A stretch of DNA of 64,000 nucleotides from Acetivibrio saccincola (GTDB lineage: Bacteria > Bacillota > Clostridia > Acetivibrionales > Acetivibrionaceae): positions 2,232,001 to 2,296,000 of the forward strand of contig NZ_CP025197.1 of the NCBI RefSeq assembly GCF_002844395.1, read 5' to 3'. How positions within the stretch are numbered: position 1 is the stretch's first letter; every line of letters starts with the position of its first letter. Both the position numbers and the translations under genes were made by a program. Under the pieces are notes generated by a model. That model was given only the letters and a program-made list of their open reading frames with translations. It ran no database searches and was not told where the DNA came from. This document shows, piece by piece, positions 1 to 64,000 of the stretch.

Positions 1-1947
1 AGCAGCATCATTAGTGTGAAGGGTACTGAAAACCAAGTGACCAGTAATAGCAGCCCTTGTTGCTATTTCCGCAGTTTCCCTGTCCCTTATCTCCCCAACC
101 ATTATTATGTCAGGGTCTTGTCTTAAGAAAGCTCTTAAGGCTGTAGCAAATGTAAGCCCTGCCTTTACATTAACCTGAACCTGGTTAATACCCTTTATGG
201 TGCTCTCAACAGGATCTTCAACAGTTAGAAGGTTTACATTCGGCTTGCACAATTCTCTTAGCGCTGTGTATAACGTGGTAGATTTACCACTTCCTGTAGG
301 CCCTGTTACCAAAACTATACCATGAGGGTGGGCAATAATATCATCAAATTTCTCTAAATCATCTTCAAAGAAACCTAAATCTTTTTTATCTACTTGAAAG
401 CCTTCTTTATCGGCTATTCTTATAACAACTTTTTCCCCAAACATTGTAGGCAGTATGGAAACACGCATGTCATAGTCTTTGCCGTCTATCTTCATACCTA
501 TTCTTCCGTCTTGCGGGATTCTCTTCTCTGCTATATTAAGCCCGCTTATAATCTTAACCCTTGCCACAAGAGCTGAAACAATCTTTCTGTCGTGCTTCAT
601 TATTTCAACTAATTGCCCGTCTATTCTGAATCTTATAAGAACACAATCTTCCTGAGGCTCTATATGTATATCACTTGCCCTGCTTGCAACTGCTTTTTGG
701 AAAATTATGTTGACCATTTTGACAATGGGGGCATTTTCTAAAACATCTATATCAACAACTTCTTCCTCTTCTTCTTCTTCCGTTATTTCAACAGCTATCT
801 TTTCATTTACTTTTCTGATTTCTTCTTCTAAGTCAATGGCTTCTTTATCTCTTTCTTCTTTCTTTATAGCATCTTTGTCATAATATTTATCAAGCATTAT
901 CATTATTTGATCTTCGTCAGCAAGACAAGGGATTATATTATAACCTGTTGTAAGCCTTAAGTCATCTATGGAAAATATATTCATAGGGTCGCTCATGGCA
1001 ACTTTTAAAGAGCCGTTTGAAAGTTTAACGGGAATTAATTTATGCATCCTCGCAATATTCCACGTAACTAAATTTATAACGCTTTCTTCAATTTCAATAT
1101 TTTCTAAATCTATAAACTCAACTCCCATTTGTTTTTGTAAAAATTCATAAAGGGATTTTGTATCTAAATAACCCTGCTTAACCATTATCTTTCCGATAAG
1201 TCCGCCCTTTTTAGCCTGGATGGCCAAGGCAGTATCCAATTGCTCCTGGGTTATTACACCTGCTTTAACCAGAAGATTTCCGATTTTATCTTTAAAAATG
1301 CCACTTTCTGAAGTATCATCCTGAATGTTTAAATCTGTACTGGAAAAGCTATCATCCTTTGAATCAAACTCCAAATCCGCCGGTTCTAAATCAGTGGTGA
1401 TGTCATTATAAAAATCTCTTTCAAGGAGCAGTGACTCCTGCTCTTTTAACAAGTCAGCTTTGGAGATTTCATCTGATTTTGGTGCTAATTCTTTTTTAGG
1501 TTTTTCCTCTTCACCAAAATATTTTTTGATTAGTTTTTCAATTTCTTTTGGATCGGAAAACACCGGCTTTATTTCAAGAGCTGTTGCGAGACGGATATCG
1601 TCTATGCAGAAAATATCAGTAGGATCTTGCATTGCAACAGTAAGTACCCCGTTTTCTTTTTCAATGGGTATTACTTTGTACCTGTTTGCAATGTTTCTGG
1701 TTATCAATGTGGGAACACTTTCGTCTTTAATCTCATAATTGGAAAGGTCTACAAAGGAAATCCCCATCTTAATGGCATTTGCGCGCATAATATCCGTAGG
1801 TGTTACAAGTTCAAGCTCTAATAACACGTCCTCTATGCTGCTGCCTCTTTCCCTTTGGATGTCCCACGCTCTTTTAAGATCGGTTATTTTTAATACCCCG
1901 GTCTCTAAAAGTATTTCATCAATACCCCTCGTATCTACTCCAACCAT
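1..1947 (-). CDS. GspE/PilB-type secretion/pilus assembly ATPase, C-terminus cut by window edge
   Basis: Cytoplasmic hexameric ATPase that powers a type IV pilus or type II secretion system. About 649 codons are visible and the C-terminus lies outside the window. Two consecutive MshEN (T2SSE N-terminal) domains cover roughly residues 1-150 and 219-350. The second has the motif form IGxxLxxxGxxxxxxLxxxLxxQ known for c-di-GMP binding. An acidic linker (about residues 370-395) leads to the ATPase domain, with SDIHIEPQ near 415, Walker A GPTGSGKS near 549, Walker B DPDIIMVGEIRD and the His box STLHTNDA at the cut edge. The ATG is preceded by GGGGG. No other pilus gene is visible, so pilus versus secretion cannot be decided here. 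Confidence 0.9.
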   Translation of the reverse strand, partial: MVGVDTRGIDEILLETGVLKITDLKRAWDIQRERGSSIEDVLLELELVTPTDIMRANAIKMGISFVDLSNYEIKDESVPTLITRNIANRYKVIPIEKENGVLTVAMQDPTDIFCIDDIRLATALEIKPVFSDPKEIEKLIKKYFGEEEKPKKELAPKSDEISKADLLKEQESLLLERDFYNDITTDLEPADLEFDSKDDSFSSTDLNIQDDTSESGIFKDKIGNLLVKAGVITQEQLDTALAIQAKKGGLIGKIMVKQGYLDTKSLYEFLQKQMGVEFIDLENIEIEESVINLVTWNIARMHKLIPVKLSNGSLKVAMSDPMNIFSIDDLRLTTGYNIIPCLADEDQIMIMLDKYYDKDAIKKEERDKEAIDLEEEIRKVNEKIAVEITEEEEEEEVVDIDVLENAPIVKMVNIIFQKAVASRASDIHIEPQEDCVLIRFRIDGQLVEIMKHDRKIVSALVARVKIISGLNIAEKRIPQDGRIGMKIDGKDYDMRVSILPTMFGEKVVIRIADKEGFQVDKKDLGFFEDDLEKFDDIIAHPHGIVLVTGPTGSGKSTTLYTALRELCKPNVNLLTVEDPVESTIKGINQVQVNVKAGLTFATALRAFLRQDPDIIMVGEIRDRETAEIATRAAITGHLVFSTLHTNDAA

Positions 1948-2039
1948 TTTGTACCCCCAAATATCATATGTAATTATAAAACCTTCTTTGAAACAGCTTT
2001 ATGATAAAAGTGTAATGAAAATACTTTTGTAACGCCTTT

Positions 2040-2069
2040 AGTATAATGTCTTAATATAATAATATTCAA
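2040..2069 (-). promoter_or_regulatory. candidate sigma-A promoter upstream of the pilB-like gene
   Basis: On the minus strand TTGAAT (2064-2069) and TATACT (2040-2045) are separated by 18 bp. They lie in the AT-rich 258-bp gap between dpaB and the pilB-like gene. Both hexamers are close to consensus, but the region is so AT-rich that chance matches are likely. Confidence 0.35.
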
Positions 2070-2205
2070 AATTGAAATTATTATACATAAATAATTATAA
2101 AAAACAAAATGTATAAAGTCAATAGCTTTACCTTTTAATTATAGTACTAAAATCATTTTAACACTTTTCTTTATATTTCTCAAGTGTCATTTGCATTTTT
2201 TTGTT

Positions 2206-2790
2206 TTAATATTGTATAAAAATTGGCTGGATTTGTTTACCTCTTACTGCTTCAGTCAATGTTGGCACTATAAAAGAAAAATCCGCTACCATAGAATTTG
2301 ACTTACTCTTTGGTTCATCCTGACCAAAGGGAACAAAAAATACATTTTTTGTATTTAAAAGCAATCCAATGTTTTTTGCATTTGTTCCCAATGCGTCATT
2401 TGTTGAAACAGCTATTAAAACCGGTTTTTGATTTCTAAGCTGTGCTTTACATGCCATGGTAACAGGAGTATCGGTTATTCCGTTTACTATTTTACCTAAA
2501 GTATTACCTGTACATGGTGCAACCACTATTATGTCAAATAGTGATTTAGGTCCTATAGGTTCTGCGCCCACAACTGTATTTATTATTTCTTCACCTGTAA
2601 TTTCCCTAAGCTGTTTTTTTAAACTTTCTGCTTTTCCAAACCTTGTGTCAAATTTGTCAACAGAATATGAAATTATAGGTACAACCTTTCCTCCGGCATT
2701 TATTATTTTTTTAATTTCAGGTATAACTTTATCTATTGTACAAAAAGAACCTGTAATTGCAAATCCGACTTTTAGTCCCATAAGCGTCAT
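2206..2790 (-). CDS. dpaB: dipicolinate synthase subunit B
   Basis: Flavoprotein-like subunit of dipicolinate synthase (SpoVFB), which with DpaA converts the dihydrodipicolinate-pathway intermediate to dipicolinic acid in the mother cell for loading into the spore core. The 194-residue protein has the family start GLKVGFAITGSFCT, the VVAPCTGNTLGKI segment and the ISTNDALG-like VSTNDALG motif, and near the end VPFGQDEPKSK followed by SMVA. Length matches SpoVFB. Its start overlaps the dpaA stop by 4 bp, so the two are translationally coupled. An ATG at codon 4 is an alternative start. It is followed by the pilB-like gene instead of the asd-dapG genes that follow it in Bacillus. Confidence 0.95.
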   Translation of the reverse strand: MTLMGLKVGFAITGSFCTIDKVIPEIKKIINAGGKVVPIISYSVDKFDTRFGKAESLKKQLREITGEEIINTVVGAEPIGPKSLFDIIVVAPCTGNTLGKIVNGITDTPVTMACKAQLRNQKPVLIAVSTNDALGTNAKNIGLLLNTKNVFFVPFGQDEPKSKSNSMVADFSFIVPTLTEAVRGKQIQPIFIQY

Positions 2791-3665
2791 TTTAATCCCT
2801 CCTGCTCCTTTACTATATTATTTATTGTATCTTTCAATATACCGGCAGCTGTTAAAGGTGCTACTTTTCCCGGCAATGAAAGTGCCCATTTGGTTTTTAT
2901 ATTGTACTCTTCTGCCTTTTCAAAATCCACACCACCGGGTTTAGATGCCAAATCTATTATAAGACAATCTTTTCTGACTCTTTTTAATATATCTTTCCCT
3001 AATATAAGATGTGGAATGGTGTTAAATATAACATCTGCGTCTTTAATATGCTCACCTAGTTCATTGATTGGAACGGCACTATACCCATAACTTTTAATCC
3101 ATGCAAAGTCAGAATGCTTCCTTGCTGCCACATAAGTCTTAGCCCCAATTCCATTTAGCATCTTTGCAAGTGTTTCTCCTACCCTTCCAAAACCTAAAAC
3201 AAAGGCTTTGCTTCCATGAATGGTTACAGGCATTTCCTCCATTGCTATCTGAATAGCTCCTTCAGCTGTTGGAATTGCATTTAAAACGGTCATTTCTTCC
3301 CTTTCTAATAAATCAAAAAATCTTAGATTATTTAAACTAGCAAACTTTACTATTTCATCTCCTAATTTTCCCGCTATAAATAACTGCTTATCTTTTATTT
3401 TTTTTAAAATCTCTTTTATATAAATTTTTCCTGAATGATACGGGGCATTAAAGGTTTCTTTGTCATAAGAGCAGGGAAGCGGTCCTACTATTATATCTGA
3501 ATTTTCAATAAATTCATCTATACTTTTAATTTCTTTGAAATTTATGTCAATTCCTACATTGTCAAAACCATATATGTTAACATGGTTTCCTTCTTCTTCG
3601 ATAAGTTCGGCAAGTTTTATACTTCTCAAATCGCCGCCTAAAACCCCGTATCTTTTTTTATTCAT
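2787..3665 (-). CDS. dpaA: dipicolinate synthase subunit A
   Basis: Catalytic, NAD(P)-binding subunit of dipicolinate synthase (SpoVFA), 292 residues as expected. The N-terminal part carries GVLGGDLRSIKLAELI, and a second Rossmann fold near residues 150-185 carries VLGFGRVGETLAKML. It then shows DADVIFNTIP and LIIDLASKPGGVDF, typical of the family. The ATG has a strong AAAGGAGGG ribosome binding site. A terminator separates it from the peptidase gene upstream, and a promoter of sigma-K form lies directly before it, so dpaAB is probably a separate late mother-cell operon. Clostridia that lack dpaAB use EtfA instead, so its presence is informative. Confidence 0.96.
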   Translation of the reverse strand: MNKKRYGVLGGDLRSIKLAELIEEEGNHVNIYGFDNVGIDINFKEIKSIDEFIENSDIIVGPLPCSYDKETFNAPYHSGKIYIKEILKKIKDKQLFIAGKLGDEIVKFASLNNLRFFDLLEREEMTVLNAIPTAEGAIQIAMEEMPVTIHGSKAFVLGFGRVGETLAKMLNGIGAKTYVAARKHSDFAWIKSYGYSAVPINELGEHIKDADVIFNTIPHLILGKDILKRVRKDCLIIDLASKPGGVDFEKAEEYNIKTKWALSLPGKVAPLTAAGILKDTINNIVKEQEGLK

Positions 3666-3686
3666 ATAAATCCCTCCTTTTATAAG

Positions 3687-3714
3687 TATCTTATGTATAT
3701 TTTCAATTTAAAGT
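3687..3714 (-). promoter_or_regulatory. candidate sigma-K promoter for dpaAB
   Basis: The minus strand has CATAAGATA (3687-3695), matching the sigma-K -10 form CATAnnnTA. A -35 core AC (3713-3714) sits 17 bp upstream. The predicted transcription start falls just before the ribosome binding site of dpaA. Sigma-K control of spoVF is established in Bacillus subtilis; the match here is inferred. Confidence 0.5.
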
Positions 3715-3750
3715 GCTTGTATACATTAAAGCTTATGCCTAAAAAACATA

Positions 3751-3789
3751 AAAAAAAGCACTAAGACATATAAATCTTAATGCTTTTTT
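3751..3789 (-). terminator. Rho-independent terminator after the M16 peptidase gene
   Basis: Arms at 3751-3766 and 3775-3789 pair with one G-T pair. On the minus strand the stem ends in a run of nine T. It lies 22 bp after the peptidase stop and closes the rpsO-pnp-peptidase unit before dpaAB. The A-rich left arm could also let it work on the plus strand. Confidence 0.85.
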
Positions 3790-3810
3790 AGAACTTGTAT
3801 TTTTTTAAAA

Positions 3811-5064
3811 CTATATCCTTTTTAAATCAATATCCCCTTTTATGTTGCCCACTACTGAAATAGCCATATTATTTAAATCAAAAACTTTCTTTATTACTGC
3901 ATCCACCTTTTCAAAATCAATTCTGTCAATTTTATCTAAAACTTCACGGGAAGTTAATATCTTTCCCAAAAGAATTTCAGACTTGCCTATGCTGTTCATT
4001 CTGCTGCTGGTACTTTCTAAACCTAAAATGTAATTTCCCTTTAACTGTTCTTTTGACTTTGCCATATCCTTTTTGGATATTCCTTTCTTTACCAAAATAT
4101 TAATTTCGTTTATTATGAGCTTTAGTACTTCGTTTAAATGTTCAGCATTCATCCCTGCATATATGGTAAACAATCCGGCATTTTTGTAGGATGAAGGATA
4201 TGAGTAAATTGAATAAACAAGCCCTTTTTCCTCTCTTATTTTTTGGAAAAGCCTAGAACTCATACCCCCTCCAAAAATATTGTTTACTGCCAGAAGTGAA
4301 TACAATTCATCACTGCCCTGCTCCACACCCCTGAAGCCAAGACACATATGTATCTGTTCCGTTTCTTTTTCCCTGTAAACTTTGTTGTTTTTAAATTTTG
4401 GTGGGGCTATACTTTTATTTTTACAGCAGTTACTGTTCCCCCAGTTTTCAAATCTTTCCCTGATACTTTCAACTGCTTTGTCCCCGTCTATGTTACCGGC
4501 AATAGCTATAACGGTATTTTCAGGAAAATAATTTTCTTCCATGTATTTTTTTATTTGTTCCCTGTTTATATTGCCAAGACTCTTGCTTGTTCCCAATATA
4601 GGCATTCCTAAGGGGTCGTCCTGCCACACTGCTTCAGATAAAATGTCATGAACTAATTCTTCGGGAGTGTCTTCATACATACCTATCTCTTCTAAAATAA
4701 CATTTTTCTCAATCTCAATATCCTTTTCATCAAATTTAGAGTTAAAAAACATATCAGATAAGAGATCTAAGGATGTATCAAGGTAAGTATCCAGGGTTTT
4801 AGTGTAATAGCAGGTACATTCCTTGCTTGTAAATGCATTAAGTTGCCCTCCAATATTATCTATGGTTTCTGCAATTTCTTTTGCAGTTCTTTTTTTAGTG
4901 CCTTTAAACAGCATATGTTCTATAAAGTGAGAAATACCATTATTAGTGGTATTTTCACCTCTAGAACCTGCTCCAACCCAAAGCCCTGTTGAAACAGACC
5001 TGACATATGGTATTTCTTCGTACACTACCCTTACACCGTTTTTCAGCTTTATACTTCTACACAT
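3811..5064 (-). CDS. M16 family zinc metallopeptidase (MlpA/YmxG-like)
   Basis: Pitrilysin-family zinc protease of 417 residues, the usual size of the bacterial processing-peptidase-like subgroup. The zinc motif HxxEH is present as HFIEH at residues 46-50, followed by MLFKGT. The distal glutamate region and the second M16 domain (from about 185, with the GFRGVEQGSDE-like segment and GGGMSSRLFQ near 265) are intact. In Bacillus the homologue (mlpA/ymxG) lies between pnpA and spoVF, the same context as here. It starts 14 bp after the pnp stop and is probably cotranscribed with it. The physiological substrate is not known. Confidence 0.92.
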   Translation of the reverse strand: MCRSIKLKNGVRVVYEEIPYVRSVSTGLWVGAGSRGENTTNNGISHFIEHMLFKGTKKRTAKEIAETIDNIGGQLNAFTSKECTCYYTKTLDTYLDTSLDLLSDMFFNSKFDEKDIEIEKNVILEEIGMYEDTPEELVHDILSEAVWQDDPLGMPILGTSKSLGNINREQIKKYMEENYFPENTVIAIAGNIDGDKAVESIRERFENWGNSNCCKNKSIAPPKFKNNKVYREKETEQIHMCLGFRGVEQGSDELYSLLAVNNIFGGGMSSRLFQKIREEKGLVYSIYSYPSSYKNAGLFTIYAGMNAEHLNEVLKLIINEINILVKKGISKKDMAKSKEQLKGNYILGLESTSSRMNSIGKSEILLGKILTSREVLDKIDRIDFEKVDAVIKKVFDLNNMAISVVGNIKGDIDLKRI

Positions 5065-5078
5065 AAAATCTCCCTGTT

Positions 5079-7214
5079 TTAAAAATATTTACTTCTTTTT
5101 GTCTGCTTATTTTTCTTTTCCTCGTTTTCTTCCATTGCATCTTTTCTGGAAAGATTAACCCGGCCTTGCTTATCAATATCCAAAACTTTTACAAGTATTT
5201 CTTCCCCTACACTTACTACATCTTCAACTCTTACAACCCTGTTTTTGTCAAGTTTGGATATATGGACAAGTCCTTCTTTTCCAGGCAAGAATTCAACAAA
5301 TGCACCGAAGGAAGTTATTCTCATAACTTTTCCTAGAAATATCTGTCCCGGCTCCACATCTTTTGAAATTCCTTCAATCATTGCCAATGCTCTTTTACAT
5401 GCCTCAGTTTCAGTACTAAACACATACACTTTTCCGTCATCATCAATGTCAATTTTAACTCCTGTTTCTTCAATTATCCTGTTTATCATCTTTCCGCCAG
5501 GTCCTATAACATCCCTTATCTTATCCGGGCTTATTGTTGTTGACAATACCTTAGGAGCGTATTTTGAAAGTTCAGACCTTGGCGCCTCTATAGTCTTTAA
5601 AATCACCTCATCAATGATTTTAAAGCGTCCCTTTTTAGTAATTTCAAGAGCTTCTTTGATAATATCCAAAGTCAGCCCGTCAATTTTTATATCCACCTGT
5701 ATTGCTGTAATACCATCTTTAGTTCCTGCAACTTTAAAGTCCATGTCCCCAAAAAAGTCTTCTATTCCCTGAATGTCTATAAAGGTCACAAACCTATCTT
5801 TGTCATTTTCATCAACAACAAGCCCTGCAGAAATTCCTGCCACAGGTTTTTTTATAGGTACCCCTGCATCCATCAACGCTAAAGTGCTGGCACACACACT
5901 TCCCTGGGATGTTGAACCATTTGACATAAGAACTTCTGAAACCAGTCTTATTGCATAGGGGAATTCTTCCTGGTCAGGTATAACAGGTTCTAATGCTTTT
6001 TCTGCAAGAGCACCATGCCCTATTTCCCTTCTTCCGGGACCCCGAGAAGGTCTTGCTTCCCCTACACTGTATCCTGGGAAATTATAATGGTGCATATATC
6101 TTTTTGTCTCCTCAAGATCGATACCATCAAGCATCTGCACCTCACTCATAGCCCCCAATGTAACTGTAGTGAGAACCTGGGTCTGGCCCCTTTGAAAAAG
6201 CCCTGAACCGTGAACTCTTGGAAGCAACCCCACCTCAGCAGATAAAGGCCTTATTTCATCAAGGGTTCTTCCATCAACTCTTTTGCCTTCCTCCAATATA
6301 TATTTCCTTACCACTTTTCTTTCAAGTTTGTTAACGGCTTCAGCTATTTGCTGCTCCATTTCCGGAAAATCATCTTTAAACCTTTCTATTATTTCTTCTG
6401 TAAGTTTACTTACATTCTCATCCCTTACTTGCTTATCTACAGCTAATACAGCTTCTCTCATTTTTTCATATGCAAATTCCTCTACAGGGGTGTAAATCTC
6501 ATCAGGAACTTCCGAAGATTCATATTCAAACTTAGGCTTACCCACTTCTTTTACAATCCCATCTATAAAATCCACAATTCTCTTTATCTCTTCATGTCCT
6601 TTTATTATTGCCTCAATCATAACTTCTTCAGAAACTTCATTTGCAGCTGCTTCTATCATTACTATTTTTTCCCTGGTGCCCACTAAATTTACATACATTT
6701 TGCTTTTTTCCCTTTGTGCTGCAGTTGGATTAATTACAATCTCCCCGTCAACAAGTCCTAATATAACCCCTCCCACAGGACCGTTAAAAGGTATGTCAGA
6801 TATGGACAGGGCAATAGACGAACCTATAAGGGCTACTATTTCAGGAGAATTGTCCTGTTCCACCGACAAAACAGTATTTACAATGGCAACATCATTTCTC
6901 AAGTCCTCTGGAAACAGTGGTCTTAGTGGCCTGTCTATAACCCTTGCATTTAATATGGCTTTCTCTGACGGTTTTCCCTCTCTTTTTATAAATCCTCCAG
7001 GAATTTTTCCAACAGCATAAAGTTTTTCTTCATAGTCAACACTCAAAGGAAAAAAATCCACTCCTTCTCTTGGAGTTGCTGACGCAGTAGCAGTTGATAA
7101 AATCACAGTATCTCCGTATTTAGCCAATACTGCTCCATTTGCTAGCTGGGCAAGTTGTCCTGTTTCAATAACCAGCTGTCTTCCTGCTATATCAATACTG
7201 AAAGTTTTTTTCAT
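5079..7214 (-). CDS. pnp: polyribonucleotide nucleotidyltransferase (PNPase)
   Basis: Phosphorolytic 3'-to-5' exoribonuclease of mRNA turnover, 711 residues and full length. Order: first RNase PH domain (about 1-145), linker helices, second RNase PH domain (about 310-545, with [14 protein letters not shown] and [11 protein letters not shown]), KH domain near 555-615 ([11 protein letters not shown]) and S1 domain near 620-695 ([21 protein letters not shown], in part). The C-terminus is a short lysine/glutamate-rich tail. It has its own candidate promoter and a long leader with two hairpins, so it can be transcribed apart from rpsO. Ribosome binding site AAGGAGGAGA is 7 bp before the ATG. Confidence 0.98.
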
Positions 7215-7234
7215 TTTTTCTCCTCCTTATAACC

Positions 7235-7313
7235 GCAGACTGTAGCTTGTAGATTCTACAGCAGACCTAAAAAATTTTAAATAGTGCTGCACAATCTACC
7301 TTCTACCGTCTGC
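7235..7313 (-). promoter_or_regulatory. long imperfect hairpin in the pnp mRNA leader
   Basis: The arm 7287-7313 pairs imperfectly with 7235-7264, leaving a loop of about 22 nt of A and T. The lower arm also contains its own small inverted repeat, CTGTAG and CTACAG. The structure ends about 10 nt before the pnp ribosome binding site. A second hairpin lies upstream at 7454-7485 (TACTTACTTTT and AAAAGGTAAGTA, one mismatch). The rest of the 435-bp gap is AT-rich with a 13-bp direct repeat at 7346-7358 and 7363-7375. In E. coli a leader hairpin mediates pnp autoregulation; a similar role here is inference. Confidence 0.55.
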
Positions 7314-7520
7314 AGTTTTTGTTTTTAGTATTCCAAATTTTTAGTGTTATATATCTTTTTTTGTTATATATCTTTAAAATTTATGTTTATATATTTTTAA
7401 TTTATATATTTTAAATTTTAAGTTTATAAACAATCTTTTTTTAAATTGCACAATACTTACTTTTTTAAAAGACAAAAGGTAAGTACATATAGAAATTCCC
7501 CTGTATTTTTTATTTATTAA

Positions 7521-7549
7521 ATAATATTTTTGCTCATGAATGTCTGTAA
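7521..7549 (-). promoter_or_regulatory. candidate sigma-A promoter for pnp
   Basis: TTACAG (7544-7549) and TATTAT (7521-7526) on the minus strand with a 17-bp spacer. It lies downstream of the rpsO hairpin and about 300 bp before pnp, which would give the message a long leader. Confidence 0.45.
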
Positions 7550-7624
7550 GATAGCTGTCAGGGAAGGTTGTAATTCTTTAATCTATCTCTTACTAGTTAA
7601 GACGAGATATAAATTTACTTTAAA

Positions 7625-7651
7625 AGAATGGACGAAAAGTACGCCCATTCT
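7625..7651 (-). terminator. hairpin at the rpsO stop codon
   Basis: The 7-bp arms AGAATGG (7625-7631) and CCATTCT (7645-7651) begin inside the rpsO stop codon. On the minus strand the stem is followed by only three T and then mixed A/T, so it may be a leaky terminator or an mRNA processing/stability site and not a full stop. Confidence 0.5.
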
Positions 7652-7913
7652 ATTTTCTTAAGTTTAATTTTTCAATAATTGCACGGTATCTTTCTATGTC
7701 CACTCTTTGCAGGTAATTTAAAAGCCCTCTTCTCTGCCCTACCATTTTAAGAAGACCTCTTCTTGAGTGGAAATCTTTTTTGTGTACTTTTAAATGTTCC
7801 GTTAGGTGCTCTATTCTCTTTGTAAGAATAGCTATCTGCACCTCCGGGGAGCCAGTGTCTGTTTCGTGCAATCTGTAAGTGTTGATAATTTCCTGTTTCA
7901 AATCTTTTCTCAT
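7650..7913 (-). CDS. rpsO: 30S ribosomal protein S15
   Basis: Primary 16S rRNA-binding protein of the small subunit platform, 87 residues plus stop, standard length. Conserved features: [21 protein letters not shown] in part near the N-terminus, [16 protein letters not shown] in the middle and [17 protein letters not shown] near the end. Ribosome binding site AAAAGGAGGA before the ATG. It lies upstream of pnp, the usual bacterial order, with a sigma-A promoter and a structured leader of its own. Confidence 0.98.
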
Positions 7914-7943
7914 AAAAAAATCCTCCTTTTCTTTATTAAACCC

Positions 7944-7990
7944 CCAATAGCTAAGTAATAGGACGGAGCTCCCTACAACCTGGCTAGTGG
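7944..7990 (-). promoter_or_regulatory. rpsO leader hairpin, possible S15 autoregulatory site
   Basis: In the minus-strand RNA an outer stem CCACUAGC (7990-7983) with GCUAUUGG (7951-7944) has 7 of 8 pairs. It continues into a second stem, AGGUUGUAGG with CCUAUUACUU, closed by a loop of about 9 nt. The hairpin starts about 10 nt after the predicted transcription start and ends about 20 nt before the ribosome binding site. S15 is known to repress its own mRNA through leader structures in several bacteria; binding here is inferred. Confidence 0.5.
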
Positions 7991-8007
7991 TTTTATTTAC
8001 TTAAAAC

Positions 8008-8036
8008 ATTCTAACACAACAGCTATTAACTGTAAA
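8008..8036 (-). promoter_or_regulatory. sigma-A promoter for rpsO
   Basis: TTTACA (8031-8036) and TAGAAT (8008-8013) on the minus strand, 17-bp spacer, about 95 bp before the rpsO start. Each hexamer is one base from consensus and the spacing is ideal. Confidence 0.65.
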
Positions 8037-8067
8037 GAATCAATTTTAAAATTATAAACTTTTATTT

Positions 8068-9429
8068 TTAATTTCTCAGACTGTGAAGAGGTGCCGGTAT
8101 TCTTCCACCCCTGTTTATAAAATCTTTACTGGAATAATCACTTAATTTCATTACCGGTCCCTTACCTAAAAGCCCGCCAAATTCAACCATATCCCCTACA
8201 TCTTTACCAGGTGCCGGAATTATCCTTACAGCCGTTGTTTTGTTGTTTACAACACCTATTGCAGCTTCATCTGCAATAATGGCGGATATTGTCTCGGCAC
8301 TTGTACTACCGGGAACCACTATCATATCCAAGCCTACAGAGCAAACACATGTCATTGCCTCCAGTTTTTCTATTGAAAGGGCTCCCTTTTGCACTGCTTC
8401 TATCATTCCTGCATCTTCACTTACAGGTATAAATGCCCCGCTTAAACCTCCTACAAAAGAAGATGCCATTACCCCACCTTTTTTAACTGCATCGTTTAAA
8501 AGGGCCAAAGCTGCCGTAGTTCCATGTGCACCGCATTTTTCAAGTCCCATTTCCTCTAATATATGTGCCACACTGTCCCCCATGGCAGGAGTGGGAGCCA
8601 AAGACAAATCAACAATCCCGAAAGAAACTCCAAGCCTTTTGGAAGCTTCTCTTGCTACTAACTGTCCCATTCTTGTTATTTTAAAAGCAGTTTTTTTAAT
8701 TGTCTCTGATACAGTTTCAAAATCTGCTCCCCTAACTTTTTCCAGTGCACATTTTACAACCCCAGGTCCGCTTACTCCAACGTTAATTACACACTCTGCC
8801 TCCCCAAATCCATGGAAAGCACCTGCCATAAACGGATTGTCTTCAGGGACATTGGCAAAAATAACAAGCTTTGCACAAGCAATTCCCCCACTGTCAGAGG
8901 TGAGTTCTGCTGCCTTTTTTATTATGTGCCCCATTTCTTTTACACAATCCATATTTATACCTGACTTGGTACTGGCAACATTGACAGATGAACATACTTT
9001 TTTGGTGGTACTGAGGGCTTCTGGAATAGAGTTAATAAGCTTTTTGTCTCCTTTTGTATAGCCTTTATGAACTAATGCAGAAAAGCCTCCTATAAAATTT
9101 ACCCCAACACTTTCTGCTGCCTTATCCAATGTCTCCGCAAATTTTACATAATCCTCCTCATCTGAGCTTTCTGCAATGATAGAAATGGGCGTTACTGAAA
9201 TTCTTTTATTTATTATAGGAATCCCGAATTCTCTTTCAATATCTTCACCAACTTTAACAAGATCTTTGGCACACTTTGTAATTTTATTGTATATTTTCTC
9301 CCTGGCTTCTTTACTGCTGGAACTGCAGCAGTCTCTTAAAGATATTCCCATTGTTATGGTTCTTATATCAAGATGTTCTTCTTGAATCATTTTTATTGTC
9401 TCTATAATTTCAAAGGGTCTTATCATCAC
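8068..9429 (-). CDS. UPF0210 (PFL-like) family protein
   Basis: Conserved protein of 453 residues, full length for the UPF0210 family (DUF711), whose fold resembles pyruvate formate-lyase/ribonucleotide reductase barrels. Recognisable segments are [11 protein letters not shown] near residue 25, [13 protein letters not shown] near 135, [12 protein letters not shown]-like [12 protein letters not shown] near 195 and the glycine-rich [20 protein letters not shown] near 320. It has no glycyl-radical signature that I can see, so it should not be called a formate lyase. It starts 8 bp after the ACT-domain gene, the usual pair in Firmicutes and archaea. Function is unknown; an amino-acid-regulated role is suggested only by the partner. 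Confidence 0.88.
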
Positions 9430-9437
9430 AATCCCCC

Positions 9438-9707
9438 CTATATCCTGTGCATTGAATTAAATATATCTTCATGTTGTATTCTTACACTAAGTCCCATTTC
9501 CTCACCTTTTTTTTCTAACTCCTCTGAAAGTTTTGTAAATGAAATTGTCATATTAGAGATATCCACCAGCATTATCATGGTAAAAACATCCTGCATAGTT
9601 GTCTGGGAAATATCCAATATATTTACATTGCTAACTGCCAGGGTATTGCTTATTCCCGCTATAATACCCACTTTATCCTTTCCTATAACAGTTATTACAG
9701 CACGCAT
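9438..9707 (-). CDS. UPF0237 ACT-domain protein
   Basis: Small stand-alone ACT-type protein of 89 residues. It begins [20 protein letters not shown], the characteristic beta-alpha start of an ACT regulatory fold, with a second half near residues 35-85. ACT domains bind amino acids or related small ligands; the ligand of this family is not established. It is the first gene of a two-gene unit with the UPF0210 protein and has a good sigma-A promoter 34 bp upstream. The ribosome binding site is GGGGGA. Confidence 0.9.
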
Positions 9708-9740
9708 AACATGTCCCCCTTAATTTAACCCTTAAAGAAC

Positions 9741-9769
9741 ATTATACTCCTATCATTAAACTATAGCAA
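9741..9769 (-). promoter_or_regulatory. sigma-A promoter for the UPF0237-UPF0210 unit
   Basis: TTGCTA (9764-9769) and TATAAT (9741-9746) on the minus strand with a 17-bp spacer. The -10 is a perfect match. Confidence 0.65.
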
Positions 9770-9826
9770 CTTTTAATTCCCTTTTTCTCTTTTGTTACAT
9801 TATTGTTTCACAGTCCCTTTAAATCA

Positions 9827-9855
9827 TTGACTTGGTACTATCTGTATGTTATCAT
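9827..9855 (+). promoter_or_regulatory. sigma-A promoter for the plus-strand stalk-domain gene
   Basis: TTGACT (9827-9832) and TATCAT (9850-9855) with a 17-bp spacer. It overlaps the upstream part of the open frame and therefore supports the internal ATG at 9928 as the true start. Confidence 0.6.
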
Positions 9856-9927
9856 TTTTATAGCTGTTTTCTACTTAGTTGGCAGCCGATATATATAAAT
9901 AAAAAAAATTATAACGGGGGGAAAAAC

Positions 9928-12114
9928 ATGTACAAATCTCATTTTTTGAAATTTACAAGTGTTTTTTTTATTATTGCTGCTTTTGTAACAATACTTTATA
10001 CAAACAGTGTAAATGTATATGCAAGTGACTCTGACGGAATTGTTACTACAGATTTTGTTGATTTGGAATTTACCATTGGCAGAGTTGATTACAGATCTAA
10101 AACCGCAGTTAAGAAAATGGAAATCGCTCCTTTTATTGAAAATGGTAGGACTTTAGTACCATTCAGGACAATATTCGAAGAACTTGGCTTTAATGTTAAT
10201 TGGAACGGGACAACAAAAAGCATCACTGCTACCCGCCAGGGAACAACAATAAATCTTCAAATCAATAATCCAAATGCTTCTGTAAACGGAAAAACAGTTG
10301 TACTTGATGTGGCTCCTACTATACAAAAGGACAGGACTTTGGTACCATTAAGATTTGTGGCTGAAAATTCCGGTGCTTTTGTTGACTGGAATGCTGAGAA
10401 TAAAACTATAACTATAAACAGAATAGGAATATTTGACACAGGTACCATACTGTTTTATGATCAAAAGGGAAGAAACCGACAAGTATATGTGTATGATGGA
10501 AAAACCATAGCAACAATCCCTCTGCACGGTAAAGAAATTAAAAATACAATTACATACAATGGCGGTCTTTTAATTACATTATTTGATGCAGATAATGATA
10601 CAAATAACCTGGTTACATTTAGAAATGGAAAGTTTCAGACTTTAATAAATAATTTTGAAATAAGAAACCAGGTGGAATTTAACGATAACCTCATTCTTCA
10701 TGGTTATGACAGAAATCAAAAAAAAGATACTCTTTACAGGTTTGACGGCAAAGATATTTATAAAATAGCCGATAATTTTGCAATGGGTAATTATGTTGTG
10801 TTTAAGGATCAGTTAATAGTAAACAGATATACCGACACAAGACAGTATTCATTGGTTGTTTTTGAAAAAGGTTCTTGGAACCCTAAGCTCTTAGAAGATA
10901 AACATATATTACAAGATTCAATGATTGATGATGATATTTTATTTATGAGCTGTACTCTTTCTGAAGGTGCTGGTAAACCTTTCCTTTCATACGATGGAAA
11001 AGTTTTAAGGGATCTCACTAAAGACCTTCCTAAAGATTTGAGAGCAGAGCTAGAAATAGATCTGGAAAAAACTACACATTTTGTAGACGATAGCGGTGTT
11101 AATAATATCATCACCGTTGCTAAAAGAAGAGGTCGTGAACACTTGGTAGTTCTTAAAAATTCCAAATCCAATCCATCCAGGTATGATCTTTATGACCTTT
11201 TTGTTCCAGCTTCCGTATCAAATGCGGGAATTGTAAGAGTGTTAGATGTGGAAACCTATAACGGTCTTATTTACTTAGCTATAAGTGATACCAGATCCAT
11301 TGTAACTTCAACCGGGTTTTATACTACAGGTCTTCCTGAAAATATCAGAGAAGATAATACTCTTACAGGAAGCAGATATCTTGTTTTAAGAAATGTAAAA
11401 ACCGTTTATAGTAATTGCAATTTTTTTGGTTTTTTCCGTGAGGAAGACAAATTTGTTATTCATGTTCAGGATAATACCAGCAGGGACTATAAATTATATA
11501 TACTAGATAAAAATAAAGAATCTGTAATTCACGATGTAATTAGAATTCATTCTACAAAAACAATAGATAACAGAATGTTTTTAGCAGTTGAAGACATTGA
11601 CAGAATCACCGGAAAAAACAGACATGCGCTAATTCTATATGATGCAAATATCAGTAGTGCAAATGCAAGGGTAAGAAACCTGGTTCTGGGCATGCAAAAA
11701 AATGTATGGGATCAGTTAGACCACTCATTGGTTATAAGTGGTACAGAGGCAGATATTAACAGAAGTAAGGTATATCTTTACAGTGATGAATTTAAAGAAC
11801 TTTTAAGCAACTTCCAAGTATCTTACTGGAATAAAATTAATAACAAAGTCTTCACTTCCGGTAGGGACAGTGACACTAATACAGTTTCATTTTACTGTAT
11901 TAATTCTAGAAACTCAAAACTACTGAAAAACAACTTTAGTGCTGAAAATGTTATAAAAGCTAAGGGAGACTATTATATTGTTTATGGTAGAAATCAAACC
12001 CCAAATAGTCCATATTCCAACAGAAACATACTCTATATCTACAACGAAAGGACAAATACATTTGTTGACATAGTTGTAGACCTTCAGTTAACTGATTTAA
12101 TATTTATCAAGTAA
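9928..12114 (+). CDS. secreted copper-amine-oxidase-N-like (stalk) domain protein with large repeat-containing C-terminal region
   Basis: Predicted exported protein of 728 residues. I chose ATG 9928 because GGGGGGA sits 6-7 bp before it and because the longer frame starts inside the promoter. A signal peptide covers about residues 1-33. Residues about 45-165 hold two halves of the stalk domain, with GRTLVPFRTIFEELG and DRTLVPLRFVAENSG, each followed by a VxWN motif. The remaining 560 residues look all-beta, with loosely repeated units of 40-50 residues (forms such as YDGK, FNDNLI, FKDQLIV, LYRFDGK) that suggest a propeller-like fold. No catalytic motif was recognised. Stalk domains are common in cell-surface proteins of Clostridia; the ligand or substrate is unknown. 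Confidence 0.8.
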   Translation: MYKSHFLKFTSVFFIIAAFVTILYTNSVNVYASDSDGIVTTDFVDLEFTIGRVDYRSKTAVKKMEIAPFIENGRTLVPFRTIFEELGFNVNWNGTTKSITATRQGTTINLQINNPNASVNGKTVVLDVAPTIQKDRTLVPLRFVAENSGAFVDWNAENKTITINRIGIFDTGTILFYDQKGRNRQVYVYDGKTIATIPLHGKEIKNTITYNGGLLITLFDADNDTNNLVTFRNGKFQTLINNFEIRNQVEFNDNLILHGYDRNQKKDTLYRFDGKDIYKIADNFAMGNYVVFKDQLIVNRYTDTRQYSLVVFEKGSWNPKLLEDKHILQDSMIDDDILFMSCTLSEGAGKPFLSYDGKVLRDLTKDLPKDLRAELEIDLEKTTHFVDDSGVNNIITVAKRRGREHLVVLKNSKSNPSRYDLYDLFVPASVSNAGIVRVLDVETYNGLIYLAISDTRSIVTSTGFYTTGLPENIREDNTLTGSRYLVLRNVKTVYSNCNFFGFFREEDKFVIHVQDNTSRDYKLYILDKNKESVIHDVIRIHSTKTIDNRMFLAVEDIDRITGKNRHALILYDANISSANARVRNLVLGMQKNVWDQLDHSLVISGTEADINRSKVYLYSDEFKELLSNFQVSYWNKINNKVFTSGRDSDTNTVSFYCINSRNSKLLKNNFSAENVIKAKGDYYIVYGRNQTPNSPYSNRNILYIYNERTNTFVDIVVDLQLTDLIFIK

Positions 12115-12140
12115 TAGCTCTTTAAAAGCTCTAAATCTAT

Positions 12141-12182
12141 AAAGACTTCAAGCAGGTAAACCTTTACTTGCTTGAAGTCTTT
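12141..12182. terminator. bidirectional terminator between convergent genes
   Basis: Two 20-nt arms (12141-12160 and 12163-12182) pair with a single G-T pair and a 2-nt gap. On the plus strand the stem ends in TCTTTTTT. It sits between the plus-strand stalk gene and the minus-strand SPOCS gene, whose stop codon it adjoins. Confidence 0.85.
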
Positions 12183-12797
12183 TTACAAATAAACATAATT
12201 TTTTTTAAGTAATATAACAGAAATTTTAATTACTATCTTTTCCTTTAACATTCTAAACAGCTTTTCCCCGCAAATTGAACAGGTAAAAGGTTTAGAAAGA
12301 ATATCCACCACATCTTCCCTGTCTACACTTGCACTTTCAACCTCTGCCACATATTCTTTATCTATTTCTTTAAACTCGCCAAAACATTGAAATGGTATAT
12401 TTGTAGTTATGGACTTTATAGAAGAAAAACATGTATCCAAATGTTTGTCTTTATATCTTATCATATACTTGTTTTCAGGGGTGAAAAAAACTATCTCTTT
12501 TTTAATATCGCCTTCAACAAGAACACCGCTTTTAAACATGGTACATTTTAAATTATCCAGCTTTGTTACACTTTCATTTATTTTAAGGGCAGGATATTTT
12601 AAAGGAAAAGGAATTTCATATTCAAAAAATTTTATAAAACTCTTTCTTTCCACAATCTCATTTATTTCTTTTAATATATTGCGTGTATTGTACCTTTTTT
12701 CACTGTACATATTTTTGCTATTCGCACTTTTAGTTTCCTCTTCAATTTTCTCTTTAAAAAAATCATAATTAGGATAGTTTTTATACTGTGAAATCAT
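12183..12797 (-). CDS. SPOCS (DUF3794)-like protein
   Basis: Protein of 204 residues with no signal peptide. The N-terminal 45 residues are charged and probably disordered. From about residue 55 it follows the same plan as the next gene upstream: a beta-rich SPOCS-like domain with VLVEGDIKKEI, a block ending IPFQCFGEF and a C-terminal strand pair, LKEKIVIKISVILLK. A CxxC pair (CSIC) sits near residue 178. SPOCS domains occur in the spore morphogenetic protein SipL and in other spore-coat or envelope proteins. The ribosome binding site is GGGAAAA. Assignment to the family is by pattern and by resemblance to the neighbour, so it is less certain. Confidence 0.6.
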   Translation of the reverse strand: MISQYKNYPNYDFFKEKIEEETKSANSKNMYSEKRYNTRNILKEINEIVERKSFIKFFEYEIPFPLKYPALKINESVTKLDNLKCTMFKSGVLVEGDIKKEIVFFTPENKYMIRYKDKHLDTCFSSIKSITTNIPFQCFGEFKEIDKEYVAEVESASVDREDVVDILSKPFTCSICGEKLFRMLKEKIVIKISVILLKKNYVYL

Positions 12798-12971
12798 ATT
12801 TTCCCGGCATATAACTTAACATATGAAATATTCATGGATTCCTACTAAATATTATATTCTTCTTTAAAAGAAAAGTGAGGGGCGCCCCAAAAATAAAGTC
12901 TTTTATTAAGAGGGATTTTTATAAATAATGTTATTAATTTATATTTTTTCTAATAGAATTCACCATAAACT

Positions 12972-13673
12972 TTATGGGCAAATGTCACATTTTTCTGGAC
13001 ATACCGTTATTTGAACTTCACGCAGTACTTTTAAATCTATTTTTACTATAACTTTTTCTCTAAGTTTTTTATAAGCTTTCACAGAACATTTAGGAATAGG
13101 ATCTTCTAAAATGTCAACTTCGCAGCCATCTTCCACACCGGCAAATTCAATCTGGTATTTATCCCCTGGTTTTGCTCCTGGTACATCAATATAAGCTGCA
13201 AAAGGCATATCTACTCCTATATGCTTCACATCTCCAAAGAAGGTGTCAAGTTTACCGCATTTTATTTCCCCTTCAAATGTTTTATAATTGATATTTTTGT
13301 GCAGTACACCATTTATAAGAACTTTGTTCTTGCATACATGCACTGATAGGTCTTTAACTTTCTTTACAACATCTTTAATTTCCACAGCAGGAAAACACTC
13401 TGGAAAAGCAATAACGCTTTCAATTAACACCTGCGTTGAATTCCTACCAATAACTTCAGGTACCTTTATACTTTTTTTCTTAAATTCAAATTTCTTCTTG
13501 CAGTCATCATCTTTCTTGTAGTCATAATCTTTCTTGTAGTCATAGTCTTTCTTGCAGTCGCAGTCTTTTTTGTAGCCATAATCTTTTTTATAACCATCAT
13601 CTTTCTTATAAACCTCATGAAAAGTATATTCAATTTTACAGCAATCAGGCATAAACTTTTTTTGTTCTGACAT
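12972..13673 (-). CDS. SPOCS (DUF3794) domain protein with N-terminal YKKD hexapeptide repeat
   Basis: Protein of 233 residues. Residues 22-61 are six to seven copies of a six-residue repeat, [Y/C]KKD followed by two small, acidic or aromatic residues, very rich in lysine, aspartate, tyrosine and cysteine. Residues about 75-225 form the SPOCS/DUF3794 domain, with VLINGVLHKNINYKT, the VDMPFAAYIDVPGAKPGD segment and the final LREKVIVKIDLKVLREVQ strand pair, followed by a short CPEKCDICP tail. The repeat resembles those of spore-coat proteins that are crosslinked. The ribosome binding site AAGGAG abuts an inverted repeat. A role in the spore coat is an inference from the domain. Confidence 0.78.
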   Translation of the reverse strand: MSEQKKFMPDCCKIEYTFHEVYKKDDGYKKDYGYKKDCDCKKDYDYKKDYDYKKDDDCKKKFEFKKKSIKVPEVIGRNSTQVLIESVIAFPECFPAVEIKDVVKKVKDLSVHVCKNKVLINGVLHKNINYKTFEGEIKCGKLDTFFGDVKHIGVDMPFAAYIDVPGAKPGDKYQIEFAGVEDGCEVDILEDPIPKCSVKAYKKLREKVIVKIDLKVLREVQITVCPEKCDICP

Positions 13674-13688
13674 TTTACAACACTCCTT

Positions 13689-13726
13689 ATACTATGATTA
13701 AAATTAACTTCCTAATATCATAGTAT
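13689..13726. repeat. perfect 10-bp inverted repeat before the YKKD/SPOCS gene
   Basis: Arms ATACTATGAT (13689-13698) and ATCATAGTAT (13717-13726), spacer 18 bp. On the coding strand the downstream arm ends directly at the AAGGAG ribosome binding site. It could be an operator or an mRNA hairpin that affects translation. Confidence 0.6.
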
Positions 13727-13770
13727 ACATAATGTATTAAAAAGTTGACTTATTTTTTTAAAAAAAAATA

Positions 13771-13791
13771 CCCGTTTTTTATAAAAACGGG
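13771..13791 (-). terminator. Rho-independent terminator downstream of rsgI
   Basis: Arms CCCGTTTTT (13771-13779) and AAAAACGGG (13783-13791) with a 3-nt loop. On the minus strand the stem is followed by TATTTTTTTTT. It lies about 144 bp after the rsgI stop. Confidence 0.8.
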
Positions 13792-13836
13792 GTTCAACAT
13801 ATTATGTAGGGTATATGTATTGAAAATTATCATTTT

Positions 13837-13855
13837 AACTGTTGTCGCAACAGTT
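13837..13855. repeat. tight palindromic hairpin in the rsgI 3' region
   Basis: AACTGTTG (13837-13844) and CAACAGTT (13848-13855), a perfect 8-bp stem with a 3-nt loop and no T-run on either side. It lies between the rsgI stop and its terminator. Confidence 0.5.
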
Positions 13856-13934
13856 AGCAAGAGCATCTTAAATGTCCCGCTACTATACTATGCGCACTAA
13901 TATAAATTTTTGTGTGGGTAGGAGAAAAATTTTT

Positions 13935-15842
13935 TTACGGTTCTTCTCCCCACCTTAAAGTATCCTTAATATATCCTGTTACCTTTTTCCAATCAACAAA
14001 ATTATTTGCTGACTGGTTAAAGGAGTAATCATTTGATTGGATATAGTGGGACCAATCATTATTATAAACCCTTACTTTCAAACGCACAAATTTTCCTGGT
14101 TTAAGTATCCCTGCATTATCAGAGAAACTTATTTCAAGGATGGTATCTGCGCCATTCTTTGATGATGGCATTTCAATAAATGCAGCCTTTATATTAGAAA
14201 CTCCCACAGTTGACCAGTCGCATATAAATTTTTGCTCTTTATCATCATCCTTAGTATAGTAGTATCTTACTTTAATATCTGAAAGATCAATTTCTTCATC
14301 TCCTGTATTATAAACCCTTATGTTTAGGTAAATGGAATCTGTCTTAGATACAGCATTATCATTATATGTCTGTATCTTTATACTCTTTTCACCTTTTGGT
14401 GCCCCTGTTGGTGTTGGAGCAGGCGTTTCTTCCGGTTTAGGTGACGGTGTTGTTGGTACCGGTGTCTCAACTGGTGCTTTTGTTGGTGTTACACTCGGTT
14501 CTGGTGTGTCAACCGGCTCTTTTGTCGGCGTTATATCCGGCTCTGGCGTTACAACCGGCGCCTTTGTTGGTGTTACATCCGGCACTGGTGTCTTTACCGG
14601 TGTCTTTGTTGGTTTCTCACTTTCCTTTGGTGTCTCCACCGGTGTTTTTGTTGGCACAGGTGTTTTTGTCGGCGTTTCCTCCAGCTCTGGCGTTACAACC
14701 GGCTCTTTTGTCGGCGTTATATCCGGCACCGGTGTATCATCCGGCACCTTTTTTGGTGTCTCATCTTTCTTTGGAGTCTCTACTGAATCCGGCGTTTCAG
14801 CTGGTGTCTTTGTCGGAGCCACATCAGGTACTGATGTCTTTTCTGGTGTCTTTGTTGGTTTCTCACTTTCCCTTGGTGTCTCAACCGGCGTTTTCGTTGG
14901 TGTTGCCTCCGGATCTGGCATCGTAGCCGGCTCTTTTGCTGGTGTCTCATCTAACCCTGGTTCCCCAGGTGCTTTAGCCGGTCCCGGACTTTCAGCTGTC
15001 ACCTCTTTTTCCTGTTCAGGCATTGCCTTTGGTGTCGGCGTTGCTGTAGTCTTTCCTTCATCCCCGGTAATTTCTAATGCCAATTGATGTATATCTATAT
15101 CATTTTCTTTTATTAACTCATTCAAACTAGATGATTTCAGCACATCTATAGGAATATCCTTGCCTTTTTCTTTTGCTTTTTCATAAATCAAATATTTACC
15201 CATGGAAACTTCTACTTCTGACGCTAAGCGTCTTTTGTCAATTGATACTTCTACAAACTGTATATCAATACCAGTATCAAGCTCTTTATCCATTTCATTT
15301 TTTAAATTATTTATAAGCTTATCATTAAATAATTCTTTTTCCACCGCTTGTCTTTTATTATTTTCAAAAGCCGTTGATATTAGAATTATTTCTTTTTCTT
15401 GCCCTTTAATAAATCCTTTTTCCTCTGAATTTTTAATTATGTTATATACTACTTTTTCCAATGGTCCTCCCTTATACTTAATTCCATCTAAAACCATTTT
15501 TCCCTCTTCATTAAAAGCAATCGCATCTATAACAATGGTGTCTTCATTTACCATTAATTCTAAACTTGGATTTATATCCAAAGCTATGTAAGCATATATT
15601 TCATCACTGTAAAAAAACTTAAAAAACGACATTAGCAGTATAAACACAGCGGCTATTCTGGCAATGGCAGAAATAAAGTACCTGTGTTTCTTATTTTTAC
15701 TTATTATATCTTTATCAGTGTATACCACTTTCTGTCCTACAAACATCCCTTGCCTGTATTTTATCATTTCAAATAAACCTGCTTCAGATACCACTATTGC
15801 AATTTTCCCTTGAATTTTAATTATTATGCCAAAGTTAGCCAT
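13935..15842 (-). CDS. RsgI-family anti-sigma-I factor with extracellular CBM3
   Basis: Membrane anti-sigma factor of 635 residues that holds SigI and senses polysaccharide outside the cell. Order: cytoplasmic RsgI N-terminal domain (about 1-50), one membrane helix (about 55-78), periplasmic region (about 80-260) with the motif LDINPSLEL, a Pro/Thr-rich linker of TPTKTPVETP-like repeats (about 265-485), and a family 3 carbohydrate-binding module (about 488-635). In C. thermocellum RsgI the Asn-Pro bond of this motif (N91-P92 here) is the reported self-cleavage site. CBM3 modules bind crystalline cellulose. The start overlaps the sigI end by 8 bp behind a GGAGGG site, so the pair is coupled. 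Confidence 0.93.
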   Translation of the reverse strand: MANFGIIIKIQGKIAIVVSEAGLFEMIKYRQGMFVGQKVVYTDKDIISKNKKHRYFISAIARIAAVFILLMSFFKFFYSDEIYAYIALDINPSLELMVNEDTIVIDAIAFNEEGKMVLDGIKYKGGPLEKVVYNIIKNSEEKGFIKGQEKEIILISTAFENNKRQAVEKELFNDKLINNLKNEMDKELDTGIDIQFVEVSIDKRRLASEVEVSMGKYLIYEKAKEKGKDIPIDVLKSSSLNELIKENDIDIHQLALEITGDEGKTTATPTPKAMPEQEKEVTAESPGPAKAPGEPGLDETPAKEPATMPDPEATPTKTPVETPRESEKPTKTPEKTSVPDVAPTKTPAETPDSVETPKKDETPKKVPDDTPVPDITPTKEPVVTPELEETPTKTPVPTKTPVETPKESEKPTKTPVKTPVPDVTPTKAPVVTPEPDITPTKEPVDTPEPSVTPTKAPVETPVPTTPSPKPEETPAPTPTGAPKGEKSIKIQTYNDNAVSKTDSIYLNIRVYNTGDEEIDLSDIKVRYYYTKDDDKEQKFICDWSTVGVSNIKAAFIEMPSSKNGADTILEISFSDNAGILKPGKFVRLKVRVYNNDWSHYIQSNDYSFNQSANNFVDWKKVTGYIKDTLRWGEEP

Positions 15843-16575
15843 TCACTTTCCCTCCTTCCTTTTTGGTTTTCCTGAAATACTGCTTAATCTCATCTAAACC
15901 GCTTCTTAAAACTAAACTGACAGCTATTATATATTTTCTGTTTCTTTCTATGGTTTTTCTGCTAACGGTAACAAATTTCATTAAGTCTGATATTGGAATG
16001 GCCTTTCTTTTTATCATTTTATTGAATAATTCTTCATTTTCCGAAATAATCCTTGCTATATTTATATAAAGTTCTCTGGAATCTTTGTGTTTTGGGGATT
16101 TTTTTACAAGATCCTCTAATGTAATTCCAAATTCTTTAAGTTTGTTTTCAAAAATCATAATTTCTTCTTTAATTTCAATTTTCTCATACTGATAATGGGA
16201 ATCCGATACAAGATATCTCTCTTCAAATTCGCTTTTTTCTTCAAAATATGAAAAGGGTATTGCTTTGTTTTCTCTCTTGTTTTTTCTTATATGGTCAATT
16301 ATTCTGTGATTTATTACTATATTGCAATAACTAATAAAGTTTCCGTTTTTATCCGAATCAAATTTGTCAATAGCTTCATTAAAAGCCATTAGCCCTACGC
16401 TATATTCTTCACTAGTTTCTGAATCTATATATCTCCCCACAGTGCTTGATATGACTTTTAAAAGGTATGGTTTGTATTTTTTAATTAATTCTTCTTTAAG
16501 ACCAATATCCCCATTTTTAATTCTAGTAATGGCATTATTAATAGAAATAATATGAGGTTTATTGTTTTTTAACAA
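15835..16575 (-). CDS. sigI: RNA polymerase sigma factor SigI
   Basis: Alternative sigma factor of the SigI family, about 246 residues. The region-2 segment includes YSVGLMAFNEAIDKFD and FISYCNIVINHRIIDHIRK, and the C-terminal SigI-specific domain includes KAIPISDLMKFVTVSRKTIERNRKYI in part. I place the start at a TTG (16575) 6 bp after AGAGGTG; a GTG three codons upstream would overlap that site. In cellulosome-producing Clostridia several SigI/RsgI pairs switch on genes for cellulases and scaffoldins when polysaccharide is present. This pair is likely of that type because the partner carries a CBM3. The sigma-I operon is expected to be autoregulated, but I could not find a convincing sigma-I promoter. 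Confidence 0.92.
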   Translation of the reverse strand: MLKNNKPHIISINNAITRIKNGDIGLKEELIKKYKPYLLKVISSTVGRYIDSETSEEYSVGLMAFNEAIDKFDSDKNGNFISYCNIVINHRIIDHIRKNKRENKAIPFSYFEEKSEFEERYLVSDSHYQYEKIEIKEEIMIFENKLKEFGITLEDLVKKSPKHKDSRELYINIARIISENEELFNKMIKRKAIPISDLMKFVTVSRKTIERNRKYIIAVSLVLRSGLDEIKQYFRKTKKEGGKVNG

Positions 16576-16865
16576 AAAAATCACCTCTAAAATACTGCTC
16601 TTTTGTTCCCCTAAAATATAAAATTAAAACCGTTTATATTTATTGTAACAAATTAAATGGCATAAGTTAATAGAAAAAATAAAATACACTTAAAAAATAA
16701 TTCTCTTCGAATTATATATTGTGTGTTTTGTAAACCGGGGACATATTTGAATTTTTTAATACAATATGATAAGGTAATTTATATACCAAACATCAATTAT
16801 AAAAAACATCAATAATGCATAAAATATTATCTAAATAAAAAATACAATCAGGGAAGAGATAAAAT

Positions 16866-17453
16866 ATGAACTATATAATTTATGATTTAGAACTAAACAG
16901 TAAGCCCTTTAAAAGCAATCTTCCAAATGAAATAATTGAAATAGGTGCTGTTAAACTGGACGATAACTTAAATAAAATAGATAAATTTCAATCTTTTGTA
17001 AAACCTAAATATTTTAAAAAGTTATTTTCACTGGTTAAGAAAAAAACACAAATAACCCAGGATGATATTAATAATGCTGACAATTTTAAAAGTGTAATAA
17101 GAAAATTCAGGCAGTGGATTGGTTCTGACTTTATACTAATTAGCTGGGGACATGATGATATATATAATTTAACTTTAAATTGCAGGTTCAACCGGATAAA
17201 AACTGAGTGGCTCAAAAAAAATATAGATATCCAAAAACAATTTTCTTCTATTTTTAATCTTCCGCCCGGTCAAAGGTATAGCCTTGAAAATGCCTTGAAA
17301 TTAATGGGTATTGACATTAAAGACAACTTTCACAGGGCTTTAACTGATGCAGAATATACTTCTAAAATCTTTAAAGGCGTTTTTGATAAATTAAATTTAC
17401 AGACCTTTAATACAATAAAACCTTTTAATAAAAGAACTAAAAGAAAAATATAA
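16866..17453 (+). CDS. DEDDh-type 3'-5' exonuclease domain protein
   Basis: Single-domain exonuclease of the DnaQ/ERI-1 (RNase T-like) superfamily, 195 residues. The catalytic acidic residues are visible: DLE at residues 8-10 in motif I with IIEIGAVKL after it, SWGHDD near 97-102 in motif II, and HRALTDAEYTS near 158-168 with the DEDDh histidine and final aspartate. It resembles stand-alone KapD/ERI-1-like nucleases, which trim RNA or DNA 3' ends. Only four bases separate its end from the convergent pflA stop. Ribosome binding site GGGAAGAG. The substrate cannot be told from sequence. Confidence 0.85.
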   Translation: MNYIIYDLELNSKPFKSNLPNEIIEIGAVKLDDNLNKIDKFQSFVKPKYFKKLFSLVKKKTQITQDDINNADNFKSVIRKFRQWIGSDFILISWGHDDIYNLTLNCRFNRIKTEWLKKNIDIQKQFSSIFNLPPGQRYSLENALKLMGIDIKDNFHRALTDAEYTSKIFKGVFDKLNLQTFNTIKPFNKRTKRKI

Positions 17454-17456
17454 ATT

Positions 17457-18173
17457 TTATAATATATCCAGTATTTCCTTTGCTTTTGCTATGCTCTCTA
17501 AATCAGGTTCCTTAACCCCTTTTAGAGGATATTTGCACCCTAATTCTTCCCATTTATAAACCCCCATGGTGTGGTATGGAAGTACTTCTACATTCTTCAC
17601 AGTTTTAAGCCCTTTTATAAAATCTGCTGTCTTTTTTAAGTCCTCTTCCCCGTCTGTAAGTCCGGGTATTAAAACATATCTTATCCAAATTGGTATATTT
17701 ATATCAGAAACATATTTTGCAAATTTTTTAATTTTTTCATTTTCAACCCCGGTAATTTCTTTGTGCTTCTTTTCATCCCCATGTTTTATATCTAAAAGCA
17801 CTAAATCAGTATATTCTAACAATTCTTTCACATTATCTGTATCCGCAAACCCACTGGTATCAACAGCGGTATGAATGTCCATCTTTTTTGCAATTTTAAA
17901 AAGCTCAGTTACAAAATCTGGCTGGAGCAGTGGTTCCCCCCCTGTAACAGTTATCCCGCCACCAGAAAATTTTATGTAATTAATATATTTTTTTGCCTCT
18001 TCAATAACTTCTTCAGGTAAATATTCTTTTCCCTCTGTGACATCCCACATATCCCTGTTATGACAATAAACACATCTTAAAGGGCAACCCTGCATAAAAA
18101 CCACAAACCTGATGCCAGGTCCGTCTACCGTACCAAATGACTCAAAGGAATGGATTCTCCCTGTTTTTTTCAT
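17457..18173 (-). CDS. pflA: pyruvate formate-lyase-activating enzyme
   Basis: Radical SAM enzyme of 238 residues that installs the glycyl radical on pyruvate formate-lyase under anaerobic conditions. The [4Fe-4S] motif CxxxCxxC is C30, C34, C37, in GCPLRCVYCHNRD. The SAM-binding GGE motif is TVTGGEPLLQ near 77-86. The early FESFGTVDGPGIR-type segment is typical of PflA. No pflB lies next to it here, although the two are often adjacent, so the substrate protein must be encoded elsewhere. The ribosome binding site is GAGGGAAA. Confidence 0.92.
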   Translation of the reverse strand: MKKTGRIHSFESFGTVDGPGIRFVVFMQGCPLRCVYCHNRDMWDVTEGKEYLPEEVIEEAKKYINYIKFSGGGITVTGGEPLLQPDFVTELFKIAKKMDIHTAVDTSGFADTDNVKELLEYTDLVLLDIKHGDEKKHKEITGVENEKIKKFAKYVSDINIPIWIRYVLIPGLTDGEEDLKKTADFIKGLKTVKNVEVLPYHTMGVYKWEELGCKYPLKGVKEPDLESIAKAKEILDIL

Positions 18174-18364
18174 ATAATTTCCCTCCTCATAATCCTTTTA
18201 TATCTCTATAAATTATAACACTTCTTTAATAATAACATTTCAATATTATGACGTAATAACAATAAAAACATCCAGGCTATTATAGCGCTTAAATTATTAT
18301 GGCATTTTATTATTATAACACTTAAATTTAAATAAAGTTTTGTATTATATACCCTATTGTATAT

Positions 18365-18811
18365 TTAATACTCTTTTATTGAAATTTTTCCTATAGAAGT
18401 GTTAACTTTAACTTTGGTAGGATAATTATATTCCTCAAAATCATTTTTTTCTACAGCACCTATACTTTCAAATGACACTTTAGAATCTTTAGATGCCTTA
18501 ATGTCAATATTGCCTGCACCGGTATTAATTATATAATCCCCTCCTTCTTCAAACTGGGATTTTATACTTATTGAACCAATGTTTTTTACTATACTGGAAT
18601 TTTTTGATATTCTACCTTCTAATATGCTTACATTTCCCATATTCCCTTTTATATTTACCTTTCCAATGAGTTTGTTTATTTCTATATCAGCTATATTAGT
18701 ATCCGCATTTAATATTCCCTTTAAATCATCATGAAATTTAACCCATCCTTCATCTAAATGCAAATTTAAAACATCTATAAATTCAGGCAGGTAAATTTTT
18801 AAATCCACCAT
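18365..18811 (-). CDS. C-terminal part of a frameshifted DUF4097-like protein
   Basis: This 148-residue frame consists of short beta-helix-like repeats in which NI, SI and DI pairs recur (GNVSILEGR, GSISIKSQF, GNIDIKASK, GKISIKEY), the pattern of DUF4097/toastrack putative adhesins. The same frame stays open upstream of the ATG at 18811 for another 52 codons, back to a run of nine A at 18967-18975, where it meets the signal-peptide-bearing fragment in another frame. There is no good ribosome binding site before ATG 18811. I therefore read it as the downstream part of one gene of about 273 codons and not as an independent protein. Confidence 0.6.
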   Translation of the reverse strand: MVDLKIYLPEFIDVLNLHLDEGWVKFHDDLKGILNADTNIADIEINKLIGKVNIKGNMGNVSILEGRISKNSSIVKNIGSISIKSQFEEGGDYIINTGAGNIDIKASKDSKVSFESIGAVEKNDFEEYNYPTKVKVNTSIGKISIKEY

Positions 18812-18963
18812 TTTATTTACACTGCTATCATTCTTTCCTGTATATTTAATATCAAAATTGAGTTTATCCTTCTCTTCAATTAATTCTATTTTAAAATCAT
18901 CTAATTTTTCATTTAGCCTGTCATCAGAATCTTCATTTAAGTTTTCATTTTTAAGAACTCCAA

Positions 18964-19185
18964 TTATTTTTTTTTAATTTCCAATTTTATTGTTTTTTTA
19001 TCCCAGTTAAAAAACTCAATATTTCCAAAATCACAGTATATGCTAATTTCCTTCTTTCCGTCACACTCAAAAAATTTCTCGCTATAACAACTCACTTCTT
19101 TTTTAGGACCAACTTCATTAATTGAAGGTGAACAACCACAAAGCATAAAAAACACCATTGTTAAAATTAAAATTTTGCACTTCAA
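18964..19185 (-). CDS. N-terminal part of a frameshifted DUF4097-like lipoprotein
   Basis: Fragment of about 73 residues with an N-terminal signal sequence and lipobox LCGC, pointing to a lipid-anchored surface protein. I place the start at TTG 19185 because GGGGGAGGGG lies just before it; an ATG at 19218 has no such site. The frame ends in TAA immediately after three AAA lysine codons formed by a run of nine A. Adding one A (or removing two) would continue it for 52 codons straight into the downstream fragment. It follows the terminator of the fla/che operon and appears to be a separate transcription unit. Confidence 0.6.
   Translation of the reverse strand: MKCKILILTMVFFMLCGCSPSINEVGPKKEVSCYSEKFFECDGKKEISIYCDFGNIEFFNWDKKTIKLEIKKK
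18967..18975 (-). other. A9 homopolymer at the frame break, possible slippage site
   Basis: Nine consecutive A on the coding strand, followed by TAATTGG. Runs of this length are known to cause RNA polymerase slippage and, during replication, length variation. A 10-A message would encode one continuous protein. A sequencing or assembly error is the simple alternative. Confidence 0.6.
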
Positions 19186-19305
19186 GGCCACCCCTCCCCC
19201 TTTAAAAAGTAAACTCATTAATAAATGGTAACATAAATTTGATGGTAATTACAATTATTTCCCAAAACTCATCGGCATTTACGTTAACAATTTTTTGTTT
19301 TAAAT

Positions 19306-19348
19306 AAAAAAATATTAGATTTAGTATTACTAAGTCTAATATTTTTTT
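19306..19348. terminator. strong hairpin terminator at the end of the fla/che cluster
   Basis: Stem of 14 bp (19306-19319 with 19335-19348), one mismatch, then 5 more pairs (TTAGT with ACTAA) and a 3-nt loop. Both ends carry runs of seven A or T, so it can stop transcription in either direction. Further TCTAATA copies follow at about 19355 and 19394. Confidence 0.8.
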
Positions 19349-19405
19349 CATAAATCTAATATTTTTTATAAAATATTTTTTAAATAAAAATTAGTCTAAT
19401 AAATT

Positions 19406-19591
19406 CTAATTAGCACCCTCTGTTATAACTTCTTCAGGAAATATCATTCCATGTTCCTTTGCCTTTTCTATTATCTCTTCTTTAGTAATTTTATTATCCA
19501 TTCCGGCAGAGTATATAATCCCAACAAATGAAGTTAATATTATTCCTATACCAATTCCTAAAAGTATGCTTTTTATGTGAAATTTCCTCAA
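19406..19591 (-). CDS. small membrane protein, unknown
   Basis: Peptide of 61 residues starting at TTG behind GGGGGA. One N-terminal membrane helix (about residues 8-29, IKSILLGIGIGIILTSFVGI) is followed by a short soluble tail with KITKEEIIEKAKEHGM. Small proteins of this plan, with a (D/K)EEII..A...GM tail, are frequent in Clostridia and are often auto-annotated as MltG-like, which I cannot support from 61 residues. It is the last gene before the fla/che terminator and lies 40 bp after the SwrB-like gene, so it is probably cotranscribed. Confidence 0.6.
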   Translation of the reverse strand: MRKFHIKSILLGIGIGIILTSFVGIIYSAGMDNKITKEEIIEKAKEHGMIFPEEVITEGAN

Positions 19592-19631
19592 ATCTAAAAA
19601 TCCCCCTTTTTTATGAAAAGTTTTTAAATAT

Positions 19632-20384
19632 TTACTTATTTATGCCTAAAACAAGCTGTATTTCACCTTTTCCCATATTTAGCTTTTTAGCTATCTGGGT
19701 TTCATTAAATCCACTTTGTGAAAGACTTATAACTTCCTTGTATTTGCTATTTAGTGAAACAATTTTTCTTTCCCTTTCAATTTTATCAGAAAGAGCATTG
19801 CTGGTATCTTCAGAAAGTACATTTCTAAAAATCTCACTATTATCATCAATTAAAGGTTCTTTTGCTTCTGTAAAATATACCTTGCCTGTTTTTTTGGCAA
19901 TCTTTTTTTCATTAATGGATTCAATTTCTTCTTCTGCCATTTCTCTTACTATTTCAGCTATAATTTCTTTTATTTCTTTATCTATTATTTCTTGAATTTT
20001 TTTAGATGTTAATGTTTTAATTTCTTTGTCCAATATTTCTTTTATTTTTTTGGATGTTGCACTTTTAATTTCCTTATCTATAATTTCTCTGATTTTTTTA
20101 TCTTTTACTTCTTTAATTTTTTCATTTGCCTCTTTCATTGTATCCATAACTTCTTGTCTTTTTTTATCTATATGGGATACCAAATAATCTGAAATATTAT
20201 TTAACTCTTCAATCATTAGTTCAGCATCTGATATTACCGATACTAATGTCTCTTTTTTTTCTTCAAGTACTTCTTTATCATCTGATTCTTTCTTTTTGTC
20301 AAAGGCTATCCACACCAAAGAAACAGCCATTAGAAGTATTCCCACAAACATTATGCTTATGTGAAAATCCGCCAAAACCCTCAC
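19632..20384 (-). CDS. SwrB/DUF6115-like membrane coiled-coil protein
   Basis: Protein of 250 residues: one N-terminal membrane helix (about 8-27), a long charged coiled coil (about 30-165) and a C-terminal helix-turn-helix-like segment (about 215-248, VISLSQSGFNETQIAKKLN in part). This is the architecture of YlxL/SwrB, encoded just after sigD in Bacillus, where it promotes flagellar basal-body maturation through the FliP-containing export gate. Within the coil the unit KKIxEIxDKEIK occurs three times at exact 16-residue spacing (residues 96, 112, 128). Position downstream of sigD agrees with the assignment; sequence identity to SwrB itself is probably low. Confidence 0.6.
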   Translation of the reverse strand: MRVLADFHISIMFVGILLMAVSLVWIAFDKKKESDDKEVLEEKKETLVSVISDAELMIEELNNISDYLVSHIDKKRQEVMDTMKEANEKIKEVKDKKIREIIDKEIKSATSKKIKEILDKEIKTLTSKKIQEIIDKEIKEIIAEIVREMAEEEIESINEKKIAKKTGKVYFTEAKEPLIDDNSEIFRNVLSEDTSNALSDKIERERKIVSLNSKYKEVISLSQSGFNETQIAKKLNMGKGEIQLVLGINK

Positions 20385-20390
20385 CTCCGG

Positions 20391-20693
20391 TTACAGTCTG
20401 ATATCAATTGTACTGGTACTGTCTTTTGATTTTTTTTTGTGTTTATATTTTCTGCCGGTATTTCTTTTGTCTAATTTCTTTTTCTTTTTTTCCCTCTCTT
20501 TTTCTCTTATTACAGCTTCCTGAGGTTTTTCCTGTGAATATACTATATTGACAGAATCTTCCGCCTTGTGCTGGGTTTGAATAGTTTGCTGCTGCTGGAC
20601 CGTGGCATTTTTATGCCGGTCATCATTTTGTATCTTTGATACCTCTGAAGTCTTTGGAATAAGAATTTGAAAATCAACAGGTTTAATGGACAT
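20391..20693 (-). CDS. conserved clostridial fla/che-operon protein, unknown
   Basis: Protein of 100 residues, with a conserved-looking start (MSIKPVDFQILIPKTSEVSK) and a low-complexity remainder rich in Q, then E and K. A run of basic residues (KKKKK, KHKKKSK) near 70-90 could contact nucleic acid or acidic lipid. There is no membrane helix. It lies 17 bp after the fapA-like gene and 6 bp before the SwrB-like gene, so it belongs to the same transcript. I do not know a function. Confidence 0.6.
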   Translation of the reverse strand: MSIKPVDFQILIPKTSEVSKIQNDDRHKNATVQQQQTIQTQHKAEDSVNIVYSQEKPQEAVIREKEREKKKKKLDKRNTGRKYKHKKKSKDSTSTIDIRL

Positions 20694-20710
20694 ATTCCTC
20701 CTCCTTATTT

Positions 20711-22090
20711 TTAATCGTTATAAGAACCAATTTTAACATCGGAGCCCTCTCTGTATAAAGTACAATATTGTAAATTGTCTTTTACATATAACATACTTGT
20801 TCCTATTGAAACTTTAGTTCCAGAATAAATATAACCATAAACTTTTATTTTCCCGCTGGCTTCCTCCTGCAGCTTCATCTCTATATATACAGATTCTTCT
20901 TTTAGCCGGCCAATTTTGTTTGTGTAAAAAACTTTTGTCCGTATACTTTTAGCCAGCAATTCTTGTTTTTCAGGAGTGAGTTTTCCTAGCATCTGGAATT
21001 TTTTTAATATTGTTATGGCCTGCTCAGTCTTTTTTAAATCTTCTTCAATTTTTTCAATCTCAATCTTTAATTCTTTATACCGCTCCTTCAGAGAAGGGTC
21101 TATGCCCACCTCTATATCCGTAGGGGTTGACATATAAGAACCTATAACCTTCGCTGATACCTCTTTTCCAACTTTACATGTTCCTCCTACCAAAAGTCCT
21201 TTTTTACCTGTTAATTCCAATTTGTTTCCACATTTTACATTGCTGTGCATTATAGCTTCAGCTTTTATATCCATTTTAGCTTCTATATTGCTGTTTTCTA
21301 TATATTTTGCAATTATATCCCCACCACTTTTTAACACACCTTTTCCATGACCTTGCATACCTCTTCTCAAAATTATGTCTCCCCCGGCTATAATTGTTGC
21401 ACCTTCCACTACCCCTCCTACTTCCACATTTCCACCTGCTTGGATTACAAAACCTGACAGTACACTCCCTCTAACTATAACATTACCTATAAAATTTATA
21501 TTCCCCGTTGAATTGTCAACATTGGCAGGTACTTCATAATTTTGAAAAACATTCACCTTGCCGTCAATATAATTAATTTGCCCATTTATAGCTGCAATAA
21601 GATTTTGTCCGTCCTCGCTTATTTCTGTATTTTTTCCTTTTGGCAAAACAGCATCTTTACCGTCTTTAGCAGGTATATCCTCACCTAATACATTTTTTCC
21701 CGGAATGCCCTTTGAAGGTGGTTCTAACGAACAGAGGATTTCTCCTTCTTTTATATTTTTTATAAGATCTAAATTTCTAAAATCAACTCTTCCATCATCT
21801 GTAATTGTAGGTTTTCTATCTTCCTTCAGGTTAAAATGAAATTTTACCTGGCCGTTTTTACCATTTACAGGCTGAACCCCTTCCGCCACTAATATATTCT
21901 CATTGTACACAGGATACTTAGATATATTCTCCAGCGTTTCCATATCAAGCCCATACTTTACCCCATGATCATTTAGGGCTTTTAGTATTTCTTCTAATTT
22001 AAGTTCCCTCCCGTCATCCGGAGGTGTTAAAAATATTGAGGCTTTCATTTTATCCGGTGTAATAAAAACTTTTACATAAGCATCTCTCAC
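20711..22090 (-). CDS. DUF342 family protein (FapA-like)
   Basis: Cytoplasmic protein of 459 residues of the DUF342/flagellar assembly protein A family. The N-terminal third has paired VNGKNG and INGQINYIDGKVNV segments. The middle (about 190-310) is a right-handed beta-helix of repeated (V)xxGG(N/D)(V/I) units such as IQAGGNVEVGG, IIAGGDIILR and KSGGDIIAKY. A coiled coil (about 335-400, with KIEEDLKKTEQ) precedes a final beta segment. Members are found in flagellar and polymer-assembly loci and are thought to form membrane-linked scaffolds. It follows sigD by 69 bp. The molecular role remains unproven. Confidence 0.85.
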   Translation of the reverse strand: MRDAYVKVFITPDKMKASIFLTPPDDGRELKLEEILKALNDHGVKYGLDMETLENISKYPVYNENILVAEGVQPVNGKNGQVKFHFNLKEDRKPTITDDGRVDFRNLDLIKNIKEGEILCSLEPPSKGIPGKNVLGEDIPAKDGKDAVLPKGKNTEISEDGQNLIAAINGQINYIDGKVNVFQNYEVPANVDNSTGNINFIGNVIVRGSVLSGFVIQAGGNVEVGGVVEGATIIAGGDIILRRGMQGHGKGVLKSGGDIIAKYIENSNIEAKMDIKAEAIMHSNVKCGNKLELTGKKGLLVGGTCKVGKEVSAKVIGSYMSTPTDIEVGIDPSLKERYKELKIEIEKIEEDLKKTEQAITILKKFQMLGKLTPEKQELLAKSIRTKVFYTNKIGRLKEESVYIEMKLQEEASGKIKVYGYIYSGTKVSIGTSMLYVKDNLQYCTLYREGSDVKIGSYND

Positions 22091-22159
22091 TTCACATTCC
22101 TCCTTTCCCTGCTTTCCCCTCCACTGCCCATGGAAAGCCTTCTAATATACTCATTAATT

Positions 22160-22930
22160 CTAGCTAGTTAAGACACTTTTGTGGCGTGCAAGCTTACCTC
22201 TCAATCTCAAAATTGCTTTGGTGTGCAGCTGGGAAACCCTAGATTCTGACACATTCATTATTGCACTGATTTCCTTCAGAGTTAAATCATTAAAATAATA
22301 CAAAGAAACAACTTTCTTCTCTTTTTCAGGCAGCTTATCTATTGCATCTGCCAACATTCTTTTAACCTCTGCTGCTTCAATATATCCTTCAGGTCTCTCT
22401 TCCTTATTAACATTGGAGTTTATAGTCCCTATTTCATAATTTTGTTCTAAAAATTCTTCTAAAGATACCAAAGAGGATAAATTAACTTCATTTAAAAGCT
22501 TGTTTAAATCTTTAACCCCTATACCAAGCTTTTTAGCTACTTCCTCATCTGTTGCCGAACGCCCCAGCATGTTCTCCAATTCCATATACACCCGTTCTAA
22601 TTCTTTGCTCTTTTGTCTTAAAGATCTTGGCACCCAGTCCAGTTCCCTAATGCTGTCTATTATTGAACCTCTAATCCTTAAAGATGCATAAGTCTCAAAT
22701 TTAACACCTTTGGTAATGTCAAACTTTTCAATAGCATCAATAAGCCCGAATATTCCGTATCCAATTAAATCGTCATATTCAACATTTGAGCCAAAATATA
22801 TGCTCAGCCTTCCTGCAACATATTTAACTATGTGGGCATACTCTAAAATCAGCTTGTCTTTTAGGGCCGGATCATTTGTTTCTCTGTATTTTATCCATAA
22901 TTCGTTTCTTCTGTTATCAACAGTTGACAT
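22160..22930 (-). CDS. sigD: RNA polymerase sigma factor SigD/FliA (sigma-28)
   Basis: Flagellar/motility sigma factor of 256 residues. Region 2 is clear (DDLIGYGIFGLIDAIEKFD, then FETYASLRIRGSIIDSIRELDWVPRSLR in part), region 3 near 120-170, and region 4 has LPEKEKKVVSLYYFNDLTLKEI and the SRVSQLHTKAI recognition helix. The DWVPRS segment is diagnostic of the FliA/SigD/WhiG group. It directs late genes such as flagellin and stators, none of which are in the window. As in Bacillus it lies near the end of the fla/che operon, so its level depends on completion of the long transcript. Confidence 0.96.
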   Translation of the reverse strand: MSTVDNRRNELWIKYRETNDPALKDKLILEYAHIVKYVAGRLSIYFGSNVEYDDLIGYGIFGLIDAIEKFDITKGVKFETYASLRIRGSIIDSIRELDWVPRSLRQKSKELERVYMELENMLGRSATDEEVAKKLGIGVKDLNKLLNEVNLSSLVSLEEFLEQNYEIGTINSNVNKEERPEGYIEAAEVKRMLADAIDKLPEKEKKVVSLYYFNDLTLKEISAIMNVSESRVSQLHTKAILRLRGKLARHKSVLTS

Positions 22931-22948
22931 TTAAATCCCCCATTACTT

Positions 22949-23350
22949 TTATTTTTTATTGTTAAGTTTAATGGTGTTTACTTCCATAGGTCTGAATTCT
23001 TCGTCATACAACTCTTGCTCATCATGCTCCTCTACTTTTATGTCAATTTTTCTTCCCTTTTCCCTTTTGGCACTATCCTCTTCTTCTTTTAAAGCTTTTT
23101 CTTCCTTTAAACGCTCTTCTTCTTTTAAGAGTTCTTCTTTTAAAGCTTCCTCTTCTTTTTCCTTTAATTCATCATGAATTTTAATTATAAATTTCTTTAA
23201 ATACAATCCCACCGCAAAAAATACAATCATACTAATTGACATTCTTATGTAAATATCCCTATATTCCACTCCGGACTTATAACCAGCCAAGCCCACTATA
23301 ATTGATGCGAAAACGCCCAAAATAAACGGTATTTTGTGAATATTATCCAT
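22949..23350 (-). CDS. two-helix membrane protein with charged coiled-coil tail, unknown
   Basis: Protein of 133 residues. Two membrane helices (about 7-24 and 36-52) are followed by a strongly charged coil of K and E (about 55-100, with repeated LKEE and EKA(L)KEE) and an acidic tail. It lies between cheD (28 bp upstream) and sigD (18 bp downstream), a place where Bacillus has no gene. The composition makes homology searches unreliable. It may be a local accessory of the chemoreceptor or flagellar apparatus, but I see no motif that says so. Confidence 0.65.
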   Translation of the reverse strand: MDNIHKIPFILGVFASIIVGLAGYKSGVEYRDIYIRMSISMIVFFAVGLYLKKFIIKIHDELKEKEEEALKEELLKEEERLKEEKALKEEEDSAKREKGRKIDIKVEEHDEQELYDEEFRPMEVNTIKLNNKK

Positions 23351-23378
23351 TTCACTACCTCTCTTTTTAACACTTTAG

Positions 23379-23864
23379 CTATATTTCCTTAACACCATAT
23401 CCTATTGTCTTTATACGGAGTATTCCTGTCTCCGAATCAAGTACAATGGTACGGCCATGATTTCCTCCTGTGTCTTCCGAAACAATTGGTATTTTTAATT
23501 TATTGAGTATCTCCTTTGCTGCAACAACATTTCTGTGACCAATTCTCATTAAATCCAGACTTTGTCTGAATGCAAACATCTGAGCCCCACCAGCCAGTTT
23601 TGCAATGATGTTCTCCTTCGTCCCGCCTAGTTTTTCCATTTCGCTAATAAGAGCGGAAATAGAAGTGTCTACAAATTTTGCAATATTTTCCCTATTCCTT
23701 GCCTGGGTACTGTCCGGGAGCATAGCATGTGCAAGCCCCACTACTTTAGTTTTTACATCATAAAGAGCAATTCCTATACATGACCCTAAACCTAATGTAG
23801 TTAGTTTAGCAGGATGTGAAGAAGCAGCTAAATCTGCCATTCCAACTCTAATAATATTTTCCAT
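23379..23864 (-). CDS. cheD: chemoreceptor glutamine deamidase CheD
   Basis: Deamidates receptor glutamines and binds CheC, stimulating CheC phosphatase. Full length at 161 residues. The catalytic Cys and His are present in TLGLGSCIGIALYD and LAHAMLPDS, and the later GGAQMFAF segment is conserved. The start codon overlaps the cheC stop by 1 bp, so the two partners are translationally coupled. Confidence 0.96.
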   Translation of the reverse strand: MENIIRVGMADLAASSHPAKLTTLGLGSCIGIALYDVKTKVVGLAHAMLPDSTQARNRENIAKFVDTSISALISEMEKLGGTKENIIAKLAGGAQMFAFRQSLDLMRIGHRNVVAAKEILNKLKIPIVSEDTGGNHGRTIVLDSETGILRIKTIGYGVKEI

Positions 23865-24484
23865 TAGCTTATAACTCCTAATGATTTTAATAGTACTCCA
23901 TAAGAATCAATATCCGGAACAAGGAAAAAATCACCTACCACTCTGGTGCTTCCCTCAAAAAACCCGGTTTCAATGTACAAAACTGAATCCCCCACTTCCC
24001 CGAATTGTATGGCAGGAACACTTAATATTGCCCCGACCATATCAATTGCAAGTTCCGGAACTGACGGCATAATGCTAAGCCCGGTTAAACTTGAAAGAGA
24101 GGACAGGTATGAACTTGCTAAAATGTTCCCTATTTCCTGCAGTGCTGAAAGCTCCATTTCTCCAAATTCCCTACATTCTTCAAGTCTTCTTTTCATTAGC
24201 ATATTTACCAAAATATGAGCCGCATCCATTTTTAATATAAACATAATGCTTCCCGATATATCTCCTTCAACATTTAAAAGTAGTCCCACAACAGGTATTT
24301 CTGCCCCACCTAAAATTTCACTTACATCTTTAAACTTCATTACCTTTACCTTAGGTACATCCATATCTACTTTTCTGTTTAACATTTTAGCTAAAGCCGT
24401 AATTGCATTGCCTGTACCAATATTCCCTATTTCCCTTAAAACATCTATATGTGTACTGTCTAAATTTTCAAAATTAATTTTCAT
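23864..24484 (-). CDS. cheC: CheY-P phosphatase CheC
   Basis: Chemotaxis phosphatase of about 206 residues that removes phosphate from CheY and binds CheD. Both CheC phosphatase motifs are visible: ExGNIGTGNA near the N-terminus (LREIGNIGTGNAIT) and ALQEIGNILASS in the middle. I place the start at ATG 24484, with GGGAG about 8 bp upstream; an alternative start seven codons earlier lies further inside cheW and has no site. It overlaps cheW by 11 bp. Confidence 0.94.
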   Translation of the reverse strand: MKINFENLDSTHIDVLREIGNIGTGNAITALAKMLNRKVDMDVPKVKVMKFKDVSEILGGAEIPVVGLLLNVEGDISGSIMFILKMDAAHILVNMLMKRRLEECREFGEMELSALQEIGNILASSYLSSLSSLTGLSIMPSVPELAIDMVGAILSVPAIQFGEVGDSVLYIETGFFEGSTRVVGDFFLVPDIDSYGVLLKSLGVIS

Positions 24485-24944
24485 CCTTTTCACTCCCGGT
24501 TTCATCTATATCAATAAGCTTTTTGAAATTCAGAAGGCTTACTATCCTGTCATCAACTTTCCCCACTCCCGATATATAATCTAAAGAAAGATCATTGGTA
24601 AAATTTGATACGTTTTCAATAGTCTCTTCCCTTAGCTGCAAAACTTCATCAACTTCATCAACTATTACACCAAAGGGTATATCTTTTAATTGAAGTATTA
24701 TTATTCTGGTTTCGTCAGTTTCTTCAAAAGTCCCAAGTCCGAGTTTTTCCTTTATGTCTATTACCGGAATTATATCACCTCTTAAGTTTATAACCCCTTT
24801 TATATAGTGGGGGGCTTTAGGTACTCTTGTAATTGGAAGCATTTTTTCAATTGTAGTAACATTTTGAATGTCCACACCATACTCCTCAGTTCCCAGCTTA
24901 AATACAACAAACTGCCTGTTTTGAATATAAAAACCCTCACTCAT
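24474..24944 (-). CDS. cheW: chemotaxis coupling protein CheW
   Basis: SH3-like adaptor that links receptors to CheA. The 156-residue protein has FKLGTEEYGVDI, the receptor-contact region with KGVINLRGDIIPVIDI and the final strand region near 125-150. The length matches single-domain CheW. It lies 44 bp after cheA; the ribosome binding site is GGAGG-like. No CheV is seen in the window. Confidence 0.96.
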   Translation of the reverse strand: MSEGFYIQNRQFVVFKLGTEEYGVDIQNVTTIEKMLPITRVPKAPHYIKGVINLRGDIIPVIDIKEKLGLGTFEETDETRIIILQLKDIPFGVIVDEVDEVLQLREETIENVSNFTNDLSLDYISGVGKVDDRIVSLLNFKKLIDIDETGSEKDEN

Positions 24945-24988
24945 TAACTTAAAACCTCCTCACTTGCGGCAACATAAATTTTAAAAAG

Positions 24989-27046
24989 CTAAACTGCCAA
25001 TGAATTCACATCCAGTATTAATGCTACATTTCCATCCCCTAATATAGTTGCCCCTGCAATATACTTTATACCTGAAAGCAGTTTTCCAAGGGATTTTATT
25101 ACCACTTCCCTCTGGCCGATTAAAGAGTCCACTAAAAATCCTGATGTTTTTTCACCTTTTTTCACAATAACAACCGTCATATTCTTTTTCTCATCATGGT
25201 CTCCAGGCACTTCCAGTATTTTATTCAACCTTACAATTGGAACCACCATGTTTCTAAGCAGTATAACTTCCTGGTTTTGAATCATTTTAATTTGTTCAGG
25301 GGTAATTTTTATAATTTCCTTAGTGCTGTTTAATGGTATAGCATACTTCTCATCCCCGATTACCACCAATAGAGCCTGTATTATTGCAAGGGTAAGGGGA
25401 AGCCTTATGATAAATTTACTTCCCACCCCTTTTTCAGTCTCAACTTCAACTGCCCCTCCTAACTGCTCTATTTTAGTCTTCACAACATCAAGACCTACTC
25501 CCCTGCCTGAAAGGTCGGTTATTTTGTCTGAAGTGGTAAAGGATGGCTTGAATAATAGGTCAATAGCCTCTTTTTGGGATAAGTTATTTACCATATCTTT
25601 TTTCAAAAGACCTCTTTCTACTGCTTTTTGCTTTACCTTTTCTAAATCAATTCCCTGACCGTCATCCTCCACCTCAATTACAACATTATTCCCAACCTGG
25701 TATGCTTTTAAATTAATATGTCCGCTAGGAGATTTACCAAGTCTCTCCCTTACCTCTTTTGGTTCTATCCCATGGTCTGCAGAATTTCTTATAAGATGTA
25801 TCAAAGGTTCACCAATTTCATCTATAACCGTTCTGTCCAACTCCGTCTCTGTTCCTGTCATAGTAAGCACAATATCTTTTCCAAGTTCCCTTGAAATATC
25901 CCTTATCATTCTTGGAAACCTGTTGAAAACCAGCTCAACCGGCACCATTCTCACTTTCATAACCGAATCGTGCAGGCTTGTTGTTATTCTTTCTAAATAT
26001 TCAACAGCCTCTGCATATTTTTTGGAAGCATCAATATCTTCTATCCCTTCAAGACGTGTTTTAATAATAATAAGCTCACTTACAAGGTTCATTAAAACAT
26101 CCAGCCTGTCAATATCAACCCTTACGGTTTTCCCTGTCTTTGTCTTATGGCTCATTACCTTTGACTTATTTCCTTCCCTTACACCTTCACCGTCTTTTTT
26201 ATCACTTTGTAAATTACTTACTCCGGATAAATCTTCGTTTTCTTCTAACTGTGATTCATTAAGCTTTTCAGGATCTAAAGGCTTTATAATTACTTCTTTA
26301 ACTTCTGATATCTGGTTTATTTCCTTGGAAAAAGTTGAAGCTTCTTCTTTTGCTATGCATACCACTGTAAATTCAAAATCAAATTTTTCATCCTCAATAT
26401 CTTCCACCTTTGGCACTGACTTTATAATTTCTCCATGTCTTTCAAGGGCTTGAAAAATTATAAATGCACGGGCTGATTTTAAAAGACAGCTTTCATTTAA
26501 AACAACTGTTATTTCAAAAACATTCATGCCCATAGAATAAGCTTTTTTTACCGCATTTTGTTCAAACTCGCTAAGTTTGAACTTTGCCGTCTTATACACC
26601 GGCTTATCAGTTTTTTCTTCTTTCTCAATCTTTAAGGAAGGAGCCTTTTGACTGCCTTGGGCCTTTTTATCTAATACAGCATTTAAACTGTCTATTAAAC
26701 CGGCATAGTCATTATCCCCTTCGCTTCCTGTATTTACAACGTTTTCTGTATAATTTTCCAAAGCGTCAAGGCATTTAAACAATAAATCCAGCAAATCAGG
26801 GTTAATTTTTAATTCACCGTTTCTAATGGCATGTAAAACATTTTCCATGTCATGGGTAAGTTTTGTCATTTTGCTAAACCCCATGGTTCCGGACATACCT
26901 TTTAATGTATGGGCAACCCTGAATATTTCATCTAAAACAGCTCTATCCTGAGGGTTTTGCTCTAAACTTAGCAGCGACTGGTTAAGCAACTGTAAATGCT
27001 CTTTACTTTCATCAATGAAAATTTCTAAGTATTGACTCATATCCAT
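24989..27046 (-). CDS. cheA: chemotaxis histidine kinase CheA
   Basis: Receptor-coupled kinase of 685 residues that phosphorylates CheY. Domain order: P1 Hpt (1-130) with the phospho-acceptor His46 in VAHTLKGMSG; P2 CheY-docking domain (about 160-255); charged linker; P3 dimerisation (about 300-365); P4 ATPase with N box HLIRNSADHGIE, G1 DDGQGID and G2 GRGVGLDVV; P5 CheW-like domain (about 550-685). All key residues are present. The start overlaps the cheB stop by 1 bp. Confidence 0.97.
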   Translation of the reverse strand: MDMSQYLEIFIDESKEHLQLLNQSLLSLEQNPQDRAVLDEIFRVAHTLKGMSGTMGFSKMTKLTHDMENVLHAIRNGELKINPDLLDLLFKCLDALENYTENVVNTGSEGDNDYAGLIDSLNAVLDKKAQGSQKAPSLKIEKEEKTDKPVYKTAKFKLSEFEQNAVKKAYSMGMNVFEITVVLNESCLLKSARAFIIFQALERHGEIIKSVPKVEDIEDEKFDFEFTVVCIAKEEASTFSKEINQISEVKEVIIKPLDPEKLNESQLEENEDLSGVSNLQSDKKDGEGVREGNKSKVMSHKTKTGKTVRVDIDRLDVLMNLVSELIIIKTRLEGIEDIDASKKYAEAVEYLERITTSLHDSVMKVRMVPVELVFNRFPRMIRDISRELGKDIVLTMTGTETELDRTVIDEIGEPLIHLIRNSADHGIEPKEVRERLGKSPSGHINLKAYQVGNNVVIEVEDDGQGIDLEKVKQKAVERGLLKKDMVNNLSQKEAIDLLFKPSFTTSDKITDLSGRGVGLDVVKTKIEQLGGAVEVETEKGVGSKFIIRLPLTLAIIQALLVVIGDEKYAIPLNSTKEIIKITPEQIKMIQNQEVILLRNMVVPIVRLNKILEVPGDHDEKKNMTVVIVKKGEKTSGFLVDSLIGQREVVIKSLGKLLSGIKYIAGATILGDGNVALILDVNSLAV

Positions 27047-27726
27047 TATTCATGCACCCCCACAATTTTCATAATCTCGTCTGCTATTTCGTTAAGCGAT
27101 GCCACAACATCCACCACACCTTTTAAAATTGCCTCTTTAGGCATTCCAAATACTATAGAGCTTTTTTCGTCTTGTGCAATAATATGTGCTTTATTCAGCT
27201 CTTTAAGCATTTTTACTCCTTCACTTCCATCCCGCCCCATCCCGGTCATTACAACTCCTACTACATTCTTATGTTTAGTTTCAGATACAGACTTCATTAA
27301 TACATCCACCGACGGTCTGTGCCCGTTTACAGGCGGATCTTTTGAAAGTTTTAACCTAAGAACATTGTCAGCATTTTTATTAACCATTAAATGAAAATCT
27401 CCTGGTGCTATATATACATGGGCATTTTTTATAACTTCATTATCTTCTGCTTCCTTTACCCTAACTTTGCTTATATAATCAAGCCTCTCTGCTAAAGATT
27501 TTGTAAAACCCGGAGGCATGTGCTGCACAACTAAAAATGCAGCTTTAACATCCGGTGGTATTGAAGATATAACTTCTTTTAGTGCTTTAGGACCACCTGT
27601 TGATGTTCCTATTACGACAATATATTTTAATTCTTCCTCATATTTACTAAAATTTGTTCCCGCCAATACTTCTGTACCGTTATTTAACACTCTTCCCATT
27701 TTAAACATTCTTCCCACAACCTTCAA
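27046..27726 (-). CDS. cheB: CheB-type protein-glutamate methylesterase without receiver domain
   Basis: Removes methyl groups from receptor glutamates. Only the catalytic domain is present (226 residues against about 350 for standard CheB). The triad is visible as S42 in GTSTGGP, H69 in VQHMPPGF and D166 in GMGRDGS. The N-terminal phospho-receiver domain is absent, replaced by about 30 residues of no known fold, and the upstream gene is a PilZ protein, so no receiver fragment remains. The TTG start at 27726 has no clear ribosome binding site; ATG 27708, behind GGGAAG, may be the real one. The family assignment is firm; regulation must differ from that of classical CheB. Confidence 0.93.
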   Translation of the reverse strand: MKVVGRMFKMGRVLNNGTEVLAGTNFSKYEEELKYIVVIGTSTGGPKALKEVISSIPPDVKAAFLVVQHMPPGFTKSLAERLDYISKVRVKEAEDNEVIKNAHVYIAPGDFHLMVNKNADNVLRLKLSKDPPVNGHRPSVDVLMKSVSETKHKNVVGVVMTGMGRDGSEGVKMLKELNKAHIIAQDEKSSIVFGMPKEAILKGVVDVVASLNEIADEIMKIVGVHE

Positions 27727-27730
27727 AAAA

Positions 27731-28399
27731 TCAAATCTTTTTAATAAGCTTTCTCTGTTCTTGAAATATATAGCTTATTATTTTTTCCCTGGACTTGTCA
27801 TCTATTTTTTGAAAAAGCACTCCGGCTTCGTATTTATATTTTCCTTTGCCAGCCTCGCATTCAGTAATCCTTACTATTTTTCCTAAAAACACTACTTTAT
27901 AAGAATCATTTAAAAATAATTCACATTCAATGATATCCCCAACATTTAGTTTTTCTTCTATTTTTATGCACAATCCCCCGCCGCTTAAGTCCTTTGTTAT
28001 TGTGTTTTTAAAACTTCTATCTTTATCCTGGACTGCCTTTTTAGAATCCACCACCCTGTAATTAACGGAAATCATGCATTCAAACCTGAAAAATTCCCTT
28101 CTTTGAATTTTTTTAATTTCATCCAATGCCTTTATTTTTAAAAGGCTAATGGCAGATTTTCTGCTCCTGTCTAAAACTTTTGCCTTGAATTTGTAAAAAT
28201 TTTCTTTTTCCACAAAGTATACATCCAAAATGTTGCCCACTGATATAGGATATATTTTTCCTCCATATATAGGCGCTGAAACATAATAAGTCCCGTCACT
28301 GCAAGTCCCTTCAAACTGGCTTACAAGTTTTGGGCTTTCTTCCTCATCACTTAATACTATTTCTACTTTCATTCCTAATTTCAGTTGTTCAAAACCCAT
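27731..28399 (-). CDS. PilZ-domain c-di-GMP receptor (YcgR/YpfA-like flagellar brake)
   Basis: About 222 residues with an N-terminal YcgR-like domain (1-95) and a C-terminal PilZ domain (about 105-215). The c-di-GMP binding motifs are intact: RxxxR in RREFFRFE and the DLSGGGLCI motif, the (D/N)xSxxG form. Homologues bind c-di-GMP and slow the flagellar motor. I chose ATG 28399 because GAGGTG precedes it by 6-7 bp; a start 13 codons upstream is unsupported. It lies between flhG and cheB, within the motility transcript. Confidence 0.9.
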   Translation of the reverse strand: MGFEQLKLGMKVEIVLSDEEESPKLVSQFEGTCSDGTYYVSAPIYGGKIYPISVGNILDVYFVEKENFYKFKAKVLDRSRKSAISLLKIKALDEIKKIQRREFFRFECMISVNYRVVDSKKAVQDKDRSFKNTITKDLSGGGLCIKIEEKLNVGDIIECELFLNDSYKVVFLGKIVRITECEAGKGKYKYEAGVLFQKIDDKSREKIISYIFQEQRKLIKKI

Positions 28400-28440
28400 C
28401 TTCTTCACCTCTTTTGCTAAAAAGCAGTAAAAGATCACAC

Positions 28441-29349
28441 TTAGCCACTTAAAATACTGACAAACCTGTTTACAAAACTTTTTATACCTGTCCTGCCTCC
28501 GCTATTATTAGCATTGTTATTTATATCTAAAAGCTTTTTGGATATTTCTTTAATTTGCTTTGCTGCCATGCTTTTTGGAAAGCTTATGGTAAAAGGCTGC
28601 TGTGCCTTAACAGCTTTTATCACCATGTTGTCTTGAAGTATGAAGCCTAAAGGCTGGAGATCTATTTCTAAAAATTTTTGAGTTACCATTGAAAATTTAT
28701 TTGTAACATTTTTGGCTTCAGTGACATTTTCAGCCATATTTATAATTAATTTTACAGTTTTGCTGCTGTACCTTTTTGACACCGCCTTTATAATTGCATA
28801 AGCATCTGTAATTGAGGCAGGCTCAGGGGTTGTAACAAGAATCACTTCATCTGCCGCCATGACAAAATTCATCACGCTATCAGAAAGCCCTGCACCTGTA
28901 TCAATAAGTATTATGTCCGAAATTTTATCCAAAAGTGCAATGTTGGCTAGAAATTTTTGAATCTGATAATTATCAAGCTTTGCCAAATCCTCAATACCTG
29001 AACCGCCGGCAACAAATTTAATGTTTCCAGGACCTTCTGACAACACTTCAACAATATTTTTATTATTATATATAACGTCCACCAATGTGTATTTAGGCAC
29101 CACACCAAGGAGTACATCTATATTTCCCAAACCTAAATCCGCATCCATAACTGTAACTCTTTTTCCCATCTCACTTAGGGCAATGGCAAGATTTATTGTT
29201 ATATTGGTCTTTCCAACCCCGCCCTTACCACTGGTTACAGTAATTACTTTAGCTGACTTAAGGTTAACTTTATCATCAACTTTTTCTGCAGGTTCTTTAA
29301 TTTTTAAATTACCTATAATTTCCCTTAGTTTATTTGCTTGATCCATCAT
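28441..29349 (-). CDS. flhG: flagellum number/site regulator FlhG (MinD-like ATPase)
   Basis: ParA/MinD-family ATPase of 302 residues that controls flagellar number with FlhF (YlxH in Bacillus). The deviant Walker A is GKGGVGKTN near residues 41-49, with DADLGLGNIDVLLG and DIILIDTGAG following. An N-terminal leader of about 30 residues before the P-loop is typical and carries the FlhF-activating segment. The C-terminal tail probably forms a membrane helix. It starts 3 bp after the flhF stop. Confidence 0.94.
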   Translation of the reverse strand: MMDQANKLREIIGNLKIKEPAEKVDDKVNLKSAKVITVTSGKGGVGKTNITINLAIALSEMGKRVTVMDADLGLGNIDVLLGVVPKYTLVDVIYNNKNIVEVLSEGPGNIKFVAGGSGIEDLAKLDNYQIQKFLANIALLDKISDIILIDTGAGLSDSVMNFVMAADEVILVTTPEPASITDAYAIIKAVSKRYSSKTVKLIINMAENVTEAKNVTNKFSMVTQKFLEIDLQPLGFILQDNMVIKAVKAQQPFTISFPKSMAAKQIKEISKKLLDINNNANNSGGRTGIKSFVNRFVSILSG

Positions 29350-29352
29350 TGA

Positions 29353-30519
29353 CTAAATGCTCCCTATTAGATTTTTTGTTATTTTGTCGATATCTGCCAA
29401 CTCTATATCATCTGGTACATTTTGTCCGTTTGTTACGTAGGATAGCTTTTTGCCGGCATACTGTTTCACATTAAGTATAATCCCTAATGAAGGAGTTTCA
29501 TCCAGCTTAGTAAAAATCAGCTTGTAATTTCCCAAAAAACTGTAGCTGTCAATGATTTCCCTGCAATTATTCATACTTGTAGTTGTACTTAAAACCAAAA
29601 ATATTTCGTCCGCACCCACTTCTTTTACCAAAGCCTTCAACTCATTAAAATGAGGCTTGTTTCTGCTGCTCCTTCCGGCAGTGTCAATAAATATGATATC
29701 TTTGTCCCTGTAGCCTTCAATTATATCCTTTATTTCATTTAAGGAATATACCACACTTAATGGCATTCCCAGTATATCAGCATAGGTTCTGAGCTGTTCT
29801 ACAGCCGCAATCCTGTAAGTATCTGCCGTAATAAGCCCTACATCTTTCTGGTGGTTTAAAGCATAGTCCGCTGCAATTTTTGCCAACGTAGTGGTTTTTC
29901 CCACTCCCGTAGGTCCTACAAACATAACCACCGTAGGTTTGCCGTCTTCCCTGAGTTTTATTGTCTCTGGCTTTCCAAGCATCCCGGATATAAGATTATG
30001 AAGTATTAACGCAGTATTGTTAACACTTATATTTGAATTGCACCTTTCCTCCACCATATCCAATAGCTGGCGGATAATTTTTGTGTCAACTTCGTTGTTT
30101 TCAAGGTTGTTTTGAAAGAGTTCTATAACTTTTGAAACTTTTTGATTTGTTAACTCCTTGTCCAAATTTTTACCAGGTCTCTGGACTTCTTCATATATTT
30201 TTTGAAGTATGTTTTCCATACTATTAACCTTATTCTCCAACAGTATGATTTTTTCCTCTTTTTCTCTTGATTTACTTACCGGCTCATTATTACTATTCCA
30301 GTTCTTATCATTGCTGCTGTAAGAGGTTGTATTGGATTTCACACCGGGATATTCATCAATGGCAGCCAAAACCTCAATCATGGGCTTTGACATAAATTTT
30401 AAAAAACCCCTCTGCCTTATCTTCCTGGTGTTTAATATTACTGCTTCGCTTCCTAAATCCATTTTTACTTTTAACATTGCTTCCTGGGCATCTTTCCCTA
30501 TATACCTTCTTATTCTCAT
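29353..30519 (-). CDS. flhF: flagellar SRP-like GTPase FlhF
   Basis: SRP-type GTPase of 388 residues that fixes the site of flagellar assembly. It has an N-terminal basic B domain (1-130, starting MRIRRYIGKDAQEAM), then the NG domain with G1 GPTGVGKTTTLAKIA, TADTYRIAAVEQL, the DTAGRS motif and the TKLDET specificity motif. The ATG overlaps the flhA stop by 1 bp. Confidence 0.95.
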   Translation of the reverse strand: MRIRRYIGKDAQEAMLKVKMDLGSEAVILNTRKIRQRGFLKFMSKPMIEVLAAIDEYPGVKSNTTSYSSNDKNWNSNNEPVSKSREKEEKIILLENKVNSMENILQKIYEEVQRPGKNLDKELTNQKVSKVIELFQNNLENNEVDTKIIRQLLDMVEERCNSNISVNNTALILHNLISGMLGKPETIKLREDGKPTVVMFVGPTGVGKTTTLAKIAADYALNHQKDVGLITADTYRIAAVEQLRTYADILGMPLSVVYSLNEIKDIIEGYRDKDIIFIDTAGRSSRNKPHFNELKALVKEVGADEIFLVLSTTTSMNNCREIIDSYSFLGNYKLIFTKLDETPSLGIILNVKQYAGKKLSYVTNGQNVPDDIELADIDKITKNLIGSI

Positions 30520-32543
30520 TAAATACTCACCGTCCCAACAGCTTGAACCTGTATATCAGGATCAAGTTCGTTATATGATAGCACTACAAGTCCTGGTATA
30601 GATTGATCTACAAGCCTTTTAAAGTATAATCTTACAATTGGTGACGCTAGTACTATAGGCTGCTGTCCTAAGTTTATAAGCTTTTGAACCTGCTTTGACA
30701 AATTATTTATAATTGTATTAATTATTCCAGGTTCTAAATTTATAAATGAACCTGTTTCAGTTTTTTGAACTGAATCCATAATTACCTGCTCAAGTTCCGG
30801 ATCCAGTGTTATAACAGATGATTGTTTTTCCTTCATAAACCTTCTGGAAATAGCCCTTCCTAAGGCCTGCCTTACATACTCAGTTAATATGTCGGTGTCA
30901 TTTGTTGTTGGAGCATAATCTGCTAATGTTTCTAGAATTGTTACCATATCTCTTATTGATATACCCTCTTTTAAGAGGTTTGCAACAACTTTTTGAATTT
31001 CCCCGATTGTCATCACCTTAGGAACAAGTTCTTCCACTATAGCAGGGTAATTTTCCTTCACTTTTTCTATAATTGTCTGGACTTCCTGTCTGCCGGTAAG
31101 TTCATGGGCATGTCTTTTAATTATTTCAGTAAGGTGGGTAGCAATGACAGATGGTGGATCCACCACAGTATAACCCAGCATTTCTGCCCTGTCCCTCTGG
31201 GACTCATCTATCCACACAGCCGGAAGACCAAAAGCCGGTTCGGTGGTGTGAATTCCTGTTACCTCTTCTTCCACCACTCCAGGGCTCATTGCAAGGTAGT
31301 GGTCAAGCATTAATTCCCCGCTTGCCAGCTCAACCCCCTTAATTTTTATAACATATTGGTTAGGACTTAAAGCTATATTGTCCCTTAGCCTTATTACAGG
31401 AACTATCATTCCCAAATCCAGTGCCAGCTGTCTTCTTATCATAACCACCCTGTCAAGTAAATCCCCACCCTGGTTTACGTCTGCCAAAGGGATTATACCA
31501 TACCCAAATTCCAGCTCTATAGGGTCAACTTGAAGGAGGTTAACCACATTTTCAGGTTTTCTTATTTCCTCTACTTCACTTTCTTCAATCTGTTCTTCCT
31601 CTTGTTTTTCAAACTCTTCCATGTGTTTTGTAAGTATTATTCCTATAATTATAAATATTGTACCTAGTGTAATAAATGGCAGTGTAGCCAGAGGAATAGC
31701 CAATAACATACAAAAGCCGCCGGCTATAAAAAACACTTTTGGGTTATATAATATCTGCTTTCTTAAATCTTCGCTTATTCCGTCATCTGATGCAGACCTT
31801 GTAACTATAAGCCCCGTTGCAAATGAAATCAAAAGAGCCGGAACCTGGCTTACCAGACCATCTCCAATGGTAAGTATTGTATACGTCTCTAAAGCTGAAC
31901 TAAAATCTTCCCCTCTTATTACAATTCCTATTATTAACCCACCTATTATATTAAGTATGGTAGTAATAATACTTGCTATGGCATCCCCTTTTACAAACTT
32001 TGTTGCCCCGTCCATAGCACCATAAAAGTCTGCTTCCCTCTGGACATTTTTTCTTCTTTCCCTTGCCTCCGCCTCACTTATAATTCCGGCGTTTAAATCC
32101 GCGTCAATAGCCATTTGCTTTCCTGGCATTGCATCTAGTGTAAATCTTGCTGCAACCTCTGATACCCTTTCAGTTCCCTTTGTTATAACCAGGAACTGGA
32201 CAATCATAATAATCAAAAATATTATAAAACCCACCACCAGGTTTCCCTGGGCTACAAAAGTCCCAAACCCTTCAATTACCTTTCCGGCCTCACCTTTGGC
32301 TAAAATTAAAGTTGTAGACTTTATATTAAGGGACAACCTGTACATTGTAGTAAAAAGCAAAAGGGATGGAAATATTGAAATTTGCAGTGCCTCTTTTGAA
32401 TAAATAACATTTAACAATATTATTAAAGCTGCCGATATATTAATTGCAAGCAAAACATCAAGTAGCCCGCTTGGAATGGGAATTATTATAATCAAAACAA
32501 TTACAACTATTAAAATGGCAACTGACATATCTCCAAATCTCAT
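30519..32543 (-). CDS. flhA: flagellar export gate protein FlhA
   Basis: Large component of the flagellar type III export gate, 674 residues. Eight membrane helices fill residues about 1-310, with the conserved FHIPEP-region TKGTERVSEVAARFTLDAMPGKQMAID in part, just after the fourth helix. The cytoplasmic domain (about 340-674) carries GVELASGELMLDHYLAM and TVVDPPSVIATHL. Length and motifs are standard. It starts 3 bp after flhB. Confidence 0.97.
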   Translation of the reverse strand: MRFGDMSVAILIVVIVLIIIIPIPSGLLDVLLAINISAALIILLNVIYSKEALQISIFPSLLLFTTMYRLSLNIKSTTLILAKGEAGKVIEGFGTFVAQGNLVVGFIIFLIIMIVQFLVITKGTERVSEVAARFTLDAMPGKQMAIDADLNAGIISEAEARERRKNVQREADFYGAMDGATKFVKGDAIASIITTILNIIGGLIIGIVIRGEDFSSALETYTILTIGDGLVSQVPALLISFATGLIVTRSASDDGISEDLRKQILYNPKVFFIAGGFCMLLAIPLATLPFITLGTIFIIIGIILTKHMEEFEKQEEEQIEESEVEEIRKPENVVNLLQVDPIELEFGYGIIPLADVNQGGDLLDRVVMIRRQLALDLGMIVPVIRLRDNIALSPNQYVIKIKGVELASGELMLDHYLAMSPGVVEEEVTGIHTTEPAFGLPAVWIDESQRDRAEMLGYTVVDPPSVIATHLTEIIKRHAHELTGRQEVQTIIEKVKENYPAIVEELVPKVMTIGEIQKVVANLLKEGISIRDMVTILETLADYAPTTNDTDILTEYVRQALGRAISRRFMKEKQSSVITLDPELEQVIMDSVQKTETGSFINLEPGIINTIINNLSKQVQKLINLGQQPIVLASPIVRLYFKRLVDQSIPGLVVLSYNELDPDIQVQAVGTVSI

Positions 32544-32546
32544 ATA

Positions 32547-33704
32547 TTACCCTCCTTTCTTACCACTTTTTAATCCATATACAAAGGCCAGTACTTCGGC
32601 AACAGCCTGATAGAGGTCCGGGGGTATTTTTTCCCCCACTTCAACGGTATTATAAAGGGTTCTTGCCAAAGGTTTATTTTCAACAATTTCTATCCCGTTT
32701 TCTTTAGCTTTTTCTTTTATCCTTAAAGCCATGTAATTCTGCCCCTTTGCCAAAACAACAGGGGCATCTGAAATTTTTATGTCGTACTTTATGGCAACCG
32801 CATAATGAGTAGGGTTTGTTATAACAACATCTGCCTCAGGTATACTCTGCATCATTCTCCTTAAAGAAATTTGCCTTTGCTTTTGCTTTATCTTTGATTT
32901 AATTTCAGGATTACCCTCCGTCTGTTTATACTCCTCTTTTAATTCCTGTTTTGTCATCCTGATGTTTTTTTCATATTCCCACCACTGGTATCCATAATCC
33001 AAAACTCCCAGGGCAAGGAGGACTATGCACATTCTTATTGCAACATTTGTAGCGGTAACCCCTATGTAAGCAGCTATACTTACCACATCCATATCCATGG
33101 TTTTTAATATGCTGGAAACTTCACCTTTAAGGTAGGAAAAACCTATTGCTCCCACCACTACTATTTTAAAAATTGCCTTTATCAGCTCTGTCAAAGATCT
33201 TGTCGAAAAAATCCTTTTAAGCCCGTTTAATGGATTAAGCCTGTTTAGTTTAATCTGCAAAGTTTTGGTTGTAAACAAAAACCCTACCTGTGAATATCCT
33301 GCCACAAGTCCTGTAATTAGCGCTACAGCAAGTACCGGGAGTATTATTTTTATAAACATCAAACTAACCTGTGAATATAGCTTAACCATTCCCCTTATGG
33401 AATAAATGTCTTCAACACCTTGCCACTGGGAAAAGAAAACTTTAAATATCTCTAAAATTCCTTCATAGATATAACCTCCAAAAACCCTTAGTGTAATAAA
33501 CATACAAAGCAAAAGTATCGCCGACGTTATTTCCCTGCTTTGAAGTACCTGTCCCTCTTCCCTTACTTTTTTACGCTTTCTGGGTGTGGCTTTTTCAGTT
33601 TTTTCACCACTATCTGCAAAAAGCTGGAGATTTACAGGTACTAATATTGGTTTTATTTTTTTTAATTTAATTAACTGTGATATAAAGTAATATCTTTTTT
33701 TCAT
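32547..33704 (-). CDS. flhB: flagellar export switch protein FlhB
   Basis: Substrate-specificity switch of the export apparatus, 385 residues. Four membrane helices lie in about 60-240. The cytoplasmic domain contains the self-cleavage motif NPTH (VVITNPTHYAVAIKYD), which is cut between Asn and Pro. The first 30 residues before the usual KTEKATPRKRKKVREEGQ segment are longer than in many homologues, so a start within that stretch is possible. Overlaps fliR by 4 bp. Confidence 0.96.
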   Translation of the reverse strand: MKKRYYFISQLIKLKKIKPILVPVNLQLFADSGEKTEKATPRKRKKVREEGQVLQSREITSAILLLCMFITLRVFGGYIYEGILEIFKVFFSQWQGVEDIYSIRGMVKLYSQVSLMFIKIILPVLAVALITGLVAGYSQVGFLFTTKTLQIKLNRLNPLNGLKRIFSTRSLTELIKAIFKIVVVGAIGFSYLKGEVSSILKTMDMDVVSIAAYIGVTATNVAIRMCIVLLALGVLDYGYQWWEYEKNIRMTKQELKEEYKQTEGNPEIKSKIKQKQRQISLRRMMQSIPEADVVITNPTHYAVAIKYDIKISDAPVVLAKGQNYMALRIKEKAKENGIEIVENKPLARTLYNTVEVGEKIPPDLYQAVAEVLAFVYGLKSGKKGG

Positions 33705-34489
33705 TTTGGAGTCATACTTTCTAAAAAGTTGTACATTTCTCTATCCATCCCTTTTATCAAGTATTCCAAAAGGGATACAAAAATGGGCATGGTAAGCACC
33801 ATAACTGATAATCCTAAGAAAATCTTTAAAGGCATTCCAACCATAAATACATTAAGCTGGGGTACAGTTTTTGAAACAATACCTAAGGCAACATCTGAAA
33901 TCAATACTGCAGCAACAACAGGTCCGCTGATTTTAAATGATATAATAAAAATATTTCCAAAAACTCTTATAACGTCATTAATTACTTCTTCACTAAATAA
34001 AGCCTTTCCTAAGGGAACAAAATCGTAGCTGTAAAAAAGTGCTCTGATTAAAACATGGTGCCCGTTACATATAAGAAAAATTAACATGCAAAATATGAAA
34101 TAAAAAGTTGACGTAATGGGTACCTGGATATTGCTTAAAGGATCCACAACATTTACAATCCCAAACCCTACTTTCATGTCAATAAGCTGGCCTGCTAAAT
34201 GAATTGCAGTAAATATCGCATATGATACATATCCTAAAGTAATTCCTACCAAAAATTCCTTTAGTACCAGAAGAAAATACTCAAAAATATTTGAATAATA
34301 CAGCTCATCCTCAATTTTTAGGGAAGTAACAAGCATCAGGGCTAACATAAATGAAAAACCTATTTTAAGGTAAACAGGAACGTTTCTCCTGCTAAAAATG
34401 GGAGCTATTACAAAAAGCCCGGTCATTCTTACGAAGATTAACAAAAATATTTCTATGCCGTTTAATAAAACTCCTTGTGGTATAAACAA
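33701..34489 (-). CDS. fliR: flagellar export gate protein FliR
   Basis: Membrane protein of the FliPQR gate, 262 residues with about six membrane helices. Typical features are an N-terminal helix with FVRMTGLFVIAPIF and the segment LAGQLIDMKVGFGIVNVVDP. The start is TTG behind GGGGGG. The 119-bp gap to fliQ is unusually large for this operon and contains AT-rich repeats of the form TATAACACT. Confidence 0.95.
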   Translation of the reverse strand: MFIPQGVLLNGIEIFLLIFVRMTGLFVIAPIFSRRNVPVYLKIGFSFMLALMLVTSLKIEDELYYSNIFEYFLLVLKEFLVGITLGYVSYAIFTAIHLAGQLIDMKVGFGIVNVVDPLSNIQVPITSTFYFIFCMLIFLICNGHHVLIRALFYSYDFVPLGKALFSEEVINDVIRVFGNIFIISFKISGPVVAAVLISDVALGIVSKTVPQLNVFMVGMPLKIFLGLSVMVLTMPIFVSLLEYLIKGMDREMYNFLESMTPK

Positions 34490-34608
34490 TTTTTTGCCCC
34501 CCGTTTTTTGTAATTTCCCACCTTAAGTAAGCCTTGTGAATAATTATGCAATATCTTTTTATAACACTTTATTTTATAACACTCTAAATTTAATAAAGGA
34601 CAATACTT

Positions 34609-34878
34609 TTACTTTATAAACTGATTTATATTTGCATATATTCCCTGGGTAAATTCAGTCAACACTTTAAGCATCCACGAACCGAATATTGCAATACCGC
34701 CTAAAACAGCTAATATCTTAGGAACAAATGTAAGGGTCTGCTCCTGAATCTGGGTTGTTGCCTGAAAAATACTTACAGCCAAACCTACAATCAAACTCAT
34801 TCCCAGCATAGGTGCTGCCACATATATCACCGTCAAAAGAGCCTTTTGCGCCAAATCTATTACCATACCCTGATCCAC
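34609..34878 (-). CDS. fliQ: flagellar export gate protein FliQ
   Basis: Small gate subunit of 89 residues with two membrane helices (about 15-40 and 52-75) and the conserved VGLAVSIFQATTQIQEQTL segment in between. Standard length. It lies between fliP and fliR as in nearly all flagellar operons; ribosome binding site AAGGAGG. Confidence 0.96.
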   Translation of the reverse strand: MDQGMVIDLAQKALLTVIYVAAPMLGMSLIVGLAVSIFQATTQIQEQTLTFVPKILAVLGGIAIFGSWMLKVLTEFTQGIYANINQFIK

Positions 34879-34923
34879 TTAAAATTCCTCCTTTGTGTAA
34901 CAATTTCTAAAAGCCAAAAAGTT

Positions 34924-35706
34924 TTAAGTAGCAAAACTGTTTATTAAGGACTGGGTTATAAGATTCCAGCCGCCTACCATTATAAAAAGCAGTATTTTAA
35001 ATGGCAGGGATATCATAACCGGTGGAAGCATCATCATACCCATTGACATTAATGTACTGGAAACCACCATATCAATGACAAGAAAAGGTATGTATATTAA
35101 AAAACCAATTTTAAAAGCAATTGCCAATTCACTGATTAGAAATGCCGGAATTATTATAGTAAGCGGCAAATTAGGAATATCTTCTTCATTAATGGGAGTT
35201 TCCATTCCTGATAAGGACACAAAAAGTCCTAAATCTTTTTTTGATGTCTGCTTTATCATAAAACCTTTTATTGCCTTAGAAGCTTCTTCTATTGCAGCTT
35301 CCTGTGTAATTTCTTCATTTGCATAGGGCTTTAACGCATTATCATTTATGTCTTTAAGTACCGGCTGCATTACAAATAAACTTAAAAACAAAGCTAACCC
35401 AATCAAAACCTGATTTGGAGGCATTTGTTGGGTTCCCATTGCATTCCTCAAAAAGGACAATACAATTATAATCCTTGTAAAGCTTGTCATCATTATTAAT
35501 ATAGAAGGTGCCAGTGCCAATATGGTAAGAAGCACTAAAATTTGTACCGCATTGGTCACATCTTCAGGATCATCTGAAGTATCTAAAGTCAGTCCTATCC
35601 TGGGAAACTGTATTGTTTCCGGTTCAGCATGGACATTTGATATAAATATTGCAAAAACTAATACTGCCAATATTATTACCTTAAGATAATTCAGCTTTAT
35701 TTTCAT
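34924..35706 (-). CDS. fliP: flagellar export gate protein FliP
   Basis: Core subunit of the export gate, about 260 residues. An N-terminal signal peptide (to about residue 27) is followed by TRIIIVLSFLRNAMGTQQMPPNQ in part and a C-terminal block with MGMMMLPPVMISLPFKILLF in part, both family hallmarks. I chose ATG 35706, since the protein then begins with a standard signal peptide and GGGGAT lies upstream; an ATG at 35724 is possible. It overlaps fliO. Confidence 0.94.
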   Translation of the reverse strand: MKIKLNYLKVIILAVLVFAIFISNVHAEPETIQFPRIGLTLDTSDDPEDVTNAVQILVLLTILALAPSILIMMTSFTRIIIVLSFLRNAMGTQQMPPNQVLIGLALFLSLFVMQPVLKDINDNALKPYANEEITQEAAIEEASKAIKGFMIKQTSKKDLGLFVSLSGMETPINEEDIPNLPLTIIIPAFLISELAIAFKIGFLIYIPFLVIDMVVSSTLMSMGMMMLPPVMISLPFKILLFIMVGGWNLITQSLINSFAT

Positions 35707-36205
35707 TTGTATATCCATCCCCATCTTCTGTCTTTTTTTCTGACTGTAAATCTAAATTAAATTCCTTTAATTTTTTTAAATTTCTTTTAATTTTTTCTCC
35801 ATTAAAATTCTCAAAATTCCCCTTGGATATATTTTTATGTGAATTTTTATTGTATTCATTTCCATCTTTTACTTTAAAATTACCCAGACACTTTTGAAAA
35901 AAATCTTTAAAGTTTACAATATTAGAATTATCCTTTTTTATGTCTTCTTTTTCCTCATTTATGTCAATGGTTTTTAGCATTTGAACATTTTTACCTGAAC
36001 AGGATATTAATATAAACTCATCAGCTACTTTCACTAAATGCAGTTTATTGTCAAAACCCAAACTAACCGTTTCTATTACAGTAATGTGTTTCCCTTTCAT
36101 AATACGACTTGTCTTTTTTCCTATGTATTTTGTAACTATATATGCCAAAAAAAGTACTGAACCAAAGACAAGTACAAATGCAATTCCGCTAACAAGGCTT
36201 TCCAT
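35681..36205 (-). CDS. fliO: flagellar biosynthesis protein FliO
   Basis: Assembly factor for the FliP ring, 174 residues. One N-terminal membrane helix (about 5-25) precedes a short beta domain with KHITVIETVSLGFDNKLHLV in part. The tail (about 85-174) is lysine/asparagine-rich and probably disordered. Weak conservation is usual for FliO; position directly before fliP supports the call. Confidence 0.85.
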   Translation of the reverse strand: MESLVSGIAFVLVFGSVLFLAYIVTKYIGKKTSRIMKGKHITVIETVSLGFDNKLHLVKVADEFILISCSGKNVQMLKTIDINEEKEDIKKDNSNIVNFKDFFQKCLGNFKVKDGNEYNKNSHKNISKGNFENFNGEKIKRNLKKLKEFNLDLQSEKKTEDGDGYTNENKAELS

Positions 36206-36247
36206 TTGTAACTTCCTCTCTATTAGATGAAATTTTTAATGCTTATT

Positions 36248-36610
36248 TTATCCTAAAACCTTCTTTACCGCTTCAACTACCCTTTCTGCCTGGAATGGTT
36301 TAACAATAAAGTCCCTTGCCCCTGCCTGGATAGACTCTATAACCATTGCCTGCTGCCCCATGGCAGAACACATGATAATTTTTGAGTCACCATCAATTTT
36401 CTTTATTTCCTTCACCGCTGCAATGCCGTCTAATTCCGGCATTGTAATATCCATAATCACCAGATCAGGTGAAAGTTCTTTAAATTTTTCAATTGCTTTT
36501 GCACCATTTTCTGCCTCTCCTACAACTTCATACCCGTTTTTTGTCAGGATGTCTTTAATCATCATCCGCATAAAAGCTGCATCATCAACTATAAGTATTT
36601 TTTTACTCAT
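36248..36610 (-). CDS. cheY: chemotaxis response regulator CheY
   Basis: Single-domain receiver of 120 residues that carries the CheA signal to the FliM/FliY switch. Acidic pocket DDAA near residues 8-11, phospho-acceptor aspartate in LVIMDITMPELDG near 54, and the conserved lysine in DFIVKPFQ near 104. Lying between fliY and fliO it matches the Bacillus order. Ribosome binding site AGGAGA. Confidence 0.95.
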   Translation of the reverse strand: MSKKILIVDDAAFMRMMIKDILTKNGYEVVGEAENGAKAIEKFKELSPDLVIMDITMPELDGIAAVKEIKKIDGDSKIIMCSAMGQQAMVIESIQAGARDFIVKPFQAERVVEAVKKVLG

Positions 36611-36641
36611 TGATTATCCTCTCCTTAATCATGGTCTGTTT

Positions 36642-37841
36642 CTATATTCTCTTTGAAGGATTAATTATGTCAGTTATCCTTACTCCAAAATTCTCATCTA
36701 TTACTACAACTTCACCCTTTGCTATTACCTTTCCGTTTACTAAAATATCCACCGGGTCACCTGCCAGCTTATCCAATTCAATTATAGAACCCGGTCCAAG
36801 CTCTAGTATTTCCCTTATATATTTTTTTGTCCTGCCCAGCTCCACTGTCACTTCTAAAGGCACGTCCATAATAAGGCTTATATTCTTTCTTTCAAAAGAT
36901 ATAAAATCTTCATTAAAGTTTTCAAAACTAGCCGGCTGCACATTCACAGATTCATGCACCTTACCACCACCTGAAAAGCTGCCACTTCCACTTTGATGCA
37001 TATATGCCTGATGCTGCGGTTGCTGGTATTGCTGTCCTTGGGGCTGCTGTGGCATTTGGTATTGTGCCCCTTTATACTCTTCCTCCTCTGACAACGCTTG
37101 CTGTGGCTCCTTATGCTGTTCTTGTGATAACTGTTTCCGTAGGGCTTCTTCTTCCTCAGCATTTGTCTTTAAAAGGTTTGCAACCATTTCCTTGGCAAAA
37201 TCAATGGGTATAAGCTGCATTATTTCACTATCTATAATTTCTCCTACTACCATTTTAAAAGATACTTTAACTACATTACCTGAATCTTCAAATACCGAAT
37301 CCCGACTTTCTGAGTCAAGTCTTAATGAATATGCTTTAGGCGGTGAAATATCTATCCTTTTATTAAAAACAGATGACATGGAGGTAGCTGCCGAGCCTAT
37401 CATTTGGTTCATGGCTTCTGAAATAGCACTTATGTGTAAATCTGATATTTCCTGCTCATCTACACCGCTGCCATCCCCGCCCATCATTAAATCGGCAATT
37501 ATTTTTGTGTCCCTTTCCTTTAGAAGCATTAAATTACTTCCATGTAAACCTTTAACGTATTCTACTTTTGTGGCAACATATAAATTCTCGTATTGTTTAG
37601 CCATGTCTTCCCATGACACAACTTCAACAGTAGGTGTAGTTATAGAAACTTTTTGACCAAGTAGTGAATGCAGTGTTGTTGCAGATGTTCCCATACTGAT
37701 GTTACCTATTTCACCTAATGCATCTATCTCCTCAGGGGTCAGCACATCTTTCCCTGCATCCTGGTCATTTTGCAAATCACCTGATTCTGTATCTCCGCTA
37801 AGCAGAGCATCAATTTCGGCTTGTGATAACATATCATTCAA
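36642..37841 (-). CDS. fliY: flagellar motor switch phosphatase FliY
   Basis: Switch component that is also a CheY-P phosphatase, about 399 residues. Order: N-terminal CheY-binding peptide LSQAEIDALLSGD; CheC-like domain with two phosphatase motifs (ALGEIGNISMGTSATTL and ISEAMNQMIGSAATSMS); a linker rich in Q and P (about 250-300); and a C-terminal FliN/SpoA domain (about 315-399, DVPLEVTVELGRTKK). I place the start at TTG 37841, one base after the fliM stop, because AAAGGAGG lies 9 bp before it; the upstream ATG would include the site itself. Confidence 0.94.
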   Translation of the reverse strand: MNDMLSQAEIDALLSGDTESGDLQNDQDAGKDVLTPEEIDALGEIGNISMGTSATTLHSLLGQKVSITTPTVEVVSWEDMAKQYENLYVATKVEYVKGLHGSNLMLLKERDTKIIADLMMGGDGSGVDEQEISDLHISAISEAMNQMIGSAATSMSSVFNKRIDISPPKAYSLRLDSESRDSVFEDSGNVVKVSFKMVVGEIIDSEIMQLIPIDFAKEMVANLLKTNAEEEEALRKQLSQEQHKEPQQALSEEEEYKGAQYQMPQQPQGQQYQQPQHQAYMHQSGSGSFSGGGKVHESVNVQPASFENFNEDFISFERKNISLIMDVPLEVTVELGRTKKYIREILELGPGSIIELDKLAGDPVDILVNGKVIAKGEVVVIDENFGVRITDIINPSKRI

Positions 37842-37842
37842 T

Positions 37843-38838
37843 TTATACTTCCTCCTTTCCATCTGTTTCTACAACTTCAGTTACTTTAACAGCTATCTTG
37901 TTTTTCATAACTCCAGGGGTTGCATAGAATTTCAGCAATTCACCAACCAATACTTCCAAATTGTTGTTTAGATTAGTATCCAAAGGAATTACATCTCCTG
38001 ACTGCAGCTCAAGAAAATCATTCACTGAAATTGTAGTCCTGCCTAAAACTGCTTTAACCGGTACTTTTGTATTACTTATTTTCTTTTCAATATTTTCTTT
38101 AATATCTTTTGGAACTTCCTTTTCCTCATCAGAAAACCAAAACCTTGTACTTAATTTAGAAACCACAGGTTCTACAACCATATGAGGTATACATAAATTT
38201 ATCATTCCTTCTACTTCACCAATTTTTGCCCCTAAAGTTATTAAAGCTATGATTTCATTGGCAGATACAATCTGGGCAAACTGTGCGTTAGTTTCTATTT
38301 TTTCAAGTCTTGGCTTTATTTCTATAACATTTTCCCAAGGCTCTCTCATTAAATTTACAGTTTGTATAATTATCCTTTCTATAATGGCAATTTCCACTTC
38401 TGTAAAATCCCTCAGTTTCTCTAAGGTATTCCCCTTACCTCCTAAAATCCTGTCTATAAGCGCATATGCAATTGAAGGAGAAATTTCCAATATTATCGAG
38501 CCTGGCAATGGCGAAAAATCAATAACTGCAAGCAATGCAGGGTTTGATATTGAGTTATTAAACTCATTGTATGTAACCGCCTCAACTGAAATAACTTCAA
38601 CCTGCACAAGAGTTCTTAAATATCCGGAAAGAAAGTTTGTTATAAGCCTTGCATAGTTATCATGTATTATATTTAAAGTCTTGATATGATCCTTTGCAAA
38701 TTTGTTTGGTCTTCTAAAATCATATAACTTAACTTTCTTTTCCTCTTTTTTATTATTTATCTCATATACATCTATCTCACCGGTGTTTAAGGCTTTTAGC
38801 AATTCATCTATTTCGCTTTGCGAGAGTATGTCTCCCAA
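37843..38838 (-). CDS. fliM: flagellar motor switch protein FliM
   Basis: C-ring switch protein of about 331 residues. It begins with the CheY-P binding motif GDILSQSEIDELLKAL, then a CheC-like middle domain and a C-terminal SpoA domain with VKAVLGRTTISVNDFLELQ in part. I choose TTG 38838: AGGAGG lies 7 bp before it and the product starts MGDILSQ like other FliM proteins, whereas the upstream GTG overlaps the site. Confidence 0.95.
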   Translation of the reverse strand: MGDILSQSEIDELLKALNTGEIDVYEINNKKEEKKVKLYDFRRPNKFAKDHIKTLNIIHDNYARLITNFLSGYLRTLVQVEVISVEAVTYNEFNNSISNPALLAVIDFSPLPGSIILEISPSIAYALIDRILGGKGNTLEKLRDFTEVEIAIIERIIIQTVNLMREPWENVIEIKPRLEKIETNAQFAQIVSANEIIALITLGAKIGEVEGMINLCIPHMVVEPVVSKLSTRFWFSDEEKEVPKDIKENIEKKISNTKVPVKAVLGRTTISVNDFLELQSGDVIPLDTNLNNNLEVLVGELLKFYATPGVMKNKIAVKVTEVVETDGKEEV

Positions 38839-38850
38839 AAAAAGCACCTC

Positions 38851-39357
38851 CTACTGATAAAACCATTGTTCAAAAACAATAGTATATATTATATTTTCTT
38901 TGCTGTTTTCATTGGATAATAAAAACTCATTCATTAATGCTGTTAATTCTTCCCGTGCTTTTTCTTTAAACTCCACATCTGCCACATCATCAACGGTGAG
39001 CTTTTGAAAATATGTACCTACAATTTCCTGAAGTTTTCCTTTATTTGCTTCAATTTTAGCAGTTGTATTTTTTATCCCTTTGACTTTCTTAAAGTAAGAA
39101 AGTTCCACACTCACTACAATAACAGATGCCTTCCCTGAATCTTCACTTTTTAAATTGAAGGCAGTTTTTTCATCAAAAAGCTTCTCCTTTATGAGTTCTT
39201 TTTCCGAAGGTATCCTGACATTTTGATTATGAGGATCTTTGGCGCTTACAGGGTTTGAATTCTGCCCAAGCCACACATACCCTGCCAATAGTGCAAGAGT
39301 TAGCGACAGAACTGCAACTATACTAATAAGAATAATGAAACTTCCTCTACTTTCCAA
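38851..39357 (-). CDS. fliL: flagellar basal body-associated protein FliL
   Basis: Single-pass inner membrane protein of 168 residues linked to stators and the basal body. Membrane helix about 8-28, then an extracytoplasmic stomatin/FliL-type domain with VSVELSYFK and a C-terminus containing IIYTIVFEQWFYQ. It precedes fliM by 12 bp. Sequence is divergent, as usual in Firmicutes. Confidence 0.88.
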   Translation of the reverse strand: MESRGSFIILISIVAVLSLTLALLAGYVWLGQNSNPVSAKDPHNQNVRIPSEKELIKEKLFDEKTAFNLKSEDSGKASVIVVSVELSYFKKVKGIKNTTAKIEANKGKLQEIVGTYFQKLTVDDVADVEFKEKAREELTALMNEFLLSNENSKENIIYTIVFEQWFYQ

Positions 39358-39448
39358 TTTTATGCCCCCTTTAATGTTTTAAATTGACTTTATATTGGGC
39401 AGCAAGGCAATAAGACAGACTTTACATAATGACAATGTAATAGGATAA

Positions 39449-39649
39449 CTATTGATGTTGTTTTATAAGGGAAATAATCCTGCTCTTATACTGTATTACC
39501 TTTTCCACAATTTCTTCAACACTTTCGGCAACAACTATTTTCTTGCCATTTGTTGTAGTAATGACAGTATCCGGAGTTTTTTCAAGAGTTTCGATATATT
39601 CACAATTTAGAACAAACTTAGAACCATCTAACCTCGTTATATTAATCAT
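39449..39649 (-). CDS. flbD: FlbD family protein
   Basis: Small cytoplasmic flagellar-operon protein of 66 residues (YlzI/SwrD type). It shows the family form ITRLDGSKFVLNCEYIETLE followed by PDTVITTTNGKKIVV. In Bacillus the homologue SwrD increases motor torque. It lies between flgE and fliL, the usual place, but 235 bp after flgE. Confidence 0.9.
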   Translation of the reverse strand: MINITRLDGSKFVLNCEYIETLEKTPDTVITTTNGKKIVVAESVEEIVEKVIQYKSRIISLIKQHQ

Positions 39650-39829
39650 AATACCTCTACCTCAAAAACTCAATAGTAATTTTATAACTTTATGAGAAAA
39701 ATATTCTTTAATGTAAATTTATATGTAAAATATGCTGGTCTTTGTAGTTTTTTAGGCTTTAAATATGTTTTTTGAAATATTTTGAGTGGTAAAAAATTAT
39801 GATTTTCATGTCTTTAATTCTATTCTACC

Positions 39830-39856
39830 TAAGGTGGGAAAAATCCTCCCACCTTA
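39830..39856. repeat. perfect 10-bp hairpin between flgE and flbD
   Basis: TAAGGTGGGA (39830-39839) and TCCCACCTTA (39847-39856), 7-nt loop. It lies about 30 bp after the flgE stop and has no T-run on the minus strand, so an attenuator or a processing/stability site is more likely than a full terminator. Confidence 0.55.
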
Positions 39857-39884
39857 AGCAGAAACTTTTAACTTTTTTTATTTA

Positions 39885-41207
39885 CTATCGTTTTAAGTTA
39901 ACCAATTCCTGAAGCATTTCATCTGATGTGGTTATAATTCTGCTGTTTGCCTGGAATCCTCTTTGAGTTATAATCATATCACTAAACTCTCTAGAGAGGT
40001 CAACATTTGACATTTCTAAAGTTCCCGGATTCAAAGTTCCTACACTTCCCATACCTGCCCTTACAGCTTTGGTAAAATCACCTGAGTTGGTGGTTGGAAG
40101 ATACATGTTGTTTCCAACTTTTTGTAACCCTGCCGGGTTTTCAAAGGATGCCAGTGCAATTAAACCTAAAGGCTGCTGCTGGCCATTGCTGTAAATTCCA
40201 GTTATTATTCCATCAGCGCCTATATTGAAAGTAACCAATGATCCTGTTGAGTATCCGTCAACACTTATAGGCTTTACAGAGCTGTCTCCTGAATACATTG
40301 TAAGCCCTGAAAAATCAAGTTTAATTTCTATAGGTTCGCTTCCTACACTTTCATCCGGCTCAATTGTTATTAATGGAAAAACTTCATCTTCATTATCTTT
40401 GATAATTTGACCTTTGCTGTCAAACCTTATACTTCCGCTAGCCGCAGTATCTAAGTCTCCACTAGAAGGTATTTCCCAGTACCAAGTTGTTTCTCCTCCT
40501 GCAACACTTTCTTTCCAGAAATTTATATTTATTTTATAGTCATTACCCAGAGAGTCGTATACAGTAACTGGAACCATAAACTGTATATTAGTATCATCCC
40601 TGTCTCCAGGATCTATAGCCGGATAAGATGAGTCAAGGTTTCCTACAAATACCGCACTGGTGGTAGCCCTTGCAGCAATCATTCTCTTATTGCCGTTATG
40701 GGAATCAGAAAAAAGATTTATTGGTTCTATAGGGTTTTCTGTATCAAATGTATATGTACCATCTGCTTCCCTTTCATAGGCTTGCCATCCATATACATTC
40801 ATCCCGTTTCCGGTTACAAGGTTTCCATGCTTGTCAATTCCGAAATTCCCTGCCCTGGTAAAGCGGAATGTATCACTGCTTCCGCCTCTTACTATAAAGA
40901 ATCCGTCTCCTTCTATGGAAAGGTCTGTAGGGTTGTCCGTCCTTTCAATACTTCCTCTTGTGGTTATGGTATCTATAGTACCTATGCCTATACCCAGTCC
41001 TACCTGCATAGGATTTGTACCCCCACGTCCGGTGGTTGCATCAGGAGCACTGGCGCCGCTTAGGGTTTGATTAAACACTTCCTGGAAAGTAACCCTTCCT
41101 GACTTAAAAGCTACTGTGTTTACGTTTGCAATATTGTTACCTATAACGTCCATTCTTGTTTGGTGGGTACGGAGCCCTGACACTCCTGAAAACATGGATC
41201 TCATCAT
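39885..41207 (-). CDS. flgE: flagellar hook protein FlgE
   Basis: Structural protein of the hook, 440 residues. N-terminal rod/hook motif MFSGVSGLRTHQTRMDVIGNNIANVNT in part (about 4-31); D1/D2 region with SIEGDGFFIV and later NNMYLPTTNSGDF; and the C-terminal segment NVDLSREFSDMIITQRGFQANSRII in part. Length suggests one extra outer domain relative to short FlgE/FlgG. AGGAGG lies 11 bp before the ATG, directly beside the structured leader described next. Confidence 0.95.
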   Translation of the reverse strand: MMRSMFSGVSGLRTHQTRMDVIGNNIANVNTVAFKSGRVTFQEVFNQTLSGASAPDATTGRGGTNPMQVGLGIGIGTIDTITTRGSIERTDNPTDLSIEGDGFFIVRGGSSDTFRFTRAGNFGIDKHGNLVTGNGMNVYGWQAYEREADGTYTFDTENPIEPINLFSDSHNGNKRMIAARATTSAVFVGNLDSSYPAIDPGDRDDTNIQFMVPVTVYDSLGNDYKININFWKESVAGGETTWYWEIPSSGDLDTAASGSIRFDSKGQIIKDNEDEVFPLITIEPDESVGSEPIEIKLDFSGLTMYSGDSSVKPISVDGYSTGSLVTFNIGADGIITGIYSNGQQQPLGLIALASFENPAGLQKVGNNMYLPTTNSGDFTKAVRAGMGSVGTLNPGTLEMSNVDLSREFSDMIITQRGFQANSRIITTSDEMLQELVNLKR

Positions 41208-41220
41208 AATTTTACGACCT

Positions 41221-41295
41221 CCTTTAAGTCAGTCTATTCCTTCTGTCAATCGGGAATAGGCAGCTTCCCTAAAAGGGTCCGGCTGCATGACTTAA
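41221..41295 (-). ncRNA. three-way-junction RNA element in the flgE leader, candidate cis-regulator
   Basis: The minus-strand RNA can form three stems. P1 pairs UUAAGUCA (41295-41288) with UGACUUAA (41231-41224), 8 perfect pairs. P2 pairs GCAGC (41286-41282) with GCUGC (41264-41260) and holds an inner CCC/GGG stem with a UUUUA loop and a CGGA/AA internal loop. P3 pairs CUAUUCC (41259-41253) with GGAAUAG (41240-41234) and has a 12-nt loop. Linkers are one, zero and two nucleotides. P1 closes one base before the AGGAGG of flgE. It matches no riboswitch class I can recall. Confidence 0.6.
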
Positions 41296-41304
41296 TTAAT
41301 AATT

Positions 41305-41694
41305 TTATACTATTACTGCACCGTCAATATTGGTAAATACATTTTCCTTAAGCTCTTCATTGTTTACGGCGGTTATAACTACATTGTTTTTTACACTTAC
41401 CACAAATGCCATATTATCCATCAATACAAGTGAATCCCTTACTCCTTTGTTTCTGGCTTTTTCGATGGCCTTTGATATTTTTTCCTTTTGTGCGTCGGTA
41501 AGTTTAATTTCCCTGCTTTCAAGCCTTTCTTTTGCATGTTTTGAAAATGTCACATTAAGCTTTTCTTCTGTCTTGCTTTTAAGTATCTCTTCAAAACTTC
41601 CAATCTGCCGGCTCTCAGGTCTTTTTGGAAGGTCAGCTTTATTTTGACGGGATATTCTTCCCACATTGGCATAATAATTATTGTTTATAATCAT
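41305..41694 (-). CDS. TIGR02530-type flagellar operon protein
   Basis: Conserved protein of 129 residues found only in flagellar operons of Firmicutes and spirochaetes, between flgD and flgE. The core is FSKHAKERLESREIKL (about 50-65), followed by a helix and LVLMDNMAFVVSVKNNVVITA in part. It overlaps flgD by one base. A role in hook assembly is suggested by position only. Confidence 0.85.
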   Translation of the reverse strand: MIINNNYYANVGRISRQNKADLPKRPESRQIGSFEEILKSKTEEKLNVTFSKHAKERLESREIKLTDAQKEKISKAIEKARNKGVRDSLVLMDNMAFVVSVKNNVVITAVNNEELKENVFTNIDGAVIV

Positions 41695-42575
41695 TATCCC
41701 GCTTCCCCTCCCTCACCGGCTGTATCTTCATTTATGCTGTCCGGTCTTTCTTTTATTTTGTAAATGCTGTCAACTGATATTTGCACTCCGTCTAAAACTG
41801 CTGTTATCCTACCGCTGTCTTCCACGTTAAAGCAGTTTAAAATTCCTGTGACAGGAACTTCAGTACCTTTGCCGTCAGAAATAATTAAATTTACTTTTTG
41901 TCCTATATTGCTGTTTAAATAATTTGTCCTAAAATCCGGGTCAGTTGACGGATGCTCAGTGTTTATAGCTGCAACATTTACAGATACTCCGTCTAAAACT
42001 CCGTAGTTTTCATATATTCCTCTTTGAATTTCTTTTAGAACACCGGCCACCCCAATCATGTCAGATGTGGAACTGTCGTATAAAATACCCTCAACTTTGT
42101 GACCTATAAGACCTGCATATTTTGATATGTCTTCATAATTGTATGTTATACTTTCATCTTCAACGGAAATAATACTGTCAACCGGTACATCTTTTCCGTT
42201 AACACTTAAAACCGACTTGCCGTTTTCTATAGTTACGCTTTCAACTATACCATGTACCAGCTCTTTCGCATTTGTCCCTTTATTGATTACAGAAGCAGTC
42301 ACAGTTTTTCCAATCATGCTGAAAGCTTTTATTTGAGAAAAATCACTGCTCATATTCTGCATTTGCTCTAATGCACTAAACTGAGCCATTTGGGCGATAA
42401 ATTCCTTGTCGTCCACAGGATTCATAGGGTCCTGATGGGTAAGCTGGGTAATTAACAGCCTTAAAAAATCATCTTTTCCAAGGCCGTTTCCGGTATTTCT
42501 TTCTTTAGCCTTATTCTCTGTTGCATTTATAATATCCTGTATGGTTTTTTGATGTGATACACCATTTACAGCCAT
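41694..42575 (-). CDS. flgD: flagellar hook capping protein FlgD
   Basis: Hook-cap scaffold of about 293 residues needed to polymerise FlgE. The N-terminal FlgD domain includes LGKDDFLRLLITQLTHQDPMNP in part and EFIAQMAQFSALEQMQNM. The middle and C-terminal part (about 85-293) contains beta-sheet segments in which a SIxSVED/ISVDSIYKI-type unit recurs, longer than in E. coli. ATG 42575 is chosen since AAAGGAGG precedes it; the eight-codon upstream extension would cover the site. Confidence 0.93.
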   Translation of the reverse strand: MAVNGVSHQKTIQDIINATENKAKERNTGNGLGKDDFLRLLITQLTHQDPMNPVDDKEFIAQMAQFSALEQMQNMSSDFSQIKAFSMIGKTVTASVINKGTNAKELVHGIVESVTIENGKSVLSVNGKDVPVDSIISVEDESITYNYEDISKYAGLIGHKVEGILYDSSTSDMIGVAGVLKEIQRGIYENYGVLDGVSVNVAAINTEHPSTDPDFRTNYLNSNIGQKVNLIISDGKGTEVPVTGILNCFNVEDSGRITAVLDGVQISVDSIYKIKERPDSINEDTAGEGGEAG

Positions 42576-42591
42576 ATCTGACCTCCTTTCC

Positions 42592-44055
42592 TCAGGCAAT
42601 TAAATTTATACTGCTTCCATTTAATTGGTATGGATTGGTTTTAAGAATTTCCATCTCCACATCCCTGCCGGTCACATTGCCTGTTATTGCTCCTCTGTCT
42701 TCCCTTTCCTGTTTTGTCAATACCTTTTGATTTTCACGGTATCCGTCCTGGTTTCTGCTTTTATTGTGATTTACAGATACACTGAATTCCTGTATGGAAA
42801 ATCCTTGCTTTTCCAGTGATTCTTTTAATGTGTCCATATTTGCTTCTATTGCTGCACGTACTTCTTCGTTTTCTGCAACAAATTTAGCAACTACAATTCC
42901 TCTTTCTGTTACAAGTTTTAATGACAATTTACCAAGATGGTCAGGCTTTAGATCCATAATCATTTCACTTTTGTCCCCGGTTAGAAGGACTTTTGCTTTT
43001 TCTACAATTTGAAATGCTATTTCCCTTCTGGGAACGGCTTCTGTTTTCTGACTTACAGCTGTCTCTTTCAGCCGGTCAACACCACTTATGTTTTCAGAAA
43101 ACAAGTTTCTAAATTCCATCTGGCTTAAGTCTTCATCCTTTTTCTCCGGTGCTATGTCATCCCGGTGAAATAAATGCCCCTCCATCTTGCTTTCTTCATC
43201 GGTATCTAAATTGTTTTTTTGTGAAATTACCTTTTTTGTCTCTGCATACTTGTTGTAACCTTTAGCATCTAATACTTCATCTTTCTTTACTTCTGCTTCA
43301 GCCTTTTCAATTGAAGGTTTGGTGCTTTCCATGATTTTTTCTTCATTTTCATATAATTTTTCTGAAAGATCCTCATTGTCTTTACCGGACAACTCCTTTA
43401 AGCTTTCTTTAATTTTAAAGCTTAATTTTTCCATGTCAGTATTTGCTGTATCTTCTTTTACTTCCACTTGAAAGCCCTGGATTTCTATCCAGTTTTCCCT
43501 GCTTTCATTTGCTTCTAAATTCTCTGTTATAAAAACCCCTTGTTCTCCAGCTTCTTCTTTTGCCATCCCTATAAGTTTTAGCAATGCCTTTTCTTCACTT
43601 AAGTCAAGACCTAAGAACTCTTTTAAACTGTTAAATGATTCTAGATTTTCATCAAAATTTAAAATGTCAATTTGAAATTCCCTAAGTAAGAGTTCTAAAT
43701 CCTGGATGCTTATTCCTAAGTTTTCTGCCAGATACTTCTTTATAGCCTCTTTCTTTTCATTGTCTTTTAAAGTTTCTGATTCTTTAGAGCTGTTTGTCCT
43801 TTTGGTTGTTACTGCTTCTTTTTTTGATTCAGTTTGAGAACTTGAATCTGCCTTTAGACTAATGTTTTCCTTTTTAGTACTGCCGGATAAAGCAGTCTTT
43901 TTGCCTTTACCGGCATTTAAGTTTCTGTCAACGGCATCATTTAAGACATTGCTGAACATGGAAAAGGAATTGTCATTAGCTTTTTTATAAAAGCCTTCTG
44001 CCCTGCCAGAGGATATTGAAAAAAGACTTGAAGCTAAGCTCCTTTCTACCATCAT
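42592..44055 (-). CDS. fliK: flagellar hook-length control protein FliK
   Basis: Secreted molecular ruler of 487 residues. A long, low-complexity region rich in K, E and S (about 40-350) precedes the conserved C-terminal Flg_hook domain (about 370-455), with LKPDHLGKLSLKLVTERGIVVAKF in part, and QGFSIQEFSVSV. This domain contacts FlhB to switch export from hook to filament. The ruler region is poorly conserved, as expected. Ribosome binding site GGAGGTGAG. Confidence 0.92.
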   Translation of the reverse strand: MMVERSLASSLFSISSGRAEGFYKKANDNSFSMFSNVLNDAVDRNLNAGKGKKTALSGSTKKENISLKADSSSQTESKKEAVTTKRTNSSKESETLKDNEKKEAIKKYLAENLGISIQDLELLLREFQIDILNFDENLESFNSLKEFLGLDLSEEKALLKLIGMAKEEAGEQGVFITENLEANESRENWIEIQGFQVEVKEDTANTDMEKLSFKIKESLKELSGKDNEDLSEKLYENEEKIMESTKPSIEKAEAEVKKDEVLDAKGYNKYAETKKVISQKNNLDTDEESKMEGHLFHRDDIAPEKKDEDLSQMEFRNLFSENISGVDRLKETAVSQKTEAVPRREIAFQIVEKAKVLLTGDKSEMIMDLKPDHLGKLSLKLVTERGIVVAKFVAENEEVRAAIEANMDTLKESLEKQGFSIQEFSVSVNHNKSRNQDGYRENQKVLTKQEREDRGAITGNVTGRDVEMEILKTNPYQLNGSSINLIA

Positions 44056-44151
44056 CTCACCTCCTTATTACGGTTGTTTTTTTATAAAGTCAGTGACATA
44101 AGCCACTGTCTTATCCATTGGATTTATAAACTTTATGTTTTTCCAGCACCG

Positions 44152-44952
44152 CTATTCCAATACCACATTGTACTTTTCTGAAAGTTTTCCGGTAACTTTA
44201 GCTGCATAGCTTTCATTCATTTCCTCTAATATAAGTGCTGCATTTTTATTGTTCATATTTTTTAGTGTTTCAACAACCAAATCAATTTTTGCATCCCCAA
44301 GTTCCTCAAATATTTTAGCTGCTGCACCGGCATCCATATTTTGATAAATCCTTGCAAACTCCATAGCTTCTTCATCTTTTGCCTCTTGTATAATTATCTC
44401 TTCATATATTTTTTGAGCATTTTCAGGATTAATCATTGCAAAGTATTCTTTAAAATCTTCCGGATTCCCGGATGCCAGTATCCTGTCAGCTATTAACTCT
44501 TTTTCGCTGATGCGACTCTTTTCACTTTCAAAATCCTTCTTTAATTTTTCATATTTATCTTCCAGCTCTTTATATTCATCCTCTATATTTTTGAGCTCTG
44601 AAATGGTTTTCTCCATTTCTTCCATCTCTTTTATAAGTTCACCGTTTCTTTTTCTAAACTCTTCATATGCCTCTATCAACTCTTTTTCAGACAAGTTTTT
44701 TGGGTCATAGGGATCATAGTCCTCAGGAGCTTCTGGCAAAGCCCTCCTTAAAATGGGGATTTTTTTGATTTCATTTCTGTTGTTATCTGCTATACCGTTA
44801 AAATTACTTTTTATAATAAGACTTAAAACTCCTAAAACTATTACAATTACAACGGCTAATGCTGTAAGAAATGCAAACAGCCCAAATAAAAAACTATTTT
44901 TTTCATTATTTTCATTTAAGCCTTTATAAATATTTTTTATTTTCTTTGCCAT
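44152..44952 (-). CDS. MotE/YlxF-like protein with MgtE-N domain
   Basis: Membrane protein of 266 residues in the place of ylxF in Bacillus. One membrane helix (about 24-47), a coiled coil (about 85-150, with LKNIEDEYKELEDKYEKLKKD in part) and a C-terminal MgtE N-terminal/FliG-like alpha domain (about 165-262, with IYQNMDAGAAAKIFEEL). In other bacteria MotE supports stator or basal-body function. It lies between fliJ and fliK. Confidence 0.85.
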   Translation of the reverse strand: MAKKIKNIYKGLNENNEKNSFLFGLFAFLTALAVVIVIVLGVLSLIIKSNFNGIADNNRNEIKKIPILRRALPEAPEDYDPYDPKNLSEKELIEAYEEFRKRNGELIKEMEEMEKTISELKNIEDEYKELEDKYEKLKKDFESEKSRISEKELIADRILASGNPEDFKEYFAMINPENAQKIYEEIIIQEAKDEEAMEFARIYQNMDAGAAAKIFEELGDAKIDLVVETLKNMNNKNAALILEEMNESYAAKVTGKLSEKYNVVLE

Positions 44953-44976
44953 TTTTATCTCCTGCTTTAGTTAAAA

Positions 44977-45429
44977 TTATCCTAAATTTTCAACGTATTT
45001 GTAATTTGAAATTTCTTCACTAATCTGCTGCTCTTTTTTAAACTGCCCTTTTATATACTCCGTATATTTTTTTTCACGTAATTTGTCCATTATTTTCCTT
45101 TCTTGTGAAGCTTTTATAAGTTTTTCTCTATATCTATCGACATTATCCTGTGCATTCTTAACATTCACCATCTGCTCTTTAGCTTTATTGTTTAAAAAAC
45201 CAATGTAGTTTCCATATTTTTGCAAATCCCCTACACTAATACCTTCCTGGGATTTTGTCTTAACAGAGTCTACATAGTTTTTCTTTTCCTCTTCAATTTT
45301 ATTGTAAATTTCTTTCTGGTTTTCATATTCAATAATGGCTTTACCCAAGTCATTTTTAAGACCGTCTTCTATTTGTTTTTTTATATTTAGAACTGACTGC
45401 AGTCTGAATACAAAGCCCATTTGCACCAC
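44977..45429 (-). CDS. fliJ: flagellar export chaperone FliJ
   Basis: Coiled-coil protein of 150 residues acting with the FliI ATPase to couple export to the gate. It starts FVFRLQSVLNIKKQIED and then is almost entirely helical with K/E heptads. Length and its place after fliI support the assignment. Sequence is weakly conserved. Confidence 0.9.
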   Translation of the reverse strand: MVQMGFVFRLQSVLNIKKQIEDGLKNDLGKAIIEYENQKEIYNKIEEEKKNYVDSVKTKSQEGISVGDLQKYGNYIGFLNNKAKEQMVNVKNAQDNVDRYREKLIKASQERKIMDKLREKKYTEYIKGQFKKEQQISEEISNYKYVENLG

Positions 45430-45443
45430 CAGCCTCTAAACTT

Positions 45444-46751
45444 CTACTTTAAAATAATTTTTAGCCTATTTATCACTTCATTGTATTCAAATTTTTCATT
45501 TACTTCCTGTTCAATAAAGCCTATTATATCGTCTATAACATCTATTGCATAATCAATTTTCTCATTGCTTCCTTTAACATATGCCCCGATATTTATAAGG
45601 TCTTCAGCATCGCCGTACACTGCCATTACTTTTTTTATTTCCGCAGCAATTTTTTTGTGTTCATCAGTTACAATTTCAGACATAACCCTGCTGACACTTG
45701 CTAAAACATCTATTGCAGGGTATTGGTTTTTGTTGGCTAAGCTCCTTGACAAAACAATATGCCCATCTAAAATTCCCCTGGCGGTGTCCGTTACCGGCTC
45801 TGTTAAATCATCACCATCAACAAGAACTGTATATAGACCTGTTATAGAACCTTTATCTGAGTTTCCTGCCCTTTCTAAAAGTTTAGGAAGAACGGCAAAA
45901 ACTGAAGGTGTATACCCTCTTGATACCGGGGGCTCTCCTACTGCCAACCCCACTTCCCTCTGAGCCATTGCAAACCTGGTCAAAGAATCCATTAAAAGCA
46001 GTACATCTTTTCCCTGATCCCTGAAATATTCCGCAACAGCTGTAGCCACCAGTGCTCCTTTTAGTCTTATCAGTGCAGGCTGGTCAGAAGTTGCTACCAC
46101 CACAACGGATCTTTTTAAACCTTCCTTCTGCAAATCCTTTTCTATAAATTCCCTTACCTCTCTGCCACGCTCTCCTATTAAAGCAATTACGTTAACATCA
46201 GCCTTTGCATTCCTTGCTATCATACCCATAAGTGTACTTTTACCCACACCGCTTCCTGCAAATATACCTACCCTCTGACCCTTGCCCACCGTCAAAAGAC
46301 CATCTATACACTTTATCCCCAAAGGTAGCGGCTGTTTTATCCTGTTTCTTTCTAAAGGCAGGGGTGGCGGGTTGTCAACCGGGTAATAGCACTCTGCTTT
46401 AATATCTCCTTTGTCATCAATAGGATTTCCCATCCAGTCAATAACTCTTCCCACTAAGTTTTTTCCAACTTCTACACGTAAAAATTCTCCTGTTGAAATC
46501 ACTGTACTACCCTGACCAATTCCACTCATATCTCCTAAGGGCATCAAAAGCACTTTGTTATCTTTAAACCCTACCACCTCTGCCAATATGGTCTTTTTTT
46601 GCCCTTTTATTTTGCAAAGTTCACCAATATTAACTTCAGGACCAACAGATTCAATTGTAAGTCCTACCACCTTAGATACTTTTCCGCTGCACTCTATAAA
46701 ATCACTGCTTTCTAAAGCTTTTTGATACTTTAAAAGATTTATACCTGACAT
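45444..46751 (-). CDS. fliI: flagellum-specific ATPase FliI
   Basis: Export ATPase of 435 residues, similar to the F1 beta subunit. Walker A GSGVGKST near residue 165, ALIGERGREVREFIEKDL, Walker B LLLMDSLTRFAMAQREVGLAVGEPP in part, and the C-terminal oligomerisation part. All residues expected for activity are seen. It lies between fliH and fliJ. Confidence 0.96.
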   Translation of the reverse strand: MSGINLLKYQKALESSDFIECSGKVSKVVGLTIESVGPEVNIGELCKIKGQKKTILAEVVGFKDNKVLLMPLGDMSGIGQGSTVISTGEFLRVEVGKNLVGRVIDWMGNPIDDKGDIKAECYYPVDNPPPLPLERNRIKQPLPLGIKCIDGLLTVGKGQRVGIFAGSGVGKSTLMGMIARNAKADVNVIALIGERGREVREFIEKDLQKEGLKRSVVVVATSDQPALIRLKGALVATAVAEYFRDQGKDVLLLMDSLTRFAMAQREVGLAVGEPPVSRGYTPSVFAVLPKLLERAGNSDKGSITGLYTVLVDGDDLTEPVTDTARGILDGHIVLSRSLANKNQYPAIDVLASVSRVMSEIVTDEHKKIAAEIKKVMAVYGDAEDLINIGAYVKGSNEKIDYAIDVIDDIIGFIEQEVNEKFEYNEVINRLKIILK

Positions 46752-46779
46752 AGCAGCTCCTTCTAATTTAAAGGTATTT

Positions 46780-47544
46780 TTAAGATTTTTTCCCTATAAG
46801 CTTTGTAAAAGTGTCCTCAATTTTTTTAAGTTTTGTAGAAATACCTGCATCCACAGAACCATAAGGTGTTTCAATTATTAAGTCCCCTGCATTTAAAGAA
46901 GGGTCTTTCTTTATGTCAAGTTTCCCCACCCCTCCTGCTAAAGAGAGAATTTTTTCCCTGTTTTTCACCGCAAAATCATGGTCTTCCGGTGAAACTTTAA
47001 TTGTTATGTCATCTTTATTGGAACACTTTTCAAAGCCTTTTCTCAAGACTTCTAAAATAATATCTTTATTTAAAGAAATTTCTTCGCCTATTACTTTTTT
47101 TGCAATATCTAAAATCACATTTACAGCATCACTTTCCACACCATTTAAAAGTTCCCTGTACTCTTCCTCTGCATTCTTTTTTATTTCTTCTGCTTCCTCT
47201 ATTAAACTTTCATACTGCCTTTTAGCCTCTTCATAACCTTTTTTAAAACCCTCTGCCCTTGCCTCATCTTCAATGGACTTTTTTAATTTGTCCCCCTCAA
47301 TTTGGGCTACTTCAATAAGCTTAACCGCCTCACGTTCTGCTTCTTTAATGATGGCCTCTGCTTCTTCTTTTGCCCTGTGTATAATTTTTTCATAAGCCTC
47401 TTCTTCCTTAATATCATCTATATTTGGCAGTACATCAAATTTTAAATTATTTGCTTTTTTAACATTGTTGTAATTAACCGGACTTTTTATCTGTATAGGA
47501 ACCCCGACACTTATCTGGTAACTTTTGAATATCTTGTTATACAA
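46780..47544 (-). CDS. fliH: flagellar assembly protein FliH
   Basis: FliI regulator of 254 residues. A charged helical region rich in E, K and A (about 35-135) is followed by a C-terminal FliH/VATPase-E-like domain (about 140-245) with VILDIAKKVIGEEISLNKDII in part, and the final IETPYGSVDAGISTKL. It overlaps fliG by 8 bp. Confidence 0.92.
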   Translation of the reverse strand: MYNKIFKSYQISVGVPIQIKSPVNYNNVKKANNLKFDVLPNIDDIKEEEAYEKIIHRAKEEAEAIIKEAEREAVKLIEVAQIEGDKLKKSIEDEARAEGFKKGYEEAKRQYESLIEEAEEIKKNAEEEYRELLNGVESDAVNVILDIAKKVIGEEISLNKDIILEVLRKGFEKCSNKDDITIKVSPEDHDFAVKNREKILSLAGGVGKLDIKKDPSLNAGDLIIETPYGSVDAGISTKLKKIEDTFTKLIGKKS

Positions 47545-48559
47545 AGACTTCGTCGCCTCCTCCTCTGGAAATTACTATTTCGCCTGCTTCCTCAAGTTTC
47601 CTTATGATGTTAACAATTTTCTGCTGTGCTTCTTCAATATCTTTAAGCCTCATAGGACCCATAAATTCTATTTCCTCTTTAATCATTTCAGCCATACGTT
47701 TAGACATATTAGCATATATTTTGTTTTTAACTCCTTCCGATACCGGCCCTTTCAGAGCAATTGCAAGTTGTGTATTTTCAACCTCTCTAAGAAATCTTTG
47801 AATTGCACGTGGATCCAGTGTAACGATATCTTCAAATACAAACATTCTCTTTTTGATTTCTTCTGCCAATTCTGTATCTTCAATTTCTAGAGTTTCCATT
47901 ATATTCTTTTCGGTTCCCCTATCCACATTGTTTAATATATCAACAATTGCCTGCACACCACCTGCAGCAGTAAAGTCTTCTGTAACAAGGGCAGACAATT
48001 TCTTTTCTAAAACTCTTTCAATTTCTTTTATAACTTCAGGAGATGTCCTGTCCATGGTGGCAATTCTCCTGGTTACATCTGCCTGCTTTTCCTGTGGGAG
48101 TGCCGCAAGTACCACAGATGCCTGCTGGGGTCTCAGATAAGCTAAAATTAAAGCTATTGTCTGAGGATGTTCATTTTGAATAAAATTGAGAAGCTGTGAA
48201 GGATCTGCTTTTCTCACAAAATCAAAAGGTCTGACTTGAAGGGACACCGTAAGTTTATTTAAGACATCTAATGCCTTTTGTGTTCCTAAAGCCTTTTCAA
48301 GTATTTCCTTTGCATAATTTATCCCGCCTTCAGCTATATACTCCTGAGCAAGGCAAATCTGGTAAAACTCCTCTAAAACTTTTTCCTTTTGTTCCGGACT
48401 TACAGTTCTTATATTGGCTATTTCCAAAGTTAGCTGTTCTATTTCTTCTTCTTTAAGATACTTAAATATCTCTGCTGACTTTTCCGGTCCTAGTGCAATA
48501 AGCAGCATTGCAGCTTTTTCCCTGCCTGTAAGTTCCGCTTTTGTTCCTCTGTGAGCCAC
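47537..48559 (-). CDS. fliG: flagellar motor switch protein FliG
   Basis: Rotor protein of 340 residues that contacts the stators. All three armadillo-like domains are present: N-terminal TGREKAAMLLIALGPEKSAEI in part, middle HPQTIALILAYLRPQQAS with EHPQ motif, and C-terminal MFVFEDIVTLDPRAIQRFLRE in part, which carries the charged stator-contact helix. The 340-residue length is standard. Confidence 0.97.
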   Translation of the reverse strand: MAHRGTKAELTGREKAAMLLIALGPEKSAEIFKYLKEEEIEQLTLEIANIRTVSPEQKEKVLEEFYQICLAQEYIAEGGINYAKEILEKALGTQKALDVLNKLTVSLQVRPFDFVRKADPSQLLNFIQNEHPQTIALILAYLRPQQASVVLAALPQEKQADVTRRIATMDRTSPEVIKEIERVLEKKLSALVTEDFTAAGGVQAIVDILNNVDRGTEKNIMETLEIEDTELAEEIKKRMFVFEDIVTLDPRAIQRFLREVENTQLAIALKGPVSEGVKNKIYANMSKRMAEMIKEEIEFMGPMRLKDIEEAQQKIVNIIRKLEEAGEIVISRGGGDEVFV

Positions 48560-48609
48560 TATGTACTACCCCCAAACTTTGTCTGTAATTATTAGCCAAT
48601 ACTATAAAC

Positions 48610-50169
48610 TTAATCATAATCATCGGCAAACCAATTTCTCAAAAGATTTGCAACTGCATCTGGCTTTTCTTTGATAAGCCTTTCAATTTGCTTTTTAACT
48701 TCTGAACTTTCTTCAAGGGTGATTTCCGGAAGCTGTTCTTCAGGTACTGCCAAGTCCGGCCCGTCCGCTGTAGCAAGTTCCGGTACAAGCCCGGTATCCT
48801 CTTTCTTTCTTGGCATCACTGCAATCATCAAAGCAATTATAAGCAAAATCATCAATATAAAAAACCCATATGTATCAATAAATCTCTTTATCCTGTCACT
48901 CCATGGTTCTACAACTTCCTCTTCCGGAGCTAACGGGTATTTACTCACTGAAATTCTTGAAACCGGTATTCCTGTTGCATTGCTCACATCTTCCCTGAGC
49001 TGTTCTATAAACTCAGGAGTAATATTACTGTCATCGGGAACTCTCTGACCATACCAAAGGGCTACAGTCATTGAAGATTTTTCAGGATTAAGTATCCCTA
49101 TTGCTTTTTCTTGTTTGGTTAAAGTTTCAGTAAATACTCTGTTTATTATTTCAGTCTTCTTTTCATATGAAGAATTTTCTCCCCCATCCATAGGATATTC
49201 AGGTATCTCACCCACTCCCGGATTGGAATCCATCCCCGGCGGAGCATTCCCTCCGGTACCGTTTTCTAAGGTCTCTTTAGTTGTCTGGCTGCTTACTATT
49301 GCTTCATCAAGACCTGTGGGCTTTTCTATTTCATTCCTCGTTGTTGAAACCTGGTCAAAATCTAAAACAGGATTTGCAACGACACTTATAAAATCATAGT
49401 TGTTTGAGCGTCCTGAATAGAGTTTTCTTATATTTCTCTCTAAATCTTCCTTTACTTTAGCAGTGAGCTTATATTGGGTAGACGGGACATTAATCCCTTC
49501 TTCCATATCAGAATTTAAAATGTTAAAATTGTTATCTACAACTGTAACATTTTTTGGCTCTAATCCTTCAATGGAAGATGCCACAACCCGGATAATGCCG
49601 TTTACCTGCTCGGGAGTAATTTCCCCCTTTGGTGTAATTCTTACAAAGGCGGTTGCTTCCTTAGGTGAGTCCCCTGAAAAAAACATAGAATCTTCAGGTA
49701 AAGCCAAATCCACGTCAGCATCCTTTACATTGTCAAACATTTTAAGTTTGGCAACTAAACTACTTCTTTTAAAATTTTGCCACAACTGTTTTTTATCACT
49801 TTCAGTAGAACTTATACTAAGTAAATTCCAGGCGTCTTCAAAAGTCATCCCTGAAGAAGTAAGTCCCGAAGATGCAATTGCAAATTCAGCCTTGTTTTTA
49901 TCCTTTGAATCCACCAGTATTCTTCCTCTGTCTCCATGTTTATACTTTATGTTTTTTTCTTCTAGAACTCTTTCTATTTCCTGAGCATCCCTGTAGTCCT
50001 CAATCACCATAAGGGGTACATAGGTTGTTCTTGTAAGCATAATTATAGCTGCCGTAAAAACAACCAGGAGAATACCGGAGGTTATCAGAATTCTATTTCT
50101 TTGAGACTTGTCAAGTTTTTGCCATAATTCATTTATTTGATTTTGTATCTTTGAGAGAGATTCCGGCAT
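48610..50169 (-). CDS. fliF: flagellar MS-ring protein FliF
   Basis: MS-ring subunit of about 519 residues. Two membrane helices (about 20-40 and 425-445) border a periplasmic region with YscJ-like ring domains (RSSLVAKLKMFDNVKDADVDL in part). The C-terminal cytoplasmic tail with IERLIKEKPDAVANLLRNWF binds FliG. ATG 50169 is used since AAAGGTGG precedes it; an upstream start would cover this site. Confidence 0.95.
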   Translation of the reverse strand: MPESLSKIQNQINELWQKLDKSQRNRILITSGILLVVFTAAIIMLTRTTYVPLMVIEDYRDAQEIERVLEEKNIKYKHGDRGRILVDSKDKNKAEFAIASSGLTSSGMTFEDAWNLLSISSTESDKKQLWQNFKRSSLVAKLKMFDNVKDADVDLALPEDSMFFSGDSPKEATAFVRITPKGEITPEQVNGIIRVVASSIEGLEPKNVTVVDNNFNILNSDMEEGINVPSTQYKLTAKVKEDLERNIRKLYSGRSNNYDFISVVANPVLDFDQVSTTRNEIEKPTGLDEAIVSSQTTKETLENGTGGNAPPGMDSNPGVGEIPEYPMDGGENSSYEKKTEIINRVFTETLTKQEKAIGILNPEKSSMTVALWYGQRVPDDSNITPEFIEQLREDVSNATGIPVSRISVSKYPLAPEEEVVEPWSDRIKRFIDTYGFFILMILLIIALMIAVMPRKKEDTGLVPELATADGPDLAVPEEQLPEITLEESSEVKKQIERLIKEKPDAVANLLRNWFADDYD

Positions 50170-50213
50170 TAGTACACCACCTTTAAGGGTTATCATCATT
50201 AGTAAGGCTGGTC

Positions 50214-50525
50214 TTAAATCTGCATTCTCATTATTTCATTATAAGCATCTAAAATCTTATTTCTTATCTGCATTGTAAACTGAAGGGCAATTTCTGATTT
50301 TTCTGCAGCAATCATAACCTGATGAATGTTATCAGTTCTTCCTGCTGCAAAATCCTCAGTTAACATTTGGGATTCTTTTTCAAGATCACTTACTTTTTTA
50401 AGGGCTTTATTTAGATACTCAGCAAAGCCCCCTATTATATTTTCATTGGATTTATTTCCTATAAGACTTGTACCTGAAACAGACCCGAATTCCCTTCCTA
50501 TAGGGTTAACAATCCTTATATCCAC
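50214..50525 (-). CDS. fliE: flagellar hook-basal body protein FliE
   Basis: Small adaptor between MS ring and rod, 103 residues. It has FAEYLNKALKKVSDLEKES, DNIHQVMIAAEKSEIALQF and the C-terminal MQIRNKILDAYNEIMRMQI segment, diagnostic of FliE. It lies between flgC and fliF. Confidence 0.95.
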   Translation of the reverse strand: MDIRIVNPIGREFGSVSGTSLIGNKSNENIIGGFAEYLNKALKKVSDLEKESQMLTEDFAAGRTDNIHQVMIAAEKSEIALQFTMQIRNKILDAYNEIMRMQI

Positions 50526-50568
50526 TTTTCTTCCTCCTTAGGGCTATGTAATAGATGCTGCAAAACTA

Positions 50569-51003
50569 CTATCTTCCAATTTCTAAAGCTTTCATTGCCA
50601 TATTTTTTGAAGTGTTTATTGCAGTCACATTTGCTTCATATGCCCTTGTAGCTGATATCATATTCACCATTTCAGTAATAACATCAACATTTGGCATAAG
50701 TACATATCCATTTTCATCAGCATCTGGATGACCTGGATCATATATCCTCTTAAAAGGCGTATTGTCCTCTACAATCCGCGAAACCCTTACGCCTTTCCCT
50801 GCTTGATTTGCATCATTTAAATACTCAGCAAAAGGAGTGTTTTGAGATTTTTCCTCAAAAATAACGGTTCTTCTTCTGTAAGGTTCGCCATTTTCAGTCC
50901 TGGTAGTATTCACGTTTGCTATGTTTTGGGAAATTGTATCCATTCTGAGTCTTTGAGCTGTGAGTCCTGATGCTGCTATATCAAGAGACCTGAAATAACC
51001 CAT
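50569..51003 (-). CDS. flgC: flagellar rod protein FlgC
   Basis: Proximal rod protein of 144 residues. N-terminal rod motif LDIAASGLTAQRLRMDTISQNIANVNT in part and C-terminal PNVDVITEMVNMISATRAYEANV in part. Three bases separate it from flgB. Confidence 0.96.
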   Translation of the reverse strand: MGYFRSLDIAASGLTAQRLRMDTISQNIANVNTTRTENGEPYRRRTVIFEEKSQNTPFAEYLNDANQAGKGVRVSRIVEDNTPFKRIYDPGHPDADENGYVLMPNVDVITEMVNMISATRAYEANVTAINTSKNMAMKALEIGR

Positions 51004-51006
51004 CTA

Positions 51007-51420
51007 TCATCTTCTCCCTTCGTTTATTACAGATTTTATCCTGCGAAAATCAGAACTTATTCTTTGAATTAGTGCCTCATACTTAATTGCGTTCTTAGCA
51101 AGTTGTACCATTTCACTGTCTATATCCACATTATTGCCGTCAAGCCTCATATCAAAGTTGCTTTTATCTTCACTTACCCTTATTTCAATATCATCAAAAT
51201 TTCTTGCACCAATAGGTATGTGCCTGTGATCTGTTTTTATTCCACTGATACTGTTTTTTCCCAAAGCATCATTAAGATATTCCTCAAAAACCACTGTTTT
51301 CCTTTTATAATCAGGGGTATCAACATTAGATATGTTTTGAGAAATGGCCTCGTTCCTAAGTAATGCTGCATCTAGTGTTTTTTCCAGTGGCTTAGTACGG
51401 TACAGTATTCTTTCAAGCAC
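51007..51420 (-). CDS. flgB: flagellar rod protein FlgB
   Basis: First gene of the fla/che cluster; proximal rod protein of 137 residues. It contains ALLRNEAISQNISNVDTPDYKRK in part and the C-terminal VDIDSEMVQLAKNAIKYEALIQ in part. The start is GTG with AAGGAGG 9 bp upstream; part of this site can pair in a short hairpin. Confidence 0.95.
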   Translation of the reverse strand: MLERILYRTKPLEKTLDAALLRNEAISQNISNVDTPDYKRKTVVFEEYLNDALGKNSISGIKTDHRHIPIGARNFDDIEIRVSEDKSNFDMRLDGNNVDIDSEMVQLAKNAIKYEALIQRISSDFRRIKSVINEGRR

Positions 51421-51429
51421 CCAAAGACA

Positions 51430-51450
51430 CCTCCTTAGATATCCTAAAGG
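51430..51450 (-). promoter_or_regulatory. small hairpin covering the flgB ribosome binding site
   Basis: In the minus-strand RNA CCUUUAG (51450-51444) can pair with CUAAGG (51438-51433), one bulged U and a 5-nt loop. The 3' arm includes the AAGG of the AAGGAGG site, so folding would lower flgB translation. The stem is short. Confidence 0.4.
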
Positions 51451-51590
51451 GACTGCGCAAAATTTGTTTTATATTTAGACGTAGAGCTAATGCTGTATAA
51501 AATACTTCAAAATATTTAGTTTATTATAAGAATTTGCATAACTATAATGTGACTTAAGGAACGCACTTTAAACTGAATAAACTTAAAGAA

Positions 51591-51639
51591 TAGCTAAAAA
51601 ATAACCTCCAGTATAAATACTGCAATTTATTTTTTAGCC
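51591..51639. terminator. long inverted repeat between trmFO and flgB
   Basis: Arms 51591-51613 and 51618-51639 pair over about 22 positions with three to four mismatches near the middle. The AT-rich base contains TTTTTT on both strands. It probably ends the dprA-topA-trmFO transcript and separates it from the flagellar operon. The rest of the 313-bp gap is AT-rich, and I found no convincing flgB promoter in it. Confidence 0.6.
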
Positions 51640-51733
51640 ATCCTAACCTTACAAGTTAAACTGTTCGAACTGTTTAATGAATTTTATGAATTTTAAGGAT
51701 AACAACCTTATAATGATATTATCACAATTTATT

Positions 51734-53053
51734 TTAAATTTCAACAGTAAAATTTAAAATAATATTTTTAATAACATTAAGGGCTCTCATTGAAATTTCA
51801 TAATTCCGCTTCCTTTTATCCCTTATCTTTACCTCAAGACCGTCCATTAAACCAAAATTTACATTCATAGGCTGGAAGTTTTGTATGTTTTTGTCCGATA
51901 TATAACGGCTAAGACCTCCTATTGCTGTAGTTGTTGGAAATACAACATTATCCTTATTTAACATATCCATAGAAGCGTTTATTCCTGCCACTAAGCCCGA
52001 TGATGCAGATTCAACATAGCCTTCCACACCTGTAATCTGACCTGCAAAATATATATTGGGTTTATCTTTTAATCGATAAACAGAGTCTAAAAGTTTAGGG
52101 GAATTTATAAAAGTATTCCTGTGCATAACACCGTACCTTACAAATTCAGCATTTTCAAGACCGGGTATCATTCTAAACACTCTTTTTTGCTCCGGCCACT
52201 TTAACTGGGTCTGAAAACCCACCATATTATAAAGAGTACCTGATGTATTATCCTGCCTTAATTGCACAACAGCATACGCCTCTTTTCCTGTAGAAGGGTT
52301 AATTAGACCTACAGGCTTTAAAGGACCAAACCTTAATGTGTCAATTCCCCTTTTTGCCATCCTCTCTACCGGCATACATCCCTCAAAAACCATATCCTTT
52401 TCAAATTCTTTAACATCTGCCACCTGGGCATTTACCAGCTGCTCCCAAAAAGCTTCGTATTCTTCCTTTGTCATAGGGCAATTTATATAGTCGTCTGTAC
52501 CTTTACCGTACCTTGCCGCCTTAAAAGCCTTGCTCATATCAATGGAATCAAATGTAACAATTGGTGCAGCTGCATCAAGATAATAAAGGTAGTTATTGCC
52601 AATCATATTTTCAATGGCCTTTGCAAGGGACTCTGAAGTTAGAGGCCCGGTAGCAATTATAGTTATTCCCTCTTTAGGAATCTCCTTTACCTCTTCATGT
52701 ATCACTTCAATGTTTTCGTTATTTTTAATATACTCTGTCACAAGCTTTGAAAACTCTTCCCTGTCCACAGCAAGGGCACCACCTGCCGGAACTTTTGTCT
52801 TATCCGCACATTTCATTATTAAAGAATCAAGAAGTCTCATCTCTTCCTTTAAAAGACCAACAGCATTCTCCAGCTGGTTTGAGCGGAGGGAATTGCTGCA
52901 AACAAGCTCTGCAAAAGTATCTAAATTGTGAGCCGGAGAAAATGAAACCGGCTTCATCTCATACAGTTTTACCTTTATCCCCCTTTTTGCTATTTGCCAG
53001 GCAGCTTCACATCCGGCAAGTCCTGCCCCTATTACGCTTATATAATTAGCCAT
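51734..53053 (-). CDS. trmFO: tRNA m5U54 methyltransferase, folate-dependent (TrmFO)
   Basis: FAD- and methylenetetrahydrofolate-dependent enzyme that makes ribothymidine at tRNA position 54; 439 residues, standard length. FAD-binding GxGxxG as [18 protein letters not shown], then [21 protein letters not shown] in part, the [21 protein letters not shown]-type segment and a C-terminal [16 protein letters not shown] in part. It follows topA by 10 bp. Confidence 0.97.
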
Positions 53054-53063
53054 ATCCTAATCC

Positions 53064-55163
53064 CTACTCTTTTTTATTTTTATCTTCCCCAACTTTGGTA
53101 AAATCACATTCTTCATTGCTGCATTTAAACTGGGCTTTTTTCCCTGAATACTTTTTGGTTAAGAAATTACCGCATTTAGGGCAATTTTCCCCTGCAGGTT
53201 TTTCCCATGTCATAAAATCGCATTTTGGATTGTTTTCACATCCTAAATATTTTTTGCCTTTTTTGGTCTTTTTAACATATACCTTTCCTTTACATTTAGG
53301 ACAGGTTACCCCTGCATCTTCTAAAAGGGGCTTTGCATTCCTGCATTCAGGAAAACCCGGACAGGCAAGAAATTTTCCATACCGTCCCATCTTTATAACC
53401 ATATTTCTTCCACACTTTTCACAAATCTCATCTGTAACTTCATCCGGAACTTCAATATTGCCTATTTTTTCTTCTGCTTCTTTCAGCATCGGTACAAACT
53501 GGTTATAAAAATTTTGAATAATTTCTACCCATTCCTTATCCCCTTCTTCTATATCATCTAACTTTTTCTCCATTTGCACTGTAAACTCTATATCAACTAT
53601 CTCAGGAAAGCATGTTTTCATAATGTCATTTACTATTTTTCCTAGTTCTGTGGGCAATAGCACTTTAGATTCTTTTACCACATATCCCCTGGATTGAATG
53701 GTTGAAATTATAGGAGCATAGGTACTGGGTCTTCCAATACCTCTTTCCTCTAAAGCTTTCACCAGTGTTGCTTCGGTATATCTTGGAGGGGGCTGGGTAA
53801 AATGCTGTTTGGGGATGATATTTTTCTTTTCTAAAACTTCCCCTTCAGAAAGCTCAGGCAATATAGCATTTTCCTCTTCCTCTTCATTATCCTGGCTCTC
53901 CTGGTACAGCACCAGGAAACCTTTAAATTTAATTGTTGAACCTCTTCCTTTAAATAAGTATTCCCCTGCATTAATATCCACACTCACAGTGTCATAAATT
54001 GCAGAGGCCATTTGGCTTGCAACAAATCTTTCCCATATAAGCTTATAAAGCCTGTACTGATCCCTTGACAGTGAGTCTTTTATGTCATCCGGCTGTACAT
54101 TCACATCAGTGGGTCTTATACACTCATGGGCATCCTGGGCTTTTGACTTGCTCTTATATACCCTCTTTTCATTAGATAAATATTCCTTTCCATATTTTTT
54201 TTCTATATAGCTCTTTGTCTGCTCTAATGCCTCATCCGATATCCTTGTAGAATCTGTACGGATATAAGTAATAAGCCCTGTTGTACCAATGCCTTTAATA
54301 TCAATTCCTTCATACAACTGCTGTGCCACAATCATGGTTTTTTTGCTTGTAAAACCAAGCTTTCTAGAGGCATCCTGCTGCATTGTACTTGTTATAAAGG
54401 GTGCAACAGGTGACTTTTTCTTTTCAGCCTTTTTAATTTTCCCAACTACAAACTTTTCTTTTTTTATCTCATCTAATACTTTATTTACTTCTTCTTCATT
54501 TTTTAATTCAATTTTTTTCTTTCCGGCTCCATAAAACTTTGCATTAAAAGTTGTTTTGTCCTTTTCTTTTTTAAGTTCAGCTGTTATGCTCCAGTACTCA
54601 TCCGGTACAAAATTTTCTATTTCTTCTTCCCTGTCACAAATAAGTCTTGTTGCCACCGATTGAACTCTGCCTGCACTTAAGCCCTTTTTAACTTTTTTCC
54701 ATAAAAGAGGACTTATTTTATATCCCACTATTCTGTCTAATATCCTTCTGGCTTGCTGGGCATTAACCAAGGACATATCTATCTTTCTAGGGGATTTTAG
54801 TGCATTTTTAACTGCATTTTTTGTTATCTCATTAAAAGTTATCCTGCATTCTTCTTCACTGTCCAGTTTAAGCAAATGGGCTAAATGCCAGGAAATAGCT
54901 TCACCTTCCCGGTCCGGGTCGGTGGCAAGATATATCTTTTTGGCATTTTTGGCTTCTTTTTTTAATTTTGCAATTATTTCTCCCTTTCCTCTTATGGTAA
55001 TGTACTTAGGCTCAAACTGCTTTTCTATGTCAATCCCTATCTGACTTTTAGGAAGATCCCTCACATGTCCTACAGAAGCAACTATTTTGTAGCCCTTTCC
55101 CAAAAATTTACTAATGGTATTTGCCTTTGCAGGTGATTCCACAATAACTAATTTTTCAGCCAT
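53064..55163 (-). CDS. topA: DNA topoisomerase I
   Basis: Type IA topoisomerase of 699 residues that relaxes negative supercoils. Toprim domain at the N-terminus (VESPAKANTISKFLG, then YLATDPDREGEAISWHL), active-site tyrosine in TGLITYIRTDSTRIS near 300, and three C-terminal CxxC zinc ribbons (CEKCGRN, CPKCKGK, CPKCGNF). The ribosome binding site is GGAGGAAA. Its promoter lies in an AT-rich palindrome. Confidence 0.97.
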   Translation of the reverse strand: MAEKLVIVESPAKANTISKFLGKGYKIVASVGHVRDLPKSQIGIDIEKQFEPKYITIRGKGEIIAKLKKEAKNAKKIYLATDPDREGEAISWHLAHLLKLDSEEECRITFNEITKNAVKNALKSPRKIDMSLVNAQQARRILDRIVGYKISPLLWKKVKKGLSAGRVQSVATRLICDREEEIENFVPDEYWSITAELKKEKDKTTFNAKFYGAGKKKIELKNEEEVNKVLDEIKKEKFVVGKIKKAEKKKSPVAPFITSTMQQDASRKLGFTSKKTMIVAQQLYEGIDIKGIGTTGLITYIRTDSTRISDEALEQTKSYIEKKYGKEYLSNEKRVYKSKSKAQDAHECIRPTDVNVQPDDIKDSLSRDQYRLYKLIWERFVASQMASAIYDTVSVDINAGEYLFKGRGSTIKFKGFLVLYQESQDNEEEEENAILPELSEGEVLEKKNIIPKQHFTQPPPRYTEATLVKALEERGIGRPSTYAPIISTIQSRGYVVKESKVLLPTELGKIVNDIMKTCFPEIVDIEFTVQMEKKLDDIEEGDKEWVEIIQNFYNQFVPMLKEAEEKIGNIEVPDEVTDEICEKCGRNMVIKMGRYGKFLACPGFPECRNAKPLLEDAGVTCPKCKGKVYVKKTKKGKKYLGCENNPKCDFMTWEKPAGENCPKCGNFLTKKYSGKKAQFKCSNEECDFTKVGEDKNKKE

Positions 55164-55204
55164 CTTTTTCCTCCAGTTAAAATTATATCCGATAACAATA
55201 TATT

Positions 55205-55234
55205 ATTATAATATTATATATTGTCATTACTCAA
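55205..55234 (-). promoter_or_regulatory. candidate topA promoter inside a 30-nt AT palindrome
   Basis: TTGAGT (55229-55234) and TATAAT (55205-55210) on the minus strand, spacer 18 bp. The -10 and spacer lie within a near-palindrome at 55195-55224 whose ends are ACAATATAT and ATATATTGT. This 78-bp gap separates dprA from topA. Confidence 0.5.
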
Positions 55235-55241
55235 GTAAATA

Positions 55242-56351
55242 TTAATATTTTAATTTGTATATCTTCCCAGGAAGCTGTTCCACTATCCCTTTTAACTCTA
55301 ACATAATTAATATAGAACTGACAAGCTGAACACTAAAGCCTGTCTTTTTAGATATTAAATCTATATTAGAAGGCTCATTTTTAAGACATGATGCAACCGT
55401 CCTTTCTTCCTGGTTAAGTCCTCTGAAAAATTTTTCATCTAAAATATTCTTTTCAAAAAATTCTTCTATATTTTCATCGCTAAAATTTATATTTATTTCT
55501 TCTAAAATATCCTCAATACTTGTTATTATTTTTGCCCCTTCTTTAATTAACCTGTTGGTTCCCGCACTTTTTAAACTGCACACATTTCCAGGTAGTGCAA
55601 ATACTTCCCTTCCCTGTTCAAGGGCAAAATCAGCTGTAATAAGGGAACCGCTGCGCTCTCCTGCTTCAATTACTATTACCCCAAGGGACATGCCGCTTAT
55701 TATTCTGTTGCGTGCAGGAAAATTGCCTGCTAAAGGGGCTGTTCCCGGTAAATATTCTGATATACAGGCTCCGTTTTCTATAATGGAATGCATAAGATTT
55801 TTATTTTCATAAGGATATACTATATCAAGACCGCAACCTAGTACCGCTATAGTCCTTCCTCCGGCACCAATAACACCCTTATGGGCATAGGAATCCACCC
55901 CCCGAGCCATTCCGCTTACAACTGTAATTCCATACTCTGTAAGCTCCCTTGAAATGGTCTGAGCCATACTCAAACCATATGAAGTGGCTCTTCTGGAACC
56001 TACAACTGCTAAATATTTTTCGTCCTTTTTAAGACTTCCCTTTACATACAGTACAACAGGTGGATCATATATATGCTTAAGATAAGGTGGGTATAGCTGG
56101 TCATTAATGGTTAAAATTTTTATATCATTTTTAAAAATATTCTCTAAATGCTTCTTTGCATCTTCCTTTATTTTATTGCTTACTAAATTGTGAACATCCC
56201 TGTTTGTAAGAAAGTCCAATTCTATTAGCTGTTTTTCCTCTGCTCTCCAGATGTTGTAAGGACTTTGGAAATGCTCTAAAAGTTTTTTTGATTTAACTGC
56301 TCCAATGCCTGGAATTGAACTAAGCCATACCCAATACAGCTTGTCATCCAC
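55242..56351 (-). CDS. dprA: DNA processing protein DprA
   Basis: Single-strand DNA-binding RecA loader of natural transformation, also widespread in non-competent species; 369 residues. An N-terminal HhH/SAM-like part (to about 70), the Rossmann-like core with VVGSRRATSYGLSMA, SGMARGVDSYAHKGVI and VIEAGERSGSLITADFALEQGR in part, and a C-terminal winged helix (about 300-369). All core residues seem present. Confidence 0.95.
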   Translation of the reverse strand: MDDKLYWVWLSSIPGIGAVKSKKLLEHFQSPYNIWRAEEKQLIELDFLTNRDVHNLVSNKIKEDAKKHLENIFKNDIKILTINDQLYPPYLKHIYDPPVVLYVKGSLKKDEKYLAVVGSRRATSYGLSMAQTISRELTEYGITVVSGMARGVDSYAHKGVIGAGGRTIAVLGCGLDIVYPYENKNLMHSIIENGACISEYLPGTAPLAGNFPARNRIISGMSLGVIVIEAGERSGSLITADFALEQGREVFALPGNVCSLKSAGTNRLIKEGAKIITSIEDILEEININFSDENIEEFFEKNILDEKFFRGLNQEERTVASCLKNEPSNIDLISKKTGFSVQLVSSILIMLELKGIVEQLPGKIYKLKY

Positions 56352-56436
56352 CTTTTAGCACTCCTTTATTTTATAAATAAATGAAGCCTTTTTTGTCCAT
56401 TTACTCAAATCAATTTATCATGTATTTATTTTATAG

Positions 56437-57975
56437 TCAAGTATAAATATCATTATTTCTGTCAAGGCTTCTATACTGTATAGCTTCCAACAAATGATTA
56501 ACCTTTATATCCTCTGACTCTTCCATATCAGCTATTGTCCGGGCAACTTTAAGTATTTTCCCATGAGCCCTTGCACTTAAACCCAATTTTTCAAATGCAT
56601 TTTCCAATATACTTTTACATTTATCGTCTAATTTGCAATACTTCTTAATCATTGAATGGGAAAGTTCTGCATTAGAATATATATTAATATCTTTATATCT
56701 TTCCTGCTGGATTTTTCTGGCCCTGTTAACCCTCTTTCTAATATCTTCGGATTTTTCACTTTCTTCTTTACTGTTAAGCTCCTTATAACTTACAGAAGAA
56801 ACTTCTATATGTATGTCTATCCTGTCCATCAAAGGACCTGAAATCTTTCCAAAATACTGCTGAATATCTTTAGGGGTACAGGTACACTCCTTTGAAGGTT
56901 CAAGGTAATTACCGCATTTACAGGGATTTGCCGCACATATTAAGGTGGTTCTTGCAGGGTAGGTTAAAGTTGCATTAACCCTTGAAATTGTGACAATACC
57001 ATCTTCTAAAGGCTGTCTTAAAGCTTCTAATACATTTTTATTAAACTCCGGCAACTCATCTAAAAACAAAACCCCATAGTGGGCAAGGCTTATTTCTCCT
57101 GGCTTTGGAATTCTTCCCCCGCCTATAAGGCTTGCACTTGATATGGTATAATGAGGTGCTCTGAAGGGTCTTTGGGTTATGAGAGGTGTCCTTTCCGGCA
57201 GCACTCCTGCAATACTGTAAATTTTAGTGACTTCCAAAGCTTCTTCAAAAGTCATAGAAGGAAGTATTGTTGGAAGTCTCCTGGCCATCATGGTCTTTCC
57301 GCAGCCCGGTCCCCCCACCATAATCAGGTTATGCCCTCCGGAGGCCGCTACTTCAAGGGCTCTCTTTACAGCCTGCTGCCCCTTTACGTCAGAAAAGTCC
57401 ACATCATAAGATATATTGTATTTAAAAATATTATCCTTGTCTCTATCATATTTTTCTATACTTTCAATTCCGTTTAAATGATTCACAACATCATTAATGG
57501 TTTTTGCAGGATAGACATTTATACCTGATACAATTGCCGCTTCATCTGCATTTTCCACAGGCAAAAATATATTTTCAATCCCATTTTCCTTTGCACTTAT
57601 AGTCATTGGAAGTATTCCTTTAACAGGTTTTATTCCTCCATCTAAAGACAATTCACCTAAAAAAGCACTATTTCCTGTATTGCTAAGTTTCACCTGTCCC
57701 GTTGCCGCCAATATCCCCAGTGCTATAGGAAGGTCAAAGGCAGAACCCTCTTTTCTTTTGTCAGCCGGTGCTAAGTTCACCGTTATTTTATTTACATGAA
57801 ATTTAAATCCTGCATTTTTAATGGCTGCCCTTACCCGTTCTTTTGATTCTTTAACGGCAGTATCTCCTAAACCCACCATATCAAAAGTCGGAAGTCCGTT
57901 GGATATGTCTGTTTCCACTAAAACAACATACCCATCCATACCCTTTAAACCCAGACTTTTAATTTTAGAAAGCAT
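56437..57975 (-). CDS. ComM/YifB-family Mg-chelatase-like AAA ATPase
   Basis: ComM-like hexameric helicase of 512 residues. An N-terminal Lon-protease-like fold (1-170, with GLPTFDMVGLGDTAVKESKERVRAA in part), AAA core with Walker A GGPGCGKTMMARRLP and Walker B VLFLDELPEF, a C4-type segment with CAANPCKCG and CTCTP, and a C-terminal Mg_chelatase_C helix bundle. ComM promotes branch migration in transformation in Gram-negative species. Next to dprA it suggests a DNA-uptake or repair role. Confidence 0.93.
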   Translation of the reverse strand: MLSKIKSLGLKGMDGYVVLVETDISNGLPTFDMVGLGDTAVKESKERVRAAIKNAGFKFHVNKITVNLAPADKRKEGSAFDLPIALGILAATGQVKLSNTGNSAFLGELSLDGGIKPVKGILPMTISAKENGIENIFLPVENADEAAIVSGINVYPAKTINDVVNHLNGIESIEKYDRDKDNIFKYNISYDVDFSDVKGQQAVKRALEVAASGGHNLIMVGGPGCGKTMMARRLPTILPSMTFEEALEVTKIYSIAGVLPERTPLITQRPFRAPHYTISSASLIGGGRIPKPGEISLAHYGVLFLDELPEFNKNVLEALRQPLEDGIVTISRVNATLTYPARTTLICAANPCKCGNYLEPSKECTCTPKDIQQYFGKISGPLMDRIDIHIEVSSVSYKELNSKEESEKSEDIRKRVNRARKIQQERYKDINIYSNAELSHSMIKKYCKLDDKCKSILENAFEKLGLSARAHGKILKVARTIADMEESEDIKVNHLLEAIQYRSLDRNNDIYT

Positions 57976-58151
57976 ATTTCACCTCATAAGACCAGATTTT
58001 TATAAGTAGGGCTTTTACTAAATGTAATATAAATGACAATATAAAAAGGTTTGATATTAATAAGAATTATGCCTCTTTAGATAAAATGACTTTCTTTAAG
58101 AATATTATATCACAAATTATAGAAAAAGTTATAATATTTTTGCCGTATATT

Positions 58152-58192
58152 AAAAAAGCAGGAGGAAACCGTTGTGTTTCCCCCCACTTTTT
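58152..58192 (-). terminator. Rho-independent terminator after the stalk-cohesin gene
   Basis: Arms 58176-58192 and 58152-58169 form a stem with a GGGG-CCTC core and about 6-nt loop, then a run of six T on the minus strand. It lies 20 bp after the stop codon. Confidence 0.85.
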
Positions 58193-58211
58193 ATGTGTAA
58201 AGTTTATGTAT

Positions 58212-58940
58212 TTATTTTTTTATTATTACTTCACCTAGTGAAGGTGATAATCCAATAGGGTTAAAATCATAATCTTCAAAATTACCTGAGTCTATAGAAA
58301 GTTTTACAGAACCCTCTGATGCATTTTCCTTAACCTTAGCTTCTATAGTTATAAATGTGCCGTCCTTTGTTATCATTCCTTTACGCTGCTGTTCTGCCTC
58401 AACGTATAAAAGAGTAATTGCACCCTTATCATTCATTATGTTAAATTGAAAATCCTTTTCAGGGGCATTCATTATCTCCCCGCCCACTACATCTAAAACT
58501 TCAAGTTTATCATTATCAAATAATATCTTCAAAAAACCGCTGTTTATTCCTTCTGAAGGTACATTTGAAAATTTTACGGGAATTTTTATAGTATCTCCAG
58601 GTTTAGCTTCAATTGTATCGCTTTTTATACTGATGTCTTCATATTTAACTTTTTTAGGTTCTTCTTTATTTCCACTGTCGCTAACGCCCATGTCTACAAG
58701 TACTTCCCTTGCATCCCCGTCCCAATAAATATCAACATCTAAAGCTTCAGCCATTGCCCTTAGGGGTAAGTACGTCCTTCCTTCTATAACTACCGGGGGA
58801 GGATCTGATTCAAAGACATCGCCGCGTACAAGTACCTTAAAATTAGGACTTACTGCAACCCATTGATTAGCTGCTGCAAAAGCAAAAACACCTGCGCTTA
58901 AAACTACGCCTGCAACTAAACCTAACGCAATTTTTTTCAT
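58212..58940 (-). CDS. secreted stalk-domain protein with a single C-terminal cohesin domain
   Basis: Exported protein of 242 residues: signal peptide (1-24), a copper-amine-oxidase-N/stalk half-domain (about 28-86, with GRTYLPLRAMAEAL and VDIYWDG), a short charged linker, and a cohesin domain (about 102-242). Cohesin hallmarks are the start DTIEAKPGDTIKIPVKFSNVP in part, GINSGFLKILFDNDKLEVL in part, and the later TKDGTFITIEAKVKENASEG in part. Cohesins bind dockerin domains of cellulosomal enzymes. It has no CBM, no second cohesin and no SLH or sortase anchor, so it is not a normal scaffoldin. It has its own promoter and terminator. Dockerin binding is inferred. Confidence 0.85.
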   Translation of the reverse strand: MKKIALGLVAGVVLSAGVFAFAAANQWVAVSPNFKVLVRGDVFESDPPPVVIEGRTYLPLRAMAEALDVDIYWDGDAREVLVDMGVSDSGNKEEPKKVKYEDISIKSDTIEAKPGDTIKIPVKFSNVPSEGINSGFLKILFDNDKLEVLDVVGGEIMNAPEKDFQFNIMNDKGAITLLYVEAEQQRKGMITKDGTFITIEAKVKENASEGSVKLSIDSGNFEDYDFNPIGLSPSLGEVIIKK

Positions 58941-58977
58941 AGTTATGCACCTCGTTATAATATTTTTTTACATGATT

Positions 58978-59006
58978 ATTATACCATATCAAAGAGGGCT
59001 TGTCAG
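58978..59006 (-). promoter_or_regulatory. sigma-A promoter for the stalk-cohesin gene
   Basis: CTGACA (59001-59006) and TATAAT (58978-58983) on the minus strand, 17-bp spacer. It suggests housekeeping transcription and not sigma-I control. Confidence 0.6.
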
Positions 59007-59032
59007 TAAAAAAATAGATTTGACTTATTTTG

Positions 59033-59488
59033 CTACTTCTCATTTAGCAATTTATTCAGTTCTTCCATAAATGTATTTATATCTTTGAATTGCCTGTAAA
59101 CAGAAGCGAATCTTACATAAGCTACTTCATCAAGTTTTTTAAGTTTTGCCATTACCATTTCCCCAATATCTTTTGAAGTAACTTCTCTTTGAAGAGAATT
59201 ATAAAATTGGCTTTCTATACTGTCCACTAATTTCTCCAAATCATTAACGGACACAGGCCTTTTTTCGCAGGCCCTCAAAAGCCCTGTCATAATCTTATCC
59301 CTATTGAAAACCTGTCTTGTTTTATCCTTTTTAATAACCATAAGAGGCAGGCTTTCTACTTTTTCATAGGTGGTAAACCTTTTTTGACAGCCCAGACATT
59401 CCCTCCTTCTCCTTATGGCAGTGTTTTCTTCGGTAGGCCTTGAATCAATTACTTTGTCTTCATCAAATCCACAATACGGGCATTTCAT
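59033..59488 (-). CDS. nrdR: transcriptional repressor NrdR
   Basis: Zinc-ribbon/ATP-cone repressor of ribonucleotide reductase genes, 151 residues. The zinc ribbon is CPYCG near 3-7 and [12 protein letters not shown] near 33-44, with RRRREC before it. The ATP-cone covers about 46-136 ([16 protein letters not shown] and [10 protein letters not shown]). Standard length. It has a candidate promoter of its own at 59543-59571. Confidence 0.97.
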
Positions 59489-59542
59489 AGCAATCCTCCA
59501 AAATACAGTTTTAAAAAAACGTAAAGTACAACTTCAAAGCCT

Positions 59543-59571
59543 ATTATACTATATACTTTACAAATCCGCAA
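59543..59571 (-). promoter_or_regulatory. candidate nrdR promoter with flanking inverted repeat
   Basis: TTGCGG (59566-59571) and TATAAT (59543-59548) on the minus strand, spacer 17 bp. GTAAAGTA (59521-59528) and TACTTTAC (59554-59561) form a perfect inverted repeat around the -10. It is not a clear NrdR box. Confidence 0.45.
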
Positions 59572-59580
59572 TAAAGGGAT

Positions 59581-59826
59581 TTAAATGAGCCTTTCATCTA
59601 TTTCCACCAAAATTATATCTTCTCCTATTTTTTTTATCCTTTCCCAAGGTATAATGTACTCACTGTCTTTTCCTAAAATCCCGAACAGCCTGTTGCCACC
59701 TGGGATTACAATTGACTCTAACCTCCCGCTCTTTAAATCAATTTCCACATCACATACAAAACCAAGTCTTTTGCCATCACTGATATTTATAACTTCCTTT
59801 TGCCTGAAATCCGATGTCCTGTTCAT
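59581..59826 (-). CDS. YlmC/YmxH family PRC-barrel sporulation protein
   Basis: Small beta-barrel protein of 81 residues. Core: FRQKEVINISDGKRLGFVCD in part, then IVIPGGNRLFGILG and YIIPWERIKKIGEDIILV in part, typical of YlmC/YmxH. ATG 59826 is chosen since GAGGTG precedes it by 7 bp; a start five codons upstream is not supported. Members are linked to sporulation gene loci. Here it follows sigG. Confidence 0.88.
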   Translation of the reverse strand: MNRTSDFRQKEVINISDGKRLGFVCDVEIDLKSGRLESIVIPGGNRLFGILGKDSEYIIPWERIKKIGEDIILVEIDERLI

Positions 59827-59881
59827 AATAAAGCACCTCACAAATACAAATTGACCCCTTTTACACTTAAAAAAATACCGG

Positions 59882-60655
59882 TTATATATATTTTCTCATA
59901 TGCATTAGTGCAGTCTTTTCTAAACGTGAAACCTGGGCCTGGGAAATTCCTATTTCCTCAGCCACTTCCATCTGGGTTCTTCCGTCAAAAAACCTTAAAT
60001 TTAATATAAGCTTTTCCCTGTCGTTTAACTTCCGCATTGCTTCATTTAATGCAATTCCTTCAAGCCAGTTTTCATCGTGGTTTTTTTCATCCTTAACCTG
60101 GTCCATAACGTATATGGCGTCCCCGCCGTCATGGTACACCGATTCAAACAGTGAAATAGGGTCTTGTATGGCATCAAGGGCAAATACAATATCTTCTTTT
60201 GGTATTCCAAGTTCTTTTGCAATTTCTTCTATTGTAGGCTCTTTTGAGTTTTTGTTTGTAAGCCTTTCCTTTGCCTGCAGCGCCTTGTACGCAATATCCC
60301 TTAGGGATCTGCTTACCCGGATTGAATTGTTGTCCCTCAAATACCTTCTTATTTCTCCTATTATCATAGGAACAGCATATGTGGAAAACTTCACATTCTG
60401 GGAAACATCAAAATTATCTATAGCTTTTATTAAACCTATGCATCCTACCTGAAAAAGGTCGTCAACATACTCCCCTCTATTGTTAAATCTTTGAATAACA
60501 CTTAGTACAAGCCTTAAATTTCCCCGGATAAATTCCTCTCTTGCCGTGGCATCTCCTTTATGCATCCTTTCAAAGAGAACCTTTTTTTCATCATTTGACA
60601 ATACTGGCAGTTTAGATGTATTTACTCCGCATATTTCAACTTTATTGATTAGCAT
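59882..60655 (-). CDS. sigG: sporulation sigma factor SigG
   Basis: Late forespore sigma factor of 257 residues. The N-terminus MLINKVEICGVNTSKLPVLS is the SigG hallmark, then region 2 (ARRNLRLV-like RGNLRLVLSVIQRF, DDLFQVGCIGLIKAIDNFD), and region 4 with DGRTQMEVAEEIGISQAQVSRLEK in part. A sigma-F/G-type promoter lies just upstream, as in Bacillus. It follows sigE by 156 bp. Confidence 0.97.
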   Translation of the reverse strand: MLINKVEICGVNTSKLPVLSNDEKKVLFERMHKGDATAREEFIRGNLRLVLSVIQRFNNRGEYVDDLFQVGCIGLIKAIDNFDVSQNVKFSTYAVPMIIGEIRRYLRDNNSIRVSRSLRDIAYKALQAKERLTNKNSKEPTIEEIAKELGIPKEDIVFALDAIQDPISLFESVYHDGGDAIYVMDQVKDEKNHDENWLEGIALNEAMRKLNDREKLILNLRFFDGRTQMEVAEEIGISQAQVSRLEKTALMHMRKYI

Positions 60656-60689
60656 AAATAACCTCCCGGCAATATATTTAAGTCAGTAT

Positions 60690-60718
60690 CATTATTACCA
60701 CAGAGGCTGTTTTTATAC
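60690..60718 (-). promoter_or_regulatory. sigma-F/sigma-G-type promoter for sigG
   Basis: GTATA (60714-60718) and GGTAATAATG (60690-60699) on the minus strand with a 14-bp spacer. The -10 fits the forespore consensus GGnRAnAHTR at each defined position and the -35 fits GYATA. The predicted start is about 30 bp before the sigG ATG. Confidence 0.7.
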
Positions 60719-60811
60719 TGTAAAAAAAGGCATAAAATTTCATCTAAACACCTTGACAAACCTTGTACCAATTGCAATTACTACATTTAAAAAAATATGG
60801 TATTTTAAGGA

Positions 60812-61546
60812 TTAAATCATCCTGCTTATCTCCTTTCTCAACCTGCTTATAATCTTTTTTTCCAGCCTTGATATGTATGACTGGGATATTCCAAGCATAT
60901 CAGCCACTTCTTTTTGGGTTTTTTCCACACCGCCGTTATTAAGTCCAAACCTGAGTTCCACTATTTTCTTTTCTCTCATGGATAGCTTTTTCATTGCAAT
61001 TTCTAATAATTCTTTGTCAACTTCATCTTCAATGGTTCTGTGAATTAAATCATTCTCAGTACCTAAAATGTCTGATAAAAGCAATTCATTACCATCCCAG
61101 TCAATATTTAAAGGCTCATCTATTGATACTTCTGTCTTCATTCTATTATTTTTTCTTAAATACATTAGTATTTCATTTTCAATACAGCGGGATGCATATG
61201 TGGCCAATTTTATATTTTTAGAGGGATTAAAGGTGTTTATAGCTTTTATTAAGCCAATAGTTCCAATGGAAATTAAATCTTCTACCCCTACACCTGTATT
61301 TTCAAATTTTCTGGCTATATACACAACCAGTCTTAAATTTCTTTCTATTAAAATGGATTTAACACCATAGTCCCTTTTTTCAAGTTTATTTAAAAGATAA
61401 CTTTCTTCATCATTGCTAAGAGGTGGCGGAAGGGCTTCACTTCCTCCTATATAGTAAATAGGTGGTTTTTTGTATAATTTAAACCTTTTTAGAAAATTTA
61501 TATATTTTATCATTGCAAAAAGTTTTAATTTTTTTAAAATATTCAT
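60812..61546 (-). CDS. sigE: sporulation sigma factor SigE (pro-sigma-E)
   Basis: Early mother-cell sigma factor of 244 residues, made as an inactive precursor. The first about 30 residues form an amphipathic, basic pro-sequence, ending at the processing region [16 protein letters not shown], which SpoIIGA cleaves. Region 2 has [35 protein letters not shown] in part; region 4 has [16 protein letters not shown]. It is the second gene of the spoIIG operon, 51 bp after spoIIGA. Confidence 0.97.
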
Positions 61547-61597
61547 TATTAAGCTTCTCCCTTCATAATTTAGTGTAAATATTAGTTAAATATGGTT

Positions 61598-62494
61598 TTA
61601 AACCAGTTCCGGGCTTAAAAGTGCATTGTAGTTATTGTTTTTTGACAAAGTCCTGTTGTAAATGCCTATAATAACATCGGATACCCCCTTTTTGTCAGTA
61701 TTCTCCCCTATTTCAATATAGTCAGGTTTAAAGCCTATAAGCATTCCGTTTTCTTTTCCAAGAGATGTAAAAGGTATAAGCCTGAACCGGGAAAACCATT
61801 TTGAATCTGAAATTATTTCTGTAGCACGTACCAAATCCTCTTCTTTTGACTCTTCAAATATGTTTTGAATATCTTTCGGCAATATATCCTTTATTGCATT
61901 AAACTCAACTACCACAACAGGAGCATTTGTCAACGGGTCATGAAGGGAATTTCCTGTATCCACCAGTGCATGTAAATCAATGATGCCATTTTCGAATACA
62001 ATTTTTAATGGTATACACAAATTGTCTTTTATGAATCTTTCCTGTATCAAATCCCAAAATATTTTTACAATTATACAAACTGTTACCGATGAAAAAAACA
62101 TCATAGACCATTTTGAATCAGCAAAAATATAAAATATGCCGTTTTGAATCAGCCCGCCTGTTTTATTAAAGTACAAAAATGCAAAGGCAGCGCCGGCAAA
62201 AATAAAAGTCGATATGTAAAATATAGCTAATATTCTCATAAAACTTTTAAATTCAGGAGGATAAAAAGTAACAGCAACAATAAATAAAGAAAGAAGTATT
62301 TTTGCTACTGTAGTATAATATATTTTCATCTCCGGAAATAAAAGCAAAAACACAACATAAGATGCTCCCACCAGAGAACCTAACAATAAGCGTAAATTGG
62401 ATATTCTAGTTTTAGACAGCTTAGAAGTCATGAACAATATTAAATAGTTCATAACAACATTTTGCAGTATCAATATATCGATGTATATTTCCAT
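61598..62494 (-). CDS. spoIIGA: sigma-E processing peptidase SpoIIGA
   Basis: Membrane aspartic protease of 298 residues that activates pro-sigma-E after the SpoIIR signal. Five membrane helices (within about 5-145) precede the cytoplasmic protease domain, with catalytic D179 in ALVDTGNSLHDPLT and a substrate region with GFKPDYIEIG. The ribosome binding site AAGGAGGG precedes the ATG. Two typical neighbours are conserved: ftsZ upstream and sigE downstream. Confidence 0.96.
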   Translation of the reverse strand: MEIYIDILILQNVVMNYLILFMTSKLSKTRISNLRLLLGSLVGASYVVFLLLFPEMKIYYTTVAKILLSLFIVAVTFYPPEFKSFMRILAIFYISTFIFAGAAFAFLYFNKTGGLIQNGIFYIFADSKWSMMFFSSVTVCIIVKIFWDLIQERFIKDNLCIPLKIVFENGIIDLHALVDTGNSLHDPLTNAPVVVVEFNAIKDILPKDIQNIFEESKEEDLVRATEIISDSKWFSRFRLIPFTSLGKENGMLIGFKPDYIEIGENTDKKGVSDVIIGIYNRTLSKNNNYNALLSPELV

Positions 62495-62643
62495 TTTAAC
62501 CCTCCTTAAAGAAAAATATATAAACTCATTTTAAAAGGTTTATCTATATATAAATGTAGACATTAAATATAAACATACAAATTTATGTATATAAAGACGG
62601 TACCCTAATAAGTTATATGCAAAAGCATGTTTATTTATTATTA

Positions 62644-62690
62644 ATTATACATTTAAAATGATATTTATTTTGTCAAAGGAAGCTGTAGAA
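62644..62690 (-). promoter_or_regulatory. candidate Spo0A-dependent spoIIG promoter
   Basis: TTGACA (62671-62676) and TATAAT (62644-62649) on the minus strand are both perfect, but spaced 21 bp apart. The Bacillus spoIIG promoter has a 22-bp spacer and needs Spo0A~P. Two 0A-box-like heptamers, each one mismatch from TGTCGAA, lie at 62671-62677 (TGTCAAA) and 62684-62690 (TGTAGAA) on the plus strand, 13 bp apart. This is the main feature of the 395-bp gap 62495-62889, along with a terminator. Confidence 0.6.
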
Positions 62691-62766
62691 AAAAAACTAA
62701 ATATATACAAAAATTTCGATGAGATTGTGCTAAAAAAAGTGTGGATGTGTTTTAATAATATAAAAT

Positions 62767-62811
62767 AAAAAGGCACACGTAAAATACCCATGTATTTTCA
62801 TGTGCCTTTTT
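62767..62811 (-). terminator. Rho-independent terminator after ftsZ
   Basis: AAAAAGGCACA at 62767-62777 pairs with TGTGCCTTTTT at 62801-62811, with further pairing toward a CCAT loop. It lies about 80 bp after the ftsZ stop and could act on both strands. Confidence 0.8.
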
Positions 62812-62889
62812 AATAATTTTTAAAATACTTACTTTTAATTTAATTTTTTGTAGGTGTTTTGAAACTTCTAAATTTTATTCCCTTTGCTG

Positions 62890-63990
62890 TTATTTAAATC
62901 TGTTTCTCCTTAAGAATGTAGGAATTTCTAATTCATCTGTTTCCACCTGGCTTGCCACCGGCTCTTCCCTGTTAATGCCGGTATATAACTTTTCTTCTTT
63001 AGCTAATGCAGGACTTTCAGGTTTTTTCAGCACAGGTGACTTTTCAAATCCCGTTGCAATTACAGTAATCAATATCTCATCTTGTAAGTTTTCATCAATA
63101 ACAGCACCAAAAATGATATTTGCATCCGGGTCTGCAGATTTTTGCACCAATTCAGCAGCAGTATTAACTTCAAAGAGACCTAAATCAGGTCCTCCTGTAA
63201 TATTTAAGAGAACGCCCCTTGCCCCTTCAATGGAAGTTTCTAAAAGAGGACTTTGAATAGCCTGCTTTGCAGCCTCTTCTGCCCTGTTGTCCCCTGATGC
63301 CCTGCCTATACCCATATGGGCAAGTCCTGTATCCAACATAATAGTCTTAACGTCTGCAAAGTCTAAGTTTACCAATCCCGGTACGGCAATTAAGTCAGAT
63401 ATACCCTGCACACCTTGTCTTAATACATCGTCTGCAATTTTAAATGCTTCTACAATGGAAGTTTTCTTCTCGGCAATTTGCAAAAGTCTGTCATTGGGTA
63501 TTGTAACTAATGTATCAACTGTACTTTTTAAAGCTTCAACCCCTCTTTCTGCCTGCTGCATTCTCTTTCTGCCTTCAAACATAAAAGGCTTAGTTACCAC
63601 TCCTACAGTAAGAATTCCCATTTCCTTTGCAATTTGTGCTACCACCGGAGCCGCTCCCGTTCCGGTTCCCCCACCCATACCTGCTGTCACAAAAACCATG
63701 TCTGCACCTTTTACTGCCTGCGCAATCTCGTCCCTGCTTTCATTAGCAGCCTTTTCACCAATCTCAGGATTAGCTCCTGCCCCAAGGCCTTTTGTAAGCT
63801 TTTCTCCAATTTGAATTTTGGTATTTGCCTTAGATAAAAACAAAGCTTGTTTATCAGTATTTATAGATATAAATTCAACTCCACGAAGCCCAGCTGTAAT
63901 CATTCTGTTAACAGCGTTGTTACCACCGCCACCTACGCCTATAACCCTGATTTGCGCAAATTGTTCCATATCAACATCAAATTCCAGCAA
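62890..63990 (-). CDS. ftsZ: cell division GTPase FtsZ
   Basis: Tubulin homologue that forms the Z ring; 366 residues. N-terminus [20 protein letters not shown], the tubulin signature GGGTGTG in [15 protein letters not shown] near 105-119, T7 loop with [11 protein letters not shown], a variable linker, and the C-terminal conserved peptide IPTFLRRN for SepF/FtsA-type partners. The TTG start at 63990 lies 10 bp from the window edge, and its ribosome binding site would fall mostly outside. ATG 63969 is a less likely alternative. Confidence 0.97.
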
Positions 63991-64000
63991 CTTTAGTCCC

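Follow-up and report, generated by a model that had tools for sequence, protein, structure and literature searches.

A conserved two-hairpin RNA element in the leaders of flgE and flgG, with Flg_new as its candidate protein partner

The leader of the hook gene flgE in the window (the whole stretch of 64,000 nucleotides of Acetivibrio saccincola analysed here) carries a conserved RNA element made of two consecutive hairpins, which is also found upstream of flgG in many lineages. From sequence comparison, we propose that this element is a cis-acting mRNA structure controlling the translation of flgE (hook) and often of flgG (distal rod), its likeliest binder being the flagellar protein Flg_new; we give this reading a probability of about one half. 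We put forward a little more tentatively that Flg_new could represent a new class of RNA-binding regulators and could form, with the RNA, an ancient flagellum-specific module setting the distal rod and the hook in at least two phyla.

Architecture of the Element

The element and all its parts lie on the minus strand, in a 97-nt gap with flg_new upstream and flgE downstream. The former gene (TIGR02530, Pfam Flagellar_put; 41305..41694) encodes a protein of 129 aa, the candidate trans partner, and the latter (39885..41207) encodes a hook protein of 440 aa, named by similarity and operon context. The 54-nt core of the element (41233..41286) is delimited by an alignment of 52 leaders, by covariation and by a match to the covariance model R1, which was built from these 52 leaders. 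Hairpin H1 (41260..41286) is composed of an outer stem, an internal loop in which GGA (41278..41280) is opposite A/G, an inner stem and a variable tip. Hairpin H2 (41234..41259) is composed of a 7-bp stem and a 12-nt loop (41241..41252) containing three invariant GA doublets with a 2-nt spacing. In its own genome, the element is the single R1 match (70.1 bits, the window being among the R1 training sequences), and a DNA search of this genome matches its own position only, with no second place.

The sequence-only reading had described a three-way junction made of three complementary arms, with a closing stem, P1, ending one base before AGGAGG. The three arms are indeed present, on the minus strand. 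The lowest-energy fold of the window leader is as described, with P1 pairing 41288..41295 with 41224..41231, then H1 and H2. This fold has an energy of -27.3 kcal/mol (z -2.47; 4/200 shuffles as good), and the 88-nt stretch folded alone gives a z of -1.92 (11/200). The perfect 8-nt arms of P1 are nevertheless weak evidence alone, because arms of this length or longer are found in 15/500 shuffles of the 97-nt gap. Since the best folds of four relatives (G002, G003, G009 and G007, the last two after 5' trimming of their leaders) show H1 and H2 in 4/4 and P1 in 0/4, P1 is regarded as confined to this genome within the scope of the comparison: its two arms are unconserved, the junction that it would close is rejected, and what is conserved is the pair of hairpins. 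The z-scores of these four leaders are modest (-2.14, -1.70, -1.20 and -0.61), and neither hairpin is visible as such in the centroid structure of G007. The Shine-Dalgarno AGGAGG of flgE (41218..41223) directly adjoins P1, without the intervening base that had been reported.

Covariation and Fixed Letters

FlgE was matched in 58 of 60 genomes searched (the genome of the window among them), paralogues counted, and 53 flgE leaders, the window's own included, were examined. The same two hairpins are found in 52 of them, one of which (L077 in G028) was admitted to the alignment by a looser pattern. The exception, L072 in G027, has flgE without the element or any flg_new match and is omitted from the alignment; L085, at a contig end, was left unused, and L161 and L222 are one place. 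Covariation in related flgE leaders had been set beforehand as a check on the structure, and the pairs of H1 and H2 do covary. In a plain MAFFT alignment of the 52 leaders, 97.8% of the cells are paired and 11/15 pairs show two-sided changes, while 0/500 shuffles reach any of five measures. Larger alignments, which were fitted to the model structure and are hence biased towards it, give 96.9% paired cells and 14/15 pairs with two-sided changes for 80 sequences (0/500 shuffles on all five measures), and 97.1% and 13/15 for 99 sequences (0/500 on four measures and 9/500 on the number of two-sided pairs). The arms predicted to be kept in relatives are thus kept and covary as far as H1 and H2 are concerned, P1 being the one that is lost. 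Covarying stems that precede the same genes in distant taxa, as found here, are one mark of a structured cis-regulatory leader.

Several unpaired letters are fixed. Each G and each A of the three GA doublets is found in 52/52 and 99/99 sequences, and the order of the H2 loop in the 99 sequences is N-GA-NY-GA-(C 76, T 19, A 4)N-GA-N. In H1, the alignment columns C5, G7, G8, C10 and G43 are invariant (each 99/99), and in the internal loop GG is found in 99/99 and the following A in 87/99. Such fixed unpaired letters suggest a specific ligand.

Some copies deviate from this description. Three matches, in an Alkaliphilus and two Clostridiales MAGs (L141, L142 and L165), are 70-74 nt long and have an insertion with extra complementary letters in the H1 tip, which tolerates extension. 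One flgE copy (L199, G286:C1:621395-621447) is degenerate in the H2 loop and scores 29.7 bits with R1, unlike the flgG copy of the same genome, which is intact.

Comparison with Known RNA Families and CsrA Sites

The earlier reading could not match the structure to c-di-GMP-I/II, purine, TPP, SAM, PreQ1 or ZTP sequences, and we found no Rfam match either: searching Rfam 15 with the window stretch (E up to 5), with four loci and with 10 diverse loci (E up to 1) brings no family near its gathering score. The sole matches are PYLIS_3, with 13.1 bits for a gathering score of 38, and snoR64, with 23.4 bits for 45 and off the element. No description of it appears in listings of open-licence literature on the element, flgE/flgG control, RNA motif lists and flg_new, and a word search of the main texts of three RNA discovery papers (PMC8632094, PMC11109978, PMC6429828) finds neither flgE nor flagella nor hook.

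A CsrA-type GGA site, which had also been suggested, is not borne out by the 99-sequence alignment. CsrA/RsmA sites contain an invariant GGA in a loop. Here, the loop letters vary: the third base of the H1 GGA is A in 87, T in 8 and C in 4 of the 99 sequences, and a G precedes the first GA of the H2 loop in just 42/99, which makes a CsrA site unlikely. We regard the element as a new RNA family within a known kind, the structured mRNA leader, and its candidate partner as a possible new RNA-binding protein.

Distribution across Genomes

R1 matches 52 of the 60 relatives, most of which served to train it, and, at E up to 0.01, 152 of 398 genomes sampled from the phylum; R2, a model built from 90 wider matches, matches 264 of the same 398. 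One family of mostly 5-7 Mb genomes contains the element in 36/40. When FlgE-related loci with named records are considered, 50/79 are matched by R1 (E up to 0.05), including records of Acetivibrio, Ruminiclostridium, Alkaliphilus, Lutispora, Tissierella, Selenomonas and one Mitsuokella. R1 also matches a Geobacteraceae MAG that is distant from its training set (31.9 bits, E 1.8e-5). In the phylum of this MAG, matches to R2, whose training included that one MAG, are found in 11/247 genomes, and 10 of the 12 matches lie before flgE, in 10/247 genomes.

Two matches in this phylum are of another sort: L237 (G558) was rejected as an apparent chance match, and L238 (G622:C24:257778-257833, minus strand), the second R2 match of its genome, lies just after a 296-aa ORF with no gene downstream. 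Elsewhere, one contig of G024 carries two copies with equal scores, one on each strand (G024:C28:78521-78573 and 127078-127130); its flg_new and flgE matches are doubled too, perhaps by assembly duplication.

Genes Downstream of the Element

The genes that follow the element are almost exclusively flgE and flgG. Among 183 element loci, a set partly found through FlgE, 135 are located before flgE, 45 before flgG and three before neither, of which L100 and L275 are contig ends and L116 is a genuine oddity. The RNA model alone finds 126 places, with the identical L298 and L299 counted once, and these are distributed as 78 before flgE, 45 before flgG and three before neither, two of these being contig ends. 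Of the 150 listed R2 matches in the 398-genome sample, 59 were placed by their proximity to flg_new, being no more than 250 nt downstream of it, and the next gene was examined singly for the other 68 + 23; all these 91 are at flgE or flgG but for L275 and L289, where the contig ends after flg_new. By tblastn, 28 matches of the 68-match subset precede flgE and 38 precede flgG. Many flgG copies have a different H1 tip with compensating changes.

The oddity, L116 (G041:C292:8200-10300), is an extra strong copy at 994-1046 on the minus strand (63.3 bits), which precedes a 170-residue ORF with no family above cut-off, neither flgE nor flgG; misbinning is possible, because this draft has about 530 contigs.

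The placement of the element bears on the nature of its ligand. A compact fold with invariant loops near a ribosome site could also be that of a small-molecule riboswitch regulating hook and rod production, but no metabolic gene was found beside the element among the places examined and no Rfam family matches it, and we regard this as very improbable. A protein ligand is favoured over a small molecule because the element is placed at flgE and flgG only and co-occurs with one flagellar protein (see below). The earlier expectation of a riboswitch or protein-binding leader is thus retained as a structured, probably regulatory, flgE leader, and abandoned as a junction closed by P1.

The two targets share another property. 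FlgG and FlgE are needed in more copies than the products of their operon neighbours. An element acting on mRNA processing or stability, by which these high-copy rod and hook subunits would be made in larger amounts than the neighbours, would be consistent with such targets; it would, however, leave the invariant loops and the tie to flg_new unexplained, and we consider it improbable, if less so than a riboswitch.

Co-occurrence with flg_new

The preferred reading, in which the element is bound by Flg_new, draws on the joint distribution of the RNA and the gene. TIGR02530 is found in 280 of the 398 phylum genomes and in 0 of 14 control genomes, and the element is found in 262 of these 280 and not detected in 18 (E 0.01). 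Only G392 and G405 of the 398 have the element without a TIGR02530 match. To see whether this association merely mirrors the presence of flagella, fliP was searched in 80 of the 118 flg_new-negative genomes, namely the first 78 together with G392 and G405, which were added because they carry the element, an addition that works against Flg_new as a partner; fliP is found in 37 of the 80, and only one of these 37 flagellated genomes (G405) contains the element. In the control set, Bacillus subtilis 168 has fliP. Moreover, in the six families where both states exist (f42, f57, f59, f70, f92 and f125), the element tracks flg_new each time. In several negatives that are drafts, the element and flg_new could be missing together through a single gap, but G320, G144 and G179 are single contigs. 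As genomes share ancestry, all these counts overstate the number of independent events.

The same association is observed in the phylum of the Geobacteraceae MAG, where flg_new is above cut-off in 10/10 true carriers, that is in 10 of the 11 genomes with a match, the exception being G558, and in 0/69 tested non-carriers (the first of 236 in list order, not selected for flagellation), one of which, G540, has a weak match below cut-off.

Among the 18 phylum genomes with flg_new in which the element was not detected, seven belong to one genus (G211, G238, G263, G336, G359, G381 and G402), with 11 others; the element is either lost or too divergent in these genomes.

Linkage alone does not explain the co-occurrence, because flg_new is upstream of 0/45 flgG copies of the element and because G413 has its flgE copy of the element on contig C44 and flg_new on another contig. 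Taken together, the unlinked flgG copies, G413 and the co-occurrence point, by association, to Flg_new and the RNA being related in trans.

This relation might be indirect. The partner could be another protein of the same flagellar type, such as an export chaperone, FlgE or FlgG themselves, or a ribosomal or k-turn binder, with flg_new only accompanying this type of flagellum. FlgE and FlgG both belong to the axial proteins that the flagellar apparatus exports, and the GA-rich loop would fit a k-turn-like recognition; the tight tie between the element and flg_new, in a comparison of co-occurrence made for flg_new and fliP alone, argues against such a partner, which we hold to be unlikely.

The main rival arises from the position of the element, because it abuts the upstream stop in most flgE loci. 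A ribosome terminating on flg_new (or flgF) could melt or protect H1 and thereby set initiation on flgE (or flgG), without any dedicated binder. In line with such a coupling, the flg_new ORF ends at most 400 nt upstream in 129/135 flgE loci, with a median distance of 2 nt between its stop and the element and at most 20 nt in 103/129, and at flgG the upstream stop has a median distance of 12 nt and is within 20 nt in 27/44. Termination coupling would nevertheless need less than loop letters fixed in 99/99 sequences, has to accommodate stop-to-element distances of up to 137 nt, and gives no reason why the flgG copies track flg_new. Overall, we judge it rather unlikely, yet the most serious of the alternatives.

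The Flg_new Protein

Flg_new, the partner that we favour, corresponds to Pfam Flagellar_put in 97/100 members. Its residues S51, H53, R57, T108 and D124 are invariant, and its net charge is +5 in the window member, with a median of +4. The next Pfam family by member number is DUF4258, for which 38/100 proteins give a match at E up to 0.1, with a best E of 9.6e-4, below cut-off; membership of this family was rejected, as the curated cut-off is not reached. For the window protein, the DUF4258 match is 14.5 bits for a cut-off of 25, and DUF6547 ranks above it (E 0.0011, 19.7 bits, cut-off 27). DUF4258 is, we assume, akin to RelE-type RNA-acting proteins, and the weak likeness to it is a possible hint of an RNA-acting fold, to be taken as a lead only. 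A PDB profile search with Flg_new brings only weak matches to an unrelated protein (E 0.19 and above).

Alternative Pairing of the H1 5' Strand

The 5' strand of H1 (GGACC + tip; 41270..41279) is complementary to the Shine-Dalgarno stretch, and in the window leader the resulting duplex is nearly as stable as H1 (-11.2 vs -11.4 kcal/mol). To judge this complementarity, the pairing energy of each leader's own strand was compared to that of exchanged strands, the 12-nt strand used having been picked after its complementarity was noticed. In 132 flgE leaders, own pairing is -9.17 kcal/mol vs -8.04 for exchanged strands, with 0/2000 exchanges as low; the controls give 8/2000 for the reversed strand, 769 for shuffled letters and 1909 for the H2 loop. 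With one leader per distinct strand (n=101), the result is 0/2000 (reversed, 74). When exchange is confined to clusters of related genes, it is 0/2000 within 29 clusters (127 leaders; reversed, 87), 0/2000 within 63 clusters (103 leaders; reversed, 383) and 16/2000 within 90 clusters (68 leaders; reversed, 364), where the effect is weaker. No own-pairing effect is found in the 41 flgG leaders (1167/2000), and the best duplex spans at least 4/6 Shine-Dalgarno letters in 89/132 flgE leaders and in 13/41 flgG leaders. An H1 pairing switch is thus plausible for flgE and unproven in general.

Proposed Function

Under the reading that we favour, the element would control translation of flgE and, in many lineages, of flgG. 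A trans factor would read the fixed unpaired letters, namely GGA opposite A/G in H1 and the three GA doublets in H2. Flg_new, whose gene usually ends a few nt from the flgE copy of the element, is the most probable candidate for this factor. At flgE only, and with moderate support, the H1 5' strand could have two alternative pairing partners, one inside H1 and the other the Shine-Dalgarno stretch. A factor holding H1 and H2 folded would then leave the ribosome site open, and in its absence the site could close; Flg_new may act in either direction, on or off.

If this reading is true, post-transcriptional control of the hook and distal-rod genes would have a defined site in many bacteria, a role would be found for a small family of flagellar proteins so far described only as "putative flagellar", and the timing and dosage of hook production would become open to direct test.

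Relation to Known Systems

The closest known systems are other structured leaders that, in the mRNA of a structural gene, lie close to the ribosome site, namely ribosomal-protein leaders and the hag leader of B. subtilis with CsrA and FliW. The latter is also flagellar, and a protein ligand is likely to be a common trait. The element differs from both by its fold and its letters, by a GGA that is not kept as CsrA would need it, and by its candidate partner, Flg_new.

Two RNA motifs are also worth comparing. In kink-turns and k-loops, tandem G.A pairs stand beside a non-standard N.N pair, and the H2 loop, whose letters are compatible, could be read in this way, with the difference that a third invariant GA doublet lies between. 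The guanidine-II riboswitch is, like the element, made of two short tandem hairpins, but the element has no Rfam match, other loops and flagellar targets.

As regards the target gene, an sRNA processed from Campylobacter flgE mRNA, described in PMC11187230, is a different matter. Post-transcriptional regulation of flgE translation was proposed by Lee and Hughes, according to PMC8036289. In the Salmonella case, as cited there (Lee and Hughes, 2006), flgE translation is, as we propose for the element, separated from translation of the neighbouring gene in the operon, and the sequences concerned are the end of flgD and the flgE ribosome site. Unlike this Salmonella control, the element is a separate conserved RNA, located after flg_new and found before flgG as well.
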